From the NCBI GenBank assembly GCA_949743955.1, contig CATJVQ010000023.1, positions 45,699-109,698 of the forward strand: 64,000 nucleotides of DNA. Direction: 5' to 3'. The notes beneath the pieces are model-generated. The model did no database searches. It was not told the origin of the DNA and was given only the letters and a program-made list of their open reading frames with translations. The position numbers and the translations under genes are program-made. This document shows, one piece after another, positions 1 to 64,000 of this stretch (position 1 is its first letter; each line of letters starts with the position of its first letter). The DNA is from an uncultured Oscillospiraceae bacterium (GTDB lineage Bacteria > Bacillota > Clostridia > Oscillospirales > Ruminococcaceae).

Positions 1-2348
1 GCGACCCCTTCGAATCCCGCAACGATTAGGGAGGTCCCCTTCACCTCGCGCGCACCGGAGAAGAGATCCTTGATTTCGCTCGCCGCGATTTTCCCCTCAA
101 GCTCCGTGATGCGCGCCGCGCGGTCCTTCATCTCATTCATCAGCGCGCGCACCTTCTGCGGCAGCTCGGCGGGAGAAGTCTTGAGCAGCGCGCCGCACTC
201 GCCGAGAATCGCCTCGCGCTCGCACAGCAGCTCATAGACGCCGTGTCCCGTCGTGGCTTCGATTCTCCGCACTCCTGCCGCGACCGACGATTCGCTGATG
301 ATCTTAAACAGCCCGATAACCGCTGTATTATTCACGTGCGTGCCGCCGCACAGCTCGACGGACTTCCCACCCATGCTGCACACGCGCACAATATCGGAAT
401 ACTTCTCTCCGAACAGGGCCATAGCCCCGGTCTTCTTCGCCTCCTCGAGCGACATCTCAGTCACATCCACCGGCAGGGACGCAAAAATCATCCCGTTGAC
501 GATTTTCTCCACCTCTTCGATCTGTTCCTTTGTCATGGCCTCGAAGTGGGAGAAATCGAAGCGGCAGCGGGTATCATTAACCATCGAACCGGCCTGATGG
601 ACATGATCGCCCAGCACGCGGCGCAGCGCATACTGCAAAAGGTGGCAGGCGGAGTGGTTCTTGCGGATGGCCGCGCGGCGCTCCTCGTCGATATGCGCGG
701 TGACAGTGTCCTCCGTGGCGAGGCTCCCGCTCTTCATGCGGCCGATGTGCAGGAAATATCCCGTGGCCGACTTGCGGCAGTCGATGACCTCGAAGACATT
801 CTCCCCGAAGGAGACAGTGCCCGTATCGCCGACCTGACCGCCACTCTCGGCGTAGAACGGCGTCTTTTCCAAGACGAGCACGCCCTCCTCGCCCTCGTGG
901 ATGCGCTCCGTGCGTTCCCCGGCGGCGGACAGCGCCATAATGCGTGTCTCGTTCTGCGTGTCGGTATAGCCTGTGAAGGTCTGCCCGAAGCAGAGGTCGG
1001 AGAATGCGTCGCTGCTCCAGGAGGAGCCGGCGGTGCTCTCGCGGGCCTTGCGGGCACGCTCGCGCTGCTCCTGCATCAGGCGCTCGAACTGCTCCTCGTC
1101 GATCTGAAGGCCCCGCTCGACAGTGATTTCCCGTGTCAGATCCAGCGGGAAGCCGAAGGTATCATAGAGTTTAAACACGAAGTCCCCGGGCAGAACGCCC
1201 TTGACCATCTGGCTTTCCACATGGTCGATCATGTGGAAGAGGAGATCCATCCCCTGATCGAGCGTGCGCGTGAAGCGTTCTTCCTCCGCGAGGATGACCT
1301 TCTCAATGTAGTCGGCATGCTTCAGAAGCTCCGGATAGGCCGGCTCGTTCTCCTTCATCACGGTGGCGGCCACCTTGTGTAAGAACGGACCGTCGATACC
1401 GAGGAGCTTCCCGTGGCGCGCGGCTCGGCGCAGGAGGCGGCGCAGAACGTAGCCTCTTCCCTCGTTTTCCGGGAGGATGCCGTCTCCCACCATGAAGGTG
1501 GTGCTGCGGATATGGTCTGTGATGACGCGCAGGGAGACATCGCTCTTCGGGTCCGTCCCGTACTCGACACCGGCGATCTCCGAGATGTGCTTCATAATAT
1601 TGCGCACGGTATCGACTTCAAAGAGATTGTCTACCCCCTGCATCACGCAGGCGAGGCGCTCGAGGCCCATGCCCGTGTCGATGTTCGGGTGCTCCATGGG
1701 GGAATAGGTTCCGGCGCCGTCCGAATCAAACTGGCTGAAGACGATGTTCCAGATCTCCACATACCGGTCGCAGTCACATCCGACAGCGCACTCCGGCCGG
1801 CCGCAGCCCTTCTCCGGCCCGCGGTCAAAGTAGATTTCCGAGCACGGGCCGCACGGGCCGCTCCCATGCTCCCAGAAGTTATCCTCCTTGCCCAAGCGTG
1901 TCATGTGCGAAGGATCCACGCCTATCTCCTTTGTCCAGATATCGTAGGCCTCATTATCCTCAAGATAGACAGAGATGTACAGCTTCTCGCGGGGGATCTT
2001 CATCACCTCGGTGAAAAATTCCCATGCCCAGGCGATGGCCTCATGCTTAAAATAGTCGCCGAAGGAGAAGTTGCCGAGCATCTCAAAATAGGTCCCGTGG
2101 CGCGAGGTCTTTCCCACGCGCTCGATGTCCGGCGTGCGGATGCACTTCTGGCAGGTTGTCACGCGCTTGTTGGGCGGTGTCTCCAGCCCGAGGAAGAACT
2201 TCTTCATCGGGGCCATGCCGGAGTTAATGAGTAAGAGGCTGTTATCCCCCTGCGGTACAAGCGGAAAGCTGGGCAGGCGTGTGTGCTGCTTGCTTTCAAA
2301 GAAGGAAAGAAACTGCTCTCTCAGGTCGTTGACCGACATCCATTCCAT
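1..2348 (-). CDS. alaS: Alanyl-tRNA synthetase, 3' end cut by the window
   Basis: This ORF is absent from the track because it has no stop inside the window. Reading the minus strand gives MEWMSVNDLREQF followed by a class II core (LLINSGMAPMKKFF, RHGTYFEMLGNFSFGDYFK). It continues through the editing domain with its zinc/deacylase motifs (NHSACHLLQ, ELCGGTHVNNT) and on to the start of the C-terminal region. The enzyme charges tRNA-Ala in the cytoplasm and clears mischarged Ser/Gly. About 782 codons are visible, so roughly the last tenth of the usual ~875 residues lies beyond position 1. The ATG at 2348 follows AAAGGATG. The ATG at 2339 is an alternative start. Expression is probably controlled by the upstream T-box. 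The identification is firm. Confidence 0.97.
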   Translation of the reverse strand, partial: MEWMSVNDLREQFLSFFESKQHTRLPSFPLVPQGDNSLLLINSGMAPMKKFFLGLETPPNKRVTTCQKCIRTPDIERVGKTSRHGTYFEMLGNFSFGDYFKHEAIAWAWEFFTEVMKIPREKLYISVYLEDNEAYDIWTKEIGVDPSHMTRLGKEDNFWEHGSGPCGPCSEIYFDRGPEKGCGRPECAVGCDCDRYVEIWNIVFSQFDSDGAGTYSPMEHPNIDTGMGLERLACVMQGVDNLFEVDTVRNIMKHISEIAGVEYGTDPKSDVSLRVITDHIRSTTFMVGDGILPENEGRGYVLRRLLRRAARHGKLLGIDGPFLHKVAATVMKENEPAYPELLKHADYIEKVILAEEERFTRTLDQGMDLLFHMIDHVESQMVKGVLPGDFVFKLYDTFGFPLDLTREITVERGLQIDEEQFERLMQEQRERARKARESTAGSSWSSDAFSDLCFGQTFTGYTDTQNETRIMALSAAGERTERIHEGEEGVLVLEKTPFYAESGGQVGDTGTVSFGENVFEVIDCRKSATGYFLHIGRMKSGSLATEDTVTAHIDEERRAAIRKNHSACHLLQYALRRVLGDHVHQAGSMVNDTRCRFDFSHFEAMTKEQIEEVEKIVNGMIFASLPVDVTEMSLEEAKKTGAMALFGEKYSDIVRVCSMGGKSVELCGGTHVNNTAVIGLFKIISESSVAAGVRRIEATTGHGVYELLCEREAILGECGALLKTSPAELPQKVRALMNEMKDRAARITELEGKIAASEIKDLFSGAREVKGTSLIVAGFEGV

Positions 2349-2419
2349 ACTGTCCAATCATCCTTTCCGGGAACGGATCCCTTGCGCGGATCTCTGTTCC
2401 CCTGCGGTTCTGCTGAAAA

Positions 2420-2672
2420 TAAAAAAGCACCCCCGCCCCATCTCTCAGGGACGACAGCGCCACTCAGGACACCACCGCGGTACCACCCGGCTTGCGGCGC
2501 ACCGGCGCCGCCACTTTTCGCCCTTAACGCGGGGGACGCCGCGGCTCGTCACCGCGGTACTCCGGGACGGCCTGCAAAGCATTCCCGCCGGAACGCTTCC
2601 ACCCTTTGGCGCTCCTCTCTGGTCTGCGGCCTGCTTTGCTTCTTCCCATCGGCGTATTTCTGCTCATTTGTT
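2420..2672 (-). promoter_or_regulatory. T-box leader of alaS with terminator
   Basis: On the minus strand the leader contains the T-box sequence GGGTGGTACCGCGG (2473-2488). It is followed by a GC-rich hairpin and a run of T (2420-2460), which is the antiterminator/terminator arrangement of T-box riboswitches. Position directly before alaS implies sensing of uncharged tRNA-Ala. I did not assign the specifier codon. Confidence 0.92.
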
Positions 2673-2676
2673 TTTT

Positions 2677-2705
2677 ATTTTATCCTTTTCGGCCCGGATT
2701 GTCAA
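2677..2705 (-). promoter_or_regulatory. Sigma-A type promoter for alaS leader
   Basis: TTGACA (2700-2705, complement) and TAAAAT (2677-2682) are separated by exactly 17 bp. The -35 box overlaps the last codons of spoIIR, so the two minus-strand genes are packed tightly but alaS has its own start. Confidence 0.8.
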
Positions 2706-3370
2706 CCGTCAAATTCCTTTTTCTCTTCCTTCTTTTCCCGCCAGCGCTCCGCCGTGCTTTCGATCCACTCCATGAGCGCGAAGCGCGGCTCTAAAACCGG
2801 GTCCTGCGCGGCGACAGTATCCTCCAGCGCCGTGACGTTGCCCTCCGGCACCGTCCCCGGATCCTCCCCGGGCGCCGCATCCGCCGCCGCGTACACGCAG
2901 ACCGGCGGATAGAGGACACACCACCAGTTGTGCCCCTGCGCCTCCCCGATGGTGATGCGTACAGCATCGTAGCAGCCTGCGGGAAGGGTCCACCGGCCGT
3001 AGGTGCGGGTATCAAAATACATGTTGACGATGCCCGCATGTACCTCATCATTTCGTCCCGCGCGACGGACGACCTCCCGGGCGGTCTCCTCTATCGGCCC
3101 TAGCAGCTTCTGAAGCTGCTGCTCCGCCGCCTCCCGGCTTCCCGCTAACGAAAGCTCCTGTGCATACCGGGAGAGGATCTCGTCCCGGATCTCGAGCTTA
3201 ATCTGCTGGTCGCGCGCTTCATCCGACGCGGCGAGAATATGCAGGCGCAGCACATCCCCCCGCAGATCCTCGCAGTCGCTGCCGAACGCCGCCCCCGCTG
3301 AAATCAGCAGCGCCATGAGCAGCCCCATGATGAGCGCCGCCTCTGTGTTTCTGAGCCTCTTCCTGTTCAT
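2702..3370 (-). CDS. spoIIR: Stage II sporulation protein R
   Basis: This is a 222-aa protein with one N-terminal hydrophobic segment (about residues 13-30) that would serve as a signal or anchor. The SpoIIR domain follows, recognisable by LRLHILAASDEARDQQIKLEIRDEIL and GCYDAVRITIGEAQGHNWWCVLYPPVC. In sporulating Firmicutes SpoIIR is made in the forespore and secreted to the intermembrane space. There it triggers SpoIIGA to process pro-sigma-E in the mother cell. The ATG is preceded by AAAGGGG. The C-terminal tail after residue 175 is acidic and low-complexity, as is usual for the family. It lies upstream of alaS on the same strand and diverges from the two-component genes. It is good evidence that the host forms spores. 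Confidence 0.93.
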   Translation of the reverse strand: MNRKRLRNTEAALIMGLLMALLISAGAAFGSDCEDLRGDVLRLHILAASDEARDQQIKLEIRDEILSRYAQELSLAGSREAAEQQLQKLLGPIEETAREVVRRAGRNDEVHAGIVNMYFDTRTYGRWTLPAGCYDAVRITIGEAQGHNWWCVLYPPVCVYAAADAAPGEDPGTVPEGNVTALEDTVAAQDPVLEPRFALMEWIESTAERWREKKEEKKEFDG

Positions 3371-3458
3371 CTATGTAACCCCTTTCGCTCTGGTTTCCTC
3401 TCCCTCATTCTGGGATATTTTTTCCGAGTTTATACAGGATATGAACAGGTGCGGCGCA

Positions 3459-3487
3459 TGGACAAGCGCCGCCTCTTCGGCTATAAT
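3459..3487 (+). promoter_or_regulatory. Promoter of the two-component operon
   Basis: TGGACA (3459-3464) and TATAAT (3482-3487) are separated by 17 bp, a near-consensus housekeeping promoter. It lies inside the ORF-track call 3449..4207, which shows that the track start is too far upstream. Confidence 0.82.
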
Positions 3488-3517
3488 GGAAGGGAAGGAC
3501 CACAGGGAGGGATGACG

Positions 3518-4207
3518 GTGCGGATACTGATGATTGAGGACAGCGAGGAGCTGTGCGACGCGGTGCGCTTCCAGCTCGAGCGGGAGGGCTACACGGTGGA
3601 TGTCTGCCACGATGGGGATGACGGACTGCGCTGGATCCGAGAGCGGGCGCACGATCTCATCCTGCTCGACCGGCTGCTGCCGCGTCTTGGCGGACTGGAG
3701 GTGCTACGCACGGCGCGGGAGGAGGGCATCGCGACGCCGGTGCTTATCATGACAGCGCTCGACGGCGTGCGCGATCGGGTGGACGGGCTCGACGCGGGCG
3801 CGGACGACTACCTTGTCAAGCCCTTCGCCACCGAGGAGCTGCTCGCGCGCATCCGGGCCATGGGGCGGCGTCCGCGCGGGTGGGAAGGGAGCTCTCTCCA
3901 GCGCTCCGGCGACCTCTCCTTCGACGCAGTGGAAAAGACTCTCCACGGTCCCGCCGGGGCCTGTTCGCTTTCGAAGCGGGAGAGCGGCCTGTTTGAGGTT
4001 TTCTTCCGCAATCCCGGCCAGGTTCTGCCGCGCAGCGTTCTGCTCGCGCACGTCTGGGGGCCGGACGCCGGGGTCGAGGACGGCAATCTGGATAATTACG
4101 TCCACTTCCTGCGCCGCCGCCTGCGCGCGGTGGGGAGCCGGAGAGAGATTAAAACTGTACGCGGCGTCGGCTACCGCATGGACGCGCCGGACGCCTCCGG
4201 CTCATGA
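3518..4207 (+). CDS. OmpR/PhoB-family response regulator
   Basis: The receiver domain (about residues 1-115) shows the acidic pocket in VRILMIEDSEE, the phospho-acceptor Asp in LILLDRLLP, the switch Thr in LIMTALD and the Lys in YLVKPF. A winged-helix DNA-binding domain follows (VWGPDAGVEDGNLDNYVHFLRRRL, KTVRGVGYRM). It is 229 aa. I place the start at GTG 3518, six bases after GGGAGGG. ATG 3512 sits directly on that ribosome site, and the track start at 3449 precedes the promoter. It overlaps the histidine kinase by ATGA, so the two are translationally coupled. The signal sensed is unknown. Confidence 0.93.
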   Translation: MRILMIEDSEELCDAVRFQLEREGYTVDVCHDGDDGLRWIRERAHDLILLDRLLPRLGGLEVLRTAREEGIATPVLIMTALDGVRDRVDGLDAGADDYLVKPFATEELLARIRAMGRRPRGWEGSSLQRSGDLSFDAVEKTLHGPAGACSLSKRESGLFEVFFRNPGQVLPRSVLLAHVWGPDAGVEDGNLDNYVHFLRRRLRAVGSRREIKTVRGVGYRMDAPDASGS

Positions 4208-5559
4208 GGCCGCTGCAGCGCCTGCGGCTGCGGCTGACGCTGGTGTGCACCGCCATGACCGCTATCATCCTCGCCTGTGTCACATGGGGGGCCTATCATG
4301 TCGCGCGCGATTTGCAGGAGCAGAGCGGGCACAGCGCTTTCCAGAGCGATTACAGCTTCATTGTCCACCACGTCAGCACCCAGACAGTGCTCGATCAGGC
4401 GTGGATTGCGCAGACCGAAAACGCCAACCATTTGATAGTTTACATCGAAAACAATGGTGAGGCGCTGCTCTTTCCCGGTTCCTGGGAGACGCCCACCAGC
4501 CGCGAGGTCCTTGTGGGTGCCGCACGCGAATATGCGCTGGAGCTCGGGCTGCGCATCGACACGCCTCCCTCCTCCGCGGCGAATGACGAATGCATCTTCT
4601 TTTTCCTTTACGGCAGCCACGGCGAACGTTACCGGGCCGCGGTGGCGAGCATCCCTCTCTCGCGGGGCGCGCTGCGCGGCTGGACCGGCCCCATGCGCGG
4701 CTGGATGGGGATCATTCTGCTCAAGGACATGCGCGAGGAGGACGCTGTCCTTTTCAAGCTCGCTGCCGTCTTCATCCTGCTGACGCTGGCGGGAACGCTT
4801 TTGCTGGCGGTATTCAGCTTCTGGTTCGCCGGGCGTGCTATCCGCCCCATTGAGGAGAGCCAGCGCCGGCAGACACAGTTTGTCGCCGCGGCCAGTCATG
4901 AGCTGCGCTCACCCCTGGCTGTCATTGAGGCGAGCGCCTCTGCCGCCGCGGACGGGGGCGTCCAATCCGGGCGCTTCCTCGCCGCCATTGGGCGGGAGTG
5001 CCGGCGCATGTCCCGCCTAGTGGACGACCTCCTCCTGCTCGCGCGCGCCGATGCCGGATCCTGGACTCTCCGCTGTGAGGAGGTGGATGTGGAGACGCTT
5101 GTCCTCTCGCAGAGCGAAGTGTTCGAGGGGGTGGCGGCGGAGAAGAAAATTTCCGTCACGGCTGGATTCGACGGGGATGAAGCACTCCCGCCCGTATACG
5201 GGGATCCCCAGCGCCTCGGGCAGGTGCTCGCCATCCTGCTCGACAACGCTGTCAGCTACACGCCCGCGGGCGGCAGAATCCACGTCCATGCGGGCGGGGA
5301 GGGTGGGAGCGTCCGGCTCTCGGTAGCCGATACGGGGCCGGGCATCGGCGAAGGGGACATGCGGCACATTTTCGAGCGCTTCTACCGGGCGGACAGCGCC
5401 CGCAGCGCCAAGGATCACTATGGGCTGGGGCTGAGCATCGCGCAGGAGATCGTCTCCCTGCACGGGGGGGAAATTGCCGTAAAAAACAATCCCGGCGGGG
5501 CTGGCTGCACGTTTACCGTGGAGCTGCCCGCCGGGACGGCAAGATTGTCCGGCAGATGA
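4204..5559 (+). CDS. Sensor histidine kinase partner
   Basis: This is a 451-aa membrane kinase. TM1 lies near residues 10-32, followed by an extracytoplasmic domain of about 140 residues. TM2 (LAAVFILLTLAGTLLLAVFSFWF) ends with the HAMP-like RAIRPIEESQRRQ. The H-box is AAASHELRSPLAVIEAS, the N-box LDNAVSYTPAGG, and the ATP lid DTGPGIGEGD, IFERFYRAD and GLGLSIAQEIVSLHGG. All catalytic boxes are intact. It should autophosphorylate and pass phosphate to the regulator encoded just upstream. Its sensor domain has no family I recognise. It runs tail-to-tail into the MATE gene with only 8 bp between the stops. Confidence 0.94.
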   Translation: MRPLQRLRLRLTLVCTAMTAIILACVTWGAYHVARDLQEQSGHSAFQSDYSFIVHHVSTQTVLDQAWIAQTENANHLIVYIENNGEALLFPGSWETPTSREVLVGAAREYALELGLRIDTPPSSAANDECIFFFLYGSHGERYRAAVASIPLSRGALRGWTGPMRGWMGIILLKDMREEDAVLFKLAAVFILLTLAGTLLLAVFSFWFAGRAIRPIEESQRRQTQFVAAASHELRSPLAVIEASASAAADGGVQSGRFLAAIGRECRRMSRLVDDLLLLARADAGSWTLRCEEVDVETLVLSQSEVFEGVAAEKKISVTAGFDGDEALPPVYGDPQRLGQVLAILLDNAVSYTPAGGRIHVHAGGEGGSVRLSVADTGPGIGEGDMRHIFERFYRADSARSAKDHYGLGLSIAQEIVSLHGGEIAVKNNPGGAGCTFTVELPAGTARLSGR

Positions 5560-5567
5560 GGGCGCGG

Positions 5568-6959
5568 TCACTCCCCGTGGGGGGAGGACTGTGCCGGATC
5601 CTTTTTCTCAAATTCACGCCGCACCGTGACCACGGCGATCGGCGCGAACACGACCAGCGTGATATATTCCGCGATCGGGAAGGCCCACCAAACGGCGTCC
5701 AGCCCGCCGAGGCGCCCGAGCAGCCAGGCCGCCGGCAGCAGCACAATGAGCTGCCGCAGCAGGGACATGAGCATGGATTTGAAGCCGTGGCCGATGGACT
5801 GGTACATCGTGGAGATGATGATGCCGAACGCCGCGCCCACAAACGCGAGGCTGATGATCCGCAGCGCGAGCTGGCCGATGCGCAGCATGTCCTCTCCCGC
5901 GTTAAAGAGGGAGAGGAGCCAGCCGGGAGCAACCTGGAAGAGCGCGGTGCCCGCCATCATGATGACAAAGGCAACCCCCAGCGAGAGGCGGAATGTCTGC
6001 AAAAAACGCTTGCGGTTATTGGCGCCGAAGTTGTAGCCGAGGATGGGCATGGCCCCCTGCGTGAGACCGAAAACGGGCATGAAGACAAAGGACTGGACCT
6101 TAAAGTAGATGCCCATGACGGCCACGGCCGTGGAGGAAAAGGCCATGAGGACCATATTCATAGCTGTATTGGTCACAGAGCTGATGGCGTTCATAATCAT
6201 CGTGGGGATGCCGACGCGCAGAATTTCACGTATAGCGTTCGCGTCGGGCTTAAAGCCTTTAAAATTGATACTCACGTCGTGATCCTTGAAGAGGAGGATC
6301 AATATCACGAAGATCATCGAAGCAATCTGCCCGATGACGGTGGCAATCGCTGCGCCCGCCACCCCCATGGCCGGGCAGCCGAAAAGGCCGAAAATCATAA
6401 TCGGGTCAAGAATGATGTTGGTAATCGCGCCGATAAGCTGGGCGAGCATGGGGATAATCATATTTCCCGTGGCCTGAAGCACTTTTTCTCCCATACTGGC
6501 AAAGTGCATGCCGAAGGAAAATGTCATCACGATGCCCAGGTACTGCGCCCCCATCTCGATAAGGGCGGCGTCCTCGGAAAAGAGCGCGATGAACGGCCGG
6601 GCAAACAGAAGGCCGAGAACCAGAAAGAGCACGGTGTCGATCAACGCCAGGAAAAAGCCGTTGTTCGCGGCAATGGAGGCCTCCTTCTGCCTCCCTTCCC
6701 CCAGGCGGCGGGCAATGAGCGAATTTGTCCCGACCGACGCACCCAGCGCAAAGGCCAGGATCAGCATCTGAAGCGGAAATGCCAGCGATACGGCGGTTAG
6801 TGCATCCTCCCCGATCCGCGCGACAAAGATGCTGTCTACAATATTATACATGGCCTGAACCAGCATCGAGCACATGGCCGGCAATGCCATCGAGGCCAAC
6901 AGTCTTCCCACGGGCATAACACCCATTTTTTCCGATCCGTTTTTCCCTTTTTCCTGCAT
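5568..6959 (-). CDS. MATE-family efflux transporter
   Basis: This 463-aa polytopic membrane protein has about twelve hydrophobic segments and the MATE repeat architecture. The first half opens with PVGRLLASMALPAMCSMLVQAMYNIVDSIFVARIGEDALTAVSLAFP, including the typical N-D/S pair of helix 1. The second half contains the matching repeat (FGLTQGAMPILGYNFGANNRKR). Members export cationic drugs or metabolites in exchange for Na+ or H+. The substrate cannot be read from sequence. A later in-frame ATG (MGVMPVGRL) is a possible shorter start. It converges on the histidine kinase gene and is not in its operon. Confidence 0.9.
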   Translation of the reverse strand: MQEKGKNGSEKMGVMPVGRLLASMALPAMCSMLVQAMYNIVDSIFVARIGEDALTAVSLAFPLQMLILAFALGASVGTNSLIARRLGEGRQKEASIAANNGFFLALIDTVLFLVLGLLFARPFIALFSEDAALIEMGAQYLGIVMTFSFGMHFASMGEKVLQATGNMIIPMLAQLIGAITNIILDPIMIFGLFGCPAMGVAGAAIATVIGQIASMIFVILILLFKDHDVSINFKGFKPDANAIREILRVGIPTMIMNAISSVTNTAMNMVLMAFSSTAVAVMGIYFKVQSFVFMPVFGLTQGAMPILGYNFGANNRKRFLQTFRLSLGVAFVIMMAGTALFQVAPGWLLSLFNAGEDMLRIGQLALRIISLAFVGAAFGIIISTMYQSIGHGFKSMLMSLLRQLIVLLPAAWLLGRLGGLDAVWWAFPIAEYITLVVFAPIAVVTVRREFEKKDPAQSSPHGE

Positions 6960-7137
6960 GATCAGACTCCTTCCCCAAAATAATCCGTTCTTTTTATTAT
7001 ATCATACCTTCATTTTGGCCTCTATTCCCGTGGCGGTAGAAGATCCTCCCTCTGTTTTTCCCTTTTTTGTGAAAAGCGTCCGGCTCATATCGCTCTGCCT
7101 GCGGTGCATAAACATAGCGTAAAAGGGGGAGGTATCC

Positions 7138-7668
7138 ATGTCTGTACTGTCCGTTGTTTCTGATCTCACGATCCCGTTCCTGCTCGCTGTCATTCTGCTG
7201 CACGGTTTGTGGAAGGGTGTCCCCGTCTTCGATGCCTTCTGCGAGGGGGCCAAGGAGGGGCTGGGCGTTTCCTTTCGCATTCTGCCCTCCCTTGTCGGGC
7301 TGATGACTGCCATCGGCATGTTCTCCGCCTCCGGCGCGCTCGACGTGCTCACCAGCGCTCTCGATCCCCTCACGAGCGCTCTGCGCCTGCCCCGGGAGGT
7401 GGTGCCGCTGGCCCTGCTGCGCCCTGTCTCCGGCAGCGGCAGCATGGCGCTCTTTCAGAAGCTGCTCGCCGATCTGGGCCCCGACAGCCTCGGCGGACGC
7501 ATCGCCAGTGTCATGATGGGGAGTGCTGAAACAACCTTCTACACGATTGCTATTTACTTTGGAGTTACGTCAGTACGGGACACGCGCCATACCGTCCTCG
7601 CAGGGCTGGTAGCAGATATTGTGGGTTTTGCCGCGAGCGCGGCCGCTGTCCGGATGCTGTTCGCATAA
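7138..7668 (+). CDS. spmB: Spore maturation protein B-like membrane protein
   Basis: This 176-aa protein consists of hydrophobic helices with the Gate/nucleoside-recognition signature of SpmB: LPSLVGLMTAIGMFSASGALDVL, LRPVSGSGSMALFQKLL and MMGSAETTFYTIAIYFGV. SpmA/SpmB are needed in Bacillus and Clostridium for spore core dehydration. The start ATG has GGGGGAGG eight bases upstream. Unusually, no spmA is adjacent: upstream is only about 180 bp to the divergent MATE gene and downstream is ddl. The partner may be elsewhere or lost. The family call is confident; the role in the absence of SpmA is inferred. Confidence 0.88.
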   Translation: MSVLSVVSDLTIPFLLAVILLHGLWKGVPVFDAFCEGAKEGLGVSFRILPSLVGLMTAIGMFSASGALDVLTSALDPLTSALRLPREVVPLALLRPVSGSGSMALFQKLLADLGPDSLGGRIASVMMGSAETTFYTIAIYFGVTSVRDTRHTVLAGLVADIVGFAASAAAVRMLFA

Positions 7669-7672
7669 GTGG

Positions 7673-7701
7673 TTGTAAACAGCGGACAAATATGATATGA
7701 T
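7673..7701 (+). promoter_or_regulatory. Possible promoter of ddl operon
   Basis: TTGTAA (7673-7678) and TATGAT (7696-7701) are separated by 17 bp, just after the spmB stop and 40 bp before the chosen ddl start. It would make ddl-murI-DUF1934-argS independent of spmB. Confidence 0.6.
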
Positions 7702-7740
7702 AGCATATAAGTATGATTGACTGGGAAGAAGGGGAGTTTC

Positions 7741-8811
7741 ATGGAAAAAATCCGGCTTGGCGTCCTTTTCGGGGGCGTTTCAAGCGAATACGAGGTTTCG
7801 CTGCTGTCGGCATCGTCGATTCTGCGGCATCTGGATAGAGAAAAATACGATGTGGTGCGCATCGGCATCACGAAAGACGGGCGCTGGCTGCTCTTTGAGG
7901 GGGATGACACTCTGTTAAAGACCGGCGCGTGGGCGGACAGCTGCTCCGCCGCCGTGCTCTCTCCCGACCGGGGAACGCACGGCCTCCTCGTTCTGCGGGA
8001 CGGAAAGACCGAGTGCCTGCGCCTGGATGCGGTGTTCCCCATCCTGCACGGGAAAAATGGTGAGGACGGCACCGTCCAGGGGCTGTGCGCGCTCGCGGAC
8101 ATCCCCTGCGTGGGATCGGATACGGCCGGGAGCGCTGTCTGCATGGATAAGGAGCTGACACACTGTGTCCTGGAGCATAACGGCGTCCGCATGGCAAAGT
8201 GGGTCCGTGCGCTGAAGGGGGAACCTCTCGATACCGTCTGGAGGCGCATTGAGGAAGCCGGGATCTCCCTGCCGCTGTTTATCAAGCCCGCGCGCAGCGG
8301 TAGCTCCGTGGGCGTGAGCAAGGCGCGCACACGGGAGGAACTCCCCGCCGCGCTGGAGACAGCGTTCCGGGAGGACGAAAAGGTCCTCATCGAGGAGACC
8401 CTTTCCGGCGCCGAGGTCGAGTGCGCCGTGATGGGGAACGGCGATCCCTTTGCCGCCGGGGCGGTCGGTGAAATCGAGCCGCTGCGCGAACTGTATGACT
8501 ACGAGGGAAAGTACTGCGACGATACGACCGCCCTGCATATTCCCGCGCGCATTCCGGAGGCGGCGGCCCGGCAGATGCGGGAAACCGCTGTGCGCGCTTA
8601 TCGGGCCGCCGGATGCCGGGGGCTCTCGAGGGTGGACTTTTTCGTGCTGCACGGGACCCATGAGGTTGTGCTCAATGAGATCAACACCCTGCCGGGGTTT
8701 ACGGACATCAGCATGTACCCCAAGCTCTTTTGTCACGACGGACTCTCCTATGGAGAGCTTCTGGACCGGCTCATCGGCTTCGCGCTGGAATCGGAGGGCG
8801 CGTCATTCTGA
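7741..8811 (+). CDS. ddl: D-alanine--D-alanine ligase
   Basis: This ATP-grasp ligase joins two D-Ala for peptidoglycan precursors. The sequence shows LGVLFGGVSSEYEVSLLSA, AVFPILHGKNGEDGTVQGL, the phosphate loop FIKPARSGSSVGVSK, the omega-loop region YDYEGKYCDDTTALHIPA and the metal site LNEINTLPGFTDISMYPKL. The Tyr-containing YDYEGKY loop is that of D-Ala ligases, not of the VanA-type D-lactate enzymes. I start at ATG 7741, which follows AAGGGGAG; the track's TTG at 7717 has no ribosome site. The protein is 356 aa, at the usual length. It leads an operon with murI, so D-amino-acid supply is grouped. Confidence 0.96.
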   Translation: MEKIRLGVLFGGVSSEYEVSLLSASSILRHLDREKYDVVRIGITKDGRWLLFEGDDTLLKTGAWADSCSAAVLSPDRGTHGLLVLRDGKTECLRLDAVFPILHGKNGEDGTVQGLCALADIPCVGSDTAGSAVCMDKELTHCVLEHNGVRMAKWVRALKGEPLDTVWRRIEEAGISLPLFIKPARSGSSVGVSKARTREELPAALETAFREDEKVLIEETLSGAEVECAVMGNGDPFAAGAVGEIEPLRELYDYEGKYCDDTTALHIPARIPEAAARQMRETAVRAYRAAGCRGLSRVDFFVLHGTHEVVLNEINTLPGFTDISMYPKLFCHDGLSYGELLDRLIGFALESEGASF

Positions 8812-8832
8812 TAAAAAGGGGAGGCGGCAGGT

Positions 8833-9666
8833 TTGGATAACCGGCCCATCGGTGTGTTCGACTCGGGTGTTGGAGGGCTGACAGCGCTGCGCGAAATCAA
8901 GGCGCTGCTCCCGCATGAGGACATTGTCTATTTCGGCGACACCGGCCGCCTGCCCTATGGCAGCAAAAGCCGCGATACCATCATCCGCTTTGCACAGCAG
9001 ATCATCCGCTTTCTGCTCTCGAAGGATGTCAAGATCCTTGTTGCCGCCTGCGGTACCATCAGCTCCACACTGCCCGCCGCTGTCAGCGAAAATCTCCCCG
9101 TGCCCTATTTCGGCGTGGTCGAGCCTGCTGCGCAGGCGGCGTGCGCCCTGTCGCAGAATGAGCGCATCGGCGTTATCGCCACGAAGACCTCTATCCGCAA
9201 CAACGCCTATGGCAGGGCCATTCATACCATCCGCCCCAAAGCGCGCGTGTTCGGCTGTGCCTGCCCGCTGCTGGTGCCCCTCGTTGAGGATAACCATATC
9301 GCCGGGGACGATCCCATCGCGCGGATGATAGTTTCCTACTACCTGGAAAACCTGCGTCCGCACGATATAGACACCCTTATCCTAGGCTGTACGCATTACC
9401 CCATGCTCTACGACATCATCAACGAGACGCTCGACTATTCGGTCACGCTTGTGGATCCGGGGCGGGAGACAGCGCGCTGTGTGCAGACATTCCTCACCAT
9501 GCACGGTATGCTCTCCGCGCGCGAAGAGCGCGGGAAATGCAGCTATTACATGACCGACAGTGCGGAAGATTTCTGCTCGGTGGCGTCTATCTTCCTTTCC
9601 GACGATATTCGAAAGGACGCCCGGCAGATTGATATTACGGAATCCGAAGGGAAGGAACCATCTTGA
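8833..9666 (+). CDS. murI: Glutamate racemase
   Basis: It makes D-Glu for peptidoglycan. MurI landmarks are IGVFDSGVGGLTALREI, YFGDTGRLPYGSKS, the first catalytic Cys in VAACGTISSTLP and the second in LGCTHYPML. Start is TTG 8833, with AAGGGGAGG seven bases upstream. At 277 aa the length is normal. One oddity is that the first Cys motif reads C-G-T instead of the almost universal C-N-T; both cysteines and the first Asp are kept. The stop overlaps the next gene's TTG start (TTGA), so the two are coupled. Confidence 0.93.
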   Translation: MDNRPIGVFDSGVGGLTALREIKALLPHEDIVYFGDTGRLPYGSKSRDTIIRFAQQIIRFLLSKDVKILVAACGTISSTLPAAVSENLPVPYFGVVEPAAQAACALSQNERIGVIATKTSIRNNAYGRAIHTIRPKARVFGCACPLLVPLVEDNHIAGDDPIARMIVSYYLENLRPHDIDTLILGCTHYPMLYDIINETLDYSVTLVDPGRETARCVQTFLTMHGMLSAREERGKCSYYMTDSAEDFCSVASIFLSDDIRKDARQIDITESEGKEPS

Positions 9667-10085
9667 AAAAGGACGTATTCATCTCCATCAAGGGCATTCA
9701 GCGCGTGGAGGGCGACGAAGAAGTCATCGAGCTGATGACGGTGGGGAATCTGTATAAAAAGCGGGACAGCTACTATCTGACCTACGATGAGACGGAGGCC
9801 ACCGGCTTTTCCGGATCCCGCACAACCCTCAAGCTCGACCGAGAGGGCCGCGTGACGCTCCAGCGCTCCAATCCGCACCAGTCCCACATGATCGTCGAGG
9901 CCGGGCGGCGGCATCAGTGCCACTACGATACCGCGTTCGGGGACATGTTCATCGGCGTGCTCGGCGTGGACGTCAGCTCCACCCTCACCGAGGAGGGCGG
10001 GGAACTCGAGTTCCGCTATTCGCTCGACATCAACACTGAGCTCGCCAGTGAAAACGAAGTGCATATCAATGTCCGGGAAATGTAA
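9663..10085 (+). CDS. DUF1934 (YwiB-like) beta-barrel protein
   Basis: This is a 140-aa cytoplasmic protein of the DUF1934/YwiB family, a small lipocalin-like barrel of unknown function. It is recognised from the opening KDVFISIKGIQRVEGDEEVIELMTVGNLY and the closing GGELEFRYSLDINTELASENEVHINV. The start is TTG, overlapping the murI stop. The same gene sits directly before argS in Bacillus, and that order is kept here. No catalytic residues are evident. Confidence 0.85.
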   Translation: MKKDVFISIKGIQRVEGDEEVIELMTVGNLYKKRDSYYLTYDETEATGFSGSRTTLKLDREGRVTLQRSNPHQSHMIVEAGRRHQCHYDTAFGDMFIGVLGVDVSSTLTEEGGELEFRYSLDINTELASENEVHINVREM

Positions 10086-10111
10086 ATGTAAGAAAGTGAG
10101 GCCGTGTTTTC

Positions 10112-11818
10112 ATGTGTAATCCATCCAGCCTGCCCAATCCGGTGCTGTCCGCAACCGAGAGCCTGCGCGCCATCATTGCCGGCGCTTTCCGGCAGGCGCA
10201 GGAGGAGGGTGTCTTCCCCGCGGCGGAGATGCCCGCTTTCGTCGTTGAGATCCCTGCCGATACGCGCCACGGCGACTTCGCCAGCAATATCGCTATGGCG
10301 TCCGCCCGGGCGCTGCGCATGGCTCCGCAGAAGATCGCCGCTGCCCTCATCGAGCGCTTTACCTTTTCCGGCACGCCGTTCGTGCGCGCTGAGGCAGCCG
10401 GGCCGGGCTTCCTCAACTTCTTTCTCGCCCCCGAGTGGTTCGCCGGGGTGGTGCGGGATGTCCTCGACAGCGGCGATCAGTACGGCCGATCGAACGCTGG
10501 AAACGGCGAAAAGGTGATGGTCGAGTTTGTCTCGGCCAACCCGACCGGGCCGATGCACATGGGCAACGCCAGGGGCGCGGCTATCGGCGACTGCCTCGCC
10601 AGCGCGCTCGACGCCGCAGGCTACGATGTAACCCGCGAATTCTATGTCAACGACGCGGGCAACCAGATTCTCAAGTTCGGTGCGTCGCTCTATGCGCGCT
10701 ACTTACAGATCTACCGGGGTGAAGACGCTGTCCCCTTCCCGGAGGACGGCTACCACGGCGAAGACATCCGTGAAAACGCCCGCGAGTTCGCGGACGCTTT
10801 CGGGGACAAGTATGTAGATGCCCCCGCGGAGGAGGCCGAGAAGGCGCTGGTCGACTATGTCCTGCCCCGGAACATTGAGAAGCTGCGGGCGGATCTGTCG
10901 CGCTACCGCGTGGATTACGATGTATGGTTCTACGAGAGCACCCTGCACCCGGACGCGATTGACGATGCGATCGCCCGCCTGCGTGAGAAAGGGCTCATCT
11001 ATGAGAAGGACAGCGCGCTCTGGTACAAGGCTACCGCGTACGGCGGCGAGAAGGACGAGGTTCTCGTCCGCCAGAACGGCACGCCCACTTATTTTGCCGC
11101 AGACATCGCCTACCACTACAACAAGTTCGCTGTGCGCGGGTTTTCGCGCGTCATCAACATCTGGGGAGCGGATCACCACGGGCATGTGGCGCGGTTGAAG
11201 GGAGCGAAGGACGCCATCGGCCTGCGGGGGGATAAACTCGACATCGTGCTCATGCAGCTTGTCCGCCTCATTCGGGACGGCGAGCCCTACCGCATGAGCA
11301 AGCGCACCGGCAAGGCGATTACTCTCTCCGACATTATCGACGAGATCCCCATCGACGCCGCGCGCTTCTTCTTCAATATGCGCGAGGCGAGCTCCACCTT
11401 CGACTTTGATCTGGATCTGGCGGTGCAGCAGTCGTCGGAAAATCCGGTCTACTATGTGCAGTACGCCCACGCGCGCATCTGCTCGATTATGGCGAAGCTC
11501 ACGGCGGACAGTATCACGCCGGAGAGGGAGAAGGCTGATTTCCTGCGCCTGGGGACACCGGAGGAAATCGAGCTCATCCGCCTGCTCGCCGCTTTCCCGA
11601 ACGAAATCGCCGACGCTGCGCGCGCCTACGATCCCGCCCGCCTGACACACTATGCCACCCAGCTCGCCACCCTGTTCCACAAGTTCTACACCGTCTGCCG
11701 TGTTGCGGGCGAGGATGAGGCGCTCATGCAGGCGCGCATCCACCTGTGCCTGGCCGCCCGCCAGACACTGCGCAATGTGCTGGGCCTGATGAAAATTACC
11801 GCGCCGGAAAGCATGTAA
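10112..11818 (+). CDS. argS: Arginyl-tRNA synthetase
   Basis: This is a 568-aa class I synthetase that charges tRNA-Arg. An N-terminal additional domain (about residues 1-115) is followed by the HIGH-equivalent in VEFVSANPTGPMHMGNARGAAIGD, the WGADHHGH motif and the KMSKS-equivalent RMSKRTGKAITL. The C-terminal anticodon-binding helical domain ends RQTLRNVLGLMKITAPESM, close to the canonical ending. The ATG is preceded by GAAAGTGAGG. It is probably the last essential gene of the ddl-murI-DUF1934-argS transcript. Confidence 0.97.
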   Translation: MCNPSSLPNPVLSATESLRAIIAGAFRQAQEEGVFPAAEMPAFVVEIPADTRHGDFASNIAMASARALRMAPQKIAAALIERFTFSGTPFVRAEAAGPGFLNFFLAPEWFAGVVRDVLDSGDQYGRSNAGNGEKVMVEFVSANPTGPMHMGNARGAAIGDCLASALDAAGYDVTREFYVNDAGNQILKFGASLYARYLQIYRGEDAVPFPEDGYHGEDIRENAREFADAFGDKYVDAPAEEAEKALVDYVLPRNIEKLRADLSRYRVDYDVWFYESTLHPDAIDDAIARLREKGLIYEKDSALWYKATAYGGEKDEVLVRQNGTPTYFAADIAYHYNKFAVRGFSRVINIWGADHHGHVARLKGAKDAIGLRGDKLDIVLMQLVRLIRDGEPYRMSKRTGKAITLSDIIDEIPIDAARFFFNMREASSTFDFDLDLAVQQSSENPVYYVQYAHARICSIMAKLTADSITPEREKADFLRLGTPEEIELIRLLAAFPNEIADAARAYDPARLTHYATQLATLFHKFYTVCRVAGEDEALMQARIHLCLAARQTLRNVLGLMKITAPESM

Positions 11819-11863
11819 TATCGTATAACTGTTTCAACCTCTCGAAAGGAGCTGAATTTTCCA

Positions 11864-12664
11864 ATGCCCCCCGACCCACCTGAAGGCTGCGGCGCGCTTA
11901 TCTGCGGCGATGCGCTGATCGAGCCGTTCGGCCCGGTACATTTCATCGAAATGGCCGAGCGTTTTGCCCTTCAGGCACGCCGTGAACAGGCCGCGGGCTT
12001 TTCACGGCTGCGGCTGGAAGACGCGCCCTCCCTCGCTCTGTGCCGCGCCGCACTGATCGGCGCGCGCGGCAGCGGGCTGCCTGTCGACATCACGATGCGC
12101 CTGTGTGAGGACGGACGTTCCCCCGCCGGCAGCAGTCCGCTCGCCTCCCTCGTGACACTCCAGGCTCTGGGCGCGGCCTCCTTCGGTTTTTCCGCCGGAA
12201 GCTGTCCGCAGGCTGTCCGGGAGGAAGCGGCGCGGCTCGCGCCGTGGGCGGACATCCCCTTTTTCCTGCGCCCCGGGGAGCGCATGTCCCCGGCAGAGCC
12301 TGTATCGCTCGATGAGGGAAGCATCCTCGCCGCGTGTGAAAGCGAGCTGTTCGTGCTCGAGGAGGAGTTCGAGTATTCCGAACCGGTTACGTGTGAACTG
12401 GACATGTCCGAGGACATTCTGGAAATCGAAAACTGCTCCAACGACGTACTTCTCGTGCGCGTGGACACGGCCGACGATGCGTATCATTTCTCGCTCAACG
12501 CGCACATGGCGCGCCTGCCGGTGGCCTTTTCTTCCGACAGCGAGGAGGCCCTGGAGATGGCGCTCGCCCTCTTCAATGGGCGCGCCGTTATCGATTCTCT
12601 CAGCGACGTGCCGCGCCCCGTTCTGTGCCGTCTGGCGCGGGAATATGGCGCATATGTGGTGTAA
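11864..12664 (+). CDS. Shrunken methionine-synthase-like protein, function unknown
   Basis: At 266 aa it has no firm family match by eye. Residues about 100-145 (LVTLQALGAASFGFSAGSCPQAVREEAARLAPWADIPFFLRPGE) resemble the homocysteine S-methyltransferase barrel, and the last 30 (ALALFNGRAVIDSLSDVPRPVLCRLAREYGAYVV) resemble the start of the MetH pterin-binding domain (NGxxxINS...KYGA). The zinc-binding Cys motifs (GGxxCC) of active enzymes are absent, and the middle holds an acidic stretch instead. It may be a repurposed or decaying MetH/BhmT relative. AAAGGAG lies 12 bases before the ATG. It follows argS by 45 bp, so it could be cotranscribed. Confidence 0.6.
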   Translation: MPPDPPEGCGALICGDALIEPFGPVHFIEMAERFALQARREQAAGFSRLRLEDAPSLALCRAALIGARGSGLPVDITMRLCEDGRSPAGSSPLASLVTLQALGAASFGFSAGSCPQAVREEAARLAPWADIPFFLRPGERMSPAEPVSLDEGSILAACESELFVLEEEFEYSEPVTCELDMSEDILEIENCSNDVLLVRVDTADDAYHFSLNAHMARLPVAFSSDSEEALEMALALFNGRAVIDSLSDVPRPVLCRLAREYGAYVV

Positions 12665-12671
12665 ACTGTAT

Positions 12672-12707
12672 AAAAAAGGAGCCAGCGCTGTCAGACAGCA
12701 CCGGCTC
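12672..12707 (-). terminator. Terminator of thiT
   Basis: On the minus strand GAGCCGGTGCTGTCTGACAGCGCTGGCTC forms a stem and is followed by CTTTTTT. It ends the thiT transcript just beyond the convergent hypothetical gene. Confidence 0.85.
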
Positions 12708-12719
12708 TGAGGTTTCCGA

Positions 12720-13298
12720 TCAGCGGGCGGACGGGGTCTTCTTTCTGGATATCCTGTCCATAAGGGCGGTCAGCGCCACGACGGCAACGGCGGTGATGAT
12801 GGTTTCCGGAATCATGTAGCTGCCGTTATAGCCGAGCGAATAGAGCCAGACAGGCTGTCCCTCCGGCGCATAGACGTCCCAGATGAGGATGCCGGAGAGG
12901 AAATGGCAGAGGTAGCGCAGCAGCGTGACGATGACGGACCCAACGCCCGCGCCCAGCAGGCGGCGATTCCCAAACGGCGCGGCAAAGACAGGCGCGAGCC
13001 CGAGCACCGTGTAGGCAACGATATAGTCGAGCAGGATGACGAGCGCGAACCAGAAGACAGTCTCCACCGGCGGGGCGCTGATGCCGCCGAGGAGCATCTG
13101 GATGAGGCTTTCGGCAAAGGCTGTGAGCAGCCCCCACCTCGGGCCGTGGCACAGCGCGATGAACACGATGGGCGCCATGCTCGCGAGCGTCACCGTGCCG
13201 CCCTGCGGCATGCGGATAAAGGGGATGAGCTGGAGTACGGCGGAGAGAGCCGCCATCAGCGCGCACTCCGCAAGGATTTTTGTCTTGTTGTCTCTCAT
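12720..13298 (-). CDS. thiT: ECF transporter S component for thiamine
   Basis: This 192-aa protein with about six membrane helices has the ThiT/YuaJ signature: an N-terminal ALMAALSAVLQLIPF, then PQGGTVTLASMAPIVFIALCHGPRWGLLTAF, LLDYIVAYTVLGLA and the ligand-site region RYLCHFLSGILIWDVYAPEGQPVWLYSLGYNGSYMIPE. ThiT binds thiamine and works with the shared EcfA/A'/T energising module, which must be encoded elsewhere. A TPP riboswitch directly upstream supports the substrate assignment. The ATG is preceded by AAGGAGG. Confidence 0.94.
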   Translation of the reverse strand: MRDNKTKILAECALMAALSAVLQLIPFIRMPQGGTVTLASMAPIVFIALCHGPRWGLLTAFAESLIQMLLGGISAPPVETVFWFALVILLDYIVAYTVLGLAPVFAAPFGNRRLLGAGVGSVIVTLLRYLCHFLSGILIWDVYAPEGQPVWLYSLGYNGSYMIPETIITAVAVVALTALMDRISRKKTPSAR

Positions 13299-13365
13299 TC
13301 TGAAACAGCCTCCTTTTTATGTTCAGCTTCTCCCCCAAGCATATCCGGCGGCGCTTTTCTGCAAT

Positions 13366-13397
13366 GAAAAAGCGCGCCCCGGATATCCCGAAGCGCA
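13366..13397 (-). terminator. Riboswitch-controlled terminator before thiT
   Basis: On the minus strand GCGCTTCGG-GATAT-CCGGGGCGC forms a nine-pair stem, followed by GCTTTTTC. It lies between the TPP aptamer and thiT, so the expression platform is most likely transcription termination when TPP is bound. Confidence 0.82.
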
Positions 13398-13419
13398 CGA
13401 CAAGGAAACACTTTCTTTC

Positions 13420-13516
13420 CATTCTTCCTACGCTGGCATTACCCAGATCAGGTTATAGGGTTTTGGAATATCAGTCGGATTCCATCTCAGCCGAGCTCAC
13501 TCAGCACCCCTGCATG
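13420..13516 (-). promoter_or_regulatory. TPP riboswitch (THI element) of thiT
   Basis: The minus strand carries the conserved aptamer pieces in order: GGGGTGCTGAGTGAGC, CTGAGATGGAATCCGACTG, AACCCTATAACCTGATCTGGGTAATGCCAGCGTAGGAA. This is a textbook THI box, with the P3 extension short. Confidence 0.97.
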
Positions 13517-13538
13517 GTTTATGAAGCTGTCGGATTTT

Positions 13539-13567
13539 ATCTTAACCGCTTTTTTCTCTCCTGTCAA
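13539..13567 (-). promoter_or_regulatory. Promoter of the thiT riboswitch
   Basis: TTGACA (complement 13562-13567) and TAAGAT (complement 13539-13544) have a 17-bp spacer. Transcription would begin shortly before the aptamer. Confidence 0.82.
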
Positions 13568-13643
13568 GCCCTGCCGCTGTATTTTTTCACTTCAGCAGGT
13601 TCACAATTTGACTACCTATTTTTGACGAAAGAAGGAATTTTTC

Positions 13644-14486
13644 ATGAACGAACCCAATCCCTCCTCCTGTTCGCACGACTGCTCGAGCTGCGGCGCGGAC
13701 TGCCCGTCCCGCTCGGGAGAGCCGGAAAGCCTTCTGGCCCCCGCGAACCCCTTAAGCCGGATCGGTAAAGTGATCGGCGTGGTCAGCGGCAAGGGCGGCG
13801 TGGGCAAGAGCCTTGTCACAGGGCTCCTCTCCGTGCTGATGCGCCGCGCCGAGTACCGTGTCGCCATCCTCGATGCCGACATCACCGGCCCTTCCGTGCC
13901 CAAGATGTTCGGTGTCCATGAGCGCGCCCGCGGCGACGAAAACGGCATCCTGCCCGCGCTGACAAAGACGGGGATTGAAATGATGTCCGTCAACCTTCTG
14001 CTCGAAAACGATACGGATCCCGTCGTCTGGCGCGGGCCCATCATCGCAGGGACCGTCAAGCAGTTCTGGACCGATGTCATTTGGAATGACGTGGACTACA
14101 TGTTCGTGGACATGCCTCCCGGCACGGGCGACGTTCCGCTGACCGTGTTCCAGTCCCTCCCACTCGACGGGATCATCATCGTCACCTCCCCGCAGGAGCT
14201 GGTTTCGATGATTGTGCAGAAGGCCGCCAAGATGGCGGAGCTGATGAACATCCCGGTGCTCGGCGCGGTGGAAAATATGAGCTACGCTGTCTGCCCCGAC
14301 TGCGGGAAGCAGATCCCCGTCTTCGGCGAGAGCCATCTGGACGCGGTCGCGGAGCAGTACGGATTCCCCGTCCTCGGGCGCATCCCTATCGACCCGAAGC
14401 TCGCCGCCGCATGCGACCGCGGCATGATCGAGCTCTTCGAGGGAGAGTGGCTGGGCGGCGCCGCCCGGAAGATCGAAAGCCTGTAA
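13644..14486 (+). CDS. mrp: Mrp/NBP35-family Fe-S cluster carrier ATPase
   Basis: This 280-aa P-loop protein has the deviant Walker A VVSGKGGVGKSLVTGLL, a Walker B region DYMFVDMPPGTGDVPLT and a C-terminal CPDC pair that bridges a cluster in the homodimer. The N-terminus carries an extra Cys-rich tract (CSHDCSSCGADC), as in clostridial and eukaryotic NBP35-type proteins. Its role is assembly and delivery of 4Fe-4S clusters in the cytosol. The start ATG follows GAAGGAA. It is monocistronic, with its own terminator. Confidence 0.93.
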   Translation: MNEPNPSSCSHDCSSCGADCPSRSGEPESLLAPANPLSRIGKVIGVVSGKGGVGKSLVTGLLSVLMRRAEYRVAILDADITGPSVPKMFGVHERARGDENGILPALTKTGIEMMSVNLLLENDTDPVVWRGPIIAGTVKQFWTDVIWNDVDYMFVDMPPGTGDVPLTVFQSLPLDGIIIVTSPQELVSMIVQKAAKMAELMNIPVLGAVENMSYAVCPDCGKQIPVFGESHLDAVAEQYGFPVLGRIPIDPKLAAACDRGMIELFEGEWLGGAARKIESL

Positions 14487-14496
14487 ACCAGTCCTG

Positions 14497-14535
14497 CGAG
14501 AGGAAGAGCTGCATCGGCTTTTCCTCTCGTTTTTA
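14497..14535 (+). terminator. Terminator of mrp
   Basis: CGAGAGGAAGAGC and GCTTTTCCTCTCG form a long stem followed by TTTTT, ten bases after the mrp stop. Confidence 0.92.
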
Positions 14536-14597
14536 TCCGCCGCATCCTGCAAAAAAATAAATGCGGACAGAACATGAAAACAGAAAGGAAGCGGAAT

Positions 14598-15578
14598 ATG
14601 AACTGGACCGAGGTCAAAATCGCCACGACCCACGAGGGTATCGAACCGGTGACAGCGCTGCTCCTGGAGCTGGGCATAACGGGCGCCGTCGTGCAGGACG
14701 CGGCGGATTTTGAGGAGTTTCTGGAGACAGCCTCGCCGCGCTGGGACTATGTCGACGAGAGCCTAGAGCCTTTGCGTACCTGTGAAACCACTCTGACAGT
14801 CTACCTGCCGGTCAACGCACAGGGAGAGAGGGAGTTCGCCGCACTGGAGGAGGGGCTGGAGCGTATGCGCCGCCTCGACGAAGACGGCGCATACGGCAGG
14901 CTTCGGGCGTGGACAAAGGTTGTCGACGAGGAGGACTGGGCCAACAACTGGAAGCAGTACTTTAAGCCGATGCCCGTGGGGAAGCGCCTGCTCATCCGGC
15001 CCACGTGGGAGACACTTGAGGATGCGGATATCCAGGGGCGCGCTGTCCTCTCCATCGATCCGGGCGCGAGCTTCGGCACGGGGGGGCACCACACGACCCG
15101 CCTTTGTCTGGAGCTGCTGGAGGAGACAGTCCGGGGCGGAGAAAATGTCTTGGATATGGGCTGTGGAAGCGGGATCCTGGGCATTGCGGCGATGCTGCTC
15201 GGTGCGAAAAGTGTCACAGCGGTGGATGTGGATGAAAACAGCGTGCGCATTGCCGGGGAAAACTTCGAGGAAAACGGCGTGGACACCGCCGGCATCCGGC
15301 GCCTGTGCGGGGATGTGCTGACAGACGCCGCGCTCCTGGAGACGCTGAGGAGCGAGGGCGGCTATGAACTGATCACGGCGAACATTGTCGCGGATGTTAT
15401 TTTGGCGATGCTGCCCATTCTGCGGGAGCTCCTTCGCCGGAAGGGGACGCTTATCCTCTCCGGCATCATCTCTGAGCGTGCGGACGAGGTGGAAAAAGGC
15501 GTCCGCGCGCAGGGGCTGTGTATCCGGCGGCGGGCCGAGAGCGGCGGCTGGGTGGCTCTTCTGTGCGGGGAGGCGTGA
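14598..15578 (+). CDS. prmA: Ribosomal protein L11 methyltransferase
   Basis: This SAM-dependent enzyme trimethylates L11. The N-terminal substrate-recognition domain (residues 1-about 100) is followed by the linker WKQYFKPMPVGKRLLIRPTWE, then DPGASFGTGGHHTTRLCLELLE, the SAM motif VLDMGCGSGILGIAAMLLGAKSV and the catalytic-pocket ANIVADVI. I start at ATG 14598 (MNWTEVKI), placed after AAAGGAAGCGG, not at the track's ATG 14574. It is 326 aa. It is followed four bases later by rsmE, the common clostridial pair. Confidence 0.95.
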   Translation: MNWTEVKIATTHEGIEPVTALLLELGITGAVVQDAADFEEFLETASPRWDYVDESLEPLRTCETTLTVYLPVNAQGEREFAALEEGLERMRRLDEDGAYGRLRAWTKVVDEEDWANNWKQYFKPMPVGKRLLIRPTWETLEDADIQGRAVLSIDPGASFGTGGHHTTRLCLELLEETVRGGENVLDMGCGSGILGIAAMLLGAKSVTAVDVDENSVRIAGENFEENGVDTAGIRRLCGDVLTDAALLETLRSEGGYELITANIVADVILAMLPILRELLRRKGTLILSGIISERADEVEKGVRAQGLCIRRRAESGGWVALLCGEA

Positions 15579-15581
15579 GAG

Positions 15582-16301
15582 ATGCCGGTGTTCTTTACCC
15601 GGAATATCGACACGGCGGCGGGCCGGGCCGCCATTGAGGGGGAGGATGCGAGGCACCTCTCGCTCTCCCTACGTGTACGGCCCGGCGAGGCCCTCACCGT
15701 CTCTGACGGGGAGGGGACAGCCTATGACGGCGTTATCGCCGCCGTCGGGCGTGAGCGTGTGGAGGTCTCCATCCGGGAGGGATATCCGTCTTTGGGGGAG
15801 CCGTCGGTGAGGCTGACGCTGTTTCAGGCGCTGTGCAAGGGGGAGAAGTTCGAGACCATTGTCCAGAAGGCGGTGGAGCTGGGGGTGAGCGAAATCGTCC
15901 CGGTGCTGACCGAGCGGTGTGTCTCGCGGCCGGACGAAAAATCCTTTGCCCGCAAGCGCGAGCGGTATGAGCGCATCGCGCTTGCAGCGGCGGGGCAGTG
16001 CGGGCGGGGAAGGATCCCGTCTGTTGGGCCGCTGCGGCGATTGGAGGAAGTGGGGGGTACTCTTGACGGAGCGCTCTTCTTCTACGAACGGGCTGTCCGG
16101 CCGCTGCACAGCGTACCGGTCGATGGGCGGAAGGAGCTGTCACTCATCGTGGGCGCGGAGGGGGGCTTTTCCCCGGAGGAGGCGGCGTTTATCGAGGCGG
16201 CAGGCGCCCTCCCCGTTTCGCTGGGCGGGCGGATCCTGCGCTGTGAGACCGCGCCCATCGCGGCGCTTGCGGCTTTACTCTACGCAGTGGGAGATTTTTA
16301 A
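15582..16301 (+). CDS. rsmE: 16S rRNA m3U1498 methyltransferase
   Basis: This 239-aa SPOUT-class methyltransferase has an N-terminal PUA-like part (FFTRNIDTAAGRAAIEGEDARHLSLSLRVRPGEALTVSDGEG) and a trefoil-knot SAM site near LIVGAEGGFSPEEAAFIEAAG and SLGGRILRCETAPIAALAALLY. It modifies the decoding region of 16S rRNA. It is coupled closely to prmA upstream, so both modify the translation apparatus from one transcript. Confidence 0.95.
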   Translation: MPVFFTRNIDTAAGRAAIEGEDARHLSLSLRVRPGEALTVSDGEGTAYDGVIAAVGRERVEVSIREGYPSLGEPSVRLTLFQALCKGEKFETIVQKAVELGVSEIVPVLTERCVSRPDEKSFARKRERYERIALAAAGQCGRGRIPSVGPLRRLEEVGGTLDGALFFYERAVRPLHSVPVDGRKELSLIVGAEGGFSPEEAAFIEAAGALPVSLGGRILRCETAPIAALAALLYAVGDF

Positions 16302-16315
16302 CCGGAACAGGAGGG

Positions 16316-16837
16316 ATGGCGTTGCCTTATACGGGAAAGAAAGAGGAGCCCGCGCACCCCTTCCGCGCGCTTTTTGCGGCGCTGGTATTGACACTGGCGC
16401 TCTATCAGGGCGGTACGGCTCTGGGGGACTGGTGCATCCGGATACAGAAGGAGTACCGCATTGAGATGTTCGAGCGCGCAATGGAGGAGCAGGGAACCCT
16501 TGTCCATATACTGATGGACGAGGAGATCCAAAGCGTGGGAAAAAAATACATCGCCGCACTGGCCGACGCAGTGGTGCGCTTCGAGTTTTTCCCGCGGGAC
16601 GACGACGTGGCTGTCTTTTTTGAGATGGTGTCCGCATTGCCGGAGGAGATGTTCATCGAGCGGTTTGCCTTTTCGGGGCGCAATATGACTATTTTCTGCA
16701 CAGCCGGGAGCCGGGAGGCGCTGTACACGTTTTCCCGTTCGCTGGAGGGGACGCCGTATTTCCGGTCTATATCGGCCGAGGTACGGGAGAGGGCGGATGC
16801 GTCCTTTACCGGAAAAATCACCTGCATCGCCGCGTGA
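16316..16837 (+). CDS. PilN-like single-pass membrane protein
   Basis: This is a 173-aa protein with one N-terminal membrane helix (about residues 17-37) followed by an extracytoplasmic domain. The C-terminal LPEEMFIERFAFSGRNMTIFCTAGSREALYTFSRSLEGTPYFRSI has the pattern of the fimbrial-assembly protein PilN (ferredoxin-like fold with a residue run ending in a short-peptide F-x-x-I). No other type IV pilus gene is near, so the call rests on pattern alone. It sits 14 bp after rsmE and 24 bp before a HAD gene, so it is likely in the prmA-rsmE transcript. Confidence 0.5.
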   Translation: MALPYTGKKEEPAHPFRALFAALVLTLALYQGGTALGDWCIRIQKEYRIEMFERAMEEQGTLVHILMDEEIQSVGKKYIAALADAVVRFEFFPRDDDVAVFFEMVSALPEEMFIERFAFSGRNMTIFCTAGSREALYTFSRSLEGTPYFRSISAEVRERADASFTGKITCIAA

Positions 16838-16861
16838 GAGACATGAGAGAGGGAGAGGGAC

Positions 16862-17533
16862 ATGATTAAAGGCGCAATATTTGACGTGGACGGTACGCTT
16901 CTGGATTCCATGGTGATTTGGGAGACCATCGCGGACCGGTATCTGCTCTCGCTGGGGAAGCAGCCCCGGGAGAACCTGCGGGATACGTTCTGGAGCATGA
17001 GCCTCCCGGAGGCCGCCCGCTATTACCAGACAGAGTACGGTGTCACGCTCAGTGTCGAAGAGATTCTGGACGGCATCAACGAGATAGTCACGCAGTTCTA
17101 TCGGGAGGATGCACAGGTGAAGGAGGGTATCCCGGCGCTTCTGGAGGGGCTGCGGGCGCGCGGTGTGCGGATGAGCGTCGCCACGGCGACGGATCGTTCC
17201 CTCGTGGAACCGGCGCTGGTGCGTTGCGGGATCCGGGAATATTTCGAGGATATTTTCACCTGTACGTCGGTAGGGCACAGTAAGCAGGAGCCCATCATTT
17301 ACCGGCGGGCCATGGAGTGCATCCACACGATTCCGGAGGATACCGCCGTGTTTGAGGATGCTCTCTACGCCCTGCGGACCGCCAAAAGTGCCGGTTTCAT
17401 CGCTGTGGCTGTTTACGATCAGTATGAGAGGCAGCAGGCCGAACTGACGGCGCTCGCCGATTTCCGCATCGGCAGTTTTCTGGATTTGGACGCGTTCTGG
17501 GAATTCGCTTCACAGCGGGGAGGGCAGTCGTAA
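16862..17533 (+). CDS. HAD-family phosphatase, beta-phosphoglucomutase-like
   Basis: The protein is 223 aa. Motif I is FDVDGTLLDSM with the two catalytic aspartates, motif II is SVATATDRSL, the motif III Lys lies around GHSKQEP, and motif IV FEDALYALRTAKSAGF keeps E-D. The cap domain lies between residues 15 and 85, typical of subfamily IA. Substrates are small phosphorylated metabolites that cannot be assigned here. Its stop overlaps the thiN start (TAATG), so a link to cofactor or nucleotide metabolism is possible but unproven. Confidence 0.88.
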   Translation: MIKGAIFDVDGTLLDSMVIWETIADRYLLSLGKQPRENLRDTFWSMSLPEAARYYQTEYGVTLSVEEILDGINEIVTQFYREDAQVKEGIPALLEGLRARGVRMSVATATDRSLVEPALVRCGIREYFEDIFTCTSVGHSKQEPIIYRRAMECIHTIPEDTAVFEDALYALRTAKSAGFIAVAVYDQYERQQAELTALADFRIGSFLDLDAFWEFASQRGGQS

Positions 17534-18159
17534 TGGAGCGGTGTGTGATTGTTGGCGGCGCGAAAATTGGTGATTACAGCGCTCTGTGCGGACAGCTCCG
17601 GAAGGGGGACTTTTATATCTTCTGCGACAGCGGCCTGTACCATCAGGCGATGCTGGGAGTGAGGCCGAACCTGATTGTCGGCGATTTCGACTCGCATGAG
17701 AATCCGCATGCTGATGTAGAGACGATTGTCCTGCCCTGTGAAAAGGACGATACGGACACCGTCTTTGCGGTGAAGGAGGCTCTCCGCCGCGGGTTTGACG
17801 AATTTCTGCTGATTGGCGTCGTCGGGGGGCGGCTGGACCATACGCTGTGCAATGTTTCCATTCTGCTGATGCTCGATTCCGCCGGGAAGCGGGCCCGCAT
17901 CCTCGACGATTATTCCGAGATGGAGATCGTCTCCCGTGAGGCGATCCAGGTTGAGGACAGCGTTCTCTACTTTTCCCTCCTCAACATCTCCGGAACGGCG
18001 CGGGACGTGACAATCCGGAATGCGAAATATCCGCTGGAGGGAGCAAAAATCACGAGCGAATACCAGTACGGTGTCAGCAACGAGGTGATCCCCGGCCGGA
18101 CGGCTGAGGTGTCGGTCGGGGAGGGGCGGGCGCTGCTCGTGAAAATCCGGCGGGAGTAA
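17533..18159 (+). CDS. thiN: Thiamine pyrophosphokinase
   Basis: This 208-aa protein converts thiamine to TPP with ATP. Family motifs are FCDSGLYHQAMLGVRPNLIVGDFDSHE, the acidic CEKDDTDTVFAVKEAL and GVVGGRLDHTLCNVSIL, with the C-terminal thiamine-binding barrel afterwards. The start overlaps the HAD stop by one base. With thiT this gives a complete transport-and-activate route for thiamine in the window. It has no riboswitch of its own nearby. Confidence 0.93.
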   Translation: MERCVIVGGAKIGDYSALCGQLRKGDFYIFCDSGLYHQAMLGVRPNLIVGDFDSHENPHADVETIVLPCEKDDTDTVFAVKEALRRGFDEFLLIGVVGGRLDHTLCNVSILLMLDSAGKRARILDDYSEMEIVSREAIQVEDSVLYFSLLNISGTARDVTIRNAKYPLEGAKITSEYQYGVSNEVIPGRTAEVSVGEGRALLVKIRRE

Positions 18160-18237
18160 AGGGGATCGAAGAATGAGGGGATACTTTGAAGTCATTTTCG
18201 CCTCGACAAATATTGAGTTATAGAGGAAATCGTTATG

Positions 18238-18648
18238 CGTGATATTAAACCAGACGCGGAACAAATGGAAACTTTAGTTGGAAAGCCTTTATCTGAGATA
18301 TGGAATAAACTGTGCGCTTTAATTGATGAAAAATACGATATGGACTGCTTGTGGGGCAAAGGCGGAAAAGCGTGGAGATATGAATATAAATATCGCCGGG
18401 GCGGCAAAACTCTATGCGCGTTATATGCAAGAGAAAACTGCATCGGATTTATGGTTATCTTAGGAAAAGACGAACGCTTAAAATTTGAAAAAGACAGAGA
18501 AAATTACACAGAAGAAATTCAAAGAATCTATGACGAAATGCAAACCTATCGTGATGGGAAATGGATGATGTTTGAGCCGACAGATACTTCTTTATTTGAT
18601 GATTTTATCAGACTGTTGAGCATTAAAAAGAAACCAAACAGAAAATAG
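18238..18648 (+). CDS. DUF3788 family protein
   Basis: This is a 136-137-aa soluble protein recognised as DUF3788 from LIDEKYDMDCLWGKGGKAWRYEYKYRRGGKTLCALYARENCIGFMVILG and the C-terminal DGKWMMFEPTDTSLFDDFIRLLSIKKKP. The function is unknown; members are often acquired with stress or resistance-like accessory genes. Codon use is clearly AT-rich compared with the thiN gene 80 bp upstream, marking the left edge of an imported patch. The start may be ATG 18235 or the next few codons. The ribosome site GAGGAAATC is modest. Confidence 0.75.
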   Translation, partial: RDIKPDAEQMETLVGKPLSEIWNKLCALIDEKYDMDCLWGKGGKAWRYEYKYRRGGKTLCALYARENCIGFMVILGKDERLKFEKDRENYTEEIQRIYDEMQTYRDGKWMMFEPTDTSLFDDFIRLLSIKKKPNRK

Positions 18649-18729
18649 GGAATGAATGGTCTCCATTTTATCGAGGGGGGCTTATAAAAACAATTTACGC
18701 GATAGCAAACATGAAAAGGAGTTAACACA

Positions 18730-19372
18730 ATGATTGAATTGATCATTAACGATGCTCTTGAATTCGTCAGAGATACTTTTGAGGGTGATTATAGCGGTCA
18801 TGATTATTTCCATACCTTGAGAGTGTATAAAATGGCAGCGAGAATTGCAGAACAAGAGAACGCAGATTAAATAATAGTTCAGTTGGCCGCGTTGCTGCAC
18901 GATGTTGATGACCTCAAATTATCGCCTGAAACATATGTAAATAAGGACAGAGCGGTTGGCTTTTTGAAAAAGCATGGTATACCGGAAGCTATTACTAAAA
19001 CGATATGCAATATTATCGGTGATGTCTTTCAAAGGAACAGATTCCACTGCACCTGAAACAATCGAGGGAAAGTGTGTACAAGACGCCGACAGATTAGACG
19101 CCATGGGGGATATCGGTATTGCCAGAGCTTTTGCATATGGCGGAAACCATAATCGAATCATTTACGATCCTGAGATTAAACCAACCGTAAACATGAGTGC
19201 GGATAAATATCAGAGTCATATTTCTACAACCATTAACCATTTTTATGAAAAGCTGTTCAAACTCAAAGACTTGATGAATACGGACGCAGCAAAAAGAATT
19301 GCCGAACAAAGAGAACAGTATATGAAACTCTATATTTCGGAATTTTTAGATGAATGGGACGGGATTCGATAA
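18730..19372 (+). pseudogene. Broken HD-domain phosphohydrolase (YedJ/YpgQ-like)
   Basis: Reading from ATG 18730 gives MIELIINDALEFVRDTFEGDYSGHDYFHTLRVYKMAARIAEQENAD, then an in-frame TAA at 18868. The frame continues with LAALLHDVDDLKLSPETYVNK, so this was one gene. A frameshift near 19015-19025 moves the rest into the frame of track ORF 18974..19372 (SFKGTDSTAPETIEGKCVQDADRLDAMGDIGIARAFAYGG). HD metal ligands (H..HDYFH, LLHDVDD, ADRLDAMG) are still visible. Two lesions make it a pseudogene unless sequencing errors explain both. The AT-rich codon use matches its neighbours. Confidence 0.85.
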
Positions 19373-19409
19373 ATATAGATTTAATGATATAGTAGGAGGC
19401 GGGTTGTTT

Positions 19410-19886
19410 ATGGAAATAAAGATGATAGATTTACCAATGATTACTGTTATTGGTAAAGAGGGTTTATGCACCAAAGAAAAAAATATTTCGCAGCAGTTAT
19501 GGCAGGAAGCTGATTCTCATTTTAATGAAGTGGCTGCTCTTGGAATGAAAAATCCAGATGGGACATATGTTGGGTTTTGGGGAGCAATGAGCGATGAAAG
19601 CAAGTCTTTTCGTCCATGGACTCATCAGTTTACAAGAGGATTATACCTTGCAGGTGTTGAAGCTTATGCTGACGCAGCTGCGCCTGAAGGGTGGACTAAA
19701 TGGGTTATACCAGCGCGAAAATATATGGTTGTGGACATTGAACCAAACAGATATAGCGAAATATTTGACGAGGTAATCAATCATACCATTCCTGAAAAGG
19801 GAATGAAACTCGCAGGGGCAGCGTGTGATTATACTGAGCCTGCGACAGGAAAAAACAAGCTGTTTTTTCCTGTCGAATCTTTATAA
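19410..19886 (+). CDS. GyrI-like / AraC effector-binding domain protein
   Basis: This is a 158-aa stand-alone GyrI-like ligand-binding domain. MEIKMIDLPMITVIGKEGLCT opens the fold and FTRGLYLAGVEAY, WTKWVIPARKYMVVDIE and IPEKGMKLAGAACDYTEP follow the family pattern. Such domains bind hydrophobic drugs or toxins, and stand-alone forms can act as hydrolases or antidotes. The start at ATG 19410 follows AGGAGG at 19394-19399; the track start is 60 bases too early. It is the last gene of the AT-rich patch and ends before a bidirectional terminator. Confidence 0.8.
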   Translation: MEIKMIDLPMITVIGKEGLCTKEKNISQQLWQEADSHFNEVAALGMKNPDGTYVGFWGAMSDESKSFRPWTHQFTRGLYLAGVEAYADAAAPEGWTKWVIPARKYMVVDIEPNRYSEIFDEVINHTIPEKGMKLAGAACDYTEPATGKNKLFFPVESL

Positions 19887-19940
19887 GAAATTCCGGGTTG
19901 CCGGGGGCATATAAAGACGATTTCTGCCATCGAAAACACA

Positions 19941-19975
19941 AAAAAGATCTGCCGCAATTTGCGGCAGATCTTTTT
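19941..19975. terminator. Bidirectional terminator
   Basis: AAAAAGATCTGCCGC-AATTT-GCGGCAGATCTTTTT is a perfect stem with A-run and T-run flanks. It can end both the GyrI-like gene (+) and uraA (-). Confidence 0.92.
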
Positions 19976-19989
19976 GCGGTTGGATCCGT

Positions 19990-21219
19990 TTACAGCTCCT
20001 CCGGAAATAGCTGATTGCAGATGACACCGAGCACGACAGCAAGGAACAGCCCGGAAATCTGGAAGCCGCCGATGGAGATGCCGCTCGAGAGCCCAAGCCC
20101 GACGACCAGAATCAGTGCGACGGTGATGAGGTTGCGCGAGTAGGAAAAGTCCAGCCGGGATTCGGCACGTGTCCGGATACCGATGGCAGCAATCATGCCG
20201 AAAAGCAGGATGGAGACGCCGCCCATAACCGGCCCGGGGATGGTCTGCAAGAGAGCCCCCACCTTGCCGAACAGGCCGAGCGCGATGGCGAAGACGGACG
20301 CTATCTCGAGCACGAACGGGTTATACACTTTCGTTACGGCTAGGACGCCGGTGTTTTCGCCATACGTCGTATTCGCCGGTCCGCCGAGGAGACCGGCGGC
20401 GAGGGTGGCTAAGCCGTCGCCAAGGATGGTGCGGTCAAGGCCGGGATCCTTTAAGAAGTTCTGCCCGACTACAGCCCCGTTGGTCGTGATGTCGCCGACA
20501 TGCTCCATAAACGTGACCAGCGCGATAGGAGCGATCGTCAGGATGGCGGAGAGCTCAAATTTGGGCAGTGTAAAGAAATCGCCGATGCGCCAGACAGGTG
20601 AAATCCAGCCTGCCTCCAGAATGGGAGTGAAATTTACCAGCGCTTCGGCCGGGTGGGCGATAAGGTCGAACAGAATCGAGGCGATGTACCCTACCGAAAT
20701 GCCGATGAGGATCGGGACAAGTTTAAAATATCCCTTGGCGAAGATGCTCACGATGATGACAGTGGCCAGGGTGATGATGGAAATCAGCCAGTTGCCGGAG
20801 GCGTTCTGCAAAGCGCTCGGAGCAAGTGTCAGCCCGATGACAACGATGACCGGCCCGGTGACGACCGGTGGGAACAGACGGAGCATTTTTTCCGGCCCGA
20901 TGAATTTAATGATAATCGAAAGCGCTACGTAGATGAGGCCCGCGAAGATGACACCGCCCTGCACATACGGGATGCGGCCCGGGTCGCCCTGCATGACGAT
21001 CTGGATGCCCGCGATAAACGCGAAGCTCGACCCAACGAATACAGGCACCTTTCCGCCCGTGCACAGGTGAAAGATAATGGTGCCGATGCCGGCTGTAATC
21101 AGCGCGACAGCGGGATTTAAGCCGGTGAGCGCCGGAACGAGTACGGTTGCGCCGAACATGGCAAACAGATGCTGGACGCCGAGCAAAATATTCTGACCGG
21201 ACAGCTTGACTTCTCTCAT
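19990..21219 (-). CDS. uraA: Uracil/xanthine permease, NCS2 family
   Basis: This 409-aa membrane protein has about 14 helices. It shows the UraA pattern LLGVQHLFAMFGATVLVPALTGLNPAVALITAGIGTIIFHLCTGGKVPVFVGSSFAFIAG, the substrate-site helix ALVTFMEHVGDITTNGAVVG and GLLGGPANTTYGENTGVLAVTKVYNP. It imports uracil with H+. I place the start at ATG 21219 (MREVKLSG) after AAAGGGA; the longer track start adds 18 residues without a ribosome site. It is monocistronic, with its own promoter and terminator. A xanthine substrate cannot be excluded. Confidence 0.92.
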   Translation of the reverse strand: MREVKLSGQNILLGVQHLFAMFGATVLVPALTGLNPAVALITAGIGTIIFHLCTGGKVPVFVGSSFAFIAGIQIVMQGDPGRIPYVQGGVIFAGLIYVALSIIIKFIGPEKMLRLFPPVVTGPVIVVIGLTLAPSALQNASGNWLISIITLATVIIVSIFAKGYFKLVPILIGISVGYIASILFDLIAHPAEALVNFTPILEAGWISPVWRIGDFFTLPKFELSAILTIAPIALVTFMEHVGDITTNGAVVGQNFLKDPGLDRTILGDGLATLAAGLLGGPANTTYGENTGVLAVTKVYNPFVLEIASVFAIALGLFGKVGALLQTIPGPVMGGVSILLFGMIAAIGIRTRAESRLDFSYSRNLITVALILVVGLGLSSGISIGGFQISGLFLAVVLGVICNQLFPEEL

Positions 21220-21273
21220 ACGGATCCACGTCCCTTTCTGGTAAGAGGATGAATTTCCACACAAACCGGGCAT

Positions 21274-21302
21274 ATTATAGCATATTTTGGCGTTTCAGGC
21301 AA
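21274..21302 (-). promoter_or_regulatory. Promoter of uraA
   Basis: TTGCCT (complement 21297-21302), a 17-bp spacer ending in TGC (extended -10), and TATAAT (complement 21274-21279). The leader to the start is about 50 bp, too short for a large riboswitch. Confidence 0.8.
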
Positions 21303-21336
21303 CATAATTCAACAAAATATGGCACTGGATTTTATC

Positions 21337-21374
21337 AAAAAACAGCGGCGGCACAATGAGGCGTGCCGCCGCTG
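21337..21374 (-). terminator. Terminator of the dehydrogenase gene
   Basis: CAGCGGCGGCAC and GTGCCGCCGCTG form a 12-bp perfect stem, followed on the minus strand by TTTTTT. Confidence 0.93.
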
Positions 21375-21384
21375 CATCTATTTT

Positions 21385-22425
21385 TTAATCAACGGAGAAC
21401 TGCATGGGGTAGGAGAGATATTCCACGGGATCGAGCTTCTCAGCGGTGTAATAACCGGCGGGAGCGTTCAGAATGGTGGGAATGCGGTTGACGATAGTCG
21501 CGCAGGTGTGCTCGACGGTCGCGGGCTTGCGGACAAAGAAGGTGGTGTCCGGCTCGCCGAGGATCTTCCAGTCGCACATGTCGCCGTCGTCGGGTCCGTA
21601 GACCTTGCCGATGCACTGTGTCTCAATAATGGGGCCCTGGAAGGTCTCGGTTGTCACAACGGCGCTCATGCCGATGCAGTTTCCCTTCGGGATAGTGGCG
21701 CCCATGGTGGCAGAGTAGAGGTCAGTGTCGTAGAAATACGGCACGCACTTCTGTGTCTGGGACTTGATGGTCCAGCCCATCTTCGAGCAGAGGGCCTCGT
21801 TGGAATTCCACACGTAGGAGGGCTCGAGCGTGGTGGGATGCGCGATGCTCGCCTCAAACTCCTCGGGTGTCAGGCCGACGCCATGCGCCTTCGCCAGCGC
21901 GAGGCCGTAGTCCTCGACATTGTAGCTGACAGCGCCTTCGATCTTGTTGATGGTGTGCACGCCGCCCGCGACACAGGCGATCATATTGATCCAGTAGATG
22001 TCCTGCATGCCGCTGCCGACGATGGTGCAGCCTGTCTCTTTGGCGAGCTTATCGAGCTTATTGGTGATAGCGGCGGAAGTGGTCCAGGGATAAATCGCCT
22101 CTTCGCAGGTGGTGACGACGTTGATGCCGCGGCTGACACACTTTTCAAAATGCGGATAGACGTCCGTCATAAAGCTGAAGAGGGTAACGACGGCGATGTC
22201 CGCATCGCACTCATCGAGCACGGCGTCCGCGTCACTGCGGATGGGAACACCCAGCTTGACGCCGAGTCCGGCATAATCGCCCACGTCCATGCCGACAATC
22301 TCTGGATTAACGTCGATAGCGCCGACAATCTCTGCGCCCTTTTCATAGAGGTAACGCAGCGTATACTTGGCCATTTTGCCGCAGCCATACTGCACGACAC
22401 GGATTTTTTCATTGAAACCACACAT
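21385..22425 (-). CDS. 2,4-diaminopentanoate dehydrogenase-like oxidoreductase
   Basis: This 346-aa protein has an N-terminal Rossmann domain ([48 protein letters not shown]) of the dihydrodipicolinate-reductase type. The all-alpha/beta C-terminal half resembles Ord, the amine dehydrogenase of ornithine fermentation ([62 protein letters not shown]). The reaction is probably NAD(P)-dependent oxidation of an amino acid or diamine; the exact substrate is inferred only. No ortho-type partner genes (ornithine aminomutase, OrtAB) are next to it. It may share a regulon with the permease upstream. Confidence 0.68.
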
Positions 22426-22610
22426 GATACCAATCCCTCGCTTTAATTGTATTTTTGAGCTGCTTTTAGTATAGGGCTTATAGCAGGTATAAAGTCAAGA
22501 AAAATCTGTCAGTTTTCTGAAGATTTTTGTTGGGAGATCACAGGGCGAAACTCCCCGAGGGTATGGTATCCGCGATGGACTGACTTTTCTCATTCCGCCG
22601 ACCGCAGCGT

Positions 22611-23747
22611 TCAGGTCGTGAAAATCAGCCAGAATCCCAGAAGAATCATCAGAAAGCAGATGTTTGCCGCGGTAAAATACCAAAAATATGCCCTTTTCCT
22701 CTGACGCTCCGCCCGTACAACGATTTTATAGGAAATCAGGCTGGCCATAGACGCGATCAGCGTTCCAAGGCCGCCAAGGTTGACGCCGATAGTCAGAGCG
22801 GACAAATTTTCTGTAAATCCAGACAACAGAAGTGCCGCCGGTACGTTGCTGATGATCTGGCTGGCGGCTATACCGGCCAAAACCTCATGACCGGAGACGA
22901 TCTGCCGCAGCGCCTGAGAGAATGCCGGGAGCCGCCGGAGGTTGCCGATAAAGATAAAAAATCCAGTGAATGTCAGCAGCAGGCTGTAATCGATGAGGAA
23001 GAAAACGCGTTTGTCCATCAGCAGCAGGGAAATGGCGGTCACGCCGAAAGTTACACAGCAGGGGATCACACGGGCTACTGTCAGCAGATCAAGCACAAAG
23101 AGGAGGCCGTAGACAATCAGATGGCCCCTGCTTCCCGTAATTGATGCATTCCCGTCGAAGGAGACGTGCACCGCTCCCGGGCAGGCCATGGACTGGACGA
23201 TGCTCCAGATAAGAATGACAAGGAACGATGCCAATGTATAGGGCAGCATTAGAAGAATAAAGTCCCTCAGAGAAAGACCGGATCTGCCGTACAAATACAG
23301 ATTCTGCGGATTCCCGATGGGCGTGAGCATACTGCCAAGATTGGCGGCGATGGTCTGCAGGACCACAGTGGGGATGATCAGCCGCAATTTGGTTTCCGGC
23401 CCTATCATATCGAAGACAATCAATGTAAAGGGCACAAAGGTAATGAGGGCTACATCATTCGTTACCAGCATACTGGAAAAGAAGCAGATCAGAACAAGGA
23501 GCAGCACCAGCTGCCAGACTTTCCGTAACCGCCTCAGGAGCGCCTGGCCGACACACTGGAACACACCGCTTTTTTGCAGACCGGTCATGACACTCATCAG
23601 ACAGAACAGGATGGACAGTGTTCGAAAGTCCACATAGCTTATGTATTCCCTATCCGGGGGAACGAAAAGCATGGAAACGATGGCAAGGGCAAATGCCGCG
23701 CATAATACTGTTTCCCGCCTCAAAAAGTGAACGAGCTTCTCTTTCAT
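22611..23747 (-). CDS. ArsB/CitMHS-type anion permease
   Basis: This 378-aa polytopic protein has about ten helices. The pattern of the ion-transporter superfamily is clear: YVDFRTLSILFCLMSVMTGLQKSGVF, FFSSMLVTNDVALITFVPFTLIVF (the TNDVAL hairpin), and NLGSMLTPIGNPQNLYLYG, repeated in the second half as QIISNVPAALLLSGF and VNLGGLGTLIASMASLISYKI. Members move arsenite, citrate or other anions; no arsenic genes are near. AGGAGAAAACC precedes the ATG. The neighbour downstream is the amine-dehydrogenase-like gene, so an amino-acid or organic-acid substrate is possible. Confidence 0.85.
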   Translation of the reverse strand: MKEKLVHFLRRETVLCAAFALAIVSMLFVPPDREYISYVDFRTLSILFCLMSVMTGLQKSGVFQCVGQALLRRLRKVWQLVLLLVLICFFSSMLVTNDVALITFVPFTLIVFDMIGPETKLRLIIPTVVLQTIAANLGSMLTPIGNPQNLYLYGRSGLSLRDFILLMLPYTLASFLVILIWSIVQSMACPGAVHVSFDGNASITGSRGHLIVYGLLFVLDLLTVARVIPCCVTFGVTAISLLLMDKRVFFLIDYSLLLTFTGFFIFIGNLRRLPAFSQALRQIVSGHEVLAGIAASQIISNVPAALLLSGFTENLSALTIGVNLGGLGTLIASMASLISYKIVVRAERQRKRAYFWYFTAANICFLMILLGFWLIFTT

Positions 23748-23871
23748 CTGGTTTTCTCCTGTGCTTTTTATGAGGATAAAAATAGCGGCATGCTCTCTCC
23801 TGATAAAAGGATATAATCCTCCCCATCGCCTCTAAAGGGTGACACGGTAATATACGGCGCCGGATGGCTCT

Positions 23872-24366
23872 TTACTCTGCCGCGCCATAGATGGAATCCA
23901 GCAGCCGGATGCCCGCCTCGGTCCGGAAAAAGTTCTGCCGTGCAGCCCGGATGGATTCCTCCTGATGCGCGCCCTCGTCCGCATTGACGAGATAATCCGC
24001 CTCGAGCAGGATCCGGTGATCCAGCCCGTCCACGTCCGTGTACGTGTGGTGATGCCCGACCAGCCAGCAGACACGCTCGGCGATCGGGGCGGGACACATG
24101 ACTTCCTCCAGAAGAGCCGCCGCCAGCGCGGGCCCCTCCTTCTCCTGCATCTTCCCGTCCGCATGGCCGTACTTTTCCCGGCAAAGGGGGCAGGCAATGT
24201 CGTGGACGGCGGCCGCAATTTCCAAAATCTCCTGCGTCTTTGGCGGGAGCCCTTCGAGCTCGCCGATGGTTTTGGCATAGGCATACACTTTAAGGAAATG
24301 GCTGATGTCGCGGCGGTTCTTGTGATAGAAACGGATCATACTTTCGATGACGCCTGCAATCTGCAA
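23872..24366 (-). CDS. HD-domain hydrolase
   Basis: This is a 164-aa soluble HD-domain protein. Metal ligands are visible in order: HFLKVYAYAKTIGELEG, AAAVHDIACPLCREKYGHADG and VGHHHTYTDVDGLDHRILLEADYLVNADEG. I set the start at TTG 24366, seven bases after AGGAGGG; the track's longer version has no ribosome site. Such small HD proteins hydrolyse nucleotides or other phosphates. The Cys pair in HDIACPLC is a recurring feature of this subfamily. The substrate is unknown. Confidence 0.8.
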   Translation of the reverse strand: MQIAGVIESMIRFYHKNRRDISHFLKVYAYAKTIGELEGLPPKTQEILEIAAAVHDIACPLCREKYGHADGKMQEKEGPALAAALLEEVMCPAPIAERVCWLVGHHHTYTDVDGLDHRILLEADYLVNADEGAHQEESIRAARQNFFRTEAGIRLLDSIYGAAE

Positions 24367-24444
24367 AGAAAATCCCTCCTGTGGATCATTTAATGAAAAT
24401 GAATGGGGATTTGGTGGCACAGGAACATGCCGCGTTCGTTTCCC

Positions 24445-24684
24445 TCAAGGCAGGTCGGTCAGCACCTCGCACAGATAGCCCCCGGCGACGGCATGGCCGT
24501 TTTGGGCGGCGTGATCGAGTGGGCGCAGGGCATACTCCTTCTCCTTGGCGAAGCGATCGCAGTAGATGCACAGATACATCCCCGGATCTATGGTGGTGGT
24601 CAGCTCACGCCGATCAAAAAGTCGCAGTGTCTGCTGGGAAATGGGGTTGATTATCGCCATTTGACTGATGGTCAGCCAATCCAT
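24445..24684 (-). pseudogene. MerR-family regulator remnant with internal deletion
   Basis: From ATG 24684 (ribosome site GGGAGGG) the sequence reads MDWLTISQMAIINPISQQTLRLFDRRELTTTIDP, the start of a MerR helix-turn-helix. It then jumps to GMYLCIYCDRFAKEKEYALRPLDHAAQNGHAVAGGYLCEVLTDLP, which looks like the ligand-binding part of a BmrR-type MerR regulator. The wing, the dimerisation coiled coil and most of the effector domain (typically ~270 aa in total) are missing, yet the frame is kept for 79 codons. I read it as a decayed gene made by internal deletion plus 3' loss. A short expressed peptide cannot be excluded. Confidence 0.7.
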
Positions 24685-24704
24685 GAAACAGTCCCTCCCG
24701 TCTG

Positions 24705-25529
24705 TCAGACACACCCCATAACAACACGCCCGATGCCCGCATAGTCCTCCCGTACACCGACCTCTTTCATCCCCGCCCCGCGCAGTAAGGAGGCAACTTC
24801 CTGCGCCTGCCCCGCGCCGGACTCGAGCAGGAGCCATCCGCCGGGGAGCAGCGCCTGCGGAAAGCGCCGCGCAATCATCCGGTAAAAAAACAGGCCGTCC
24901 TCCCCGGCGGCCAGAGCCATTTTTGGCTCAAAACGGACCTCCGGCTGCATTGCGCCGAAGTCCTCCCGCCGCAGATACGGCGGATTAGAGACGATTAGCG
25001 CATACCGCCGCGCCGGCTCCCATGCGCAGATGTCCCCCCGTATAGCGTTCACACGGGCCGCGGGATAGCGCGACAGATTCTCTGTCAGTACAGGGAACGC
25101 CTCCTCCGAGAGCTCCACGGCGTCCGCCTCACGGGAGCATTCGAGCGCGAGCGTCACGCCCAGCACGCCGCTTCCGCTGCACAGATCGAGCACCGGCCCC
25201 GCCGGAAGCGGCAGATCCAGCGCGGCCTCGACAAGGCATTCTGTCTCCGGGCGCGGGATGAGCACCCCTTCGCGCACGGTAAAACGCCGCCCATAAAACT
25301 CCCAGAATCCGAGCAGGTACTGTAACGGATACCGTTCCGCACGCCGGGAAAGGAGGGCGGCATAGCGCGCGGCGGCATCGTCGTCCAAGGATTCGCGCAG
25401 GAACAACGCCTCCCAGGAAAGGCCCGCCGCGCACAGAAGCAGTTCACGCGCGTCGAATGCCGGGGAGGGGACCTCCGCCTGCCGCAGGAGAGCAGCCCCC
25501 TCCCGCAGCAGACTGTCAATACGCGGCAT
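24705..25529 (-). CDS. prmC: Release-factor glutamine methyltransferase
   Basis: This 274-aa protein methylates the GGQ glutamine of release factors. An N-terminal helical domain carries RYPLQYLLGFWEFYGRRFTVREGVLIPRPETE. The SAM motif is VLDLCSGSGVLGVTLALE and the catalytic motif is VSNPPYLRREDF. Its start overlaps the stop of the DUF1385 gene upstream, the usual clostridial order. The expected downstream partner prfA is not here; a broken MerR gene lies there instead. Confidence 0.95.
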   Translation of the reverse strand: MPRIDSLLREGAALLRQAEVPSPAFDARELLLCAAGLSWEALFLRESLDDDAAARYAALLSRRAERYPLQYLLGFWEFYGRRFTVREGVLIPRPETECLVEAALDLPLPAGPVLDLCSGSGVLGVTLALECSREADAVELSEEAFPVLTENLSRYPAARVNAIRGDICAWEPARRYALIVSNPPYLRREDFGAMQPEVRFEPKMALAAGEDGLFFYRMIARRFPQALLPGGWLLLESGAGQAQEVASLLRGAGMKEVGVREDYAGIGRVVMGCV

Positions 25530-26463
25530 CAGCCCGATTTTCCGGGATGACCGCCTTCATTGCCGCGATGGCGACCTCGATTTCGGAAGCGTCCGGCTCG
25601 CGGGTGGTCAGCCGCTGGAGGCACAGTCCCGGCGCGGAGATGATGCGGGTAAAGAGATTGTCATGCCGCCCGGCGAAGCGGATGACTTCATACGCGGCCC
25701 CGACCACTACCGGCAGCAGGATCAATTTGAGCAGCACCCGCATGATCAGGCTGTCCCACGTGACGACGGAAAAGACAAGGATGGAAATCACCAGCACAAT
25801 GAGTAAAAAGCTGGTCCCGCAGCGCGGATGGAAGCGCTGAAAACGCATGACGTTTTCGACAGTCAGTTCCTGATCATGTTCGTAGCAGAAGATAGTTTTA
25901 TGCTCCGCTCCGTGATATTCAAAGAGGCGGCGGATTTCCTTCAAATGGGAGATGATCGCCAGATAGGCCACGAAGATAGCGATTTTAATGATTCCCTCAA
26001 CAGCGGTCAGCCCTATGCCGGAACGGATGAGGGGGCGCAGCAGGGAGCTGATAGCGGCCGGCAGGAACATGAACAGCCCCAGGGCCAGCGCCATGGAGAT
26101 GATGAAGGTCAGAGCACTGAACAGAGCAGACGCCTTATCACCCATCTTTTCCTGCATCTTCTTTTCAAATTCGGACGTCTCTGCCTCATTTCCGGAGAGC
26201 TCCACCGAGCGCATGAGCATCCGGTAGCCGAGCGTGAGCATGCTGACAAAATTGAAGATGCCGCGCACAAACGGCACACGGCGGCACCACGGCTTCTTCC
26301 CCTGCTTTTCCGTATACTCAAGGGCGATTTCACCGTCCGGCTTGCGTACAGCCAAGGCGCACTTGTCCACCCCGGCGGCGGAGAAGTCCCCCCGCATCAT
26401 CACGCCCTCCATCACGGCCTGTCCGCCGATGGAGGTCTTAAAGCCGGTGTTTTCCTGTTTCAA
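25516..26463 (-). CDS. DUF1385 (YqhQ-like) membrane protein
   Basis: This 315-aa membrane protein opens with TSIGGQAVMEGVMMRGDFSAAGVDKCALAVRKPDGEI, the hallmark of DUF1385. About four to five helices follow (ALFSALTFIISMALALGLFMFLPAAI, IAIFVAYLAII, TSFLLIVLVISILVFSVV). It also has RRLFEYHGAEHKTIFCYEHDQELTVENVMRFQRFHPRCGTSF, with several conserved His/Cys residues that suggest a metal site. The function is not established. The gene is commonly linked to prmC/prfA and rpmE in Firmicutes, and overlaps prmC here. Confidence 0.9.
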   Translation of the reverse strand: MKQENTGFKTSIGGQAVMEGVMMRGDFSAAGVDKCALAVRKPDGEIALEYTEKQGKKPWCRRVPFVRGIFNFVSMLTLGYRMLMRSVELSGNEAETSEFEKKMQEKMGDKASALFSALTFIISMALALGLFMFLPAAISSLLRPLIRSGIGLTAVEGIIKIAIFVAYLAIISHLKEIRRLFEYHGAEHKTIFCYEHDQELTVENVMRFQRFHPRCGTSFLLIVLVISILVFSVVTWDSLIMRVLLKLILLPVVVGAAYEVIRFAGRHDNLFTRIISAPGLCLQRLTTREPDASEIEVAIAAMKAVIPENRADAAY

Positions 26464-26513
26464 TCGGATTCCTTCTTTCTTTGCGATAAAACGTCAGAAC
26501 GGCATATCCGGCA

Positions 26514-27797
26514 TTAAGCGGCAGGCGTCTCGCCCTCTTTAAAGAGCTGATCCATGGCCTCTCCCCACGCCGGGGCTTCGACACGGCCGCTCACCAGATC
26601 CCCGATCGTGGTGTAGGCGGACTCGAACAGCTCGCCCTCCTCCCCGGTCTGGGCGAACTGGCCGCAGTAAGCATGCACACCCTTTTCAAACAGGGCCGCC
26701 GCCGCGCCCTTAAAGTCCGCAAGCCCTTCGGCCCCGCCGCGCACGGGCGGATGGAGTCCTTCGGCCGCCCGGGTCCGGTAGACGAGGGACAAAAAGCGCA
26801 GCGCCTCGCCCGGATGCGCCGCAGCAGCGGGGATATAAGCCGGAGTGACGGCGGTAAGCAGATATTGTGTCCCGTTCACAGCGGGTGCGGGCAGGAGCAG
26901 GACATCCTCCGTTAAGCCATAGGATTCCCGCAATGTCCGGAGCAGGACAGCGTCGCCCGGAACGATCATCGTTTCACCGGCGGCGAACGCCTTGCAGACG
27001 GCCTCTGTATCGGGGTAGGGGTCGCTCGTATAGAGCGACGAAGACAGCTTATATAGATCCTGCGCTACCTTCTGCAGAGCTTCGGAGGAGAATGCACCGG
27101 AAGCGAACGCCTCCGTTGTCAGGCGCATTTCTCCTGCACTGTTCACTCCAGCGGTGCCCAGCATCGGCAGGACAAACGGCTCCAGATAGGCGGGATGATC
27201 CGCCGGGAAAGCAAAGAGGCTTTTTCCTTCCTCCATGCTGTCGGCCAGGGAGAGGAAATCGCCGAGCGTGCGCGGAAGGGAGGTCCCCTCCGGGAAAGCG
27301 CCAGCCCGGACGAGCAGTCCGGCACAAGTGTAGTCCATCGGCGCGCCGGTGATGCGTTCATCGCCATAGGCTCTTACAGAGGGGCCGTCGAGGAAGCCGT
27401 CATAGAGATCGGGAGCGTCGGAGGAGGAAAAAAACGTGCTGAGATCGGCGAGCGCCTCATCCGCCGCAAGCGCACGGTAGACACCGCGATCTGCTTCCCG
27501 GCTCAGGTAGACCAGATCCGGCGTCTGGCCGGATTTTAAGAGTGTGCGCACCTCCTCCGCCGGCGCTTCACCCGCGAGGGTCAGTGTCAAGGCGACGGCC
27601 TCGTTGGCGCTGTCGGCGGAAAAGGCGGCGGCCGCTTGCGGGAAGAGGGATATTTCATCGGTAAACACGGTGAGAGGGGTGCGTTCGATTTCGTGAATGT
27701 CATAGAGTATCTCGGGGGAGGCGTTCTGCGTGCTGGCGCATCCGGTGAGCGCGGCAGTGAGCAGAACGCCTGCAAAAGTGTACGATATAGATTTCAA
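26514..27797 (-). CDS. Extracellular solute-binding lipoprotein
   Basis: This 427-aa protein has a lipoprotein signal peptide (FAGVLLTAALTGC, lipobox LTGC with Cys near residue 20). The mature domain resembles the family 1 (maltose/sugar-type) solute-binding fold: LLKSGQTPDLVYLS, GAPMDYTCAGLLVRAGAFPEGTSLPRTLGDFLSLADSM, AFAAGETMIVPGDAVLLRTL. It would sit on the outer face of the membrane. No ABC permease or ATPase genes are adjacent, so it may serve a distant transporter or act as a sensor. TTG start after AAGGAG. Confidence 0.78.
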   Translation of the reverse strand: MKSISYTFAGVLLTAALTGCASTQNASPEILYDIHEIERTPLTVFTDEISLFPQAAAAFSADSANEAVALTLTLAGEAPAEEVRTLLKSGQTPDLVYLSREADRGVYRALAADEALADLSTFFSSSDAPDLYDGFLDGPSVRAYGDERITGAPMDYTCAGLLVRAGAFPEGTSLPRTLGDFLSLADSMEEGKSLFAFPADHPAYLEPFVLPMLGTAGVNSAGEMRLTTEAFASGAFSSEALQKVAQDLYKLSSSLYTSDPYPDTEAVCKAFAAGETMIVPGDAVLLRTLRESYGLTEDVLLLPAPAVNGTQYLLTAVTPAYIPAAAAHPGEALRFLSLVYRTRAAEGLHPPVRGGAEGLADFKGAAAALFEKGVHAYCGQFAQTGEEGELFESAYTTIGDLVSGRVEAPAWGEAMDQLFKEGETPAA

Positions 27798-27962
27798 ATG
27801 TTCGACATCTCCTTATCGGAAATTCTTATCCAATTTCATTCTATCACAATTTTATGTTTCGCGCAATCGTCCATGCATCCGGTAGCGGAATATGCTATAA
27901 TGAAAAAGTAAAGGGAGATCTTATTTTAGTATCATGAAAGAAAAAGGAGGACGGATGCAGGG

Positions 27963-28862
27963 ATGGAAAATTTTTTGAGATTTTACGGCACCAGCGCGGC
28001 GGAGGGGATCCCGGATCCATTCTGTGCGTGCTCAGTCTGCCGGAATGCGCGTGCCGTGGGCGGGAAGGAAATCCGCCGGCGCACGATGCTGCGGGTGGAT
28101 GAGCAGACCAGCATCGATTTGGGGGCGGATGCCCTCCAGCAGGCGATCGAGTACGGCGACATGGTCTCCCTGCGCCATGTACTGGTGACACATACACACG
28201 AGGATCACCTCAATCTCATGATGCCGAATATCCGCGACTATGCGTATGAACGCCGGGAGGGCCCGCTGCATTTCTATCTGACAGACAAAGCCTACGGCAT
28301 CGCGGATTACTGGAAGGAGAGCGAAGTTATCCTCAAGGGCCGGATGCGGCTGCTCGAGGAGACGGGAGTCATCGCGTTCCACCGCCTCTGTTTTGGGGAG
28401 GAAGCGAAGGTGGGGGGTCTCACCGTGCTGCCGCTGCGGGGGAACCATTGGGGCAGCATGGGGGAAAACAGCGCCAACTATCTTGTCCGCCTGCCGGACG
28501 GGCGGCGCTTTTATTACGGCCTGGATACCGGCTGGTATCTGGAGGAGACGATAGAGGCTCTGCGGGGGGCAAAGCTGGACTGGTTTGTCAGCGAGTGCAC
28601 CTTCGGGCTTGTGACCGGGCGCGGCGAACATCCCGACAGCCACCTGGACGCGTTCTCCCTTGAGCGGCTGATATGGCTGCTGTATGAGCAGGAGACCCTG
28701 CGCCCGGACACGCAGATCGTTCTGACACACATCAGCCACCGCACCAGCCACGCCAGTCTTGTTGAGCATTTCATGCGGGTTTCTCTGCCCTGTCCGCTCA
28801 CAGTCGCGTGGGACGGGATGTCTTTTGCTCATCTTGGGAAGGAAACGGCGGAGAATTCTTAA
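27963..28862 (+). CDS. PhnP-like metallo-beta-lactamase-fold hydrolase
   Basis: The protein is 299 aa. FLRFYGTSAAEGIPDPFCACSVCRNARAVGGKEIRRRTMLRVDEQTSIDLG matches the start of PhnP-type phosphodiesterases, including the Cys pair of the extra zinc site (CACSVC). The metal motif is THTHEDHL (HxHxDH), followed by PLRGNHW, YGLDTGWYLEE and LTHISHRTSHA. PhnP cleaves cyclic ribose phosphates in phosphonate use, but no phn genes are near, so the substrate is open. An extended -10 (TGCTATAAT, 27894-27901) lies upstream with a poor -35. AAGGAGG lies 12 bases before the ATG. Confidence 0.82.
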   Translation: MENFLRFYGTSAAEGIPDPFCACSVCRNARAVGGKEIRRRTMLRVDEQTSIDLGADALQQAIEYGDMVSLRHVLVTHTHEDHLNLMMPNIRDYAYERREGPLHFYLTDKAYGIADYWKESEVILKGRMRLLEETGVIAFHRLCFGEEAKVGGLTVLPLRGNHWGSMGENSANYLVRLPDGRRFYYGLDTGWYLEETIEALRGAKLDWFVSECTFGLVTGRGEHPDSHLDAFSLERLIWLLYEQETLRPDTQIVLTHISHRTSHASLVEHFMRVSLPCPLTVAWDGMSFAHLGKETAENS

Positions 28863-29053
28863 AATCGTAACAAATTTCTGACAGAGGAAGACTATAATAA
28901 GAATATTATGACAGTGGCCCGATGGATTGAGCGGAAAAAAGATTCCTGCGGATCCGGATGGGAGGGCTTGCAAAGCGACTCTGTTTTCGGTAAAATGAGA
29001 CAGGAAGTGTGAAAACGACGGGGGAGTCCCGAGAGGAAAAGGGGTATTAGATT

Positions 29054-30139
29054 ATGTCCAACAGGCTGTTCCAGGGCATTGTACACCAGATGCACGATAC
29101 CATTGACAGAACCATCGGCGTTGTCGATGAAACGGCCGCTGTGATTTCGTGCAGTGATCTCTCCAGAATCGGGGAGACCAACGAGTATCTGATGCTGGAT
29201 CTGGGTGAAAATATTGATACGTTCGTCCGCGACGGCTACACCTATAAGCCCTTTGCTGGAAAGGGGCGCCCGGAATACACTGTCTTCTGCGAGGGTATCG
29301 ACGATATGGCCGCCAAATACTGCAACATCCTCGCCATTACGTTTTCGAGTATCAAGCAGTATTACGACGAAAAGTACGACCGCAACAACTTCATTAAGAA
29401 CGTGATTCTGGACAATATCCTCCCCGGCGACATCTATGTCAAGGCGCGTGAGCTGCACTTCTCGACCGATGTTTCACGGGTGGTATTCCTTATCCGGGTC
29501 CTTTCTGTCAACGACATCTCCGCGTTCGACGTCATCCAGAACCTGTTCCCGGACAAGCAGAAGGATTTTGTCTTCAACATCAGCGAGTCGGATATTGTGC
29601 TCGTTAAGGAAATCAAGGCCGGCATTGAGAGCCGGGATCTCGAGAAGCTGGCGCGCTCCATCGTCGATACGCTCGGCAGCGAGTTTTACACGAAGGTTGT
29701 CTGCGGTATCGGCACGCCGGTCATCGGGGTTAAGGATCTGGCCAAATCTTTCAAGGAGGCGCAGGTCGCGCTTGAGGTCGGCAAGGTCTTCGACACGGAG
29801 AAGACCATCGTCAATTACGATAATCTCGGCATCGCGCGCCTTATCTACCAGCTCCCCACCACGCTGTGCGAGATGTTCTTAAAGGAGGTCTTCCGCAAGG
29901 GATCCATCGAAAGCCTCGATCAGGAGACACTTTTCACCATCCAGCGCTTCTTTGAAAACAATCTGAACGTCTCCGAAACGTCCCGCAAGCTCTTCGTCCA
30001 CCGGAACACGCTTGTCTACCGGCTGGAAAAAATTAAGAAGCTCACGGGCCTCGATCTGCGCGAGTTTGATCACGCCATTGTCTTCAAGGTGGCGCTCATG
30101 GTGAAAAAGTATCTGACATCCAACCCGATTAAATACTGA
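29054..30139 (+). CDS. PucR/CdaR-type helix-turn-helix regulator
   Basis: This 361-aa protein has an N-terminal sensor part of about 120 residues (FQGIVHQMHDTIDRTIGVVDETAAVISCSDLSRIGE), a GGDEF-like middle and a C-terminal HTH of the PucR/CdaR class (FFENNLNVSETSRKLFVHRNTLVYRLEKIKKLTGLDLREFDHAIVF). Family members activate sugar-acid or purine genes. This subfamily is often found upstream of ftsEX in Clostridia, the arrangement seen here, so a link to envelope control is plausible but inferred. ATG has a GAGAGGAAAAGGGG ribosome site. Confidence 0.82.
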   Translation: MSNRLFQGIVHQMHDTIDRTIGVVDETAAVISCSDLSRIGETNEYLMLDLGENIDTFVRDGYTYKPFAGKGRPEYTVFCEGIDDMAAKYCNILAITFSSIKQYYDEKYDRNNFIKNVILDNILPGDIYVKARELHFSTDVSRVVFLIRVLSVNDISAFDVIQNLFPDKQKDFVFNISESDIVLVKEIKAGIESRDLEKLARSIVDTLGSEFYTKVVCGIGTPVIGVKDLAKSFKEAQVALEVGKVFDTEKTIVNYDNLGIARLIYQLPTTLCEMFLKEVFRKGSIESLDQETLFTIQRFFENNLNVSETSRKLFVHRNTLVYRLEKIKKLTGLDLREFDHAIVFKVALMVKKYLTSNPIKY

Positions 30140-30189
30140 TGCTTTGAACCGCAGTATTCAAAAACGGTACCGACAGCTCCGGCAAAACA

Positions 30190-30221
30190 GCGCTGATACG
30201 TGAATTTTTGCGTATCAGCGC
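30190..30221. other. Inverted repeat after the PucR-type gene
   Basis: GCGCTGATACG and CGTATCAGCGC are perfect 11-bp arms around a ten-base loop. The nearest T-run comes about 15 bases later (30237), so it is not a clean terminator. It may be a terminator with a spacer or an operator/RNA hairpin ahead of ftsE. Confidence 0.5.
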
Positions 30222-30398
30222 CGGTATGTCCGCCTGTTTTTCTCTATTACTTCCGAACTGAAAGGCAGGAGGTCAGCCATTTTTTGCGGCTGCCGCTGGT
30301 CACAGCGGCGGGCAGAACGGCTCAACAAATGTAATGTTTCCGAATTAAAAATGCGGAAACAATTACCCTCTGAAAAAGGAAGGATTATCCGCGAAGAT

Positions 30399-31076
30399 AT
30401 GATTAACTTTACCGATGTAAAAAAAGTTTACCCCAGCGGCACCCATGCGCTCAACGGCATCACGATGCACATTGATAAGGGCGAGTTTGTGTTCATCGTG
30501 GGCGCATCGGGTGCGGGCAAGTCGACGCTGATTAAAATGCTGCTGCGCGAGGAGGTCCCCACCAGCGGCTTAGTCGAGGTTAACGGGATGAACCTCAACA
30601 AGATGCGCCGGCGCAAAATCCCGTATTTCCGCCGGACGCTCGGCGTGGTCTTCCAGGACTTTCGCCTGATCCCCACAATGAATGTGTACGAAAACGTGGC
30701 GTTCGCCCTGCGGGTGACGAACGTCTCCGGGCGCGACATCAAGCGGCGTGTGCCGTACATACTGAGCCTTGTCGGGCTTGTGCACAAGGCCAAGGCCATG
30801 CCGGATCAGCTTTCGGGCGGCGAGCAGCAGCGTGTGGCGCTCGCGAGGGCGCTTGTCAATAACCCGGCCCTCATTATTGCGGACGAGCCCACCGGCAATA
30901 TCGATCCGGAGCTGTCGTTTGAAATCGTGGACCTGCTCAACGAAATCAACCGTGTGGGGACCACCATCGTCATGGTGACGCACGAGCACGATCTCGTCGC
31001 CCAGTTCCAGCGGCGGGTCATCACAATCGAGAATGGGCGTGTCCTCTCGGACACGGCCGCGATGGGGGGGTACTGA
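30399..31076 (+). CDS. ftsE: Cell-division ABC ATPase FtsE
   Basis: This 225-aa ABC ATPase has Walker A GASGAGKSTLIK, Q-loop FQDFRLIP, signature LSGGEQQRVALARAL and Walker B LIIADEPTGNI. I start at ATG 30399 (MINFTDVKKVYPSG), the normal FtsE N-terminus. The track start at 30351 adds 16 residues. FtsE drives FtsX to activate peptidoglycan hydrolases at the septum or during sporulation. The stop overlaps the ftsX ATG (TGATG). Confidence 0.95.
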   Translation: MINFTDVKKVYPSGTHALNGITMHIDKGEFVFIVGASGAGKSTLIKMLLREEVPTSGLVEVNGMNLNKMRRRKIPYFRRTLGVVFQDFRLIPTMNVYENVAFALRVTNVSGRDIKRRVPYILSLVGLVHKAKAMPDQLSGGEQQRVALARALVNNPALIIADEPTGNIDPELSFEIVDLLNEINRVGTTIVMVTHEHDLVAQFQRRVITIENGRVLSDTAAMGGY

Positions 31077-31975
31077 TGAGAGGTTCCAGTCTGGGGTATC
31101 TGATCCGTACCGGTGTGAAGAGCGTGTTCCGCAACCGGCTGATGTCCTTCGCGGCCATCGGCGTGCTGGTGGCGTGCATGATCCTCATCGGCGCGGCCAT
31201 TCTGTTTTCGATGAATATCAACAGCATCGTGGAGTTTACGGAGGAGCAGAACGAAATCGTCGTCTTCTGCGACGACTCCCTCGACGCTCAGGCCCTCGCC
31301 CGCGTAAGCGACGATCTGAACGCGACGGACAATATCATCGACGTGGTGTTCTTTTCCCGCGAGGAAGCGTTTGAATACATGAAGGAACGCATTGGGGCGG
31401 AGAACCTGTTCGAGGAGCTGACCGCTGACATCTACCCGGACGCGTACAAGGTGCGGGTGAAGAATCTGGGCCAGCTCGAGGAGACGGTGGCGCAGATCGA
31501 GGGGTACGACGGCGTTATCCAAGTCAACGCCCCGACCGACATCGCGGACGTGGTGGTCGAAATCAAAAGCGCGGTGTACGTAGCGGGTATCGGGATCGTG
31601 GCGATCCTCGCCGTTGTGGCGCTGGTCATCATCGCGAACACGATAAAGATCACTGTCTTCAACCGCCGCAAGGAAATCAATATCATGAAGTTCGTCGGCG
31701 CGACGGATTCGTTCATCCGCCTGCCGTTCATCATTGAGGGCCTGGTCATCGGGCTCCTCGCGGCCGCGTTCGCGTTTTTCATCATCTGGGGCGCTTACGA
31801 CTACCTGATCACCTGGCTCGAGGGGAATCAGTCCATGCTGTACCGGCAGTTCCAGGATCAGATAGTCCCCTTCGGCAATATCGCCCTCGAGATGTTTGGC
31901 GCCTTTGCCGGCGCGGGGGTGTTTATCGGTGTCGGAGGGAGTATGATCTTTGTGCGCAAGTACCTGCGTGTATGA
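31076..31975 (+). CDS. ftsX: Cell-division permease FtsX
   Basis: This 299-aa protein has four helices in the FtsX order: one N-terminal (FAAIGVLVACMILIGAAILFSM), a large extracellular loop of about 120 residues (residues 45-160), then three (GIGIVAILAVVALVIIANTIKITVFNRRKEINIMKFVGATD, EGLVIGLLAAAFAFFIIW, FGAFAGAGVFIGVGGSMIF). The loop is the docking site for EnvC/PcsB-like hydrolases, two of which are encoded directly downstream. It is coupled to ftsE by a one-base overlap. Confidence 0.95.
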   Translation: MRGSSLGYLIRTGVKSVFRNRLMSFAAIGVLVACMILIGAAILFSMNINSIVEFTEEQNEIVVFCDDSLDAQALARVSDDLNATDNIIDVVFFSREEAFEYMKERIGAENLFEELTADIYPDAYKVRVKNLGQLEETVAQIEGYDGVIQVNAPTDIADVVVEIKSAVYVAGIGIVAILAVVALVIIANTIKITVFNRRKEINIMKFVGATDSFIRLPFIIEGLVIGLLAAAFAFFIIWGAYDYLITWLEGNQSMLYRQFQDQIVPFGNIALEMFGAFAGAGVFIGVGGSMIFVRKYLRV

Positions 31976-31996
31976 GCGCGGAGGAGGTGGCGCCGG

Positions 31997-33178
31997 GTGA
32001 AGTCCGTGCGTATAGCGGCCTGCTTATTGGCGGTATGTCTGGCGCTGCGCCTCGCGCCTCTGCCTGCCCGTGCCGCGGACAGCGCCGGGCACCAGAAGCG
32101 GCTGGAGGAGCTCTCCGGCCAGCTTGTCAGCATCACCCGGGAGCGTGAGGGAATTAAGGAGAAGATCTCCGGCGCTTCGACAGAGAAGGAAAAAAAGCTG
32201 GCGGAAAAAATGCACTGGGAATCGCAGATAAGCCTCACCCGCCGGGAAATTGATATTTTGCAGGAGCGCATTGGCCTGCTGGAGGAGGAAATTACCGGTA
32301 AGCAGGAGGAGATTACCGGTAAGCAGGAGGAGATCGACCGCACCTTCGAGCGGTACAAAAAGCGGATGCGCGCGGCGTATATGGCTAAGGAGCCGCCGGC
32401 GATTTCGATGCTGTGGGGCGCGTCGGATCTGACGGATCTGCTCATCCGCAGCGAATTCGTCCGCGCCACGGCTGAGTACGACGAACGGCTTGTCCGGATA
32501 CTGCGGGATGAGCGTGCCGCGCTTGAGGAGGCGAAGAGGGATCTCGAGCATTCCCAGCGGGCCATCCAGGCGGACGAGGACGGCATGCAGGCAAAGCGCC
32601 AGGAGCTCGAGGAGCAGCTCCACTCGACTGAGGCGGACATCCAGAGCATCAGTATGCTCGAGGAGGCGTACCTGTCCCGGCAGGCGGAACTGCAGGCGAT
32701 GGACGAGGAGGTCCAGGCCCAGCTCGATAAGATTTACGCAGAGATTAAAAGCAGCGGGGAATATGTGGGCGGCAAATTCGGCTGGCCCGTGCCGGGGTAC
32801 ACGACGCTCACGAGCTACTATGGCTGGCGCTTTAACAACACGAACTTTCACACAGGGCTGGACATCTCCGGATCGGACATCTATGGGGCGAGTGTCGTGG
32901 CCGCAAACAGCGGCACTGTCGCCTATGTGCAGACTACGTATACAGACGGCGTCGGCTACGGGAAGTATGTCATTGTCGATCACGGCGGCGGGTATACGAC
33001 GCTGTACGGCCATCTGAGCAGCGTGTCCGTCGCGGTGGGGGATGTGGTGGCGCGCGGCGTCAGCGAGGTGGGGAAGGTCGGATCCACAGGCTGGAGCACA
33101 GGCCCGCACCTGCATTTTGAGGTGCGCGTGGACGGCAAGCATCAAAACCCGCTGGGATTCTTAAAGTCGAAGGATTAG
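31997..33178 (+). CDS. Coiled-coil M23 peptidase, PcsB/EnvC-like (copy 1)
   Basis: This 393-aa exported protein has a signal peptide (residues 1-about 26, ending PARAAD), a long coiled coil (about residues 28-245), and a C-terminal LytM/M23 domain. The zinc/catalytic residues are present: FHTGLDISGS, HGGGYTTLYGHLSS and GPHLHFEVRVDG. A GTG start follows GGAGGTGG. It should cleave peptide cross-links when activated by FtsEX. The coiled coil holds a perfect in-frame duplication of one heptad (EEITGKQ twice, 32285-32326), absent from copy 2. Confidence 0.9.
   Translation: MKSVRIAACLLAVCLALRLAPLPARAADSAGHQKRLEELSGQLVSITREREGIKEKISGASTEKEKKLAEKMHWESQISLTRREIDILQERIGLLEEEITGKQEEITGKQEEIDRTFERYKKRMRAAYMAKEPPAISMLWGASDLTDLLIRSEFVRATAEYDERLVRILRDERAALEEAKRDLEHSQRAIQADEDGMQAKRQELEEQLHSTEADIQSISMLEEAYLSRQAELQAMDEEVQAQLDKIYAEIKSSGEYVGGKFGWPVPGYTTLTSYYGWRFNNTNFHTGLDISGSDIYGASVVAANSGTVAYVQTTYTDGVGYGKYVIVDHGGGYTTLYGHLSSVSVAVGDVVARGVSEVGKVGSTGWSTGPHLHFEVRVDGKHQNPLGFLKSKD
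32285..32326 (+). repeat. 21-bp tandem duplication inside the M23 coiled coil
   Basis: GAGGAAATTACCGGTAAGCAG is followed directly by GAGGAGATTACCGGTAAGCAG. Twenty-one bases is exactly one heptad, so the coiled-coil register is kept. The single mismatch suggests a recent slip or a unit prone to length change. Confidence 0.9.
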
Positions 33179-33198
33179 CAAAATGGAGGAGACAGTGG

Positions 33199-34470
33199 AT
33201 GTCAAAGGGGAAGAAGTGGCTGGCGCTCCTGTGCTTGGCGGCTGTGCTGCTGGCCGGGATGCCGGTGGGCACGTTCGCGGCCGATGATGACGAGGAGGAC
33301 GAGTCGTATTCGGACGAAATGGACGATTACGAGGAGGACGAGGACGGCGGCGACGAAGAAGATGAGGAAGAGGGTAACAGTGCCGCAAACGTGCAGTATG
33401 AAAACCAGATAGACGATCTCAACGATAAAATCGCGGCGCTTAAAAATCAAAAGGACGCGCTGCAGCAGAAGATCAATTCCGCCTCGAGCGAGCTGGAAAA
33501 GAAGACACTCGAGCGGGCCAGCGAGCAGGAGCGGGTGCTGCTCATGAAAGAGGAAATCAGCCTGCTTGAGCAGAAGATCGAGGCGCTGAAGCTGAAAATC
33601 GGCGATAAAGAGGCGGAGGTTGAGGCCAAGCAGAAGGAAATTGACTACAATTTCGAGCAGTATAAAAAGCGCATGCGGGCAACGTATATGGCCGGGCAGT
33701 CCTCGGCGCTATCGATGCTGCTGGGCGCTTCGGGCTTCACGGATCTGCTCATCCGCAGTGAGTTTGTCCGCGCCACGGCCGAGCACGACGAGCAGCTTGT
33801 GCAGACCCTGCGGGACGACCGGGCAGCCCTCGAGGCGGCACAGGCCGAGTTGGAGGAGACACAGGCGGATATCGAAGCGCAGCGGGAATCCGTGCGGCAG
33901 GCGCAGAAGGAGCAGGAGGCGCTGGTTGCGTCGCTCTCGTCGGTCATCCAGGGGCTTGAGGATGAGCGGCTCTATTACCAGCAGAACAAGGCCAAAATTG
34001 ATCAAGAGATGAAGCAGGCGCAGGCGGAGGTGGAGCGCATCTACGAGCTGCTCAAGCCCCAGATGGAGGATACCTTCGTCGGTGGGATCTGGGCGTGGCC
34101 GCTGCCGGGACATACGCAGATTACCTCCGTGTATGCGGCGGCGGACCGCAGCGACAACCACACCGGCACGGATATCGCGGGCGGGAAGTGCTATGGGGCG
34201 AGCATCGTCGCGGCCAACGACGGCACAGTCATTTTCTCGCAGGCGGGCCAGACGGGGTACGGGCACTACGTCATTGTCGACCACGGCGGCGGGTATTCGT
34301 CGCTCTATGCGCACATGAGCTCCATCAGCGTATCGGTGGGGCAGAAGGTATCGCGCGGACAGACCGAGATCGGCAAGGTTGGCGAAACCGGCTGGGCGAC
34401 AGGTCCGCACCTGCACTTTGAGGTGCGTATCGACGGCAGGCCCACGAACCCGATGGCGTTCATCAGCTAG
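33199..34470 (+). CDS. Coiled-coil M23 peptidase, PcsB/EnvC-like (copy 2)
   Basis: This 423-aa paralogue of the preceding gene has a signal peptide (to about residue 27, TFAAD). A highly acidic stretch of about 30 residues (DDDEEDESYSDEMDDYEEDEDGGDEEDEEEG) follows, then the coiled coil and the M23 domain (NHTGTDIAGG, HGGGYSSLYAHMSS, GPHLHFEVRIDG). The coiled coil shares AAYMAK/ATYMAG...ALSMLLGASGFTDLLIRSEFVRATAEHDE with copy 1. The acidic linker is not in copy 1 and may bind cations or tune docking. The ribosome site is GGAGGAGACAGTGG. Confidence 0.9.
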   Translation: MSKGKKWLALLCLAAVLLAGMPVGTFAADDDEEDESYSDEMDDYEEDEDGGDEEDEEEGNSAANVQYENQIDDLNDKIAALKNQKDALQQKINSASSELEKKTLERASEQERVLLMKEEISLLEQKIEALKLKIGDKEAEVEAKQKEIDYNFEQYKKRMRATYMAGQSSALSMLLGASGFTDLLIRSEFVRATAEHDEQLVQTLRDDRAALEAAQAELEETQADIEAQRESVRQAQKEQEALVASLSSVIQGLEDERLYYQQNKAKIDQEMKQAQAEVERIYELLKPQMEDTFVGGIWAWPLPGHTQITSVYAAADRSDNHTGTDIAGGKCYGASIVAANDGTVIFSQAGQTGYGHYVIVDHGGGYSSLYAHMSSISVSVGQKVSRGQTEIGKVGETGWATGPHLHFEVRIDGRPTNPMAFIS

Positions 34471-34487
34471 GAAAGGAAGGGGTGCAT

Positions 34488-35363
34488 ATGCGCCTTCAGA
34501 CAGTGGGCATCGTGGGGCTGGGGCTCATCGGCGGATCGCTGGCCCTGACCCTGAAACGCCGCACGGGCCTGACAGTCTACGGCTACGACAGGGACGCTTC
34601 CGCCCGCGAAAAGGCGGTTTCCGTCGGCGCCGTCGACCGGGCGGACGGGCCGCTTTGGGAGTGCGGTGCGGTTTTCGTCGCGCTGTATCCGGGCGCGGCG
34701 TGCGCGTATGTGCACGATCATGCAAAGGAAATGCGCCCGGGGGCGATCGTGTCGGATCTCTGCGGTGTAAAGCGGGCGGTGCAGAGGGAGATGGAGCCTG
34801 TCTGCCGGGCGGCTGGACTGCGCTATGTGGGCGCGCACCCGATGGCGGGGAGAGAGCTCTCCGGCTTCGATAATGCGCGTAGCACGCTGTTCGAGGGGGC
34901 GAGCATGATTCTGACCCCGCCCCCCGATGCGGACGCCGAAGCGCTTGGAACGCTTGAAGCCCTTTTTTACGAGGCCGGCTTCGGGCGGGTGGTGCGCACG
35001 AGCCCGGAGCACCACGACCGGATGATCGCCTACACCTCACAGCTCGCGCATATCCTTTCGAGCGCCTACATCCAGAATCCGCTCGCGCAGGATTACAGCG
35101 GCTTCACAGGCGGCAGCTTCCAAGATCTGACCCGTGTGGCGCGTTTGAGCGCGGACATGTGGGGGGAGCTGTTCTTAAAAAACAGCGACGAACTGACCGG
35201 GCAGATCGATATCCTAATCGAGCGGCTCAGCGAATATAAGAGGGCCCTACTTGCGGAGGATCACGGGGCGCTCTGGGCGCTGATGGAGACCGGAACGCAG
35301 ATCAAAAGCGAGCTTCTGCGCCATACGTCCGGCGCGCCGCATGAGAAGCTGGAGTCCGAATAG
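34488..35363 (+). CDS. tyrA: Prephenate dehydrogenase
   Basis: This 291-aa enzyme oxidatively decarboxylates prephenate to 4-hydroxyphenylpyruvate for tyrosine. The NAD site is TVGIVGLGLIGGSLALTLKRR, with the catalytic-region motifs SDLCGVKRAVQREM, GAHPMAGRELSGFDNAR and YTSQLAHILSSAY. The start is ATG 34488 after GGAAGGGG; the track's GTG is two codons earlier. No ACT domain is visible, so feedback control by tyrosine may be weak. With the DAHP synthase at 38-39 kb it gives two aromatic-pathway genes in this region, not adjacent. Confidence 0.93.
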   Translation: MRLQTVGIVGLGLIGGSLALTLKRRTGLTVYGYDRDASAREKAVSVGAVDRADGPLWECGAVFVALYPGAACAYVHDHAKEMRPGAIVSDLCGVKRAVQREMEPVCRAAGLRYVGAHPMAGRELSGFDNARSTLFEGASMILTPPPDADAEALGTLEALFYEAGFGRVVRTSPEHHDRMIAYTSQLAHILSSAYIQNPLAQDYSGFTGGSFQDLTRVARLSADMWGELFLKNSDELTGQIDILIERLSEYKRALLAEDHGALWALMETGTQIKSELLRHTSGAPHEKLESE

Positions 35364-35366
35364 GGC

Positions 35367-36704
35367 TTACCAGCAGAGCAGTTTCCGGCGTTTGAGAAGG
35401 TAGTAGAGAAGCCCCGCCGCATCGGCGAGAATCCAGCCGATGGGTACGCTCCACCAGATCCCGAGGACGCCGACGGCGGGAATGGCAGAGAGAAAGCGCG
35501 CCAGGAAGACACGTGTCCCCAGTGAAATCACGGTCAGGACGACTGACATCCCGGGCCGGCCCAGCGCGCGGTAGAGGCCGTAGAGCAGGAACAGGCAGCC
35601 GATGCCGAAGTAGAAGGCTCCCTCAATGTGCAGGTAGCGCACCCCTTCGGCAATGATGGCTGTCTCCCCGGCGTCCACGAACAGGAGCATCAGCGGGCGG
35701 GCAAAGAGCCAGACAGCCGCCGAAATCACAACACAGAAGACCAGCGCAGCTGCGACGGCGCCCTTAAGCCCCGCGCGGATGCGCTCTTCTTTTTTTGCGC
35801 CGTAGTTCTGGGCGATGAAGATGGAGAAGGCGTTGCCGAAATCCTGCACCGGCATATAGGCGAACGCGTCAATTTTGACCGCGGCGGCGAAGGCCGCCAT
35901 GACAGCGGTTCCGAAGCTGTTGACCACGCCCTGCACCAGCAGGATCCCGAGGTTCATTACCGACTGCTGCACACACGTTAAGATGGAAAAGCCGGCGATC
36001 TCCCGCACCCGGCCCCAGCGGATACGGCAGGCTTCCCGGCCGATTTTGAGCCACGGGACATGCCTGTACGCATAGACCATGATGCCGATGCCGGAGACGT
36101 ACTGAGCCAGCACGGTTGCCAGCGCCGCGCCGGCTGTCCCCAGCCGCAGACCGATGACGAACCACAGATCCAGCCCGATATTCAGCATAGCGGAGACCGC
36201 CAGAAACCCCAGCGGGACAACTGAATTCCCGATGGCCCGCAGAAGAAACGCAAAATAATTATAGAGAAACGTGGCGAAAATCCCGCAGAAGATGACAGCC
36301 AGATAACTGCGCATCTCTCCCCATACAGTGTCGGGGACCTGCAAAAAGGGCTGAATCTCATCGAGGAAGAGGAATACAAGCAGGTTCAGCGCGGCGCTCA
36401 GCGCCAGGATGAGGATAAAGGAGGTGAAGATACCCTCCTTGAAGCCTCGTTCATCCTTTTCGCCGAAGCGGATGGAGAAGAATGTGCCGCTCCCCATGCA
36501 CAGCCCCAGCAGGATGGAGGTTAAAAAGGTCATCAGCGCAAACGAGGATCCCACCGCCGCCAGCGCGTTCGGCCCCAGAAAGCGGCCGACGATCAGGGTA
36601 TCGGCGATATTGTAGCACTGCTGCAGCAGGTTCCCCAGAATCATGGGGACGGCAAAGCGCAGCATGGATTTCATCACAGGGCCTTCGGTCATTTCTGTGT
36701 GCAT
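35367..36704 (-). CDS. MATE-family efflux transporter (second)
   Basis: This 445-aa polytopic protein opens with TEGPVMKSMLRFAVPMILGNLLQQCYNIADTLIVGRFLGPNALAAVGSSFALMTFLTSILLGLCMGSGTFFSIRFG. The second half repeats the pattern (DAFAYMPVQDFGNAFSIFIAQNYGAKKEERI). It belongs to the DinF/NorM-like subgroup and differs from the first MATE, so the two are not recent duplicates. The substrate is unknown. It converges on tyrA with three bases between stops. Confidence 0.9.
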   Translation of the reverse strand: MHTEMTEGPVMKSMLRFAVPMILGNLLQQCYNIADTLIVGRFLGPNALAAVGSSFALMTFLTSILLGLCMGSGTFFSIRFGEKDERGFKEGIFTSFILILALSAALNLLVFLFLDEIQPFLQVPDTVWGEMRSYLAVIFCGIFATFLYNYFAFLLRAIGNSVVPLGFLAVSAMLNIGLDLWFVIGLRLGTAGAALATVLAQYVSGIGIMVYAYRHVPWLKIGREACRIRWGRVREIAGFSILTCVQQSVMNLGILLVQGVVNSFGTAVMAAFAAAVKIDAFAYMPVQDFGNAFSIFIAQNYGAKKEERIRAGLKGAVAAALVFCVVISAAVWLFARPLMLLFVDAGETAIIAEGVRYLHIEGAFYFGIGCLFLLYGLYRALGRPGMSVVLTVISLGTRVFLARFLSAIPAVGVLGIWWSVPIGWILADAAGLLYYLLKRRKLLCW

Positions 36705-36718
36705 TCTGTACCCCTCTC

Positions 36719-36750
36719 AAAAAGTCAGGAGCGGGAAAACCGCTCCTGAT
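36719..36750 (-). terminator. Terminator of the aldo/keto reductase
   Basis: TCAGGAGCGG-TTTTC-CCGCTCCTGA on the minus strand is followed by CTTTTT. It sits between the aldo/keto reductase and the MATE gene start. Confidence 0.88.
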
Positions 36751-36790
36751 GTTTCTGTCATTCGTTTTTTATGGACAGGGCCGCTCCGCC

Positions 36791-37936
36791 TTACCGACCG
36801 AAAACAGCCTTGGCCTGCCGCATATTTTCGATGACGGGCACATCGAACGGACAGCGCTTCTCACAGCTCCCGCACTCGACGCAGTCGCCCGCAGCTGCGC
36901 TCAGGGACGTGTAGTGCTCGCGCACTGTCTCCGGGACAGCGCCCTGCGCCCGTGCAAGGTTCAGGAATTTGGTGACAGAGGCCACGTCGATCCCCTTCGG
37001 ACAGGGCGCGCAGTGGCCGCAGTACATGCAGTGCCCCTTCCAGCTGATTCTGGGGAAGGTGGAGAAGACAGCGGCATAATCCTTTTCGGCATCGCCGGCG
37101 GACTCATATGCGAGGGACGTGCGCAGCTCTTCGGCCGACTGGGCCCCGGCCAGGACAGCCGCCACGGCGGGGCGCGTAAGCGCGTAGTGGATGCACTGGC
37201 TGGTGGTGAGAGCCTTTCCGGCGGGTGAATTTTCCGAGAGCAGGTCGCCGCCGCCGAAAACCTTCATCACCGTGATGCCCACACCCAGACGCTGGCAGGT
37301 TTCATAGAGCCTTTCCCGCTCCGGATCCATGTTGAGCAGGGATTTCTGATAACTGTCGCCGGAGAAGAGCGTATCAATGTCCTCACTGCTGGGGAGCAGA
37401 TCGTAGCACGGGTTGACACTGAACATCAGCACCTCAATGAGCCCGCTCTCCACCGCCTCGAGCGCGGCAGCCGGGTTATGGCTGCTGATCCCGATGTGGC
37501 GGACTTTTCCCTCTGCCTTGAGCTCCTGTGCGTACTGCATGATGCCGCCCCCGGCAATCTGGCGCCAGAGATCGACGGAATCCACGTAGTGGATCATGCC
37601 GATGTCCACGTAATCGGTGCCGAGGTTTTGGAGCATCGCCTCGAACGAATGCCGGACCTCGCCGATGCCCCGGGTCGCTTTATACTGGCCGTCCTGCCAA
37701 GTGGTGCACAGGTGGCCCTGTATGATGAATTCCCCGCGCCTGTCCCGGATGGCCGTTCCCACCCGGCGCTGCATATCGGGATCGGGGCTGTACAGATCCA
37801 TGCAGTTGACACCCTGCCCGAACGCGAGAGCGAACATTTCAAAGGTGAACGCATCGTCTTTATTGATGAAGCCCTCGCAGCCGAGGCCGATTTCGCTGAC
37901 CCTCAGCCCGGTTTTTCCCAAATTACGGTAAATCAT
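36791..37936 (-). CDS. Aldo/keto reductase with C-terminal 4Fe-4S domain
   Basis: This 381-aa protein has an aldo/keto reductase barrel (YRNLGKTGLRVSEIGLGCEGF, GQGVNCMDLYSPDP with the catalytic Asp/Tyr region, GEFIIQGHLC, IGMIHYVD, VRHIGISSHNP) and a ferredoxin-like tail. The tail has CMYCGHCAPCPKG and CVECGSCEKRCPF, enough for two 4Fe-4S clusters. I start at MIYRNLG (ATG 37936), after GGAGGAG. Such fusions occur in anaerobes and probably couple carbonyl reduction to ferredoxin-type electron transfer. The physiological substrate is unknown. It is a single gene with its own terminator. Confidence 0.9.
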   Translation of the reverse strand: MIYRNLGKTGLRVSEIGLGCEGFINKDDAFTFEMFALAFGQGVNCMDLYSPDPDMQRRVGTAIRDRRGEFIIQGHLCTTWQDGQYKATRGIGEVRHSFEAMLQNLGTDYVDIGMIHYVDSVDLWRQIAGGGIMQYAQELKAEGKVRHIGISSHNPAAALEAVESGLIEVLMFSVNPCYDLLPSSEDIDTLFSGDSYQKSLLNMDPERERLYETCQRLGVGITVMKVFGGGDLLSENSPAGKALTTSQCIHYALTRPAVAAVLAGAQSAEELRTSLAYESAGDAEKDYAAVFSTFPRISWKGHCMYCGHCAPCPKGIDVASVTKFLNLARAQGAVPETVREHYTSLSAAAGDCVECGSCEKRCPFDVPVIENMRQAKAVFGR

Positions 37937-38027
37937 GCTTTTCTCTCCTCCCCTTCTTCCCATTATAGCAGGAAGGAAGGGACGGAAACAATGTCCATTT
38001 TAGACGAATTCGCAGGGGCGGGATTGG

Positions 38028-39047
38028 CTACGCGCGAAGCGAACGGCCGATACACTCGGCGAGCGGCCGCAGGCGCTTCATCAGGGAATCGAACTGGGCA
38101 GGGGTGATGGACTGTGCGCCGTCGCACAAAGCGTTGGCGGGATCGTTGTGGACCTCGACGATCAGTCCGTCGGCCCCGGCGGCGACAGCAGCCATCGCCA
38201 TGCGCTCCACCATCCACGCCTTGCCGCATGCGTGGGACGGATCCACGATCACCGGCAGGTGGGACTGATTCTTGACCGCCAGCACCGCGGACAGATCCAG
38301 CGTGTTCCGGGTGAAGGTCTCAAACGTGCGGATGCCCCGCTCGCACAGGATCACCCGGCTGTTCCCCTCGCTCATGATATACTCCGCGCTCATCAGCCAC
38401 TCCTCGATGGTGCTGCTCAGCCCCCTCTTGAGCAGGACAGGCTTTTTGGAGCGTCCCACCTTTTTGAGCAGGTCGAAATTCTGCATGTTCCGCGCGCCGA
38501 TCTGGATGACATCCACGCAGTCCTCAAAGAGGGGGAGCTGATCGGGGCTCATCAGCTCGGTCACGATGGGCAGACCGGTCGCGTTTTTGGCCTCGAGCAG
38601 CAGCCGGATACCCTCCATCCCCTTACCCTGGAAAGCGTAAGGCGATGTGCGGGGCTTATACGCGCCCCCGCGCAGGGCCGCCGCGCCCGACGCCTTCACC
38701 GCCTCGGCCACCCCGACCATCTGCTCCTCGCTCTCCACGGAGCAGGGCCCGGCGATGACGGCCAAATCGTTTCCGCCCACCTGTACGCCGCCAATGTCGA
38801 TGACTGAGTTATCCGGATGATATTTGCGGTTCGCCTTTTTATACGGCTCGCTCACCCGCATAACCCGTTCCACGCCCTCAAGCTGGGCAAGGCGTTCCTC
38901 ATCTAGGCGGCTGGAGTCGCCCTCAGCGCCGAGAATGGTTGTCTCCGCGCCGCGGGACACCATTACCTTTACGCCGCCCTCCTCCATCGCCCGGATGGCG
39001 GTCTCGAGCTGTTTGCCGGTAAAATCCGGCCGCATAATTAAAACCAT
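38028..39047 (-). CDS. aroF: 3-deoxy-7-phosphoheptulonate (DAHP) synthase, type I-beta
   Basis: This 339-aa protein catalyses the first step of the shikimate pathway. An N-terminal ferredoxin-like regulatory domain (residues 1-about 70, MRPDFTGKQLETAIRAMEEGGVKVMVSRG) is followed by the barrel. Motifs are AVIAGPCSVESEEQM, RGGAYKPRTSPYAFQG, IGARNMQNFDLLKKVG, KPVLLKRGL, CERGIRTFE and IVDPSHACGK. The N-terminal domain is that of Thermotoga-type enzymes, feedback-inhibited by Tyr or Phe. It is monocistronic here, 90 bp from the aldo/keto reductase. Confidence 0.95.
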   Translation of the reverse strand: MVLIMRPDFTGKQLETAIRAMEEGGVKVMVSRGAETTILGAEGDSSRLDEERLAQLEGVERVMRVSEPYKKANRKYHPDNSVIDIGGVQVGGNDLAVIAGPCSVESEEQMVGVAEAVKASGAAALRGGAYKPRTSPYAFQGKGMEGIRLLLEAKNATGLPIVTELMSPDQLPLFEDCVDVIQIGARNMQNFDLLKKVGRSKKPVLLKRGLSSTIEEWLMSAEYIMSEGNSRVILCERGIRTFETFTRNTLDLSAVLAVKNQSHLPVIVDPSHACGKAWMVERMAMAAVAAGADGLIVEVHNDPANALCDGAQSITPAQFDSLMKRLRPLAECIGRSLRA

Positions 39048-39092
39048 GAGATTACATCCCTTTCATGATAACCATAAAAATCAACATCTCAT

Positions 39093-39121
39093 ACTTTAAT
39101 ACTTTTTGGCGCTAAAGTCAA
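39093..39121 (-). promoter_or_regulatory. Promoter of the DAHP synthase
   Basis: TTGACT (complement 39116-39121) and TAAAGT (complement 39093-39098) are 17 bp apart, about 45 bp before the start codon. Confidence 0.7.
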
Positions 39122-39317
39122 GTCCTATTTTACTTCTTCTGGTACGAGGGAACAAAAAAGGAAATCCTGACAGAGGATGTCCGATTTTTATGGTACAATA
39201 ACTGCAAGCGGTTATTATACCCGATCTATTTGGCCGCCCTACGGGCATGGCCAATTATCCCACAACCGCTTCGCGATTGTGATACAATAGAAAAAACGTG
39301 CAGGAGAGGTGGGGGAA
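39122..39317. other. Intergenic region between DAHP synthase and SPL gene
   Basis: The region between the divergent genes contains two small inverted repeats: AATAAC-TGCAAGCG-GTTATT at 39193-39216 and GGCC-GCCC-TAC-GGGC-ATGGCC at 39230-39252. It also has a TACAAT box at 39283 upstream of the SPL gene. No coding sequence is visible. The repeats have no clear function. Confidence 0.4.
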
Positions 39318-40202
39318 ATGCAGACTGTACCAGCAAAGAGTATCGTTACCCGGAATCGGGATACCGGGTGGTTCGGCTGTGAATATAACATGAACCTGTA
39401 CCGGGGCTGCTGCCATGGGTGCATCTACTGCGACAGCCGCAGCGACTGCTACCGTATCGAGCAGTTCGGCGCCGTGCGCGCAAAGGAGGATGCGCTGCGC
39501 ATTGTCCGGGACGAGCTGCGCCGCAAGGTACGCACGGGCGTCGTCGCGACGGGATCGATGTCGGACCCCTATAATCCGTTTGAGCGGGAGGAGAAGCTGA
39601 CCCGCCACGCGCTGGAGCTGCTGGCCGCCTACGGCTTCGGAGTGGCCATCGCCACAAAAAGCGATCTCGTCATGCGCGACACGGATATCCTCGCAGAGAT
39701 AGCCGAACGCGCCCCGGTGCTCGTCAAACTGACGATTACCACGCTCGATGACGCGCTCGCGGCGAAGCTCGAACCAAATGCACCCCCGCCGTCCCGGCGG
39801 CTGGAGGCGCTGCGGCGTCTGGCCGGGGCAGAGATATTCACAGGCGTACTGCTCATGCCGGTGCTGCCGTTTTTGGAGGACAACGAGGAAAACGTCCTCT
39901 CCGTTCTGCGGGCGGCGGCCGGCGCGGGAGCCCGGTTTGTTTATGCCTATTTCGGCGTCACGCTGCGGGACAGCCAGCGCGCCTATTTTTACGATTGCCT
40001 AGATGGGCAGTTCCCCGGCCTGCGTGAGCGGTACGCTTCCCGGTTCGGCGAACGCTATGACTGCCGCAGCCCTCGGGCGGGGAAGCTGATGCGCCTTTAT
40101 CAGGAGGAGTGTGGCCGCCTAGGGCTGCTCTGGAAGATGCAGGACATCGTGCGCGCTTACCGGCAGGGGTACGGCGATACACAACTCCGGTTTGAAATCT
40201 AA
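39318..40202 (+). CDS. SPL-family radical SAM protein
   Basis: This 294-aa radical SAM enzyme has the cluster motif CCHGCIYCDSRSDCYRIEQF (CxxxCxxC type) after MNLYRGC. VVATGSMSDPYNPFEREEKLTRHALELL and ATKSDLVMRDTDILAEIAERAPVLVKLTITTLDDALAAKLEPNAPPPSRRLEALRRL are typical of the spore photoproduct lyase-like (Rv2578c) family. The function of this subfamily is not established; DNA-lesion repair is only a hypothesis. I start at ATG 39318 after AGGAGAGG; the track's GTG is three codons earlier. It overlaps the convergent CYTH gene by a few bases. Confidence 0.85.
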   Translation: MQTVPAKSIVTRNRDTGWFGCEYNMNLYRGCCHGCIYCDSRSDCYRIEQFGAVRAKEDALRIVRDELRRKVRTGVVATGSMSDPYNPFEREEKLTRHALELLAAYGFGVAIATKSDLVMRDTDILAEIAERAPVLVKLTITTLDDALAAKLEPNAPPPSRRLEALRRLAGAEIFTGVLLMPVLPFLEDNEENVLSVLRAAAGAGARFVYAYFGVTLRDSQRAYFYDCLDGQFPGLRERYASRFGERYDCRSPRAGKLMRLYQEECGRLGLLWKMQDIVRAYRQGYGDTQLRFEI

Positions 40203-40654
40203 AACGTCCTCTTTTCCCAGTATTCGGCCATGGAGAAGCCGGGATCCTCCGTCACCTCGCGGCCGAGGAAGGGCGGGGGCGTGAAGGCCTGGGCGGCGTC
40301 CACGGTGGGGAATTCGACCTCGGCATACCAGAAGCGGCTGTCCACGAGGTTGCACTCCAGCTTTTCCCCACCGGGGAGCGCATAGACACGCAGCTCCTTC
40401 TCAATGAGCGGCGCGTCCAGAAGGGAGGAGAGGCGTGTAAACGCGTCTTCGGTCAGATCCAACTCGACCTCCTCGCGCACGAGGGTCCCCTTCCCCTTGA
40501 TACACAGCCTGTAGGACAGAACCCCCTCCCGTTCCATGCTGCGGATGCGTACGGCCGGGCGGGTGCACAGGTACCCCTGCCGCAGAATGGAGCGGTGCAG
40601 GAGAGGGAATTCATCGGGGAAGCGGTCGATGAGAAATTTACGTTCGATTTCCAT
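40199..40654 (-). CDS. CYTH-domain (triphosphate tunnel) protein
   Basis: This 151-aa protein begins MEIERKFLIDRFP, the ExExK motif of CYTH enzymes. Alternating charged strand residues follow (VRIRSMEREGVLSYRLCIKGKG, REEVELDLTEDAF, LECNLVDSRFWYAEVEFPT). It should hydrolyse inorganic or nucleoside triphosphate using Mg or Mn. AAAGGAGTG precedes the ATG. It follows a 40-bp gap from the convergent NTF2-like start and shares its stop region with the SPL gene. Confidence 0.88.
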   Translation of the reverse strand: MEIERKFLIDRFPDEFPLLHRSILRQGYLCTRPAVRIRSMEREGVLSYRLCIKGKGTLVREEVELDLTEDAFTRLSSLLDAPLIEKELRVYALPGGEKLECNLVDSRFWYAEVEFPTVDAAQAFTPPPFLGREVTEDPGFSMAEYWEKRTF

Positions 40655-40680
40655 AGAGGAACACTCCTTTTTCGGCGGCT

Positions 40681-41040
40681 TTATGCTATCGGGCGTCCGA
40701 GTCCTAGGCGCCAGTCCGGGGCGGGGCCGTCGTCCCCCCAGTATTCATCGATGGACGCAATCTTCTCCCCCTGTATCCGGATAAAGGAGACTGCGTGAAA
40801 CGACGCCCCGTCCGGTGAATGGACGCGGACGGCGGTGACGATGAGATCGCCAGTGCCCTCGATCCGTTCTACTTTCCCATTCCACCGACCAGGATATTCG
40901 CAGTTTGCCCGCAAAAATTCGCTGAGTGTGAAGAGCTCGTTCGTATTATGCCAGCGGATGACGGCATCGGGGCGGAAGAACTGCCGCATGGAGTTCGCGT
41001 CCTGTGTAAAAACAGATTCCCAGTAAGCGTATATGTTCAT
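40681..41040 (-). CDS. NTF2/SnoaL-like small protein
   Basis: This 119-aa protein has the cone-shaped NTF2-like pattern: NIYAYWESVFTQDANSMRQFFRPDAVIRWHNTNELFTLSEFLRANCEYPGRWNG, then VRVHSPDGASFHAVSFIRIQGEKIASIDEYWGDDG. Such proteins bind small molecules or act as isomerases; no catalytic set can be assigned. GGGAGTG precedes the ATG. It is on the minus strand ahead of the CYTH gene, so the two may be cotranscribed. Confidence 0.78.
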   Translation of the reverse strand: MNIYAYWESVFTQDANSMRQFFRPDAVIRWHNTNELFTLSEFLRANCEYPGRWNGKVERIEGTGDLIVTAVRVHSPDGASFHAVSFIRIQGEKIASIDEYWGDDGPAPDWRLGLGRPIA

Positions 41041-41143
41041 TTATTTCACTCCCCGCGAAGGATGGTTTTCCACCGGCGGCAAAGCCGGATCCTGCTTCCA
41101 GTATAGCATACTTGAAAAACGGAGGAAAGAAATTCTTTTTAAT

Positions 41144-41180
41144 TTGACTTTCGGTCATTTCACTATTGACTTTCGGTCAA
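41144..41180 (+). promoter_or_regulatory. Double TetR-type operator
   Basis: Two copies of TTGACTTTCGGTCA sit at 41144-41157 and 41166-41180, two helical turns (22 bp) apart. The second is a full palindrome TTGAC-TTTCG-GTCAA and covers the -35 box. This is a strong candidate for autorepression by the downstream TetR protein. Confidence 0.82.
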
Positions 41181-41194
41181 TCAAGTGCTATACT
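41166..41194 (+). promoter_or_regulatory. Promoter of the tetR-type gene
   Basis: TTGACT (41166-41171) and TATACT (41189-41194) are spaced by 17 bp. The -35 box lies inside the second operator copy. Confidence 0.87.
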
Positions 41195-41223
41195 GGATTC
41201 GTCAGAGAGAGGAGGGGAAGGTT

Positions 41224-41790
41224 GTGAGGGTGACAAAGCATCCGGATGAGCGGCGCAGAGAGATCATTCAGGCGGCCCGGGAGCTGTTTGCGGCCAACGG
41301 ATTCATAAAGACGACGATCAGCGACATCGCCGAAAAAAGCGGGATGGCCAAGGGCCTCTTTTACTACTATTTCCGCACGAAGGACGATGTCATGGCCGCC
41401 GCCGTCGAGGATTATATCGCGCAGACACAGGCGCAGGTATTGGGCATTGTCCGGCAGACGGAGAAGGATCTGGTCTCCCGCATCGAAGAGGTTATCAATG
41501 TCGTCATCGACTTTTCGCAGGATGCGGAGCGGGTCTTCGCCGAGCTCAAGAGTAGCGACCGGTACATGTTTCACCAGAGCATTCTTGAGCACGCGGTGAC
41601 ACGGCTGTCCCCAGTACTGAGCCAGCTTGTGGATGAAGGGCTGGAAAAAGGGGTTATCCGGTGCGCGCAGCCGCATGTCGTGGCACAAATCCTGTTTTAC
41701 GGGTTCGGCATGATCGACTTCACCAATTTGGACAGAAGCGTTATTCTGGAAATCGTTACGCAGTCTCTGGGTGTGGAAGCTGCAAAGTAA
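41224..41790 (+). CDS. TetR-family repressor
   Basis: This 188-aa protein has an N-terminal HTH (ERRREIIQAARELFAANGFIKTTISDIAEKSGMAKGLFYYYFRTKDDVMAAAVEDYI) with the classical TetR spacing. The ligand-binding/dimerisation C-terminus is of unknown specificity. I start at GTG 41224, which follows GAGGAGGGGAAGG; the track start at 41185 lies inside the promoter region. It sits just ahead of an MMPL exporter and has its own operator pair, so it probably represses itself and the transporter. Confidence 0.9.
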   Translation: MRVTKHPDERRREIIQAARELFAANGFIKTTISDIAEKSGMAKGLFYYYFRTKDDVMAAAVEDYIAQTQAQVLGIVRQTEKDLVSRIEEVINVVIDFSQDAERVFAELKSSDRYMFHQSILEHAVTRLSPVLSQLVDEGLEKGVIRCAQPHVVAQILFYGFGMIDFTNLDRSVILEIVTQSLGVEAAK

Positions 41791-41815
41791 CCGCACCTTT
41801 ATTTATAAACAATAA

Positions 41816-41834
41816 TTGACTAGCATTCAGTCAA
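41816..41834 (+). promoter_or_regulatory. Third TetR half-site palindrome before the MMPL gene
   Basis: TTGACT-AGCATTC-AGTCAA is an inverted repeat with the same TTGAC/GTCAA arms as the upstream operators but a longer centre. It lies 25 bp before the MMPL start. It likely brings the transporter operon under the same repressor. Confidence 0.7.
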
Positions 41835-41858
41835 CAAAAAAGAGGAGGTCATCCTGTT

Positions 41859-43976
41859 TTGCTGGAAAAGCTCGCGCATCTGCTGACGCGCAAGTACGGT
41901 ATCATTCTCGCCATTGCCGCGGCTCTGATGATACCGAGCGCCATCGGCGCACTGAATACACGCGTCAACTATGACATACTGAGCTACCTGCCGTCCGACC
42001 TAGATTCCTCAAAGGGGCAGCAGGTGCTTGAGGAGCCGTTTCATATGGCGGCGGTGAACATGCTGGTTGTGGAAAACATGCCCGACCGCTACGTCTCGGA
42101 GCTCCGGGACAAAATTGAGGAGGTGCCGGGGGTCAATAAGGCCATCGCGCTGAGTAACCTGCTCGATGTGAGCATCCCTAAAGAGATCCTGCCGAAGGAC
42201 ATCCGGGACATCTTCTTCAGCGACACCTGCTCTATGATCATGGTGCAGTACGATAAGCCCGGTTCCTCTGGCGAGACCATGGCCGCAATCGACACCATCA
42301 GGGCTCTTTCCAATGAACAGTGTTTTCTGGCGGGCGTGTCGGTGTTCCTCAAGGATACGAAGGACCTTGTCATCAGCGAGATGCCGCTGTATATGCTTGT
42401 AGCGGTGCTGCTCTCCGTGGCGGCGCTGCTTCTGACAAGCGAGGCCTATATCCTGCCGCTGGTGTTCATCCTCGGCATCGGGGTGGCCATCGTCTACAAT
42501 ATGGGGACAAACGTATTCCTCGGCGAAGTATCGTACATCACCAACGCCATCGCTGCGATTCTGCAGCTCGGCGTGACGACGGACTACTCCATCTTCCTCT
42601 TAAACCGCTATATCGAAGAGAAGCCGAAGTTCGCCGACCGCCGGGACGCGATGTCCAGTGCGATTGTCAGTGCGTTTGTATCGCTCTCGAGCAGCTCCAT
42701 GACAACGGTCGCCGGGTTCCTCGCGCTGTGCTTTATGAAGCTGCGCCTGGGCGGCGATCTGGGGCTCGTGATGGCGAAAGGTGTCATATTCGGGATTATC
42801 ACGGTTGTGCTGGTACTGCCGTCCATCATCCTGCTTTTCGACGGGCCCATCCAGCGTTGGCGGCACCGTTCGATTGTGCCCAGCTTTGAGCGGGTAAACC
42901 AGTTTGTGATTAAGCGTTCCAAACGCTTCGCCGCACTGTTCCTTCTTTTATTCCTGCCCGCCTACTACTGCCAATCGCAGACAGAGGTCTATTATAACGT
43001 GGATCAGTCACTGCCAGCGGATCTGGCCTCCACCGTGGCCAATGAGAAGCTCAAGAACGAATTTAACATGGCCACCACCCATTTCCTCATCATCGACGAC
43101 AACCTGCCCGCGGCCAAACTCAAGGATCTGTGCTTGAAGATGGAGAAGGTGGACGGTGTGGAAACCGTGCTGGCCTATAACAAATTTGTCGGCCCGGCGA
43201 TGCCCGATGAGTTCATCCCCGAGGATGTGAAAGAGGTCTGCAAGAAGGACGGCAAACAGATCATCATGATTAACTCCTGCTATAAAGCGGCCCGCGCCGA
43301 GGAGAACGCCCAGATCGACGAATTGAACGCGCTGGCGAAATCCTATGATCCGGAAGCGCTCCTGACAGGAGAGGGCGTCATGACCAAGGATCTGATCGAG
43401 ACATGCGACGTGGATATTCAGGTGACGAACATCATCTCCGTCCTTGCGATTCTCCTGATTGTCGGCATCAGCTTCAAGTCTCTGACGGTACCGATTGTAC
43501 TGGTGGCGTCGATTGAGCTGTCCATCTTCATCAATGTCGGCTTTTCTTACCTGACCGGGACGGTGATCCCGTTCATTTCGCCCATCGTTATCAACTGCAT
43601 CCAGCTCGGGGCGACGGTCGACTACGCCATCCTCATGACGACGCGCTTCCGTGAGGAGCTGCGCGCCGGGAAGGAGAAGAAGGAGGCCATCCGCATCGCG
43701 GCGAATACGTCGGACGAGGCCATCATCACGAGCGCGCTGGTGATGTTCTGCGCCACCTTTGGCGTGAGCATCGTTTCAAAGATGGAGATCATCCAGAGCA
43801 TCTGCCTGATGCTCGCGCGCGGTTCCATCGTCAGCGCGCTGGTGAGCATCTTCATTCTGCCCAGTGTCCTGTATGTATGCGAGGGCATGTTTGCCAGAAC
43901 CTCGCACGCCTGGCGGACGCCTCCCGCACCCAGGGGGCACCGCAGAAAAAAGAATCAGAGTGTTCAGACCGCTTGA
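41859..43976 (+). CDS. RND/MMPL-family transporter
   Basis: This 705-aa protein has two repeats, each with one N-terminal helix, an extracytoplasmic loop of about 100-150 residues and about five helices. The diagnostic helices contain GVTTDYSIFLLNRYIEEK and GATVDYAILMTTRFREELRAGKEKKEAIRIAANTSDEAIITSALVMFCATFG, matching MMPL proton relay motifs. In Clostridia these export lipids, peptides or drugs using the proton gradient. TTG start after GAGGAGG. It is followed 25 bp later by the large exported protein, which may work with it. Confidence 0.9.
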   Translation: MLEKLAHLLTRKYGIILAIAAALMIPSAIGALNTRVNYDILSYLPSDLDSSKGQQVLEEPFHMAAVNMLVVENMPDRYVSELRDKIEEVPGVNKAIALSNLLDVSIPKEILPKDIRDIFFSDTCSMIMVQYDKPGSSGETMAAIDTIRALSNEQCFLAGVSVFLKDTKDLVISEMPLYMLVAVLLSVAALLLTSEAYILPLVFILGIGVAIVYNMGTNVFLGEVSYITNAIAAILQLGVTTDYSIFLLNRYIEEKPKFADRRDAMSSAIVSAFVSLSSSSMTTVAGFLALCFMKLRLGGDLGLVMAKGVIFGIITVVLVLPSIILLFDGPIQRWRHRSIVPSFERVNQFVIKRSKRFAALFLLLFLPAYYCQSQTEVYYNVDQSLPADLASTVANEKLKNEFNMATTHFLIIDDNLPAAKLKDLCLKMEKVDGVETVLAYNKFVGPAMPDEFIPEDVKEVCKKDGKQIIMINSCYKAARAEENAQIDELNALAKSYDPEALLTGEGVMTKDLIETCDVDIQVTNIISVLAILLIVGISFKSLTVPIVLVASIELSIFINVGFSYLTGTVIPFISPIVINCIQLGATVDYAILMTTRFREELRAGKEKKEAIRIAANTSDEAIITSALVMFCATFGVSIVSKMEIIQSICLMLARGSIVSALVSIFILPSVLYVCEGMFARTSHAWRTPPAPRGHRRKKNQSVQTA

Positions 43977-44001
43977 AACCGCAGCAAGGAGGAATTTACT
44001 T

Positions 44002-46551
44002 ATGAATTGGAAGCGTTCTCATCAGCCGGCCCTGAAAACGGCATGCCTTGTCCTGTCGGCCGCGCTGGTATTCGGGTCGGGGATGAGTGTCAGCGCCGAG
44101 GAGAACACCGGCGGTGCCGAAGCGGATGCCGCCGGCGCCGCGAACGGGGCGAGAAGCGTCAGCAGTGCCTACCAGAAGAGTGAGACAGTCTATGTCAACC
44201 TCGATCCCAGCGGCAAACCGTATGATCAGATTGTCGTCAACTGGCTGCACAGCGACACGCCCGGCGTCACCATTGAGGACCGCACGACGCTGCGCGATAT
44301 CGAGAATGTCAAGGGCGACGAAACGCCCCGCCGCAGCGGCAACAACGTCTCCTGGGATCTGGACGGTACCGACCTCTACTACCGCGGCCGGACCGACGGC
44401 GAGCTGCCCGTCTCGGTGGACATTACCTATAAGCTGGACGGCAAAACGATGTCCGCGGAGGAGATCGCGGGGAAGAGCGGAAAGCTGGAGATGACGGTGA
44501 ACGTCAAAAACAACCTGCGCCGCAGCGTGATGATCGGCGGCGAGGGGGTAACAATGTACGTCCCGCTCTCGGCCGCTGTCGCGCTCTCGATGCCGGAGGA
44601 GACATTCCATAACGTCGACTGCCCGGACGGTACTGTCCAGAGCGACGGCAATGTGCAGGCGGTTGCGCTCGTGGCGATGCCCGGGCTTGAGGACAGCCTG
44701 AACCTCGGGGGATACGACCTCCCCGGCTTCGGCGACATTGATTTCCCCGAGACATTCACCCTCACCGCCGATGTGGATGAATTCGAGCTCGGCCCTATCG
44801 GTATTGTAGTGACAGCGTCCATCCCCGAGCTGGATAAGATCGACGCCGCCGAGGATATCGACGATATGCGAACGGATCTCATCGATCTGCAGAGCGCGCA
44901 AAACGATCTGGACGCGTGGGATCCCTCCCGCCGGACCCGTTCGCTCTTCACGTCCCCGGCGCATACGGCGGGCGCGCGCGTGCTGGTGAACGATATCTTC
45001 GAGTTTTACGATCAGGATGTCGCCATTCTCGACATTCTCCCGAAGTATACGACAGAAGAGAATATTGATCTGTACGACCGTGTATCCAAGACCATGGACG
45101 ATGTGGACATCGACGAACTGCTCGATTCAGAGGCTGTGGATAAGCTTATCGACCGCCTGACGGAGAAGAATGTCGAGAATATCCGCTCCCTGCTCAACGA
45201 TTACGACACCATCAAGGACCTCGACTGTGACGAGCTCGACGATCTGTTAGAAGAGATGCAGGATCTGCTCGACGACTATGAGGAAAAGCGCGAAATTTTT
45301 GAGACATATGAAGTCTTGCTCAAGTATTCCGACAGCATGTTCGCTCTCGCCGATGCGCTGGAGAGTTCCGGGCTGGAGGAATACCTCGATGAGAACGTGA
45401 TTGACACGGTTATCGGCGGCATTGCCGGCACGAAGGTACCGGCGGCAGTCCGGCCGGACCGACTGGAAGACGCGATTTATGTCCTTGGAATCGATGGTGC
45501 GACAACACGGTCGCCTAAACAGGTGGAAACAATCAAGACAGCGTTTGCGATGGCGCTTGAGAAAAGGCCGAACGATCCGAGCCTGAACGCGCTGGATGGT
45601 TTTGTATCCACGCTCGGAACCTCGGGAGTCATTCCCCCGCAGATTTCCGGCGGTCTGGCGCAGGTGCTCGGCGGTGTAAAAAGCACGGTAGAAGATGAGA
45701 TGACATCGGCGGCGGAAAAACCGTCGCAAAGCCTCAAGGGGCTTCTCCGGGACGTAAAGAATCTTAAGGGTCAGATGGATAAGGAGCTGGGCGGCAACAC
45801 CGAGGCCCGCTTGGCGGACGCGATGGACTTCACTAAAGAGATGGCCCCGCGGCTCGAGAAGATGCTGGCGGCTGCGGAGGATCTCGCCAAGCACATGCAC
45901 TATAAGGACGGTACGGACGATCTGGTGGATGAACTGCGCCGGGTGATCCGCGACCTGGACGCAAACAAGGGCACCATCAACGCGCTGCGGGATCTGATGG
46001 ACGAATACGACGCCGATCAGTTTGACACACTCCGCGAGCACTGGCCAGAGCTCAAGGACGACATCAAGGAGGTGCGCCCGATCCTCCGGGATCTGCGCGA
46101 CGACCTTAAGGATCCGGTTTTGGACCGCAGCCTGCACGCCATGCCGCAGACGGTGGACGTCCTCCTGCGGATGAAGGACGATCTGTTCGAGCAGCGTGAA
46201 ATTTCGGAAATTCTGCGCGATTCGCTCGCACAGGACAAGGTGGATACTGCTACGCGCATGTTCGGCACCTTCGATCGATTGCAGGAGAAGGGATCGGTGG
46301 ACAAATACGTCGGCCAGGTGGACGATGCGGATCTCCTGCTCGAACGCAAGGACGCCATTGTCGAACTGTCGAACCAGTACCGCATCTATACCGATGCGGC
46401 CGACGAAGCGGATACTGCGCTCAAATTTGTCATGAAGACGGATGAAATTGAGAAGCCTGAAGCGCCGCAGGCGGATGAGGAGCCCGCAGAGGAAAAGAAA
46501 GGGATCACGGCCTGGGTGAAAGGCGTTATCGGGAAGCTGACAGGAAAATAA
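44002..46551 (+). CDS. Large exported coiled-coil protein linked to the MMPL transporter
   Basis: This 849-aa protein has a signal peptide (residues 1-about 32, VSAEE). Residues about 55-175 form a beta-rich domain (ETVYVNLDPSGKPYDQIVVNWLHSDTPGVTIEDRTTLRDIENVKGDE). The rest is almost entirely helical with heptad spacing, including repeats of DDLLEEMQDLLDDYEEK, VRPILRDLRDDLKD and similar. I start at ATG 44002, after AAGGAGGAA; the track ORF begins in another gene. There is no transmembrane C-terminus. No function is established; its place directly after the MMPL gene suggests a periplasm-facing partner, as with HlyD or MmpS proteins. Confidence 0.75.
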   Translation: MNWKRSHQPALKTACLVLSAALVFGSGMSVSAEENTGGAEADAAGAANGARSVSSAYQKSETVYVNLDPSGKPYDQIVVNWLHSDTPGVTIEDRTTLRDIENVKGDETPRRSGNNVSWDLDGTDLYYRGRTDGELPVSVDITYKLDGKTMSAEEIAGKSGKLEMTVNVKNNLRRSVMIGGEGVTMYVPLSAAVALSMPEETFHNVDCPDGTVQSDGNVQAVALVAMPGLEDSLNLGGYDLPGFGDIDFPETFTLTADVDEFELGPIGIVVTASIPELDKIDAAEDIDDMRTDLIDLQSAQNDLDAWDPSRRTRSLFTSPAHTAGARVLVNDIFEFYDQDVAILDILPKYTTEENIDLYDRVSKTMDDVDIDELLDSEAVDKLIDRLTEKNVENIRSLLNDYDTIKDLDCDELDDLLEEMQDLLDDYEEKREIFETYEVLLKYSDSMFALADALESSGLEEYLDENVIDTVIGGIAGTKVPAAVRPDRLEDAIYVLGIDGATTRSPKQVETIKTAFAMALEKRPNDPSLNALDGFVSTLGTSGVIPPQISGGLAQVLGGVKSTVEDEMTSAAEKPSQSLKGLLRDVKNLKGQMDKELGGNTEARLADAMDFTKEMAPRLEKMLAAAEDLAKHMHYKDGTDDLVDELRRVIRDLDANKGTINALRDLMDEYDADQFDTLREHWPELKDDIKEVRPILRDLRDDLKDPVLDRSLHAMPQTVDVLLRMKDDLFEQREISEILRDSLAQDKVDTATRMFGTFDRLQEKGSVDKYVGQVDDADLLLERKDAIVELSNQYRIYTDAADEADTALKFVMKTDEIEKPEAPQADEEPAEEKKGITAWVKGVIGKLTGK

Positions 46552-46621
46552 GCGTATGGAACGCCGGGCTTTGGAACACACTATGGAGGCAAACGTATTT
46601 CTCCTGAAAGGGGAGGCTTCC

Positions 46622-46786
46622 ATGCCGAAGAGTAAAAAACAGGATAAGAAACAGATGGAGGAACCGACCCGCCGCGCAATGGAACTGACCGATCTGCGCG
46701 ACGTGCGCACGGATCCGCTCGGCAGCTATACAGGCAGCCCGCTCAACCCCTATGAGAAGCCTGTACAGGATGCGGACGATCTATAA
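46622..46786 (+). CDS. Short conserved-looking protein, 54 aa
   Basis: MPKSKKQDKKQMEEPTRRAMELTDLRDVRTDPLGSYTGSPLNPYEKPVQDADDL, start ATG 46622 after AAAGGGGAGG. It is Lys-rich at the N-terminus and ends in an acidic motif; short proteins with an ending like GSYTG..P.EKPVQDADDL occur in related Clostridia, as far as I recall. The track start 46556 is too early. It is the last gene of the tetR-MMPL unit, about 70 bp after the large protein, and its stop codon coincides with the left end of a palindromic element. Confidence 0.65.
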   Translation: MPKSKKQDKKQMEEPTRRAMELTDLRDVRTDPLGSYTGSPLNPYEKPVQDADDL

Positions 46787-46888
46787 TACTGATATTCAAT
46801 AAATTGTAGACAATCTGTGGGTCAAAAAATCCATATATGCAAGATTTTTCGCCCCGCAGATTGTACAATTTTAATTGAATATCAGTAT
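46786..46888. mobile_element. MITE-like palindromic element
   Basis: ATACTGATATTCAAT at the left end and its exact reverse complement ATTGAATATCAGTAT at the right frame a 103-bp segment. The inner parts (AAATTGTAGACAATCTGTGGG and CCCGCAGATTGTACAATTTT) extend the match to an imperfect arm of about 36 bp. There is no ORF inside. No target duplication can be asserted. It begins at the stop codon of the 54-aa gene. Confidence 0.72.
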
Positions 46889-46889
46889 A

Positions 46890-46924
46890 AACGAAGAAGC
46901 CGCCGGCGATGAGCCGACGGCCTC
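46890..46924 (-). terminator. Terminator of the 367-aa gene
   Basis: On the minus strand GCCGTCGGC-TCATC-GCCGGCGGC is followed by TTCTTCGTTT. It lies just left of the minus-strand stop. Confidence 0.78.
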
Positions 46925-46953
46925 TGCTATGCTTATTTCTGGCAGGAAACAGC

Positions 46954-48057
46954 TCAGTATCCCGCACTGATACCGGTGACTTCAATGGTGGATACGGAGA
47001 CCTCCACGCCTCCGCCCATATCGCCTGCGGGCGCAGCGTCCGCAGACGGGGAGGAGACGGAGGTTTCAAGAGCTATCAGCTCATGGCGCAGCTCCTCTTC
47101 CTCGTCTCTGTCCTTGCGCAGATTGCGCGGGCCGTAGGACTCGAAGAGCTGGGCGTATTCCCGGTTCCGGCGCTTGGACTTGCGCTTATAGAGCTCTGCC
47201 CGCAGCTCCCGCATTTTTTTTAGCTCCCGCTCGTGCTGTGCGCGCTTTTCCCTCGAGCGGATTGTCTGTTCTTCGTCGAGCCGGCGGATCTTCGCCCGCG
47301 CCCGGTTTGCGACACGCTGTAAATTCGAGAGGGCGGCGCGCACCTTGTTCTGATCATATTGATCGCCTGCGGCCGCGGCTATGCGCAGGGTGAAAATTTT
47401 GTGGTTCGTGGCGATGAGCACATCCCTCGCGCTCTGCTGGACTTCCGCGCGGACAAGGCGGGTCATCAGCTCCCGGGGATTGGCGTCGATGGTCTTCTTC
47501 TGCTGTTTGCGCATCTTTTCCAGCATCCGCTTGCGCGACTCCTCAAGCTGTTCGATCATCCGCTTGAGTTCCTCGACCCTCTCGTCCTTCGGCGGGCTGG
47601 AGGTCCAGGTTGAGACGCCGTTTTCATTGATAACGATCCCCGCGCCGATCACGGGGCGCCCCTCGCTGAGCTTCTGCCCCACCTTGCCGGCAAGCTGGCC
47701 GAGCGCATCGTGAATCAGCAGAACGCCTGCCTGGAAGGACTCCTCATCACGCCCCATCGCTTCGAGGAATGATTCGGAGAGCGTGAGATGCAGGCCGCTC
47801 CCGGCAGCGGCAGCATAGGAAGCGATGTCATTTTCCTGCAGGGAGGCGAATGTCATGTTGATGCCGGGGAAAAGACTGCGCAGGCGGAACGCCGCCGTTT
47901 CGGCAGCGGAGGCGCCGGCATCCGGATTCACGCCGGCGGACAGCTCCAGCCGGTCGTCCTCATGTCCGGGGAAACCTGCTGCGGTCTGCGGAAGAACGGT
48001 TCCACGCTGAATCCGGCCCACATGACCGGACCGGACGGCGGATGAGATTTCCTGCAT
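46954..48057 (-). CDS. Coiled-coil protein of unknown function
   Basis: This 367-aa protein has no signal peptide or membrane helix. Residues about 60-140 form a globular part (SLFPGINMTFASLQENDIASYAAAAGSGLHLTLSESFLEAMGRDEESFQ). A long charged coiled-coil follows (residues 165-330, RVEELKRMIEQLEESRKRMLEKMRKQQKK, HERELKKMRELRAELYKRKSKRR), with an acidic/Ser-Ala tail. I do not recognise a family. GAGGAGG before ATG 48057 is strong. It has its own terminator. Clostridial flagellar or sporulation-associated proteins can look like this, but that is only a guess. Confidence 0.75.
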   Translation of the reverse strand: MQEISSAVRSGHVGRIQRGTVLPQTAAGFPGHEDDRLELSAGVNPDAGASAAETAAFRLRSLFPGINMTFASLQENDIASYAAAAGSGLHLTLSESFLEAMGRDEESFQAGVLLIHDALGQLAGKVGQKLSEGRPVIGAGIVINENGVSTWTSSPPKDERVEELKRMIEQLEESRKRMLEKMRKQQKKTIDANPRELMTRLVRAEVQQSARDVLIATNHKIFTLRIAAAAGDQYDQNKVRAALSNLQRVANRARAKIRRLDEEQTIRSREKRAQHERELKKMRELRAELYKRKSKRRNREYAQLFESYGPRNLRKDRDEEEELRHELIALETSVSSPSADAAPAGDMGGGVEVSVSTIEVTGISAGY

Positions 48058-48208
48058 GACGCACCTCCTCGCCTGTGTTCATAAAATCCACAAGATTCTA
48101 ATATATTTATCGGCATTTTGAGGGAAAACGAAACAGATTAGCACATAATTTTACCCGGATTTTGGCAGGAATGGGGATCCCCGCAAAATCAGACAAAGCT
48201 TTACGATG

Positions 48209-48279
48209 GCAATTCTCAAAAGTATTACCGAACAGCAGGCTTTCTGCGGTTCGGTAATAGAAATATTTTTGAGAATTGC
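48209..48279. mobile_element. MITE-like palindrome (copy A)
   Basis: GCAATTCTCAAAAGTATT and AATATTTTTGAGAATTGC are near-exact inverted ends (17 of 18 pairs). Inside, ATTACCGAAC pairs with GTTCGGTAAT and GCAG with CTGC, so almost the whole 71 bp folds as one hairpin. Its ends and the GGCTTTCTG core are shared with the element at 61057-61147. It lies between divergent genes, upstream of the lon promoter. Confidence 0.78.
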
Positions 48280-48302
48280 TATAAGTCTTTACGTGCGACA
48301 GC

Positions 48303-48331
48303 TTGCAAAATACAGACAAGTTTAGTATAAT
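48303..48331 (+). promoter_or_regulatory. Promoter of lon
   Basis: TTGCAA (48303-48308) and TATAAT (48326-48331) have a 17-bp spacer. The 5' leader to the lon start is about 110 bp. No CIRCE or CtsR-type repeat was seen in it. Confidence 0.87.
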
Positions 48332-48450
48332 GAGGGTTCATAGAGGAAGTATACGTTTCATGAAATGCGGCGGTTTGGAACGGATGATCCGCCGGTTTTC
48401 GAAGCGCAGGACTCTGGAGCGCAGGGTTCTTTTTCGGGAGGTAAGGTCAA

Positions 48451-50961
48451 ATGGCAGAGAAGGTCAAGGTTAAACTGAACGAAAGGCCGGCCGATAAAGA
48501 AAAAGCACGCCTCGCCGAGGGCAGGGAAGCAAAGGAAGCACAGGAGATGCCAGTCATCGCCATGCGGGGATTGGTACTCTTTCCGAAGATGGTTCTCCAT
48601 TTTGATGTGGGCCGGCAAATTTCTGTTCAGGCGCTCAATGCCGCTGTGCAGGGGGAGCGGAAAATTTTCATGGTGGCGCAGAAGGATATAGCAACCGACG
48701 AGATCCGCTCCGATCTGCTCTATAACGTGGGTGTGGTGGCTTCTGTGCGCCAGATCCTCAAGCCGCGCGACGATGTGCTGCGTGTCGTGGTGGAGGGGGA
48801 GTACCGCGCGAAGCTGCTCGAAGTCACCGGGACGGATCCTTATATCAGCGCACGCTGTATCGAACATCCGATGCGCCAGCCCCGCTATGGAAATACTATC
48901 CTGTGCGAGGCGCTCATCCGCACGGTGAAGGACTACTTTGAGGAATACTGCATGCTCTCCCCCAAAATGCCCAGGGAATTTGTCATGGGTGTGTTCATGA
49001 GCGACGATCCGGTTTACATTACGGAATATATCGCTGGAAATATCCCAATGGGAGTGGAGCGTAAGCAGGCGCTGCTCGAGCAGAACAGCCCGACTAGGCG
49101 CCTGGAGATGCTCGCGGGGTATCTGGAGAGTGAAAACCAGATTCTGAACACCGAGCAGGAGATTCAGGAGAAGGTGCGCGAGCAGATCGATAAGAACCAG
49201 CGCGAATACTATCTGCGTGAACAGATGAAGGCGATTGCGCAGGAGCTCGATGAGGACGAGAACCCGGAAAATGAGGTAGGGGAGTATCTGGCGAAGATCC
49301 AGAGCCTAGGGCTTACGGACGAATGCCGGGAGAAGCTGGAGAAGGAGGCGCGGCGGCTGTATAAGATGCCGATGTCCTCACACGAGGCGGGCGTCATCCG
49401 GACGTATCTGGACACCTGCCTGGAGCTGCCGTGGAACTTAAAGACACGGGATAAGCTCGATGTGGACCGCGCATCGGCCCAGCTCGAGCGCGATCATTAC
49501 GGGATGAAAAAGGTCAAGGCACGCATCCTCGAGCTCATCGCGGTGCGTAAGCTGGCGCCGGACATCCGGGGGCAGATCTTGTGCTTGGCGGGGCCTCCGG
49601 GCGTGGGCAAGACAAGCGTGGCCAAGTCGATAGCCAAGGCGATGGGGCGCAAGTATGCGCGCCTGTCGCTGGGTGGTGTGCGGGATGAATCGGATATCCG
49701 CGGCCACCGCAAGACGTATATCGGCTCAATGCCCGGGCGGGTGATGAACGCCGTCCGGCTCGCGGGGAGCAGTAACCCGCTCATCCTGCTCGATGAAATT
49801 GACAAGCTGGGCAGTGACTTCCGGGGCGATCCGTCGAGCGCGCTGCTCGAGGTGCTCGACAGCGAGCAGAATATCACCTTCCGGGATCATTATATTGAGC
49901 TGCCGTTCGATTTGAGCGACGTGCTCTTCATCGCCACGGCCAATGATCTCTCGACCGTGCCTGCGCCGCTGCTCGACAGGATGGAGGTCATCGAGCTCTC
50001 GAGCTACACCCGGGAGGAGAAGTGGCACATCGCCAAAAAGTACCTCATCCCCAAGCAGCTCAAACGGCACGGCCTCAAGAGCGCGCAGATACCGTTTAAA
50101 AAGGACGCTATCTATACGCTTATCGACGGTTATACACGCGAGGCGGGTGTGCGCGAACTGGAACGCGAGACAGCCTCGGTGCTGCGCAAGTGCGCAAGGA
50201 AGATAGCCGGCGGGGAGGAGGAGAAGATCTCCGTTACGCCGGAACTCATCCATCAGCTTCTCGGTGTGGAGAAGCATAAGCCCGACGAGGTGGACACGTT
50301 TGATCAGGTGGGTGTCGTCAACGGCTTGGCGTGGACCTCTGTCGGCGGGGAGCTGCTGCAGGTGGAGGTATCCGTTCTCCGGGGGACAGGGAAAATCGAG
50401 CTGACCGGCAGCCTCGGCGACGTGATGAAGGAATCCGCTCAGACAGCAGTGAGCGTGGTGCGGCGCATTGGCGAGGAGTACGGCGTCGACCCGGATTTCT
50501 ACAAGAACAACGATGTGCACATCCATTTCCCCGAGGGCGCTGTGCCTAAAGACGGCCCGAGCGCGGGCATCACGATTGTGACGGCGCTCGTCTCCGCGCT
50601 TTCGGGCGTGAAGGTTCGGCACGATGTGGCCATGACAGGGGAAATCACGCTGCGCGGGCGGGTGCTGCCCATCGGCGGGCTGCGGGAGAAGACGATGGCC
50701 GCCTACCGCAACAAGATGCGCACGGTCATCATCCCGCAGCGGAACATCCCCGATATGGAGGAGATGGAGCCCGTTGTGCGTGAGGCACTGGAGATGCGGC
50801 CGGTCTCAGCCATTGAGGAAGTGCTGGAAATCGTGCTGTGTGAGAAGCCGAAGCCCTTTGTGCAGGAAGTAGACACGGACACAGTGCTCCCCATACAGGA
50901 CACGCCCCCGGTCGGCGACACCGCGGTACCGGCGGGGACAGTCTGCCCCCTGCCGCAGTGA
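48451..50961 (+). CDS. lon: ATP-dependent Lon protease
   Basis: This 836-aa protein has an N-terminal LON substrate-binding domain ([23 protein letters not shown], residues about 33-230) and a coiled coil. The AAA+ module contains Walker [21 protein letters not shown], Walker [12 protein letters not shown] and the arginine-finger region [10 protein letters not shown]. The proteolytic domain has the Ser-Lys dyad in [18 protein letters not shown] and [12 protein letters not shown]. It degrades misfolded proteins and regulators. The C-terminus carries an extra low-complexity tail of about 35 residues. It is followed by engB and lysA on the same strand. Confidence 0.97.
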
Positions 50962-50971
50962 GGGACGAAGG

Positions 50972-51562
50972 ATGAATTTTCATCAGGTGGAGTTTGAGCG
51001 CTCGTTCGGGACAAAGGCGCAGCTGGGACCATCGGACCTGCCGGAAATCGTGTTCACAGGGCGATCGAACGTGGGCAAGTCCTCGGCAATCAACCGCCTT
51101 CTGGGGCGCAAGGGCCTGGCCCGCGTGAGCGCAACGCCCGGCAAGACAGCGACAATCAATTTTTTCCGCCTCCCCGAGGTGCGTTTCGTCGACCTGCCGG
51201 GCTATGGCTATGCAAAGGTGGCCCGGGGAGAAAAGCGGCGGTGGAACGAGCTCATCAGCGGGTATTTCGAGAGCGATCGGGATATTCTGCTGATCCTCTC
51301 GCTCATCGACATGCGCCACCCGCCCACGGCGGACGACAGGCTGCTCGTCAATTTCCTGATCGAGCAGGAGCTGCCGTTTGTGTGCGTGCTCACAAAGGCG
51401 GATAAGCTGTCCGCCGCGCAGCGCCGGAATCGTCTGGACGCGGTAAGGGAGGAGCTGCCGTGCGGGGATCAGATCCATTTCATCCCCTTTTCGTCGCAGA
51501 CGGGCGAGGGTGTCGCGCAGCTTCATGAGATTTTTACAGATTTGGTGGAAGAGACGGAGTGA
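50972..51562 (+). CDS. engB: Ribosome-assembly GTPase EngB/YsxC
   Basis: This 196-aa GTPase has G1 GRSNVGKSSAINRLLG, G2 in ARVSATPGKTATINFF, G3 DLPGYGYAKV, G4 TKADKL and G5 SSQTGEG. It acts in 50S subunit assembly. The lon-engB order is standard in Firmicutes. The start is 10 bases after the lon stop, so it is coupled to lon. Confidence 0.96.
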   Translation: MNFHQVEFERSFGTKAQLGPSDLPEIVFTGRSNVGKSSAINRLLGRKGLARVSATPGKTATINFFRLPEVRFVDLPGYGYAKVARGEKRRWNELISGYFESDRDILLILSLIDMRHPPTADDRLLVNFLIEQELPFVCVLTKADKLSAAQRRNRLDAVREELPCGDQIHFIPFSSQTGEGVAQLHEIFTDLVEETE

Positions 51563-51569
51563 CAGTCAA

Positions 51570-52871
51570 GTGAAAAAAGCGGAAAAAAGTTTTACCGTCA
51601 ACGGGCGGGGACACCTGGCTATTGGTGGAGTGGACACGCTGGAGCTGGCCGGTCAGTTTGGGACACCGCTCTATGTATTCGATGAGGAGGCCATCCGCCG
51701 GACCTGCCGGCGCTACCGCGAGGCTCTCGGCCGCAGCTACGGCGAGGGTGGGCTGGCGCTGTATGCGTCGAAGGCGTTTTCGTGCAAGGAGATTTACCGC
51801 ATCGTGGGCAGCGAGGGGCTGGGGGCCGACGTGGTGTCCGCGGGTGAACTGTATACAGCGCTGGAGGCCGGCTTCGTGGCCGCGAAGATCTATTATCACG
51901 GGAACAATAAGACCGACGACGAGCTCCTTTTCGCCATGGAGAAAGGGGTTGGTGCGATTGTGGTGGACAATCTCCCGGAGCTGAGGCGGTTAGCGAAGCT
52001 CCGCCAGCGGATGGACAGGGATCAGGATGTGCTGCTGCGCATCAAGCCCGGTATCGACGCGCACACCCACAATTACATCCGCACGGGGCAGATCGACAGC
52101 AAGTTCGGCTTCGCCCTCGAGACAGGGGAGGCGCTGGAGGCTGTACGGGAGACGCTCGGGACAGAAGGCGTCCGCCTGCGGGGGTTACACTGCCATATCG
52201 GCTCGCAGATTTTCGATACCCAGCCCTTTGTCGACGCTGCGCGCGTGATGGCGCGCTTCATGGGTGAAATCAGGCGCTCCTGCGGCGCGACGCTCACCAC
52301 CCTCAACCTCGGCGGCGGCTTTGGCGTACAGTATATAGAGGGGGACGATCCGGTCCCGTTTGAAGAGACGCTTGCCGAAGTCGCCGTGGCGCTGCGCGAG
52401 ACATGCAAGGAGGAGGGCATTCCGCAGCCGTTTGTGCTCGTTGAGCCGGGGCGCTCCATCGTGAATTCGGCATGCGCGACGCTCTACACCGTCGGCGCGA
52501 GGAAAGAGATCCCTGGTGTGCGGACATATGTCTCCGTCGATGGCGGGATGACCGACAACCCACGCTACGCTCTCTATCAGGCGCAGTATGAGGCGGTTGT
52601 CGCGAACCGTGCGGGGGAGGAGCGGAACGAGCATGTCACCCTTGCGGGGAAGTGCTGCGAGAGCGGGGATCTGCTCGGCGAGGACATGCCGCTCCAGCAC
52701 TGCGATTCGGGGGATATCCTCGCGGTACTGTGCACGGGCGCATACAATTTTTCGATGGCGTCGGGTTACAACCGCATCCGGCGTCCGGCGGTCGTGATGG
52801 TCAAGGACGGGCTGGCGCGGCTCGTCGTGCGGCGCGAGACGCTGGAGGATATTGTGCGCTGCGATATATGA
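51570..52871 (+). CDS. lysA: Diaminopimelate decarboxylase
   Basis: This 433-aa PLP enzyme makes lysine from meso-DAP. PLP-binding lysine lies in LALYASKAFSCKEIYRI, then GGELYTALEAGFVAAKIYYHGNNKTDDEL, LHCHIGSQIFD, GGGFGVQY, VEPGRSIVNSA and the substrate Cys in KCCESGDLLGED. I start at GTG 51570 (MKKAEKSFTVNGRGH); the track's 51510 begins inside engB. The start lies 7 bases after the engB stop. It is the last gene of the lon-engB-lysA group. Confidence 0.95.
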   Translation: MKKAEKSFTVNGRGHLAIGGVDTLELAGQFGTPLYVFDEEAIRRTCRRYREALGRSYGEGGLALYASKAFSCKEIYRIVGSEGLGADVVSAGELYTALEAGFVAAKIYYHGNNKTDDELLFAMEKGVGAIVVDNLPELRRLAKLRQRMDRDQDVLLRIKPGIDAHTHNYIRTGQIDSKFGFALETGEALEAVRETLGTEGVRLRGLHCHIGSQIFDTQPFVDAARVMARFMGEIRRSCGATLTTLNLGGGFGVQYIEGDDPVPFEETLAEVAVALRETCKEEGIPQPFVLVEPGRSIVNSACATLYTVGARKEIPGVRTYVSVDGGMTDNPRYALYQAQYEAVVANRAGEERNEHVTLAGKCCESGDLLGEDMPLQHCDSGDILAVLCTGAYNFSMASGYNRIRRPAVVMVKDGLARLVVRRETLEDIVRCDI

Positions 52872-52954
52872 GATGGAGAATCTCCCTGGCAGTTCCGAAT
52901 CGGCCCATTGCGGCGGTATGGAGTGATGCCGCAGTTTTATCAGGGAAGAACAGA

Positions 52955-52983
52955 TTGACCCAAGTGCGGGCGGGGAGTATACT
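52955..52983 (+). promoter_or_regulatory. Promoter of the orphan TPP riboswitch
   Basis: TTGACC (52955-52960) and TATACT (52978-52983) are spaced by 17 bp. Transcription would enter the aptamer about 15 bp later. The promoter is preserved although the gene it served is broken. Confidence 0.78.
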
Positions 52984-53002
52984 TTTACCAAAACAGAATA
53001 AT

Positions 53003-53090
53003 AGGGGAGCTTGTGTGACAGGCTGAGAGGAAGGTAAACCTTCGACCCTTACACCTGATGCGGATAATGCCGCCGGAGGAAGTCGCAGGG
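53003..53090 (+). promoter_or_regulatory. Orphan TPP riboswitch
   Basis: Conserved pieces in order: AGGGGAGCTTGTG, GACAGGCTGAGAGGAAGG, CGACCCTTACACCTGATGCGGATAATGCCGCCGGAGGAAGTCG. It is the second THI element in the window, on the plus strand. Confidence 0.96.
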
Positions 53091-53101
53091 AAGTACTTAT
53101 T

Positions 53102-53137
53102 TAGGAGGCATCGCATGCGGATGCCTCCTGTTTTTTG
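53102..53137 (+). terminator. Terminator of the orphan TPP riboswitch
   Basis: AGGAGGCATC-GCATGCG-GATGCCTCCT is followed by GTTTTTT. It is placed as in riboswitch-controlled attenuation of thi genes. Confidence 0.92.
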
Positions 53138-53147
53138 TTATATTTTT

Positions 53148-53476
53148 GCAGAAAGGATGTGGGAACCGGCAGGTGGGCCAAGGGGGAGCGCCCTGGACCT
53201 TTGCATGACAGCGACGAGAAGCTGTGTTCCGGCGTGGGAACATGGTTCTATGAAACGCATATTGACACCCCCAATACCCACGGCACCGGCTGTACACTGT
53301 CCGGTGCCATCGCGGCCAACCTGGCCAAGGGCTTTGATTTGGCAGTGTCTGTCCGGCGGTCGAAGGAGTACCCCTCCGGCGCACTGGGGGCCATGCTGAA
53401 TCTGGGCCATGGCCGGGGACCCATGCAGCACAATTTTAACCTGACCGGCGAATTCAGGGAGGAGGCGGAGGATTAA
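53148..53476 (+). pseudogene. thiD: Remnant of hydroxymethylpyrimidine kinase gene (thiD)
   Basis: The last third of a ThiD protein is readable: SALDL, then after a frameshift near 53200 LHDSDEKLCSGVGTWFYETHIDTPNTHGTGCTLSGAIAANLAKGFDLAVSVRRSKEY...LNLGHG. The NTHGTGCTLSGAIAA run holds the family's catalytic Asp-region/anion-hole Cys motif. The N-terminal two thirds (about 170 residues) are missing and the frame is broken, so no enzyme can be made. It follows directly on the TPP riboswitch that once controlled it. Confidence 0.88.
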
Positions 53477-53504
53477 TAGCCGCAGCTTACGCGCCTGGAC
53501 AAGT

Positions 53505-53542
53505 CAAAAAACAAGCCGCCGGAAGGTACTTCCGGCGGCTTG
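53505..53542 (-). terminator. Terminator of the flagellin gene
   Basis: CAAGCCGCCGGAAG and CTTCCGGCGGCTTG form a 14-bp perfect stem around GTA. On the minus strand it is followed by TTTTTT. It could also act weakly for thiD. Confidence 0.94.
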
Positions 53543-53567
53543 AAAAAATGATTCAAATCGGTTACAA

Positions 53568-54383
53568 TTAACGAAGAAGCTGGAGCGCGCTGTACTGCAT
53601 GAGGTAGGACGAGTTCTTCATCATAGCGATGGACGCCTGAGAGAGTACGTCGGAAATATTGCGGTTGAGGATTTCCTTCCCGATGTCCGCATCCATAATC
53701 CGGGATACGCTCTGCTGCATGTTTATGTCGTTGATTCCCAGTGTATTGTAGGTCGACTGCAGGCGGTTTTCCGCCGCCCCCAAGCGGCTGCGCTGAGTGG
53801 AGATAGCGTTGGTCGCATTACGCAGAGCCGTGCTCGCCTGCATGGCGCTCTCCGCGCTCATCAGGCTGGTCTTATCGAGCCCGAGGTTCTTCATGGAGAG
53901 CTCGTTCAGAGAGATGTCCATCGTGTCGTCGGCCGCGTCGCCGATCTGCATGGTGTAGGTGGAGCCGTCGAAAAGGGGATTGCCGTTAAAATTGGAACTC
54001 TTCCCGATACGGTTGAGTTCGCCGGCGAGCTGATCGTACTCCGCCTGCATAGCGCTGCGCTCATCATCGCCAAATGTGCCGTTGCTCGCACGGAGCGCCA
54101 ACGAATCCATCCGGTTTAAAATGTCGTGTACGTTGCCCAGAGCCCCGTCCGCCACGCGTGTCATGGAAATAGCGTCCTGCGTATTCTGGCTGGCCGCCTG
54201 TAAGCCGGTAATCTGTGCATACATTTTCTGCCCGATGGCAAGACCGGCCGCATCGTCCGCCGCGGTATTGATACGGTATCCCGACGCAATATTGCGTATG
54301 CTCTTGGCGCTTGCCGCGTTTGCTGCCTGGAAATAGCGCTGCATCAATCCATTGACGCCGCCGTTACGAGAAATCGAATTCAC
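53568..54383 (-). CDS. Flagellin
   Basis: This 271-aa protein has the conserved D0/D1 ends. The N-terminal half is YFQAANAASAKSIRNIASGYRINTAADDAAGLAIGQKMYAQITGLQAASQNTQDAISMTRVADGALGNVHDILNRMDSLALRASNGTFGDDERSAMQAEYDQL. The C-terminal half is RSRLGAAENRLQSTYNTLGINDINMQQSVSRIMDADIGKEILNRNISDVLSQASIAMMKNSSYLMQYSALQLLR. There is almost no variable D2/D3 insert. It forms the filament outside the cell. I start at GTG 54383 (MNSISRNGG) after GGGTGGG; the track adds about 40 residues. No other flagellar structural genes are in the window, apart from a FliS-like gene next door. Confidence 0.92.
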   Translation of the reverse strand: MNSISRNGGVNGLMQRYFQAANAASAKSIRNIASGYRINTAADDAAGLAIGQKMYAQITGLQAASQNTQDAISMTRVADGALGNVHDILNRMDSLALRASNGTFGDDERSAMQAEYDQLAGELNRIGKSSNFNGNPLFDGSTYTMQIGDAADDTMDISLNELSMKNLGLDKTSLMSAESAMQASTALRNATNAISTQRSRLGAAENRLQSTYNTLGINDINMQQSVSRIMDADIGKEILNRNISDVLSQASIAMMKNSSYLMQYSALQLLR

Positions 54384-54496
54384 GGAGATCCCACCCTTAC
54401 ATTTGAAGTCATAAAAACCCACAATGATTACATTCAGTATACCATACCGGGCCGGCCTTTGCAAGAGTGCCGGACCGTTTTCAGGAGGGAAAAACC

Positions 54497-54898
54497 ATGG
54501 AACCACAGAATCTACATCAGCGTTACCAGTCCACGCTCACGCAGAAGGAGATGATATACGACCTGCTGGGAGCTGCCGCGGCGGATATCCGCCGCGCGCA
54601 GACGCTCATGAACGGTGACCGGATGGGCTATGAGGCGGTGCACCGCAGCCTCATGCACGCGCAGTCCATCTTTCACGAGCTGCGCGGCATCCTGCCCCCG
54701 GAGGACGAATCCCGCCTGCTCTTCGACGCGCTGATCGCCGCCCTGGCCGACGCGAATGTCGCCGGAAACGCAGAACCGCTCGGCGAAGCGCTGAACATCA
54801 CCGAGCGGCTGCGGATTGTCTATCGGGCGACACTGACAAAGGCTATGCCTGCAAATACCCCGCGCGGGGGACAAGGTGGAACGCGTCGGCCAGTCTGA
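54497..54898 (+). CDS. FliS-like flagellin chaperone
   Basis: This 133-aa helical protein begins MEPQNLHQRYQSTLTQKEMIYDLLGAAAADIRRAQTLMNGDRMGYEAVHRSLMHAQSIFHELRGILPPEDESRLL. That is the four-helix pattern and N-terminal YQ..T..LxMxYD-type stretch of FliS, though divergent. FliS binds the flagellin C-terminus before export. It is divergent from the flagellin gene, 113 bp away, which supports the pairing. The start ATG 54497 follows AGGAGGG. Its last 56 bases overlap the end of the convergent rhaD gene. Confidence 0.68.
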   Translation: MEPQNLHQRYQSTLTQKEMIYDLLGAAAADIRRAQTLMNGDRMGYEAVHRSLMHAQSIFHELRGILPPEDESRLLFDALIAALADANVAGNAEPLGEALNITERLRIVYRATLTKAMPANTPRGGQGGTRRPV

Positions 54899-55658
54899 GA
54901 AGCTCAGCGTCGGTGATGGACTGTAGGATGGGGCGTGTGCCGATGAGATTATAGATCTCGGCCGCCTTCTCGACAGTCTCCACCAGACCGAACGCCTCGT
55001 CCATATCGCGGCCGGCGCCGAAGATGCCGTGCGCCGCCCAGATGACGACACGCCGGTCCCGGAGCTTCTCCGCCGAGGCGGCGCCTATCTCCGTGTTGCC
55101 GCAGACCATCCACGGCAGGACACCCACGCCTTCCGGGAACACGACCAGACATTCGGTCATCATGCGCCAGAGGGTGAGGGTAAAGGCGCGATCATCCAGC
55201 TCGTGGACGAACGTCATCGCCACTGTGTTGGCCGGATGGCAGTGCAGCACAACCCGGTGATCCGGATCGGCCCGCAGGCGGACGATGTGGTTCATCAGAT
55301 GAGTCGGCAGCTCACTCGTCGGGCGGCTTCCGTCCTCATACCCCCAGAGGATTTCGACGGTATGCCCGCCTTCGGCCACGCGCAGGATGCCGGTATTATT
55401 CTGCGGGCATTTGGCCACGTTTTTAAAGTATTTGGTCGTTCCAGTGACGAGGAACAGCTCCCCGGCCAGTTCTCCCGCATCAAAGTCGAGCGGAAGGGTC
55501 CGCAGTACACGCGAGAGATCCAGATAGGGCGCGACCTCCTCCTGCTTTAAGCGATAGCTGATGTTGCCGCCGTTGCGCTCATCCCAGCCCAGGCGGTACA
55601 TATTCGCTGTGGTGTCGCACAGTTCGCGCAGAAACGGCGCTTCATATATGTTATACAT
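54843..55658 (-). CDS. rhaD: Rhamnulose-1-phosphate aldolase
   Basis: This 271-aa class II aldolase cleaves rhamnulose-1-phosphate to DHAP and L-lactaldehyde. NGGNISYRL, FLVTGTTKYFKNV, SELPTHLMNHIVR, the zinc site LHCHPANTVAMTF and WAAHGIFGAGRDMDEAFGLVE identify RhaD. GGGAGGG precedes ATG 55658, 15 bases after the rhaA stop. It is the last gene of the rhaBAD operon, overlapping the convergent FliS-like gene. Confidence 0.95.
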   Translation of the reverse strand: MYNIYEAPFLRELCDTTANMYRLGWDERNGGNISYRLKQEEVAPYLDLSRVLRTLPLDFDAGELAGELFLVTGTTKYFKNVAKCPQNNTGILRVAEGGHTVEILWGYEDGSRPTSELPTHLMNHIVRLRADPDHRVVLHCHPANTVAMTFVHELDDRAFTLTLWRMMTECLVVFPEGVGVLPWMVCGNTEIGAASAEKLRDRRVVIWAAHGIFGAGRDMDEAFGLVETVEKAAEIYNLIGTRPILQSITDAELLRLADAFHLVPRAGYLQA

Positions 55659-55673
55659 GCGTATCCCTCCCTG

Positions 55674-56924
55674 TTAATTGCGTCCGGAAAGGACATCGGC
55701 TTCATAGCGGCGCACGTCCGCGAGCCATTCGGTGTCTCCGGGGACATTTTCCTCCTCCAGGAAGCGCGACCAGACGATCTCCCACGGCATGGTCTTCATA
55801 GCCTCCACCGTAGCAAGACGTGTGGTATAGTCCCCGGCGAGCTCCGCTTTACGCAGCATATCCGTTGGTTCAAGGAGCGCCCGCAGCAGCGCCTTCTGCA
55901 TGTTGCGCACCCCGATGACCCATGCCGCGAGGCGGTTGATGCTCGCGTCGAAAAAGTCGAGGCCGATGTGCGTGCGGGCGAGCAGTCCGCCCCGGACAAG
56001 CTCATACGCAATCTCCTGGAGCTCATCGTCTAGGATAACGACATGATCCGAGTCCCAGCGCACCGGGCGCGAAACGTGCAGGAGCAATTCATCAGTAAAG
56101 AGCAGGACGGAGGAAATCTTGTTGCTGATGTACTCGGTCGGGTGGAAGTGGCCCGCGTCGAGCGTGTAGGCCAGGTGATTCTTTATCGCGTACCCCAGAT
56201 AGAACTCGTGCGAACCGACAACATAGCTCTCGCTGCCGATGCCGAATACCTTACTCTCCACTGCGTCCAGATGGAGCAGGGGATCCAGCCGTTCGGCGAG
56301 GATCTCGTCCAGCGAGCGGCGCAGGCGCTCGCGCGGGGCCAGCCGGTCGACGGGGATATCCTTGAATCCATCGGGAACCCAGATGTTGGTCACGCACTTC
56401 TGCCCCAGCGCGCGGCCGAAGCTCTCGCCGATCTTCCGGCAGCGGCGGCAGTGCTCCACCCAGAAGGAACGGATGCCCTCGTCGGCGCTGGAGAGGGTGA
56501 AGCCGCTGTCGGACTTTGGGTGGGAGAAGCAGGTGGGATTGAAGTCGAGCCCTAGCGAGCGCTCTTTGGCCCAGTCCACCCAGCGGGTGAAGTGCTCGGG
56601 GCCGACAGCGTCCAGATCGATGCGCTCCTCCGTGTCGGCGTAGATGGCGTGCAGGTTCACCTTGTGCCGACCGCCGATAAGGGAAAACGCCTTGTCAATG
56701 TCCTGACGCAGTTCGTCCGGCGTCCGGGCGGCACCGGGGTAGTCGCCTGTCGCTTGGATGCCGCCGGAGAGGGCGCGATCCCGGAACAGGAAGCCGCGCA
56801 CATCGTCTCCCTGCCAGCAGTGCATGGAGATTTTGATATCCCGCAGAGCTCTAAGCGCCGTGTCGGTATCGACACCGAAGGCGGCATAGCGATCCTTCGC
56901 GTAGGAATAGGGAAGCTGGCTCAT
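55674..56924 (-). CDS. rhaA: L-rhamnose isomerase
   Basis: This 416-aa enzyme converts L-rhamnose to L-rhamnulose. [31 protein letters not shown] starts the family, followed by [79 protein letters not shown] and [23 protein letters not shown]. The metal-ligand set (E, D, H) is visible. GGAGGATTTTTTC lies before the ATG, and 15 bases separate it from rhaB. Confidence 0.97.
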
Positions 56925-56939
56925 GAAAAAATCCTCCTT

Positions 56940-58409
56940 TTATTGGTTCTGTTCCAGAAATATCCGGTACCGGGCATAGACATCGTCCACTCCGCTGCCG
57001 GCAGGTTCAAAGGTTTCGGTGGGGAACGAATCCTGCACGAGGCGGCGGACATCGTCCAGTCCGGAAAGCTCCCCGAGGGTCACGAGCTGTACAGCTAGGT
57101 TGCCGATAGCTGTCGCCTCAGCGGGGCCCGCGATCACCGGTATGCCGAGGATGTCGGCGGTGAGCTGGCAGAGATAGCGGTCCTTGATGCCGCCGCCGAC
57201 GATGTGCAGTGCGCCGAAGCGCCGCCCGCTCAGGGCTTCGAGCTGCTCGAAGCCCCGGCGGTAGGCCAGCGCTATTGATCCATAGATGCACTGCATGATT
57301 TCGCCCACGCTCTCCGGGACAGGCTGCCCCGTGCGGGCGCAGGTCTCGCGGACGCGGGCGGGCAGATTTCCGGGCGGGGCGAAGGCGGGATTGTCCACGT
57401 CGATAAAGGAGCGGAATGCCGGGCATGGGCGCGCGGCCGCCTCCAGTTCGGCATAGGAGAGGCGCTGGCCGGTCCGCGCCCAGTGGCGGCGCGACTCTTG
57501 GATGAGCCACAGCCCCATAATGTTCTTGAGGAAACGGATCTTTCCGCTGCAGGCGCCCTCGTTGGTGAAGTTGGCTTCCAATGCGGCGGGGGAGGTGTTT
57601 GGTTCATCGAGCTGTGTCCCTAAGAGCGACCAGGTGCCGCAGGAGAGGTAGGCCGCGTCCGGGCCGGCGGGCACTGCTGCCACGGCCGAGGCTGTATCGT
57701 GCGCGGCAACGGAGAGCACCGGCACGGGCGGGAGCATCCACTCTTCGCACAGAGAGGGGAGAAGCGGGCCGAGCGCCTGCCCGGGCAGGGACGGTGTCTG
57801 GAACAGCCGGACCGGTACGCCCAGCGCCGAAAGAAGCGTTTCATCCCACGCTCGCGCGCGCACGTCGAGCGCGCCGGAGGTCGAGGCGGCGGAATACTCC
57901 GTGTGCTGTACGCCCGAGAGGAAGAAGTTGAAGAGATCCGGCAGCATCAAAAGACGTTCGGCATGCTCGAGGAGCCACGGCTGCTCATCGCGCACGGCGC
58001 GGAGCTGGAAGATGGAGTTGAACGGCGCGAACTGTATACCGGTGCGCGCGTAGAGCTCCGGCATCGGGTGATCGGCGAGCACGCGCCGTGCGGCAGCGGC
58101 GTTGCGGGCGTCGCGGTAATGGTAGAGATTGCTCATCAGGCGTCCGCGTGCATCGAGCAGGCCGAAGTCGACACCCCACGTGTCCAGCCCGACACTGTCA
58201 AAGCCGCCCGCCGCATGCGCGGCCCGCAGAGATGCGCCCACCTCATGGAACAGGCGCGGAAAATCCCAGTAAAAATCGCCGCCAAAGGAGACTGGTTCAT
58301 TATCGAACCGGCGGCACTCGTGCAGGGAGAGGCGCTCCCCGTCGAACATGCCGGCGACTGCGCGCCCGCTTGAGGCTCCGAAATCGATAGCCAGCACATT
58401 TTTGCTCAT
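56940..58409 (-). CDS. rhaB: Rhamnulokinase
   Basis: This 489-aa FGGY-family kinase phosphorylates L-rhamnulose. The N-terminal ATP/sugar domain is VLAIDFGASSGRAVAGMFDGERLSLHECRRFDNEPV, with GLDTWGVDFGLLDARG and HDTASAVAAVPAGPDAAYLSCGTWSLLG. The C-terminal domain has LHIVGGGIKDRYLCQLTADILGIPVIAGPAEATAIGN. I start at ATG 58409 (MSKNVLAIDFG) after AAGAAGGCGG; the track's 58472 lies within the promoter. It is the first gene of the rha operon. Confidence 0.97.
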   Translation of the reverse strand: MSKNVLAIDFGASSGRAVAGMFDGERLSLHECRRFDNEPVSFGGDFYWDFPRLFHEVGASLRAAHAAGGFDSVGLDTWGVDFGLLDARGRLMSNLYHYRDARNAAAARRVLADHPMPELYARTGIQFAPFNSIFQLRAVRDEQPWLLEHAERLLMLPDLFNFFLSGVQHTEYSAASTSGALDVRARAWDETLLSALGVPVRLFQTPSLPGQALGPLLPSLCEEWMLPPVPVLSVAAHDTASAVAAVPAGPDAAYLSCGTWSLLGTQLDEPNTSPAALEANFTNEGACSGKIRFLKNIMGLWLIQESRRHWARTGQRLSYAELEAAARPCPAFRSFIDVDNPAFAPPGNLPARVRETCARTGQPVPESVGEIMQCIYGSIALAYRRGFEQLEALSGRRFGALHIVGGGIKDRYLCQLTADILGIPVIAGPAEATAIGNLAVQLVTLGELSGLDDVRRLVQDSFPTETFEPAGSGVDDVYARYRIFLEQNQ

Positions 58410-58442
58410 AATCCGCCTTCTTTCGGTTGCTTGTCTGATTTT

Positions 58443-58471
58443 ATTATACGGTGCCGTGCCGCTCCTGTCCA
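58443..58471 (-). promoter_or_regulatory. Promoter of rhaBAD
   Basis: TGGACA (complement 58466-58471) and TATAAT (complement 58443-58448) have a 17-bp spacer. The divergent deoR-type promoter lies about 45 bp away, so a repressor could cover both. Confidence 0.85.
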
Positions 58472-58486
58472 TGGATGAGCGATTGA

Positions 58487-58517
58487 TTGATAAATGAGCG
58501 GGTTTTTATGGTATAAT
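58487..58517 (+). promoter_or_regulatory. Possible promoter of the DeoR-type gene
   Basis: TATAAT (58512-58517) is clear; the best -35 is TTGATA (58487-58492) at a long 19-bp spacing. The first operator repeat begins eight bases after the -10 box. Confidence 0.6.
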
Positions 58518-58524
58518 GAGCATG

Positions 58525-58568
58525 ACGCAATCATGCGTTACGCAATCATACGTCACGCAATCATGCGT
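58525..58568 (+). promoter_or_regulatory. Three palindromic operator iterons
   Basis: ACGCAATCATGCGT, ACGCAATCATACGT and ACGCAATCATGCGT repeat with an exact 15-bp period. Each copy is a palindrome (ACGCA-ATCA-TGCGT). They lie between the promoter and the start of the DeoR-type gene, so they are probably its own operator and may also control rhaBAD. Confidence 0.88.
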
Positions 58569-58619
58569 GTGTATTGTATGTTTTCTAATTTGGATACAGT
58601 GTTACCAAAAAGGAGGAAA

Positions 58620-59399
58620 ATGCTCTTGTACGCCACACAGCGGCAGCAGGAAATTCTGGAATATCTGAACATAAAAAAGGCGGCTAGTGTCGCACAGCTC
58701 TGCGTCAGGCTGTACGCAAGCCCGGCGACCATCCGGCGGGATCTTGCACGCATGGAGCAGCGCGGCCTGCTCCGGCGTACGCACGGCGGGGCGGTGCTCG
58801 CCGAGGGCGGGAGCGATGAAGTGTCCATGTTTGCCCGGCAGGCGGTCAACGCGCGGCAGAAGGCAGAAATTGCGAAGCTCGCCGCCTGCTTTGTCAAGGA
58901 CAGCGACAACCTGTTCATGGATTCGAGCAGCACGGTTTGCAGCGTCGCTGCCCGGCTGGATCACTGCCGGTCGCTGAGTGTTGTCACCAATGGGCTGCAC
59001 TGTGCGCTCGCACTCTCGCAGAATCCGCAGTGCGAGGTCTTTCTCCCTGCCGGACGCCTTGCCACGCGCTCGAATTCCATGACGGGCCCAGACACGATGG
59101 AATCACTCTCCCGCTACTGCGCGGATGTCGCGCTTGTCTCCTGCGGAGGGATTTCGCCGGACGGGGATGTGACGGAGCCGTCGGCCGATCAGGCGAGGGT
59201 GAAGATGCAGATGCTTCGCCAGTCAAGAACTAAAATCCTGCTGTGCGATTTTTCAAAGCTGGGGAGGATCTTTTTCTCCCGCACCTGTGGGATAGAACAG
59301 TTTGATTTCTGCATCACTGACCGCAACCCCGGCCCCGAATGGACACCGGTATTCGAGCGCGCCGGCTGTGAGCTGGTCTATCCGGAGGCTTCGATCTGA
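58620..59399 (+). CDS. DeoR-family regulator of the rhamnose operon
   Basis: This 259-aa protein has the DeoR HTH (TQRQQEILEYLNIKKAASVAQLCVRLYASPATIRRDLARMEQRGLLRRTHGGAVL) and a sugar-phosphate-binding domain (DSDNLFMDSSSTVCSVAARL, VVTNGLHCALALSQNPQCEVFLPAGRL, ALVSCGGISPDGDVTEPSADQARVKMQML). I start at ATG 58620 after AAGGAGGAAA; the track's 58494 precedes the promoter. It probably represses rhaBAD until rhamnulose-1-phosphate or a related ester binds. Confidence 0.9.
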   Translation: MLLYATQRQQEILEYLNIKKAASVAQLCVRLYASPATIRRDLARMEQRGLLRRTHGGAVLAEGGSDEVSMFARQAVNARQKAEIAKLAACFVKDSDNLFMDSSSTVCSVAARLDHCRSLSVVTNGLHCALALSQNPQCEVFLPAGRLATRSNSMTGPDTMESLSRYCADVALVSCGGISPDGDVTEPSADQARVKMQMLRQSRTKILLCDFSKLGRIFFSRTCGIEQFDFCITDRNPGPEWTPVFERAGCELVYPEASI

Positions 59400-59478
59400 C
59401 GGATATATCTGTCTCCCGCTCCGGTATTTTCGGAATCGGAACCGCATACAAATAGGAGAAAGGACAAGGGGGGGTTGT

Positions 59479-60315
59479 ATGTTTTTAACCATCACGCCAA
59501 TGAATCGCCCTCTGCCGCGGAATCCTTTTTTGCGTATGTGGCGTAAGGTTGTGGATAAAATAAATCCGCCCGCGACGGAATTCCGCCGTGTCGAGGTCTG
59601 CGGCGGGGCATTTACCGATGTGCGTGTCTATGCACCCGGCGCCGCCTTCCCGGAGGGCTGGAGGGGGACACAGCGCCTGAGCGCATGGTATGCGCTGTGT
59701 CCGCCGGGATATGACCTGCCGCAGGGGTGTCTGCCCGCTGTGTCCGCCGCGGACGTACGGCGTCTGGTAGCCCGGGTGTGGTGCAATACGGCGGTGGAGC
59801 TGCTCGGCAGAAGCGGGCTGCCTCTCTCCGAGCGGCGGATGGGATTCATCGATCCGGGGGGAGAGCATCCGGGACTGCTCGAGGATCTGATTCGGGCGGC
59901 CTCGGAGGTGATGGTGTACACGGAAAACCGTGCGCTCTATCAGGGGTATGCCGACAAGCTGCTCGAGGAGTACGGAGCGCCCGTCGTTTTTGTCGAAGAA
60001 ATGGACAGGCTGTGCGGGGTACGGTTTGCCCTCCACACCGGCCCGCAGGCGGTACGGGGATTGGGGAGGGTGCCGGTGCTCACTGTCTGGCCGGATGCCG
60101 GCGGGGAAGGGAGCCTGATTGTGCACAGTCCCGTCTTCACGCTGCCGCAGGCGGACGAAGTCCTGCCGCCGGGCATCGGGCACGACGAGTTCTATGCCGC
60201 GCTGTGGGAACGCAGCCGGATAGCGGCTGTCGGGCAGCTTTCCATATGTTCGGCGAGCTGCGGAAAACGGGTGGTGACAAAGGAAGAAATTGTTCAAAGA
60301 ATTGCACAAAGGTAA
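59479..60315 (+). CDS. Hypothetical protein, 278 aa
   Basis: I recognise no family. The protein is soluble and mixed alpha/beta, with no signal peptide. It opens MFLTITPMNRPLPRNPFLRMWRKVVDKINPP and contains LARVWCNTAVELLGRSGLPLSERRMGFIDPGGEHPGLLEDLI and VMVYTENRALYQGYADKLLEEYGAPVVFVEEMDRL, suggesting a Rossmann-like strand-helix pattern. GGACAAGGGGGGG lies before ATG 59479. It is flanked by the rha regulator and greA, with 180 bp to greA. GC and codon use match the chromosome. Confidence 0.72.
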   Translation: MFLTITPMNRPLPRNPFLRMWRKVVDKINPPATEFRRVEVCGGAFTDVRVYAPGAAFPEGWRGTQRLSAWYALCPPGYDLPQGCLPAVSAADVRRLVARVWCNTAVELLGRSGLPLSERRMGFIDPGGEHPGLLEDLIRAASEVMVYTENRALYQGYADKLLEEYGAPVVFVEEMDRLCGVRFALHTGPQAVRGLGRVPVLTVWPDAGGEGSLIVHSPVFTLPQADEVLPPGIGHDEFYAALWERSRIAAVGQLSICSASCGKRVVTKEEIVQRIAQR

Positions 60316-60404
60316 ATCATCGGGAGGAAAACCGGATGTTTTAGACAAAAACAAATACACAATGACTCTGTTTTCACGAAAATAAAAATATTCAAAAAAA
60401 TCGC

Positions 60405-60432
60405 TTGACTTTTAAGATTGAATGTATATAAT
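60405..60432 (+). promoter_or_regulatory. Promoter of greA
   Basis: TTGACT (60405-60410) and TATAAT (60427-60432) are separated by 16 bp. The region before it is A/T-rich, which fits a strong promoter with an UP-like element. Confidence 0.85.
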
Positions 60433-60497
60433 GTGTTTAATGCTCTGGAACAGAACAAGTTCCAAGGGCATCATTATATTTTGGAGGAGTTGCATAA

Positions 60498-60980
60498 ATG
60501 GCTAAGGAACTGATCATGACCGATGCCAGTTACAAAGCGCTTGAGCAGGAGCTCGAGATGCTTAAAGTAGAGAAGCGTCAAGAAATTGCCGAGAAGATCC
60601 GCGTTGCGCGCGGCTTTGGGGATTTATCGGAGAACAGCGAATATGACGAAGCCAAAAATGAACAGGCGCTTGTCGAGGCGCGTATCGCCAAGCTCGAGGA
60701 GCAGATCAAAAACGCCAAGGTCGTCTCCTATGCGCACCTCTCTACGGACACGATCTCTGTCGGGACGACAATCCGGATTAAAGACCTTGAGTTCGACGAA
60801 GAGGAGAGCTACCGCCTGGTAAGCGCGGTGGAGAGCGGCACGGATATGAACACCATTACGGATGAATCCCCAGTCGGAGCGGCCGTTATCGGGCACAAGG
60901 TCGGCGATGTGGTGGATGTCCAGCTTCCCTCCGGTGATACAGCGAAATTTGAAATTCTGGATATCACGCTGGAGAAGTGA
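60498..60980 (+). CDS. greA: Transcription elongation factor GreA
   Basis: This 160-aa protein has an N-terminal coiled-coil finger (LIMTDASYKALEQELEMLKVEKRQEIAEKIRVARGFGDLSENSEYDEAKNEQALVEARI) that enters the RNA polymerase channel, with acidic tip residues in GDLSENSEYDEAK, and a C-terminal FKBP-like domain ending GDTAKFEILDI. It rescues backtracked polymerase. GGAGGAG precedes the ATG. It is followed by its own terminator, then lysS. Confidence 0.97.
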   Translation: MAKELIMTDASYKALEQELEMLKVEKRQEIAEKIRVARGFGDLSENSEYDEAKNEQALVEARIAKLEEQIKNAKVVSYAHLSTDTISVGTTIRIKDLEFDEEESYRLVSAVESGTDMNTITDESPVGAAVIGHKVGDVVDVQLPSGDTAKFEILDITLEK

Positions 60981-61008
60981 AAATTTACATTCTGTTCACA
61001 ATAACATG

Positions 61009-61039
61009 AAAAGCGGACTTTGAAAGAAGTCCGCTTTTT
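61009..61039 (+). terminator. Terminator of greA
   Basis: AAGCGGACTT-TGAAAG-AAGTCCGCTTTTT is a perfect eight-pair stem with a T-run. Confidence 0.94.
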
Positions 61040-61056
61040 GATATAATATAGATGAA

Positions 61057-61147
61057 AATTCTCAAAAATATTTCCATCGCCGTGCCACAGAAAGTCTGCG
61101 ATGATGGCTTTCTGTGGCGTATAATTATATAATATTTTTGAGAAATT
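61057..61147. mobile_element. MITE-like palindrome (copy B)
   Basis: Ends AATTCTCAAAAATATT and AATATTTTTGAGAAATT are inverted copies. The interior holds an 11-bp perfect stem GCCACAGAAAG/CTTTCTGTGGC. Ends and the GGCTTTCTG core match the element at 48209-48279, so these are two members of one family. It sits in the lysS leader, ending 36 bp before the start. Confidence 0.78.
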
Positions 61148-61182
61148 CCATAGGATACAGCTGCTTAGGAAGGAAGAGGAAA

Positions 61183-62700
61183 ATGTCTGAAAATCAGGTG
61201 ACGGAAAACGGGGCGTCCTCTGCGGAGAACGAGGTGCAGGAGGCTAGCCGGATCCTGCTTGTAAGGCGGGAGAAGCTGCAGGATCTGAGGAACGCGGGCA
61301 AAGATCCGTATCAGGAGACAAAATTTCCGGTCAGTGCGTATGCGCAGGATATACAGGATCGGTTTGAAGAATACGAAGGGCATGAGGTGTTTCTGGCCGG
61401 CCGGCTCATGGCGTGGCGCGACATGGGGAAGGCAAACTTCTTCGATCTGCGCGATGCAAGCGGCCGCATTCAGCTCTATGTGAAGATGGATGTCGTGGGC
61501 GAAGTGACCTTTGCCGGGATGAAAAACTGGGACATCGGCGATATCATCGGTGTGAGCGGAGAGGTATTCCGCACTAGGCGCGGAGAAATCTCTGTGAAGG
61601 TGCAGGCGATGAAGCTGCTCTCCAAGTCGCTCCTGCCGCTGCCGGAAAAGTTCCACGGCTTAAAGGATGTGGAGCTGCGCTACCGCCAGCGGTATGTGGA
61701 TCTCATCATGAATCCGCAGGTGAAGGACGTTTTCGTCAAGCGGACAAAGATTATCCGTGCCATCCGCAATTATCTTGATGAGCGCGGCTTCCTCGAGGTG
61801 GAGACTCCGGTCCTGCATACACAGGCGGGCGGGGCGGCGGCGCGCCCGTTCGTCACCCACCACAATGCCCATGATATGGACATGTATTTGCGCATTGCGC
61901 TCGAATTGCATCTGAAGCGCCTGATTGTCGGCGGTTTCGATAAGGTGTATGAAATCGGGCGTGTATTCCGCAACGAGGGGATCTCCATCAAGCATAATCC
62001 TGAGTTTACGCTGCTCGAGCTGTATCAGGCGTATACTGATTTTGAGGGGATTATGGATCTGACCGAGGGGATGATCCGCTTTGCCGCGCTCGAGACACTC
62101 GGGACGGGCATCATCCCCTATGGGGATGTGACCATCAATCTGGAGAAGCCGTTTGCGCGCATCAGCATGAAGGAAGCGGTGCAGCAGTATGCGGGCGTGG
62201 ATTTCGACGAAATTTCTTCGCTTGACGAGGCGCGTGCCAAGGCGAAGGAACATCATATCGAATTTGAGGAACGCCATGGCGTGGGGGATATCCTCAACCT
62301 GTTCTTTGAGACCTATTGTGAGGAGAAGTTCATCCAGCCGACGTTCGTGACCGGGCATCCGGTGGATATTTCGCCGCTGGCCAAGCGTTTTCCGCAGACC
62401 CCGAACTACACGCAGCGGTTTGAACTGTTTATCCTGGGCCGCGAGCACGCGAACGCGTTCTCCGAGCTCAATGATCCGATTGATCAGCGCGAACGTTTTG
62501 AGCATCAGGCGGCGCTCAAGGCAGCGGGCGACGATGAAGCCTGCGGTGTAGATGAGGATTTCCTCAACGCGTTAAGCTATGGTATGCCTCCCACGGGCGG
62601 GCTCGGTATCGGAATTGATCGTCTGGTCATGCTGCTGACGAACAGCCCGTCCATCCGTGATGTGCTCCTGTTCCCGACGATGAAACCGCTGGACAAATAG
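61183..62700 (+). CDS. lysS: Lysyl-tRNA synthetase, class II
   Basis: This 505-aa protein has an N-terminal OB-fold anticodon-binding domain ([34 protein letters not shown]). The class II motifs are [21 protein letters not shown] (motif 1), [33 protein letters not shown] (motif 2) and [26 protein letters not shown] (motif 3). I start at ATG 61183 (MSENQVTE) after AGGAAGAGG; the track's ATG 61114 runs into copy B. The 3' flank is the entry point of the mobile region. Confidence 0.97.
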
Positions 62701-62739
62701 AACTCAGGAATCATGCGGGTTTGTGGCGGTTCAAATCTG

Positions 62740-62765
62740 TGTTGACAACAAATTGACAACAATTT
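62740..62765. repeat. TTGACAACAA direct repeat at the element boundary
   Basis: TTGACAACAAATTGACAACAATTTT contains TTGACAACAA twice, 12 bp apart. It lies 40 bp after lysS, before element-like genes. Similar sequence is often seen beside tyrosine-recombinase sites of clostridial elements, so this may be part of an attachment site. Only one edge is visible. Confidence 0.45.
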
Positions 62766-62840
62766 TTCGCAGAAATACGAAGAATTGCGGTGCAGAATGA
62801 ATAGTTGAAGGTGAGCCGCACAATATGGCGCTTACACTTA

Positions 62841-62887
62841 GGAGAACACTTTTTGAAAGAAATTTCGGAAAGTGTTCTCCTTTTTTG
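62841..62887 (+). terminator. Terminator left of the mobile-element genes
   Basis: GGAGAACACTTT and AAAGTGTTCTCC form a 12-bp stem, followed by TTTTTT. It may end lysS or a gene of the element. Confidence 0.88.
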
Positions 62888-62939
62888 TCAGGCATCATCT
62901 TCCGTCAACGCACAACCAAACGAAAGGAAGTGGATTTTT

Positions 62940-63211
62940 ATGAATGAACGCAAAGAAAAATTTCCGGAGATCTACTAAGGGGAAACGAAGCTCGGGAAAA
63001 TGCGAAAAAGCTCCGCAGGCAATTTCTTCGCTATAAGGATGCGGAAATTGTCTACGGAATCGCTCACAAAAAACTATTGGAACTCGCAGGCAAAGCAGGA
63101 GCTATCTATCGTATGGACAGCACAGTTTTGATCAACCAGGATATTTTCGATGAATACCTGGAGCAGATCCATAAGCCCAGCACTTTGACCAAACAGGAGG
63201 ATGAGCAATGA
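62940..63211 (+). pseudogene. Excisionase-like small gene, probably frameshifted
   Basis: A readable frame runs to the stop at 63209-63211: DLLRGNEARENAKKLRRQFLRYKDAEIVYGIAHKKLLELAGKAGAIYRMDSTVLINQDIFDEYLEQIHKPSTLTKQEDEQ. It resembles the next small HTH protein (YKDAEIVYGIAHKKLLELAGKAGAIYRM against YQQGADYYGLGLKVFTRLSHEAGAVYKI). It has no ATG in frame. The nearest start with a ribosome site, ATG 62940 after AAAGGAAG, reads MNERKEKFPEIY then stops in another frame, so a frameshift near 62965 is likely. The stop overlaps the next ATG. Confidence 0.6.
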
Positions 63212-63462
63212 GCGGGCACCTTTGGACGTTCTCCCATATGCTGGACGACATAGACCTTGAGATGGCGCAGCATGATTTTATTACTTATCAACAAGGTGCG
63301 GATTACTATGGGCTTGGTCTTAAGGTGTTTACACGCTTATCACATGAAGCTGGAGCAGTCTACAAAATCGGAAGAATGGTCCGTGTCCGTCGTGATTTGT
63401 TTGAGAACTATCTGAGACTGCTGAAAAATCAAAGTGAAAATGCTGCGGTGAATCACGAATAG
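63208..63462 (+). CDS. Excisionase/DUF6462-like helix-turn-helix protein
   Basis: This 84-aa protein, with QHDFITYQQGADYYGLGLKVFTRLSHEAGAVYKIGRMVRVRRDLFENYLRLL, has the pattern of small MerR-like excisionase proteins of integrative elements (HTH followed by a wing). It overlaps the stop of the upstream relative by ATGA, so the two were coupled. Likely partner of an integrase outside the window. Confidence 0.72.
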   Translation: MSGHLWTFSHMLDDIDLEMAQHDFITYQQGADYYGLGLKVFTRLSHEAGAVYKIGRMVRVRRDLFENYLRLLKNQSENAAVNHE

Positions 63463-63496
63463 ATTGACCACCGCTATGAATTGAAAAATATTCTTT

Positions 63497-63527
63497 GAGC
63501 GCTTCCTGGAGGGGGCGCTCTTTTTTT
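63497..63527 (+). terminator. Terminator in the mobile region
   Basis: GAGCGCTTCC-TGGA-GGGGGCGCTC is followed by seven T. Confidence 0.88.
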
Positions 63528-63542
63528 GTTTGGAGGGATACT

Positions 63543-64000
63543 ATGGCATATACCTTGGAAATCAAGCAAATCGTGGATTACTCACGGGTGCGGATCCACC
63601 GGGAGGTGATCCAAAAGCTGCTGGCGGATGAGTCCTTATCCAGGCGGGGAGATTGCCGCCTGTTCTCTTTTATGGTCCTCTGCTCCTATGCCAATTTTCG
63701 ATCTTCAAGGCTCCGAATTGATGGCGTTACCCACCTCATCGGCCCTGGGGAATGGATCTGCAGCCTGCGGGAGATGGTCGGCTGGTTTGGATGCAGCCGA
63801 CTGTACCAGGCAACCGCAATTTTAGAGGAGCTTGCCGAGGCAGGCTTTCTCAGCTTTCGGATACTCCCCGGAACCAAACTGATCTATTATCAGATTTTGA
63901 ACTGGGGAGCCTTCAATACCGTGCTTGAATACGAATGCCGCTGTCAAAAGGACTGCGGCTTTTTCTTTTTCCCCATCAGCTTTGGAAAAAGGCTGATGGA
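63543..64000 (+). CDS. Mobile-element protein, 3' end cut by the window
   Basis: An ORF open at the edge and missing from the track: MAYTLEIKQIVDYSRVRIHREVIQKLLADESLSRRGDCRLFSFMVLCSYANFRSSRLRIDGVTHLIGPGEWICSLREMVGWFGCSRLYQATAILEELAEAGFLSF. The second half looks like a winged helix (WICSLREMVGWFGCSRLYQATAILEELAEAGFLSFRI), as in replication-initiator or regulatory proteins of clostridial integrative elements. TGGAGGG before ATG 63543. At least 152 codons are visible. The role is not identified. Confidence 0.7.
   Translation, partial: MAYTLEIKQIVDYSRVRIHREVIQKLLADESLSRRGDCRLFSFMVLCSYANFRSSRLRIDGVTHLIGPGEWICSLREMVGWFGCSRLYQATAILEELAEAGFLSFRILPGTKLIYYQILNWGAFNTVLEYECRCQKDCGFFFFPISFGKRLM

Follow-up and report, generated by a model that had tools for sequence, protein, structure and literature searches.

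A TetR-linked MMPL permease and its exported partner protein form a conserved genetic unit in Clostridia

Introduction

Do a TetR-family repressor, an MMPL permease and a large exported protein that are encoded side by side constitute a single export system, and if so what part does the exported protein play in it? The question is raised by a 64,000-nucleotide stretch of DNA (the window) from an uncultured Oscillospiraceae bacterium. An earlier note had read this locus as an envelope export or surface-remodelling unit of undescribed function under TetR control, and had counted a downstream 54-aa protein among its members. Our analysis bears out the export unit for the repressor, the permease and the exported protein; the 54-aa protein drops out of it and surface remodelling finds no direct support. 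The unit consists of the TetR gene (41224–41790), the MMPL/RND permease gene (41859–43976) and the gene for the 849-aa exported protein (44002–46551), all on the + strand; we use the short name COIL for the exported partner. Gene calls were made with simple scripts. Together the three genes make up a genetic unit that is conserved, as is its operator, and COIL represents an undescribed family that is probably a cell-wall-reaching component of the pump.

The permease and its pairing with COIL

The permease (705 aa, TTG start) matches Pfam MMPL over two stretches with 180 bits (cut-off 20.5). Two Asp-Tyr pairs are a feature of proton-driven RND transporters, and the proton-relay pairs D242-Y243 and D588-Y589 are found in 27 to 28 of 28 aligned proteins. 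A hydropathy scan gives 11 membrane segments, where 12 in two repeats would be expected of an RND protein. No coiled coil is inserted in the permease chain; the helical part resides in the separate COIL protein.

A scan with the permease only collected 80 named loci from the Oscillospiraceae, Clostridiaceae, Lachnospiraceae and Erysipelotrichia, three of which are cut by a contig end. COIL adjoins the permease or is fused to it in 76 of the 77 uncut loci: it lies downstream in 65, upstream in seven and in one open frame with the permease in four. The single lone permease is that of locus L131. This test is stronger than one made from the COIL side because it started from the permease alone. 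Seen from the COIL side, the best 30 matches in the order have an MMPL gene directly upstream wherever the contig is long enough, and the two genes often overlap by 4 bp. Both of the other genomes of the genus carry TetR, permease and COIL together; among named relatives the closest is Provencibacterium sp. ABMPRH_177_2, whose permease is 67% identical.

The four fusions (L115, L119, L126 and L142; 1249–1636 aa) fall into two groups, with 62–83% identity inside one and 41% to the other. Their junctions retain an internal signal or lipobox sequence, so that the mature product could be one chain or two. Two further apparent fusions, L149 and L169, proved to be artefacts of the choice of open reading frame and are counted as pairs. 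The pairwise distances of the MMPL proteins and of the COIL heads are correlated with r = 0.83 over 103 loci, and those of MMPL and TetR with r = 0.49; both values include the species-tree signal.

With a full-length profile, relatives of COIL were found in 159 of 393 Clostridia genomes, the weakest of which may be coil matches; a profile of the head only, run on 300 genomes of the phylum, found COIL in 36. The family is thus present in some 40% of the sampled Clostridia genomes, including many gut lineages, and apart from a repeat that some of its members carry it has no named domain. A search of the open-licence literature found no publication on the MMPL–COIL pair, and a plasmid search found no annotated copy of the system.

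Architecture of COIL

The COIL protein of the window begins with a hydrophobic segment that is predicted to be a signal peptide (residues 1–32, 44002–44097), with cleavage probably after SVSA. This is the only membrane span found in the protein. A β head follows (residues 57–271, 44170–44814), modelled mostly at pLDDT above 90 (model ma6116ad56f7d), then a helical middle part in a low-confidence model (residues 275–792, 44824–46377), a conserved C-terminal strand (residues 804–813, 46411–46440) and a short C-terminal helix (residues 835–846, 46504–46539). The models suggest that the strand returns to the head after the helical excursion. A compact relative of 398 aa (L056:6593–7789, − strand), modelled with a mean pLDDT of 89.8, has the same order: the β head is followed by a helical hairpin, a return strand and a helix at the end. 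Conservation across the family covers the N-terminal head, the C-terminal strand, which follows the pattern VKFI-x-K/R-T, and, in some members, a short amphipathic helix. The helical middle varies in length, and the smallest complete COIL protein has 398 aa, the largest about 1,180. Lipobox-like sequences mark several members as probable lipoproteins.

The signal peptide and the confidently predicted head uphold the earlier description of a secreted protein with a β-rich head. The term 'coiled coil' could not be sustained for the window copy. Its helices are modelled mostly at pLDDT 30–65, its hydrophobic periodicity is not significant (peak power of 12.4 against a shuffle maximum of 13.2) and it lacks the LxxG heptads, i.e. 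the X-X-X-Leu-X-X-Gly repeat (TIGR03057) that is carried by 22 of 32 relatives. The window protein was also checked for membership of a characterized family unrelated to MMPL; it matches no Pfam or NCBIfam family, and most relatives match only this repeat. Matches of COIL to MCE-type proteins were discarded as coiled-coil composition, as were PDB matches to SMC, myosin and similar proteins, none of which is returned by the head alone.

When the window and compact models were compared with the PDB using Foldseek, the best matches were exclusively eukaryotic mu-homology domains (the top 21 and the top 27, respectively). These matches reach an E value of 4e-8 and a probability of 1.0, with target TM-scores of at most 0.47 and an r.m.s.d. 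of ∼6 Å or more. Two separately predicted heads thus have all of their best matches in the domains of AP mu, delta-COP and SGIP1. The COIL head differs from these in being extracellular and bacterial, in having a helical hairpin before the last strand and in its lack of sequence similarity: a profile of 62 heads gave no sequence match to mu-homology domains in the PDB, and the mu-homology domain is not among the Pfam families listed for that profile. More generally, the head found no sequence match in Pfam or the PDB. We take the likeness of the models to be suggestive, without assigning COIL to that family. Viral structures were not taken as relevant relatives of the head (best match with an E value of 7e-4 and a TM-score of 0.16).

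The repressor and its operators

The TetR-family repressor (188 aa, 41224–41790, + strand) has a TetR_N DNA-binding domain that scores 59.2 bits against a cut-off of 24. Its gene begins after AGGAGGGG, and an AGGAGG stands 8 nt upstream of the GTG at 41224, which is the likely start. The best-scoring promoter match upstream of it is of the sigma-70 type, TTGACT-17-TATACT (41166–41194, + strand), and is assigned from its consensus match (10 of 12 positions). A palindromic candidate operator is located at this putative promoter of TetR itself. It occurs as two identical copies of TTGACTTTCGGTCA, operator 1 (41144–41157) and operator 2 (41166–41179), 22 bp apart, and operator 2 contains the −35 element. 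This exact 14-mer has no further occurrence in the 2.4-Mb genome. A third, related site, operator 3 (TTGACTAGCATTCAGTCAA, 41816–41834), lies behind the TetR stop codon and 25 bp before the start of the permease; it has one mismatch in the core and an extra GTCA, which is also present in the loci of the same genus. The two 14-bp copies, one of them over the TetR −35, and the recurrence of the half-sites before the transporter had been described in the earlier note, and both observations stand.

The core of the operator, TGACYNNNRGTCA, has a three-base spacer and is matched exactly by operators 1 and 2. It is concentrated in promoter DNA (the regions around the TetR and permease genes), with 100 sites in 51.7 kb compared with six in the other 1,329 kb of these loci; the core half-sites with other spacers amount to five in total within the promoter DNA. 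The exact core is conserved in 44 of 121 loci, 41 of which have at least two copies, and some 64% of loci are without it. A TetR gene was detected within 600 bp in 52 of 75 COIL-bearing loci.

One variant among the loci that lack the core has the gene for a DUF308 membrane protein before the permease and a regulator with a TetR_C_8 domain (L033:5165–5773, L172:2814–3428 and about 15 further loci); the DUF308 gene often overlaps the permease gene by four bases. In the genome of the window, TTGACTNNCGGTCA has a third match at G000:C40:5855 (L192), ahead of the gene for a 170-aa protein, part of which resembles a zinc ribbon; the genes that flank this operator-like site are unrelated, and the site was set aside.

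Proposed mechanism and alternatives

The reading that we favour, by a little more than an even chance, is an inducible proton-driven exporter of amphiphiles that is made of two proteins and their own repressor, with COIL as a wall-side adaptor or conduit. Without inducer, TetR would occupy both promoter sites of its own gene as well as the one in front of the permease, keeping the unit off. An amphiphilic inducer, which might be a fatty acid, a bile-acid-like compound, a membrane lipid or a hydrophobic drug, would release TetR, and the permease would then move the amphiphile out of the membrane using its two Asp-Tyr pairs. The COIL head may dock onto the extracellular domain of the permease, with the helical hairpin, probably as an oligomer, projecting into the cell wall and carrying or guiding the substrate away. 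COIL would be held at the membrane by its C-terminal amphipathic helix or, in other members, by a lipid anchor. No Omp85 was found in the genome, which is consistent with a monoderm; the coil would accordingly face the wall rather than an outer membrane.

Two described systems offer a comparison. MmpS5–MmpL5 of Mycobacterium tuberculosis likewise has a permease of the MMPL superfamily, an adaptor dedicated to it, a coiled coil on the extracellular side and a transcriptional repressor; the coiled coil of MmpL5 is essential, a model shows it as a tube, and the adaptor MmpS5 is required as well (PMC12501195). There the permease chain itself contains the coil, and a small Ig-like membrane protein serves as adaptor, whereas here a separate COIL protein bears both head and helices, the permease has about 705 aa and the regulator is a TetR protein. 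COIL would thus unite the roles that MmpS (adaptor) and the MmpL5 coil (conduit) have in mycobacteria. It has no family match to the MmpS adaptor, which is also absent from the listed structure matches. FarR–FarE of Staphylococcus aureus, an inducible fatty-acid efflux system (PMC10019231; PMC12671165), resembles the present unit in that a Gram-positive bacterium has a TetR regulator next to an efflux pump of the MMPL type (PMC10019231). MmpS5–MmpL5 provides the closest worked parallel for the mechanism and FarR–FarE for the regulation. We know of no exported partner protein described for FarR–FarE.

The exporter reading draws on the pairing, the swapped gene order, the fusions, the distance correlation, the Asp-Tyr pairs, the export signal of COIL and its lack of further membrane spans, the lipoprotein-like members, the model of the compact relative, the conservation of the operator, the lack of an Omp85 and the MmpL5 analogue. 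Against it count the low-confidence middle of the window COIL, which is without LxxG heptads, the limited number of COIL loci with TetR within 600 bp and the majority of loci that lack the exact core. COIL also varies more in length than a fixed-span conduit would lead one to expect, which leaves space for a second reading in which COIL is a wall-side lipid carrier, its head taking a lipid from the permease and then either shuttling it or leaving it in the wall. Lipids are commonly moved by MMPL proteins, the head is the conserved part while the helical part is free to vary in length, and many members have a short amphipathic helix at the C-terminus or resemble lipoproteins. We nevertheless regard such a carrier as unlikely, as no lipid-binding family is recognized in the head and no lipid-synthesis gene recurs in the neighbourhood.

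Adjacency and the distance correlation could also be explained by a shared regulon without contact, and contact is not shown by adjacency and co-regulation alone. COIL might then be cargo or an independent surface protein (an adhesin, a strut or a sensor) that never touches the permease, and with a signal peptide of its own its export would be possible without the permease. The one-frame fusions in two groups, the seven loci in which the order is swapped with adjacency kept, and the correlation of r = 0.83 make this improbable. The TIGR03057 repeat is also found in YhgE/Pip and some MMPL proteins, and its presence in most COIL relatives gives them extracellular helical repeats like those of YhgE/Pip, a known kind of heptad-repeat surface protein. 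An assignment of COIL to this kind is nonetheless scarcely credible, and was rejected: COIL lacks the multi-span C-terminal membrane domain and has a different head, the window copy is without the repeat, and the three COIL members listed in full gave no match to the model.

The boldest extension of the exporter reading would make COIL a new class of RND partner, a mu-homology-like exported adaptor that holds the permease and extends as a helical conduit across the monoderm wall, with a fold shared with the cargo adaptors of eukaryotic vesicle coats. We give this version little credence; the mu-homology fold, if true, would bear on the origin of that domain. Should a complex underlie the pairing, monoderms possess RND exporters of two components, comparable to the MmpS–MmpL pumps of mycobacteria, and which inducer acts on the conserved operator becomes a testable question.

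The 54-aa gene and the downstream repeat

The 54-aa protein (46622–46786) has a conserved C-terminus, which reads DPxGSYTGxPxxPYEKPVQDADDL in the window copy. It matches no Pfam or NCBIfam family, and no conserved neighbour was recognized in 3-kb loci around its gene. Of 197 genomes of the order, 42 have a homologue, as do both of the other genomes of the genus, and in none of them does it adjoin the TetR–MMPL–COIL unit; where a genome has both, the 54-aa gene is on another contig or about 1 Mb away, as it is in the same-genus genomes. This separate location in relatives rules out the 54-aa protein as a partner of COIL or the permease, and the trio of permease, COIL and 54-aa protein put forward in the earlier note is reduced to a permease–COIL pair that stays together.

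Directly downstream, at 46786–46888, an inverted repeat of ∼103 bp with 46-nt arms (80% complementary) lies between two convergent genes. The genome has related full-length copies (76–92% identity) at no fewer than six other sites, and their form suggests a MITE-like or terminator-like family.
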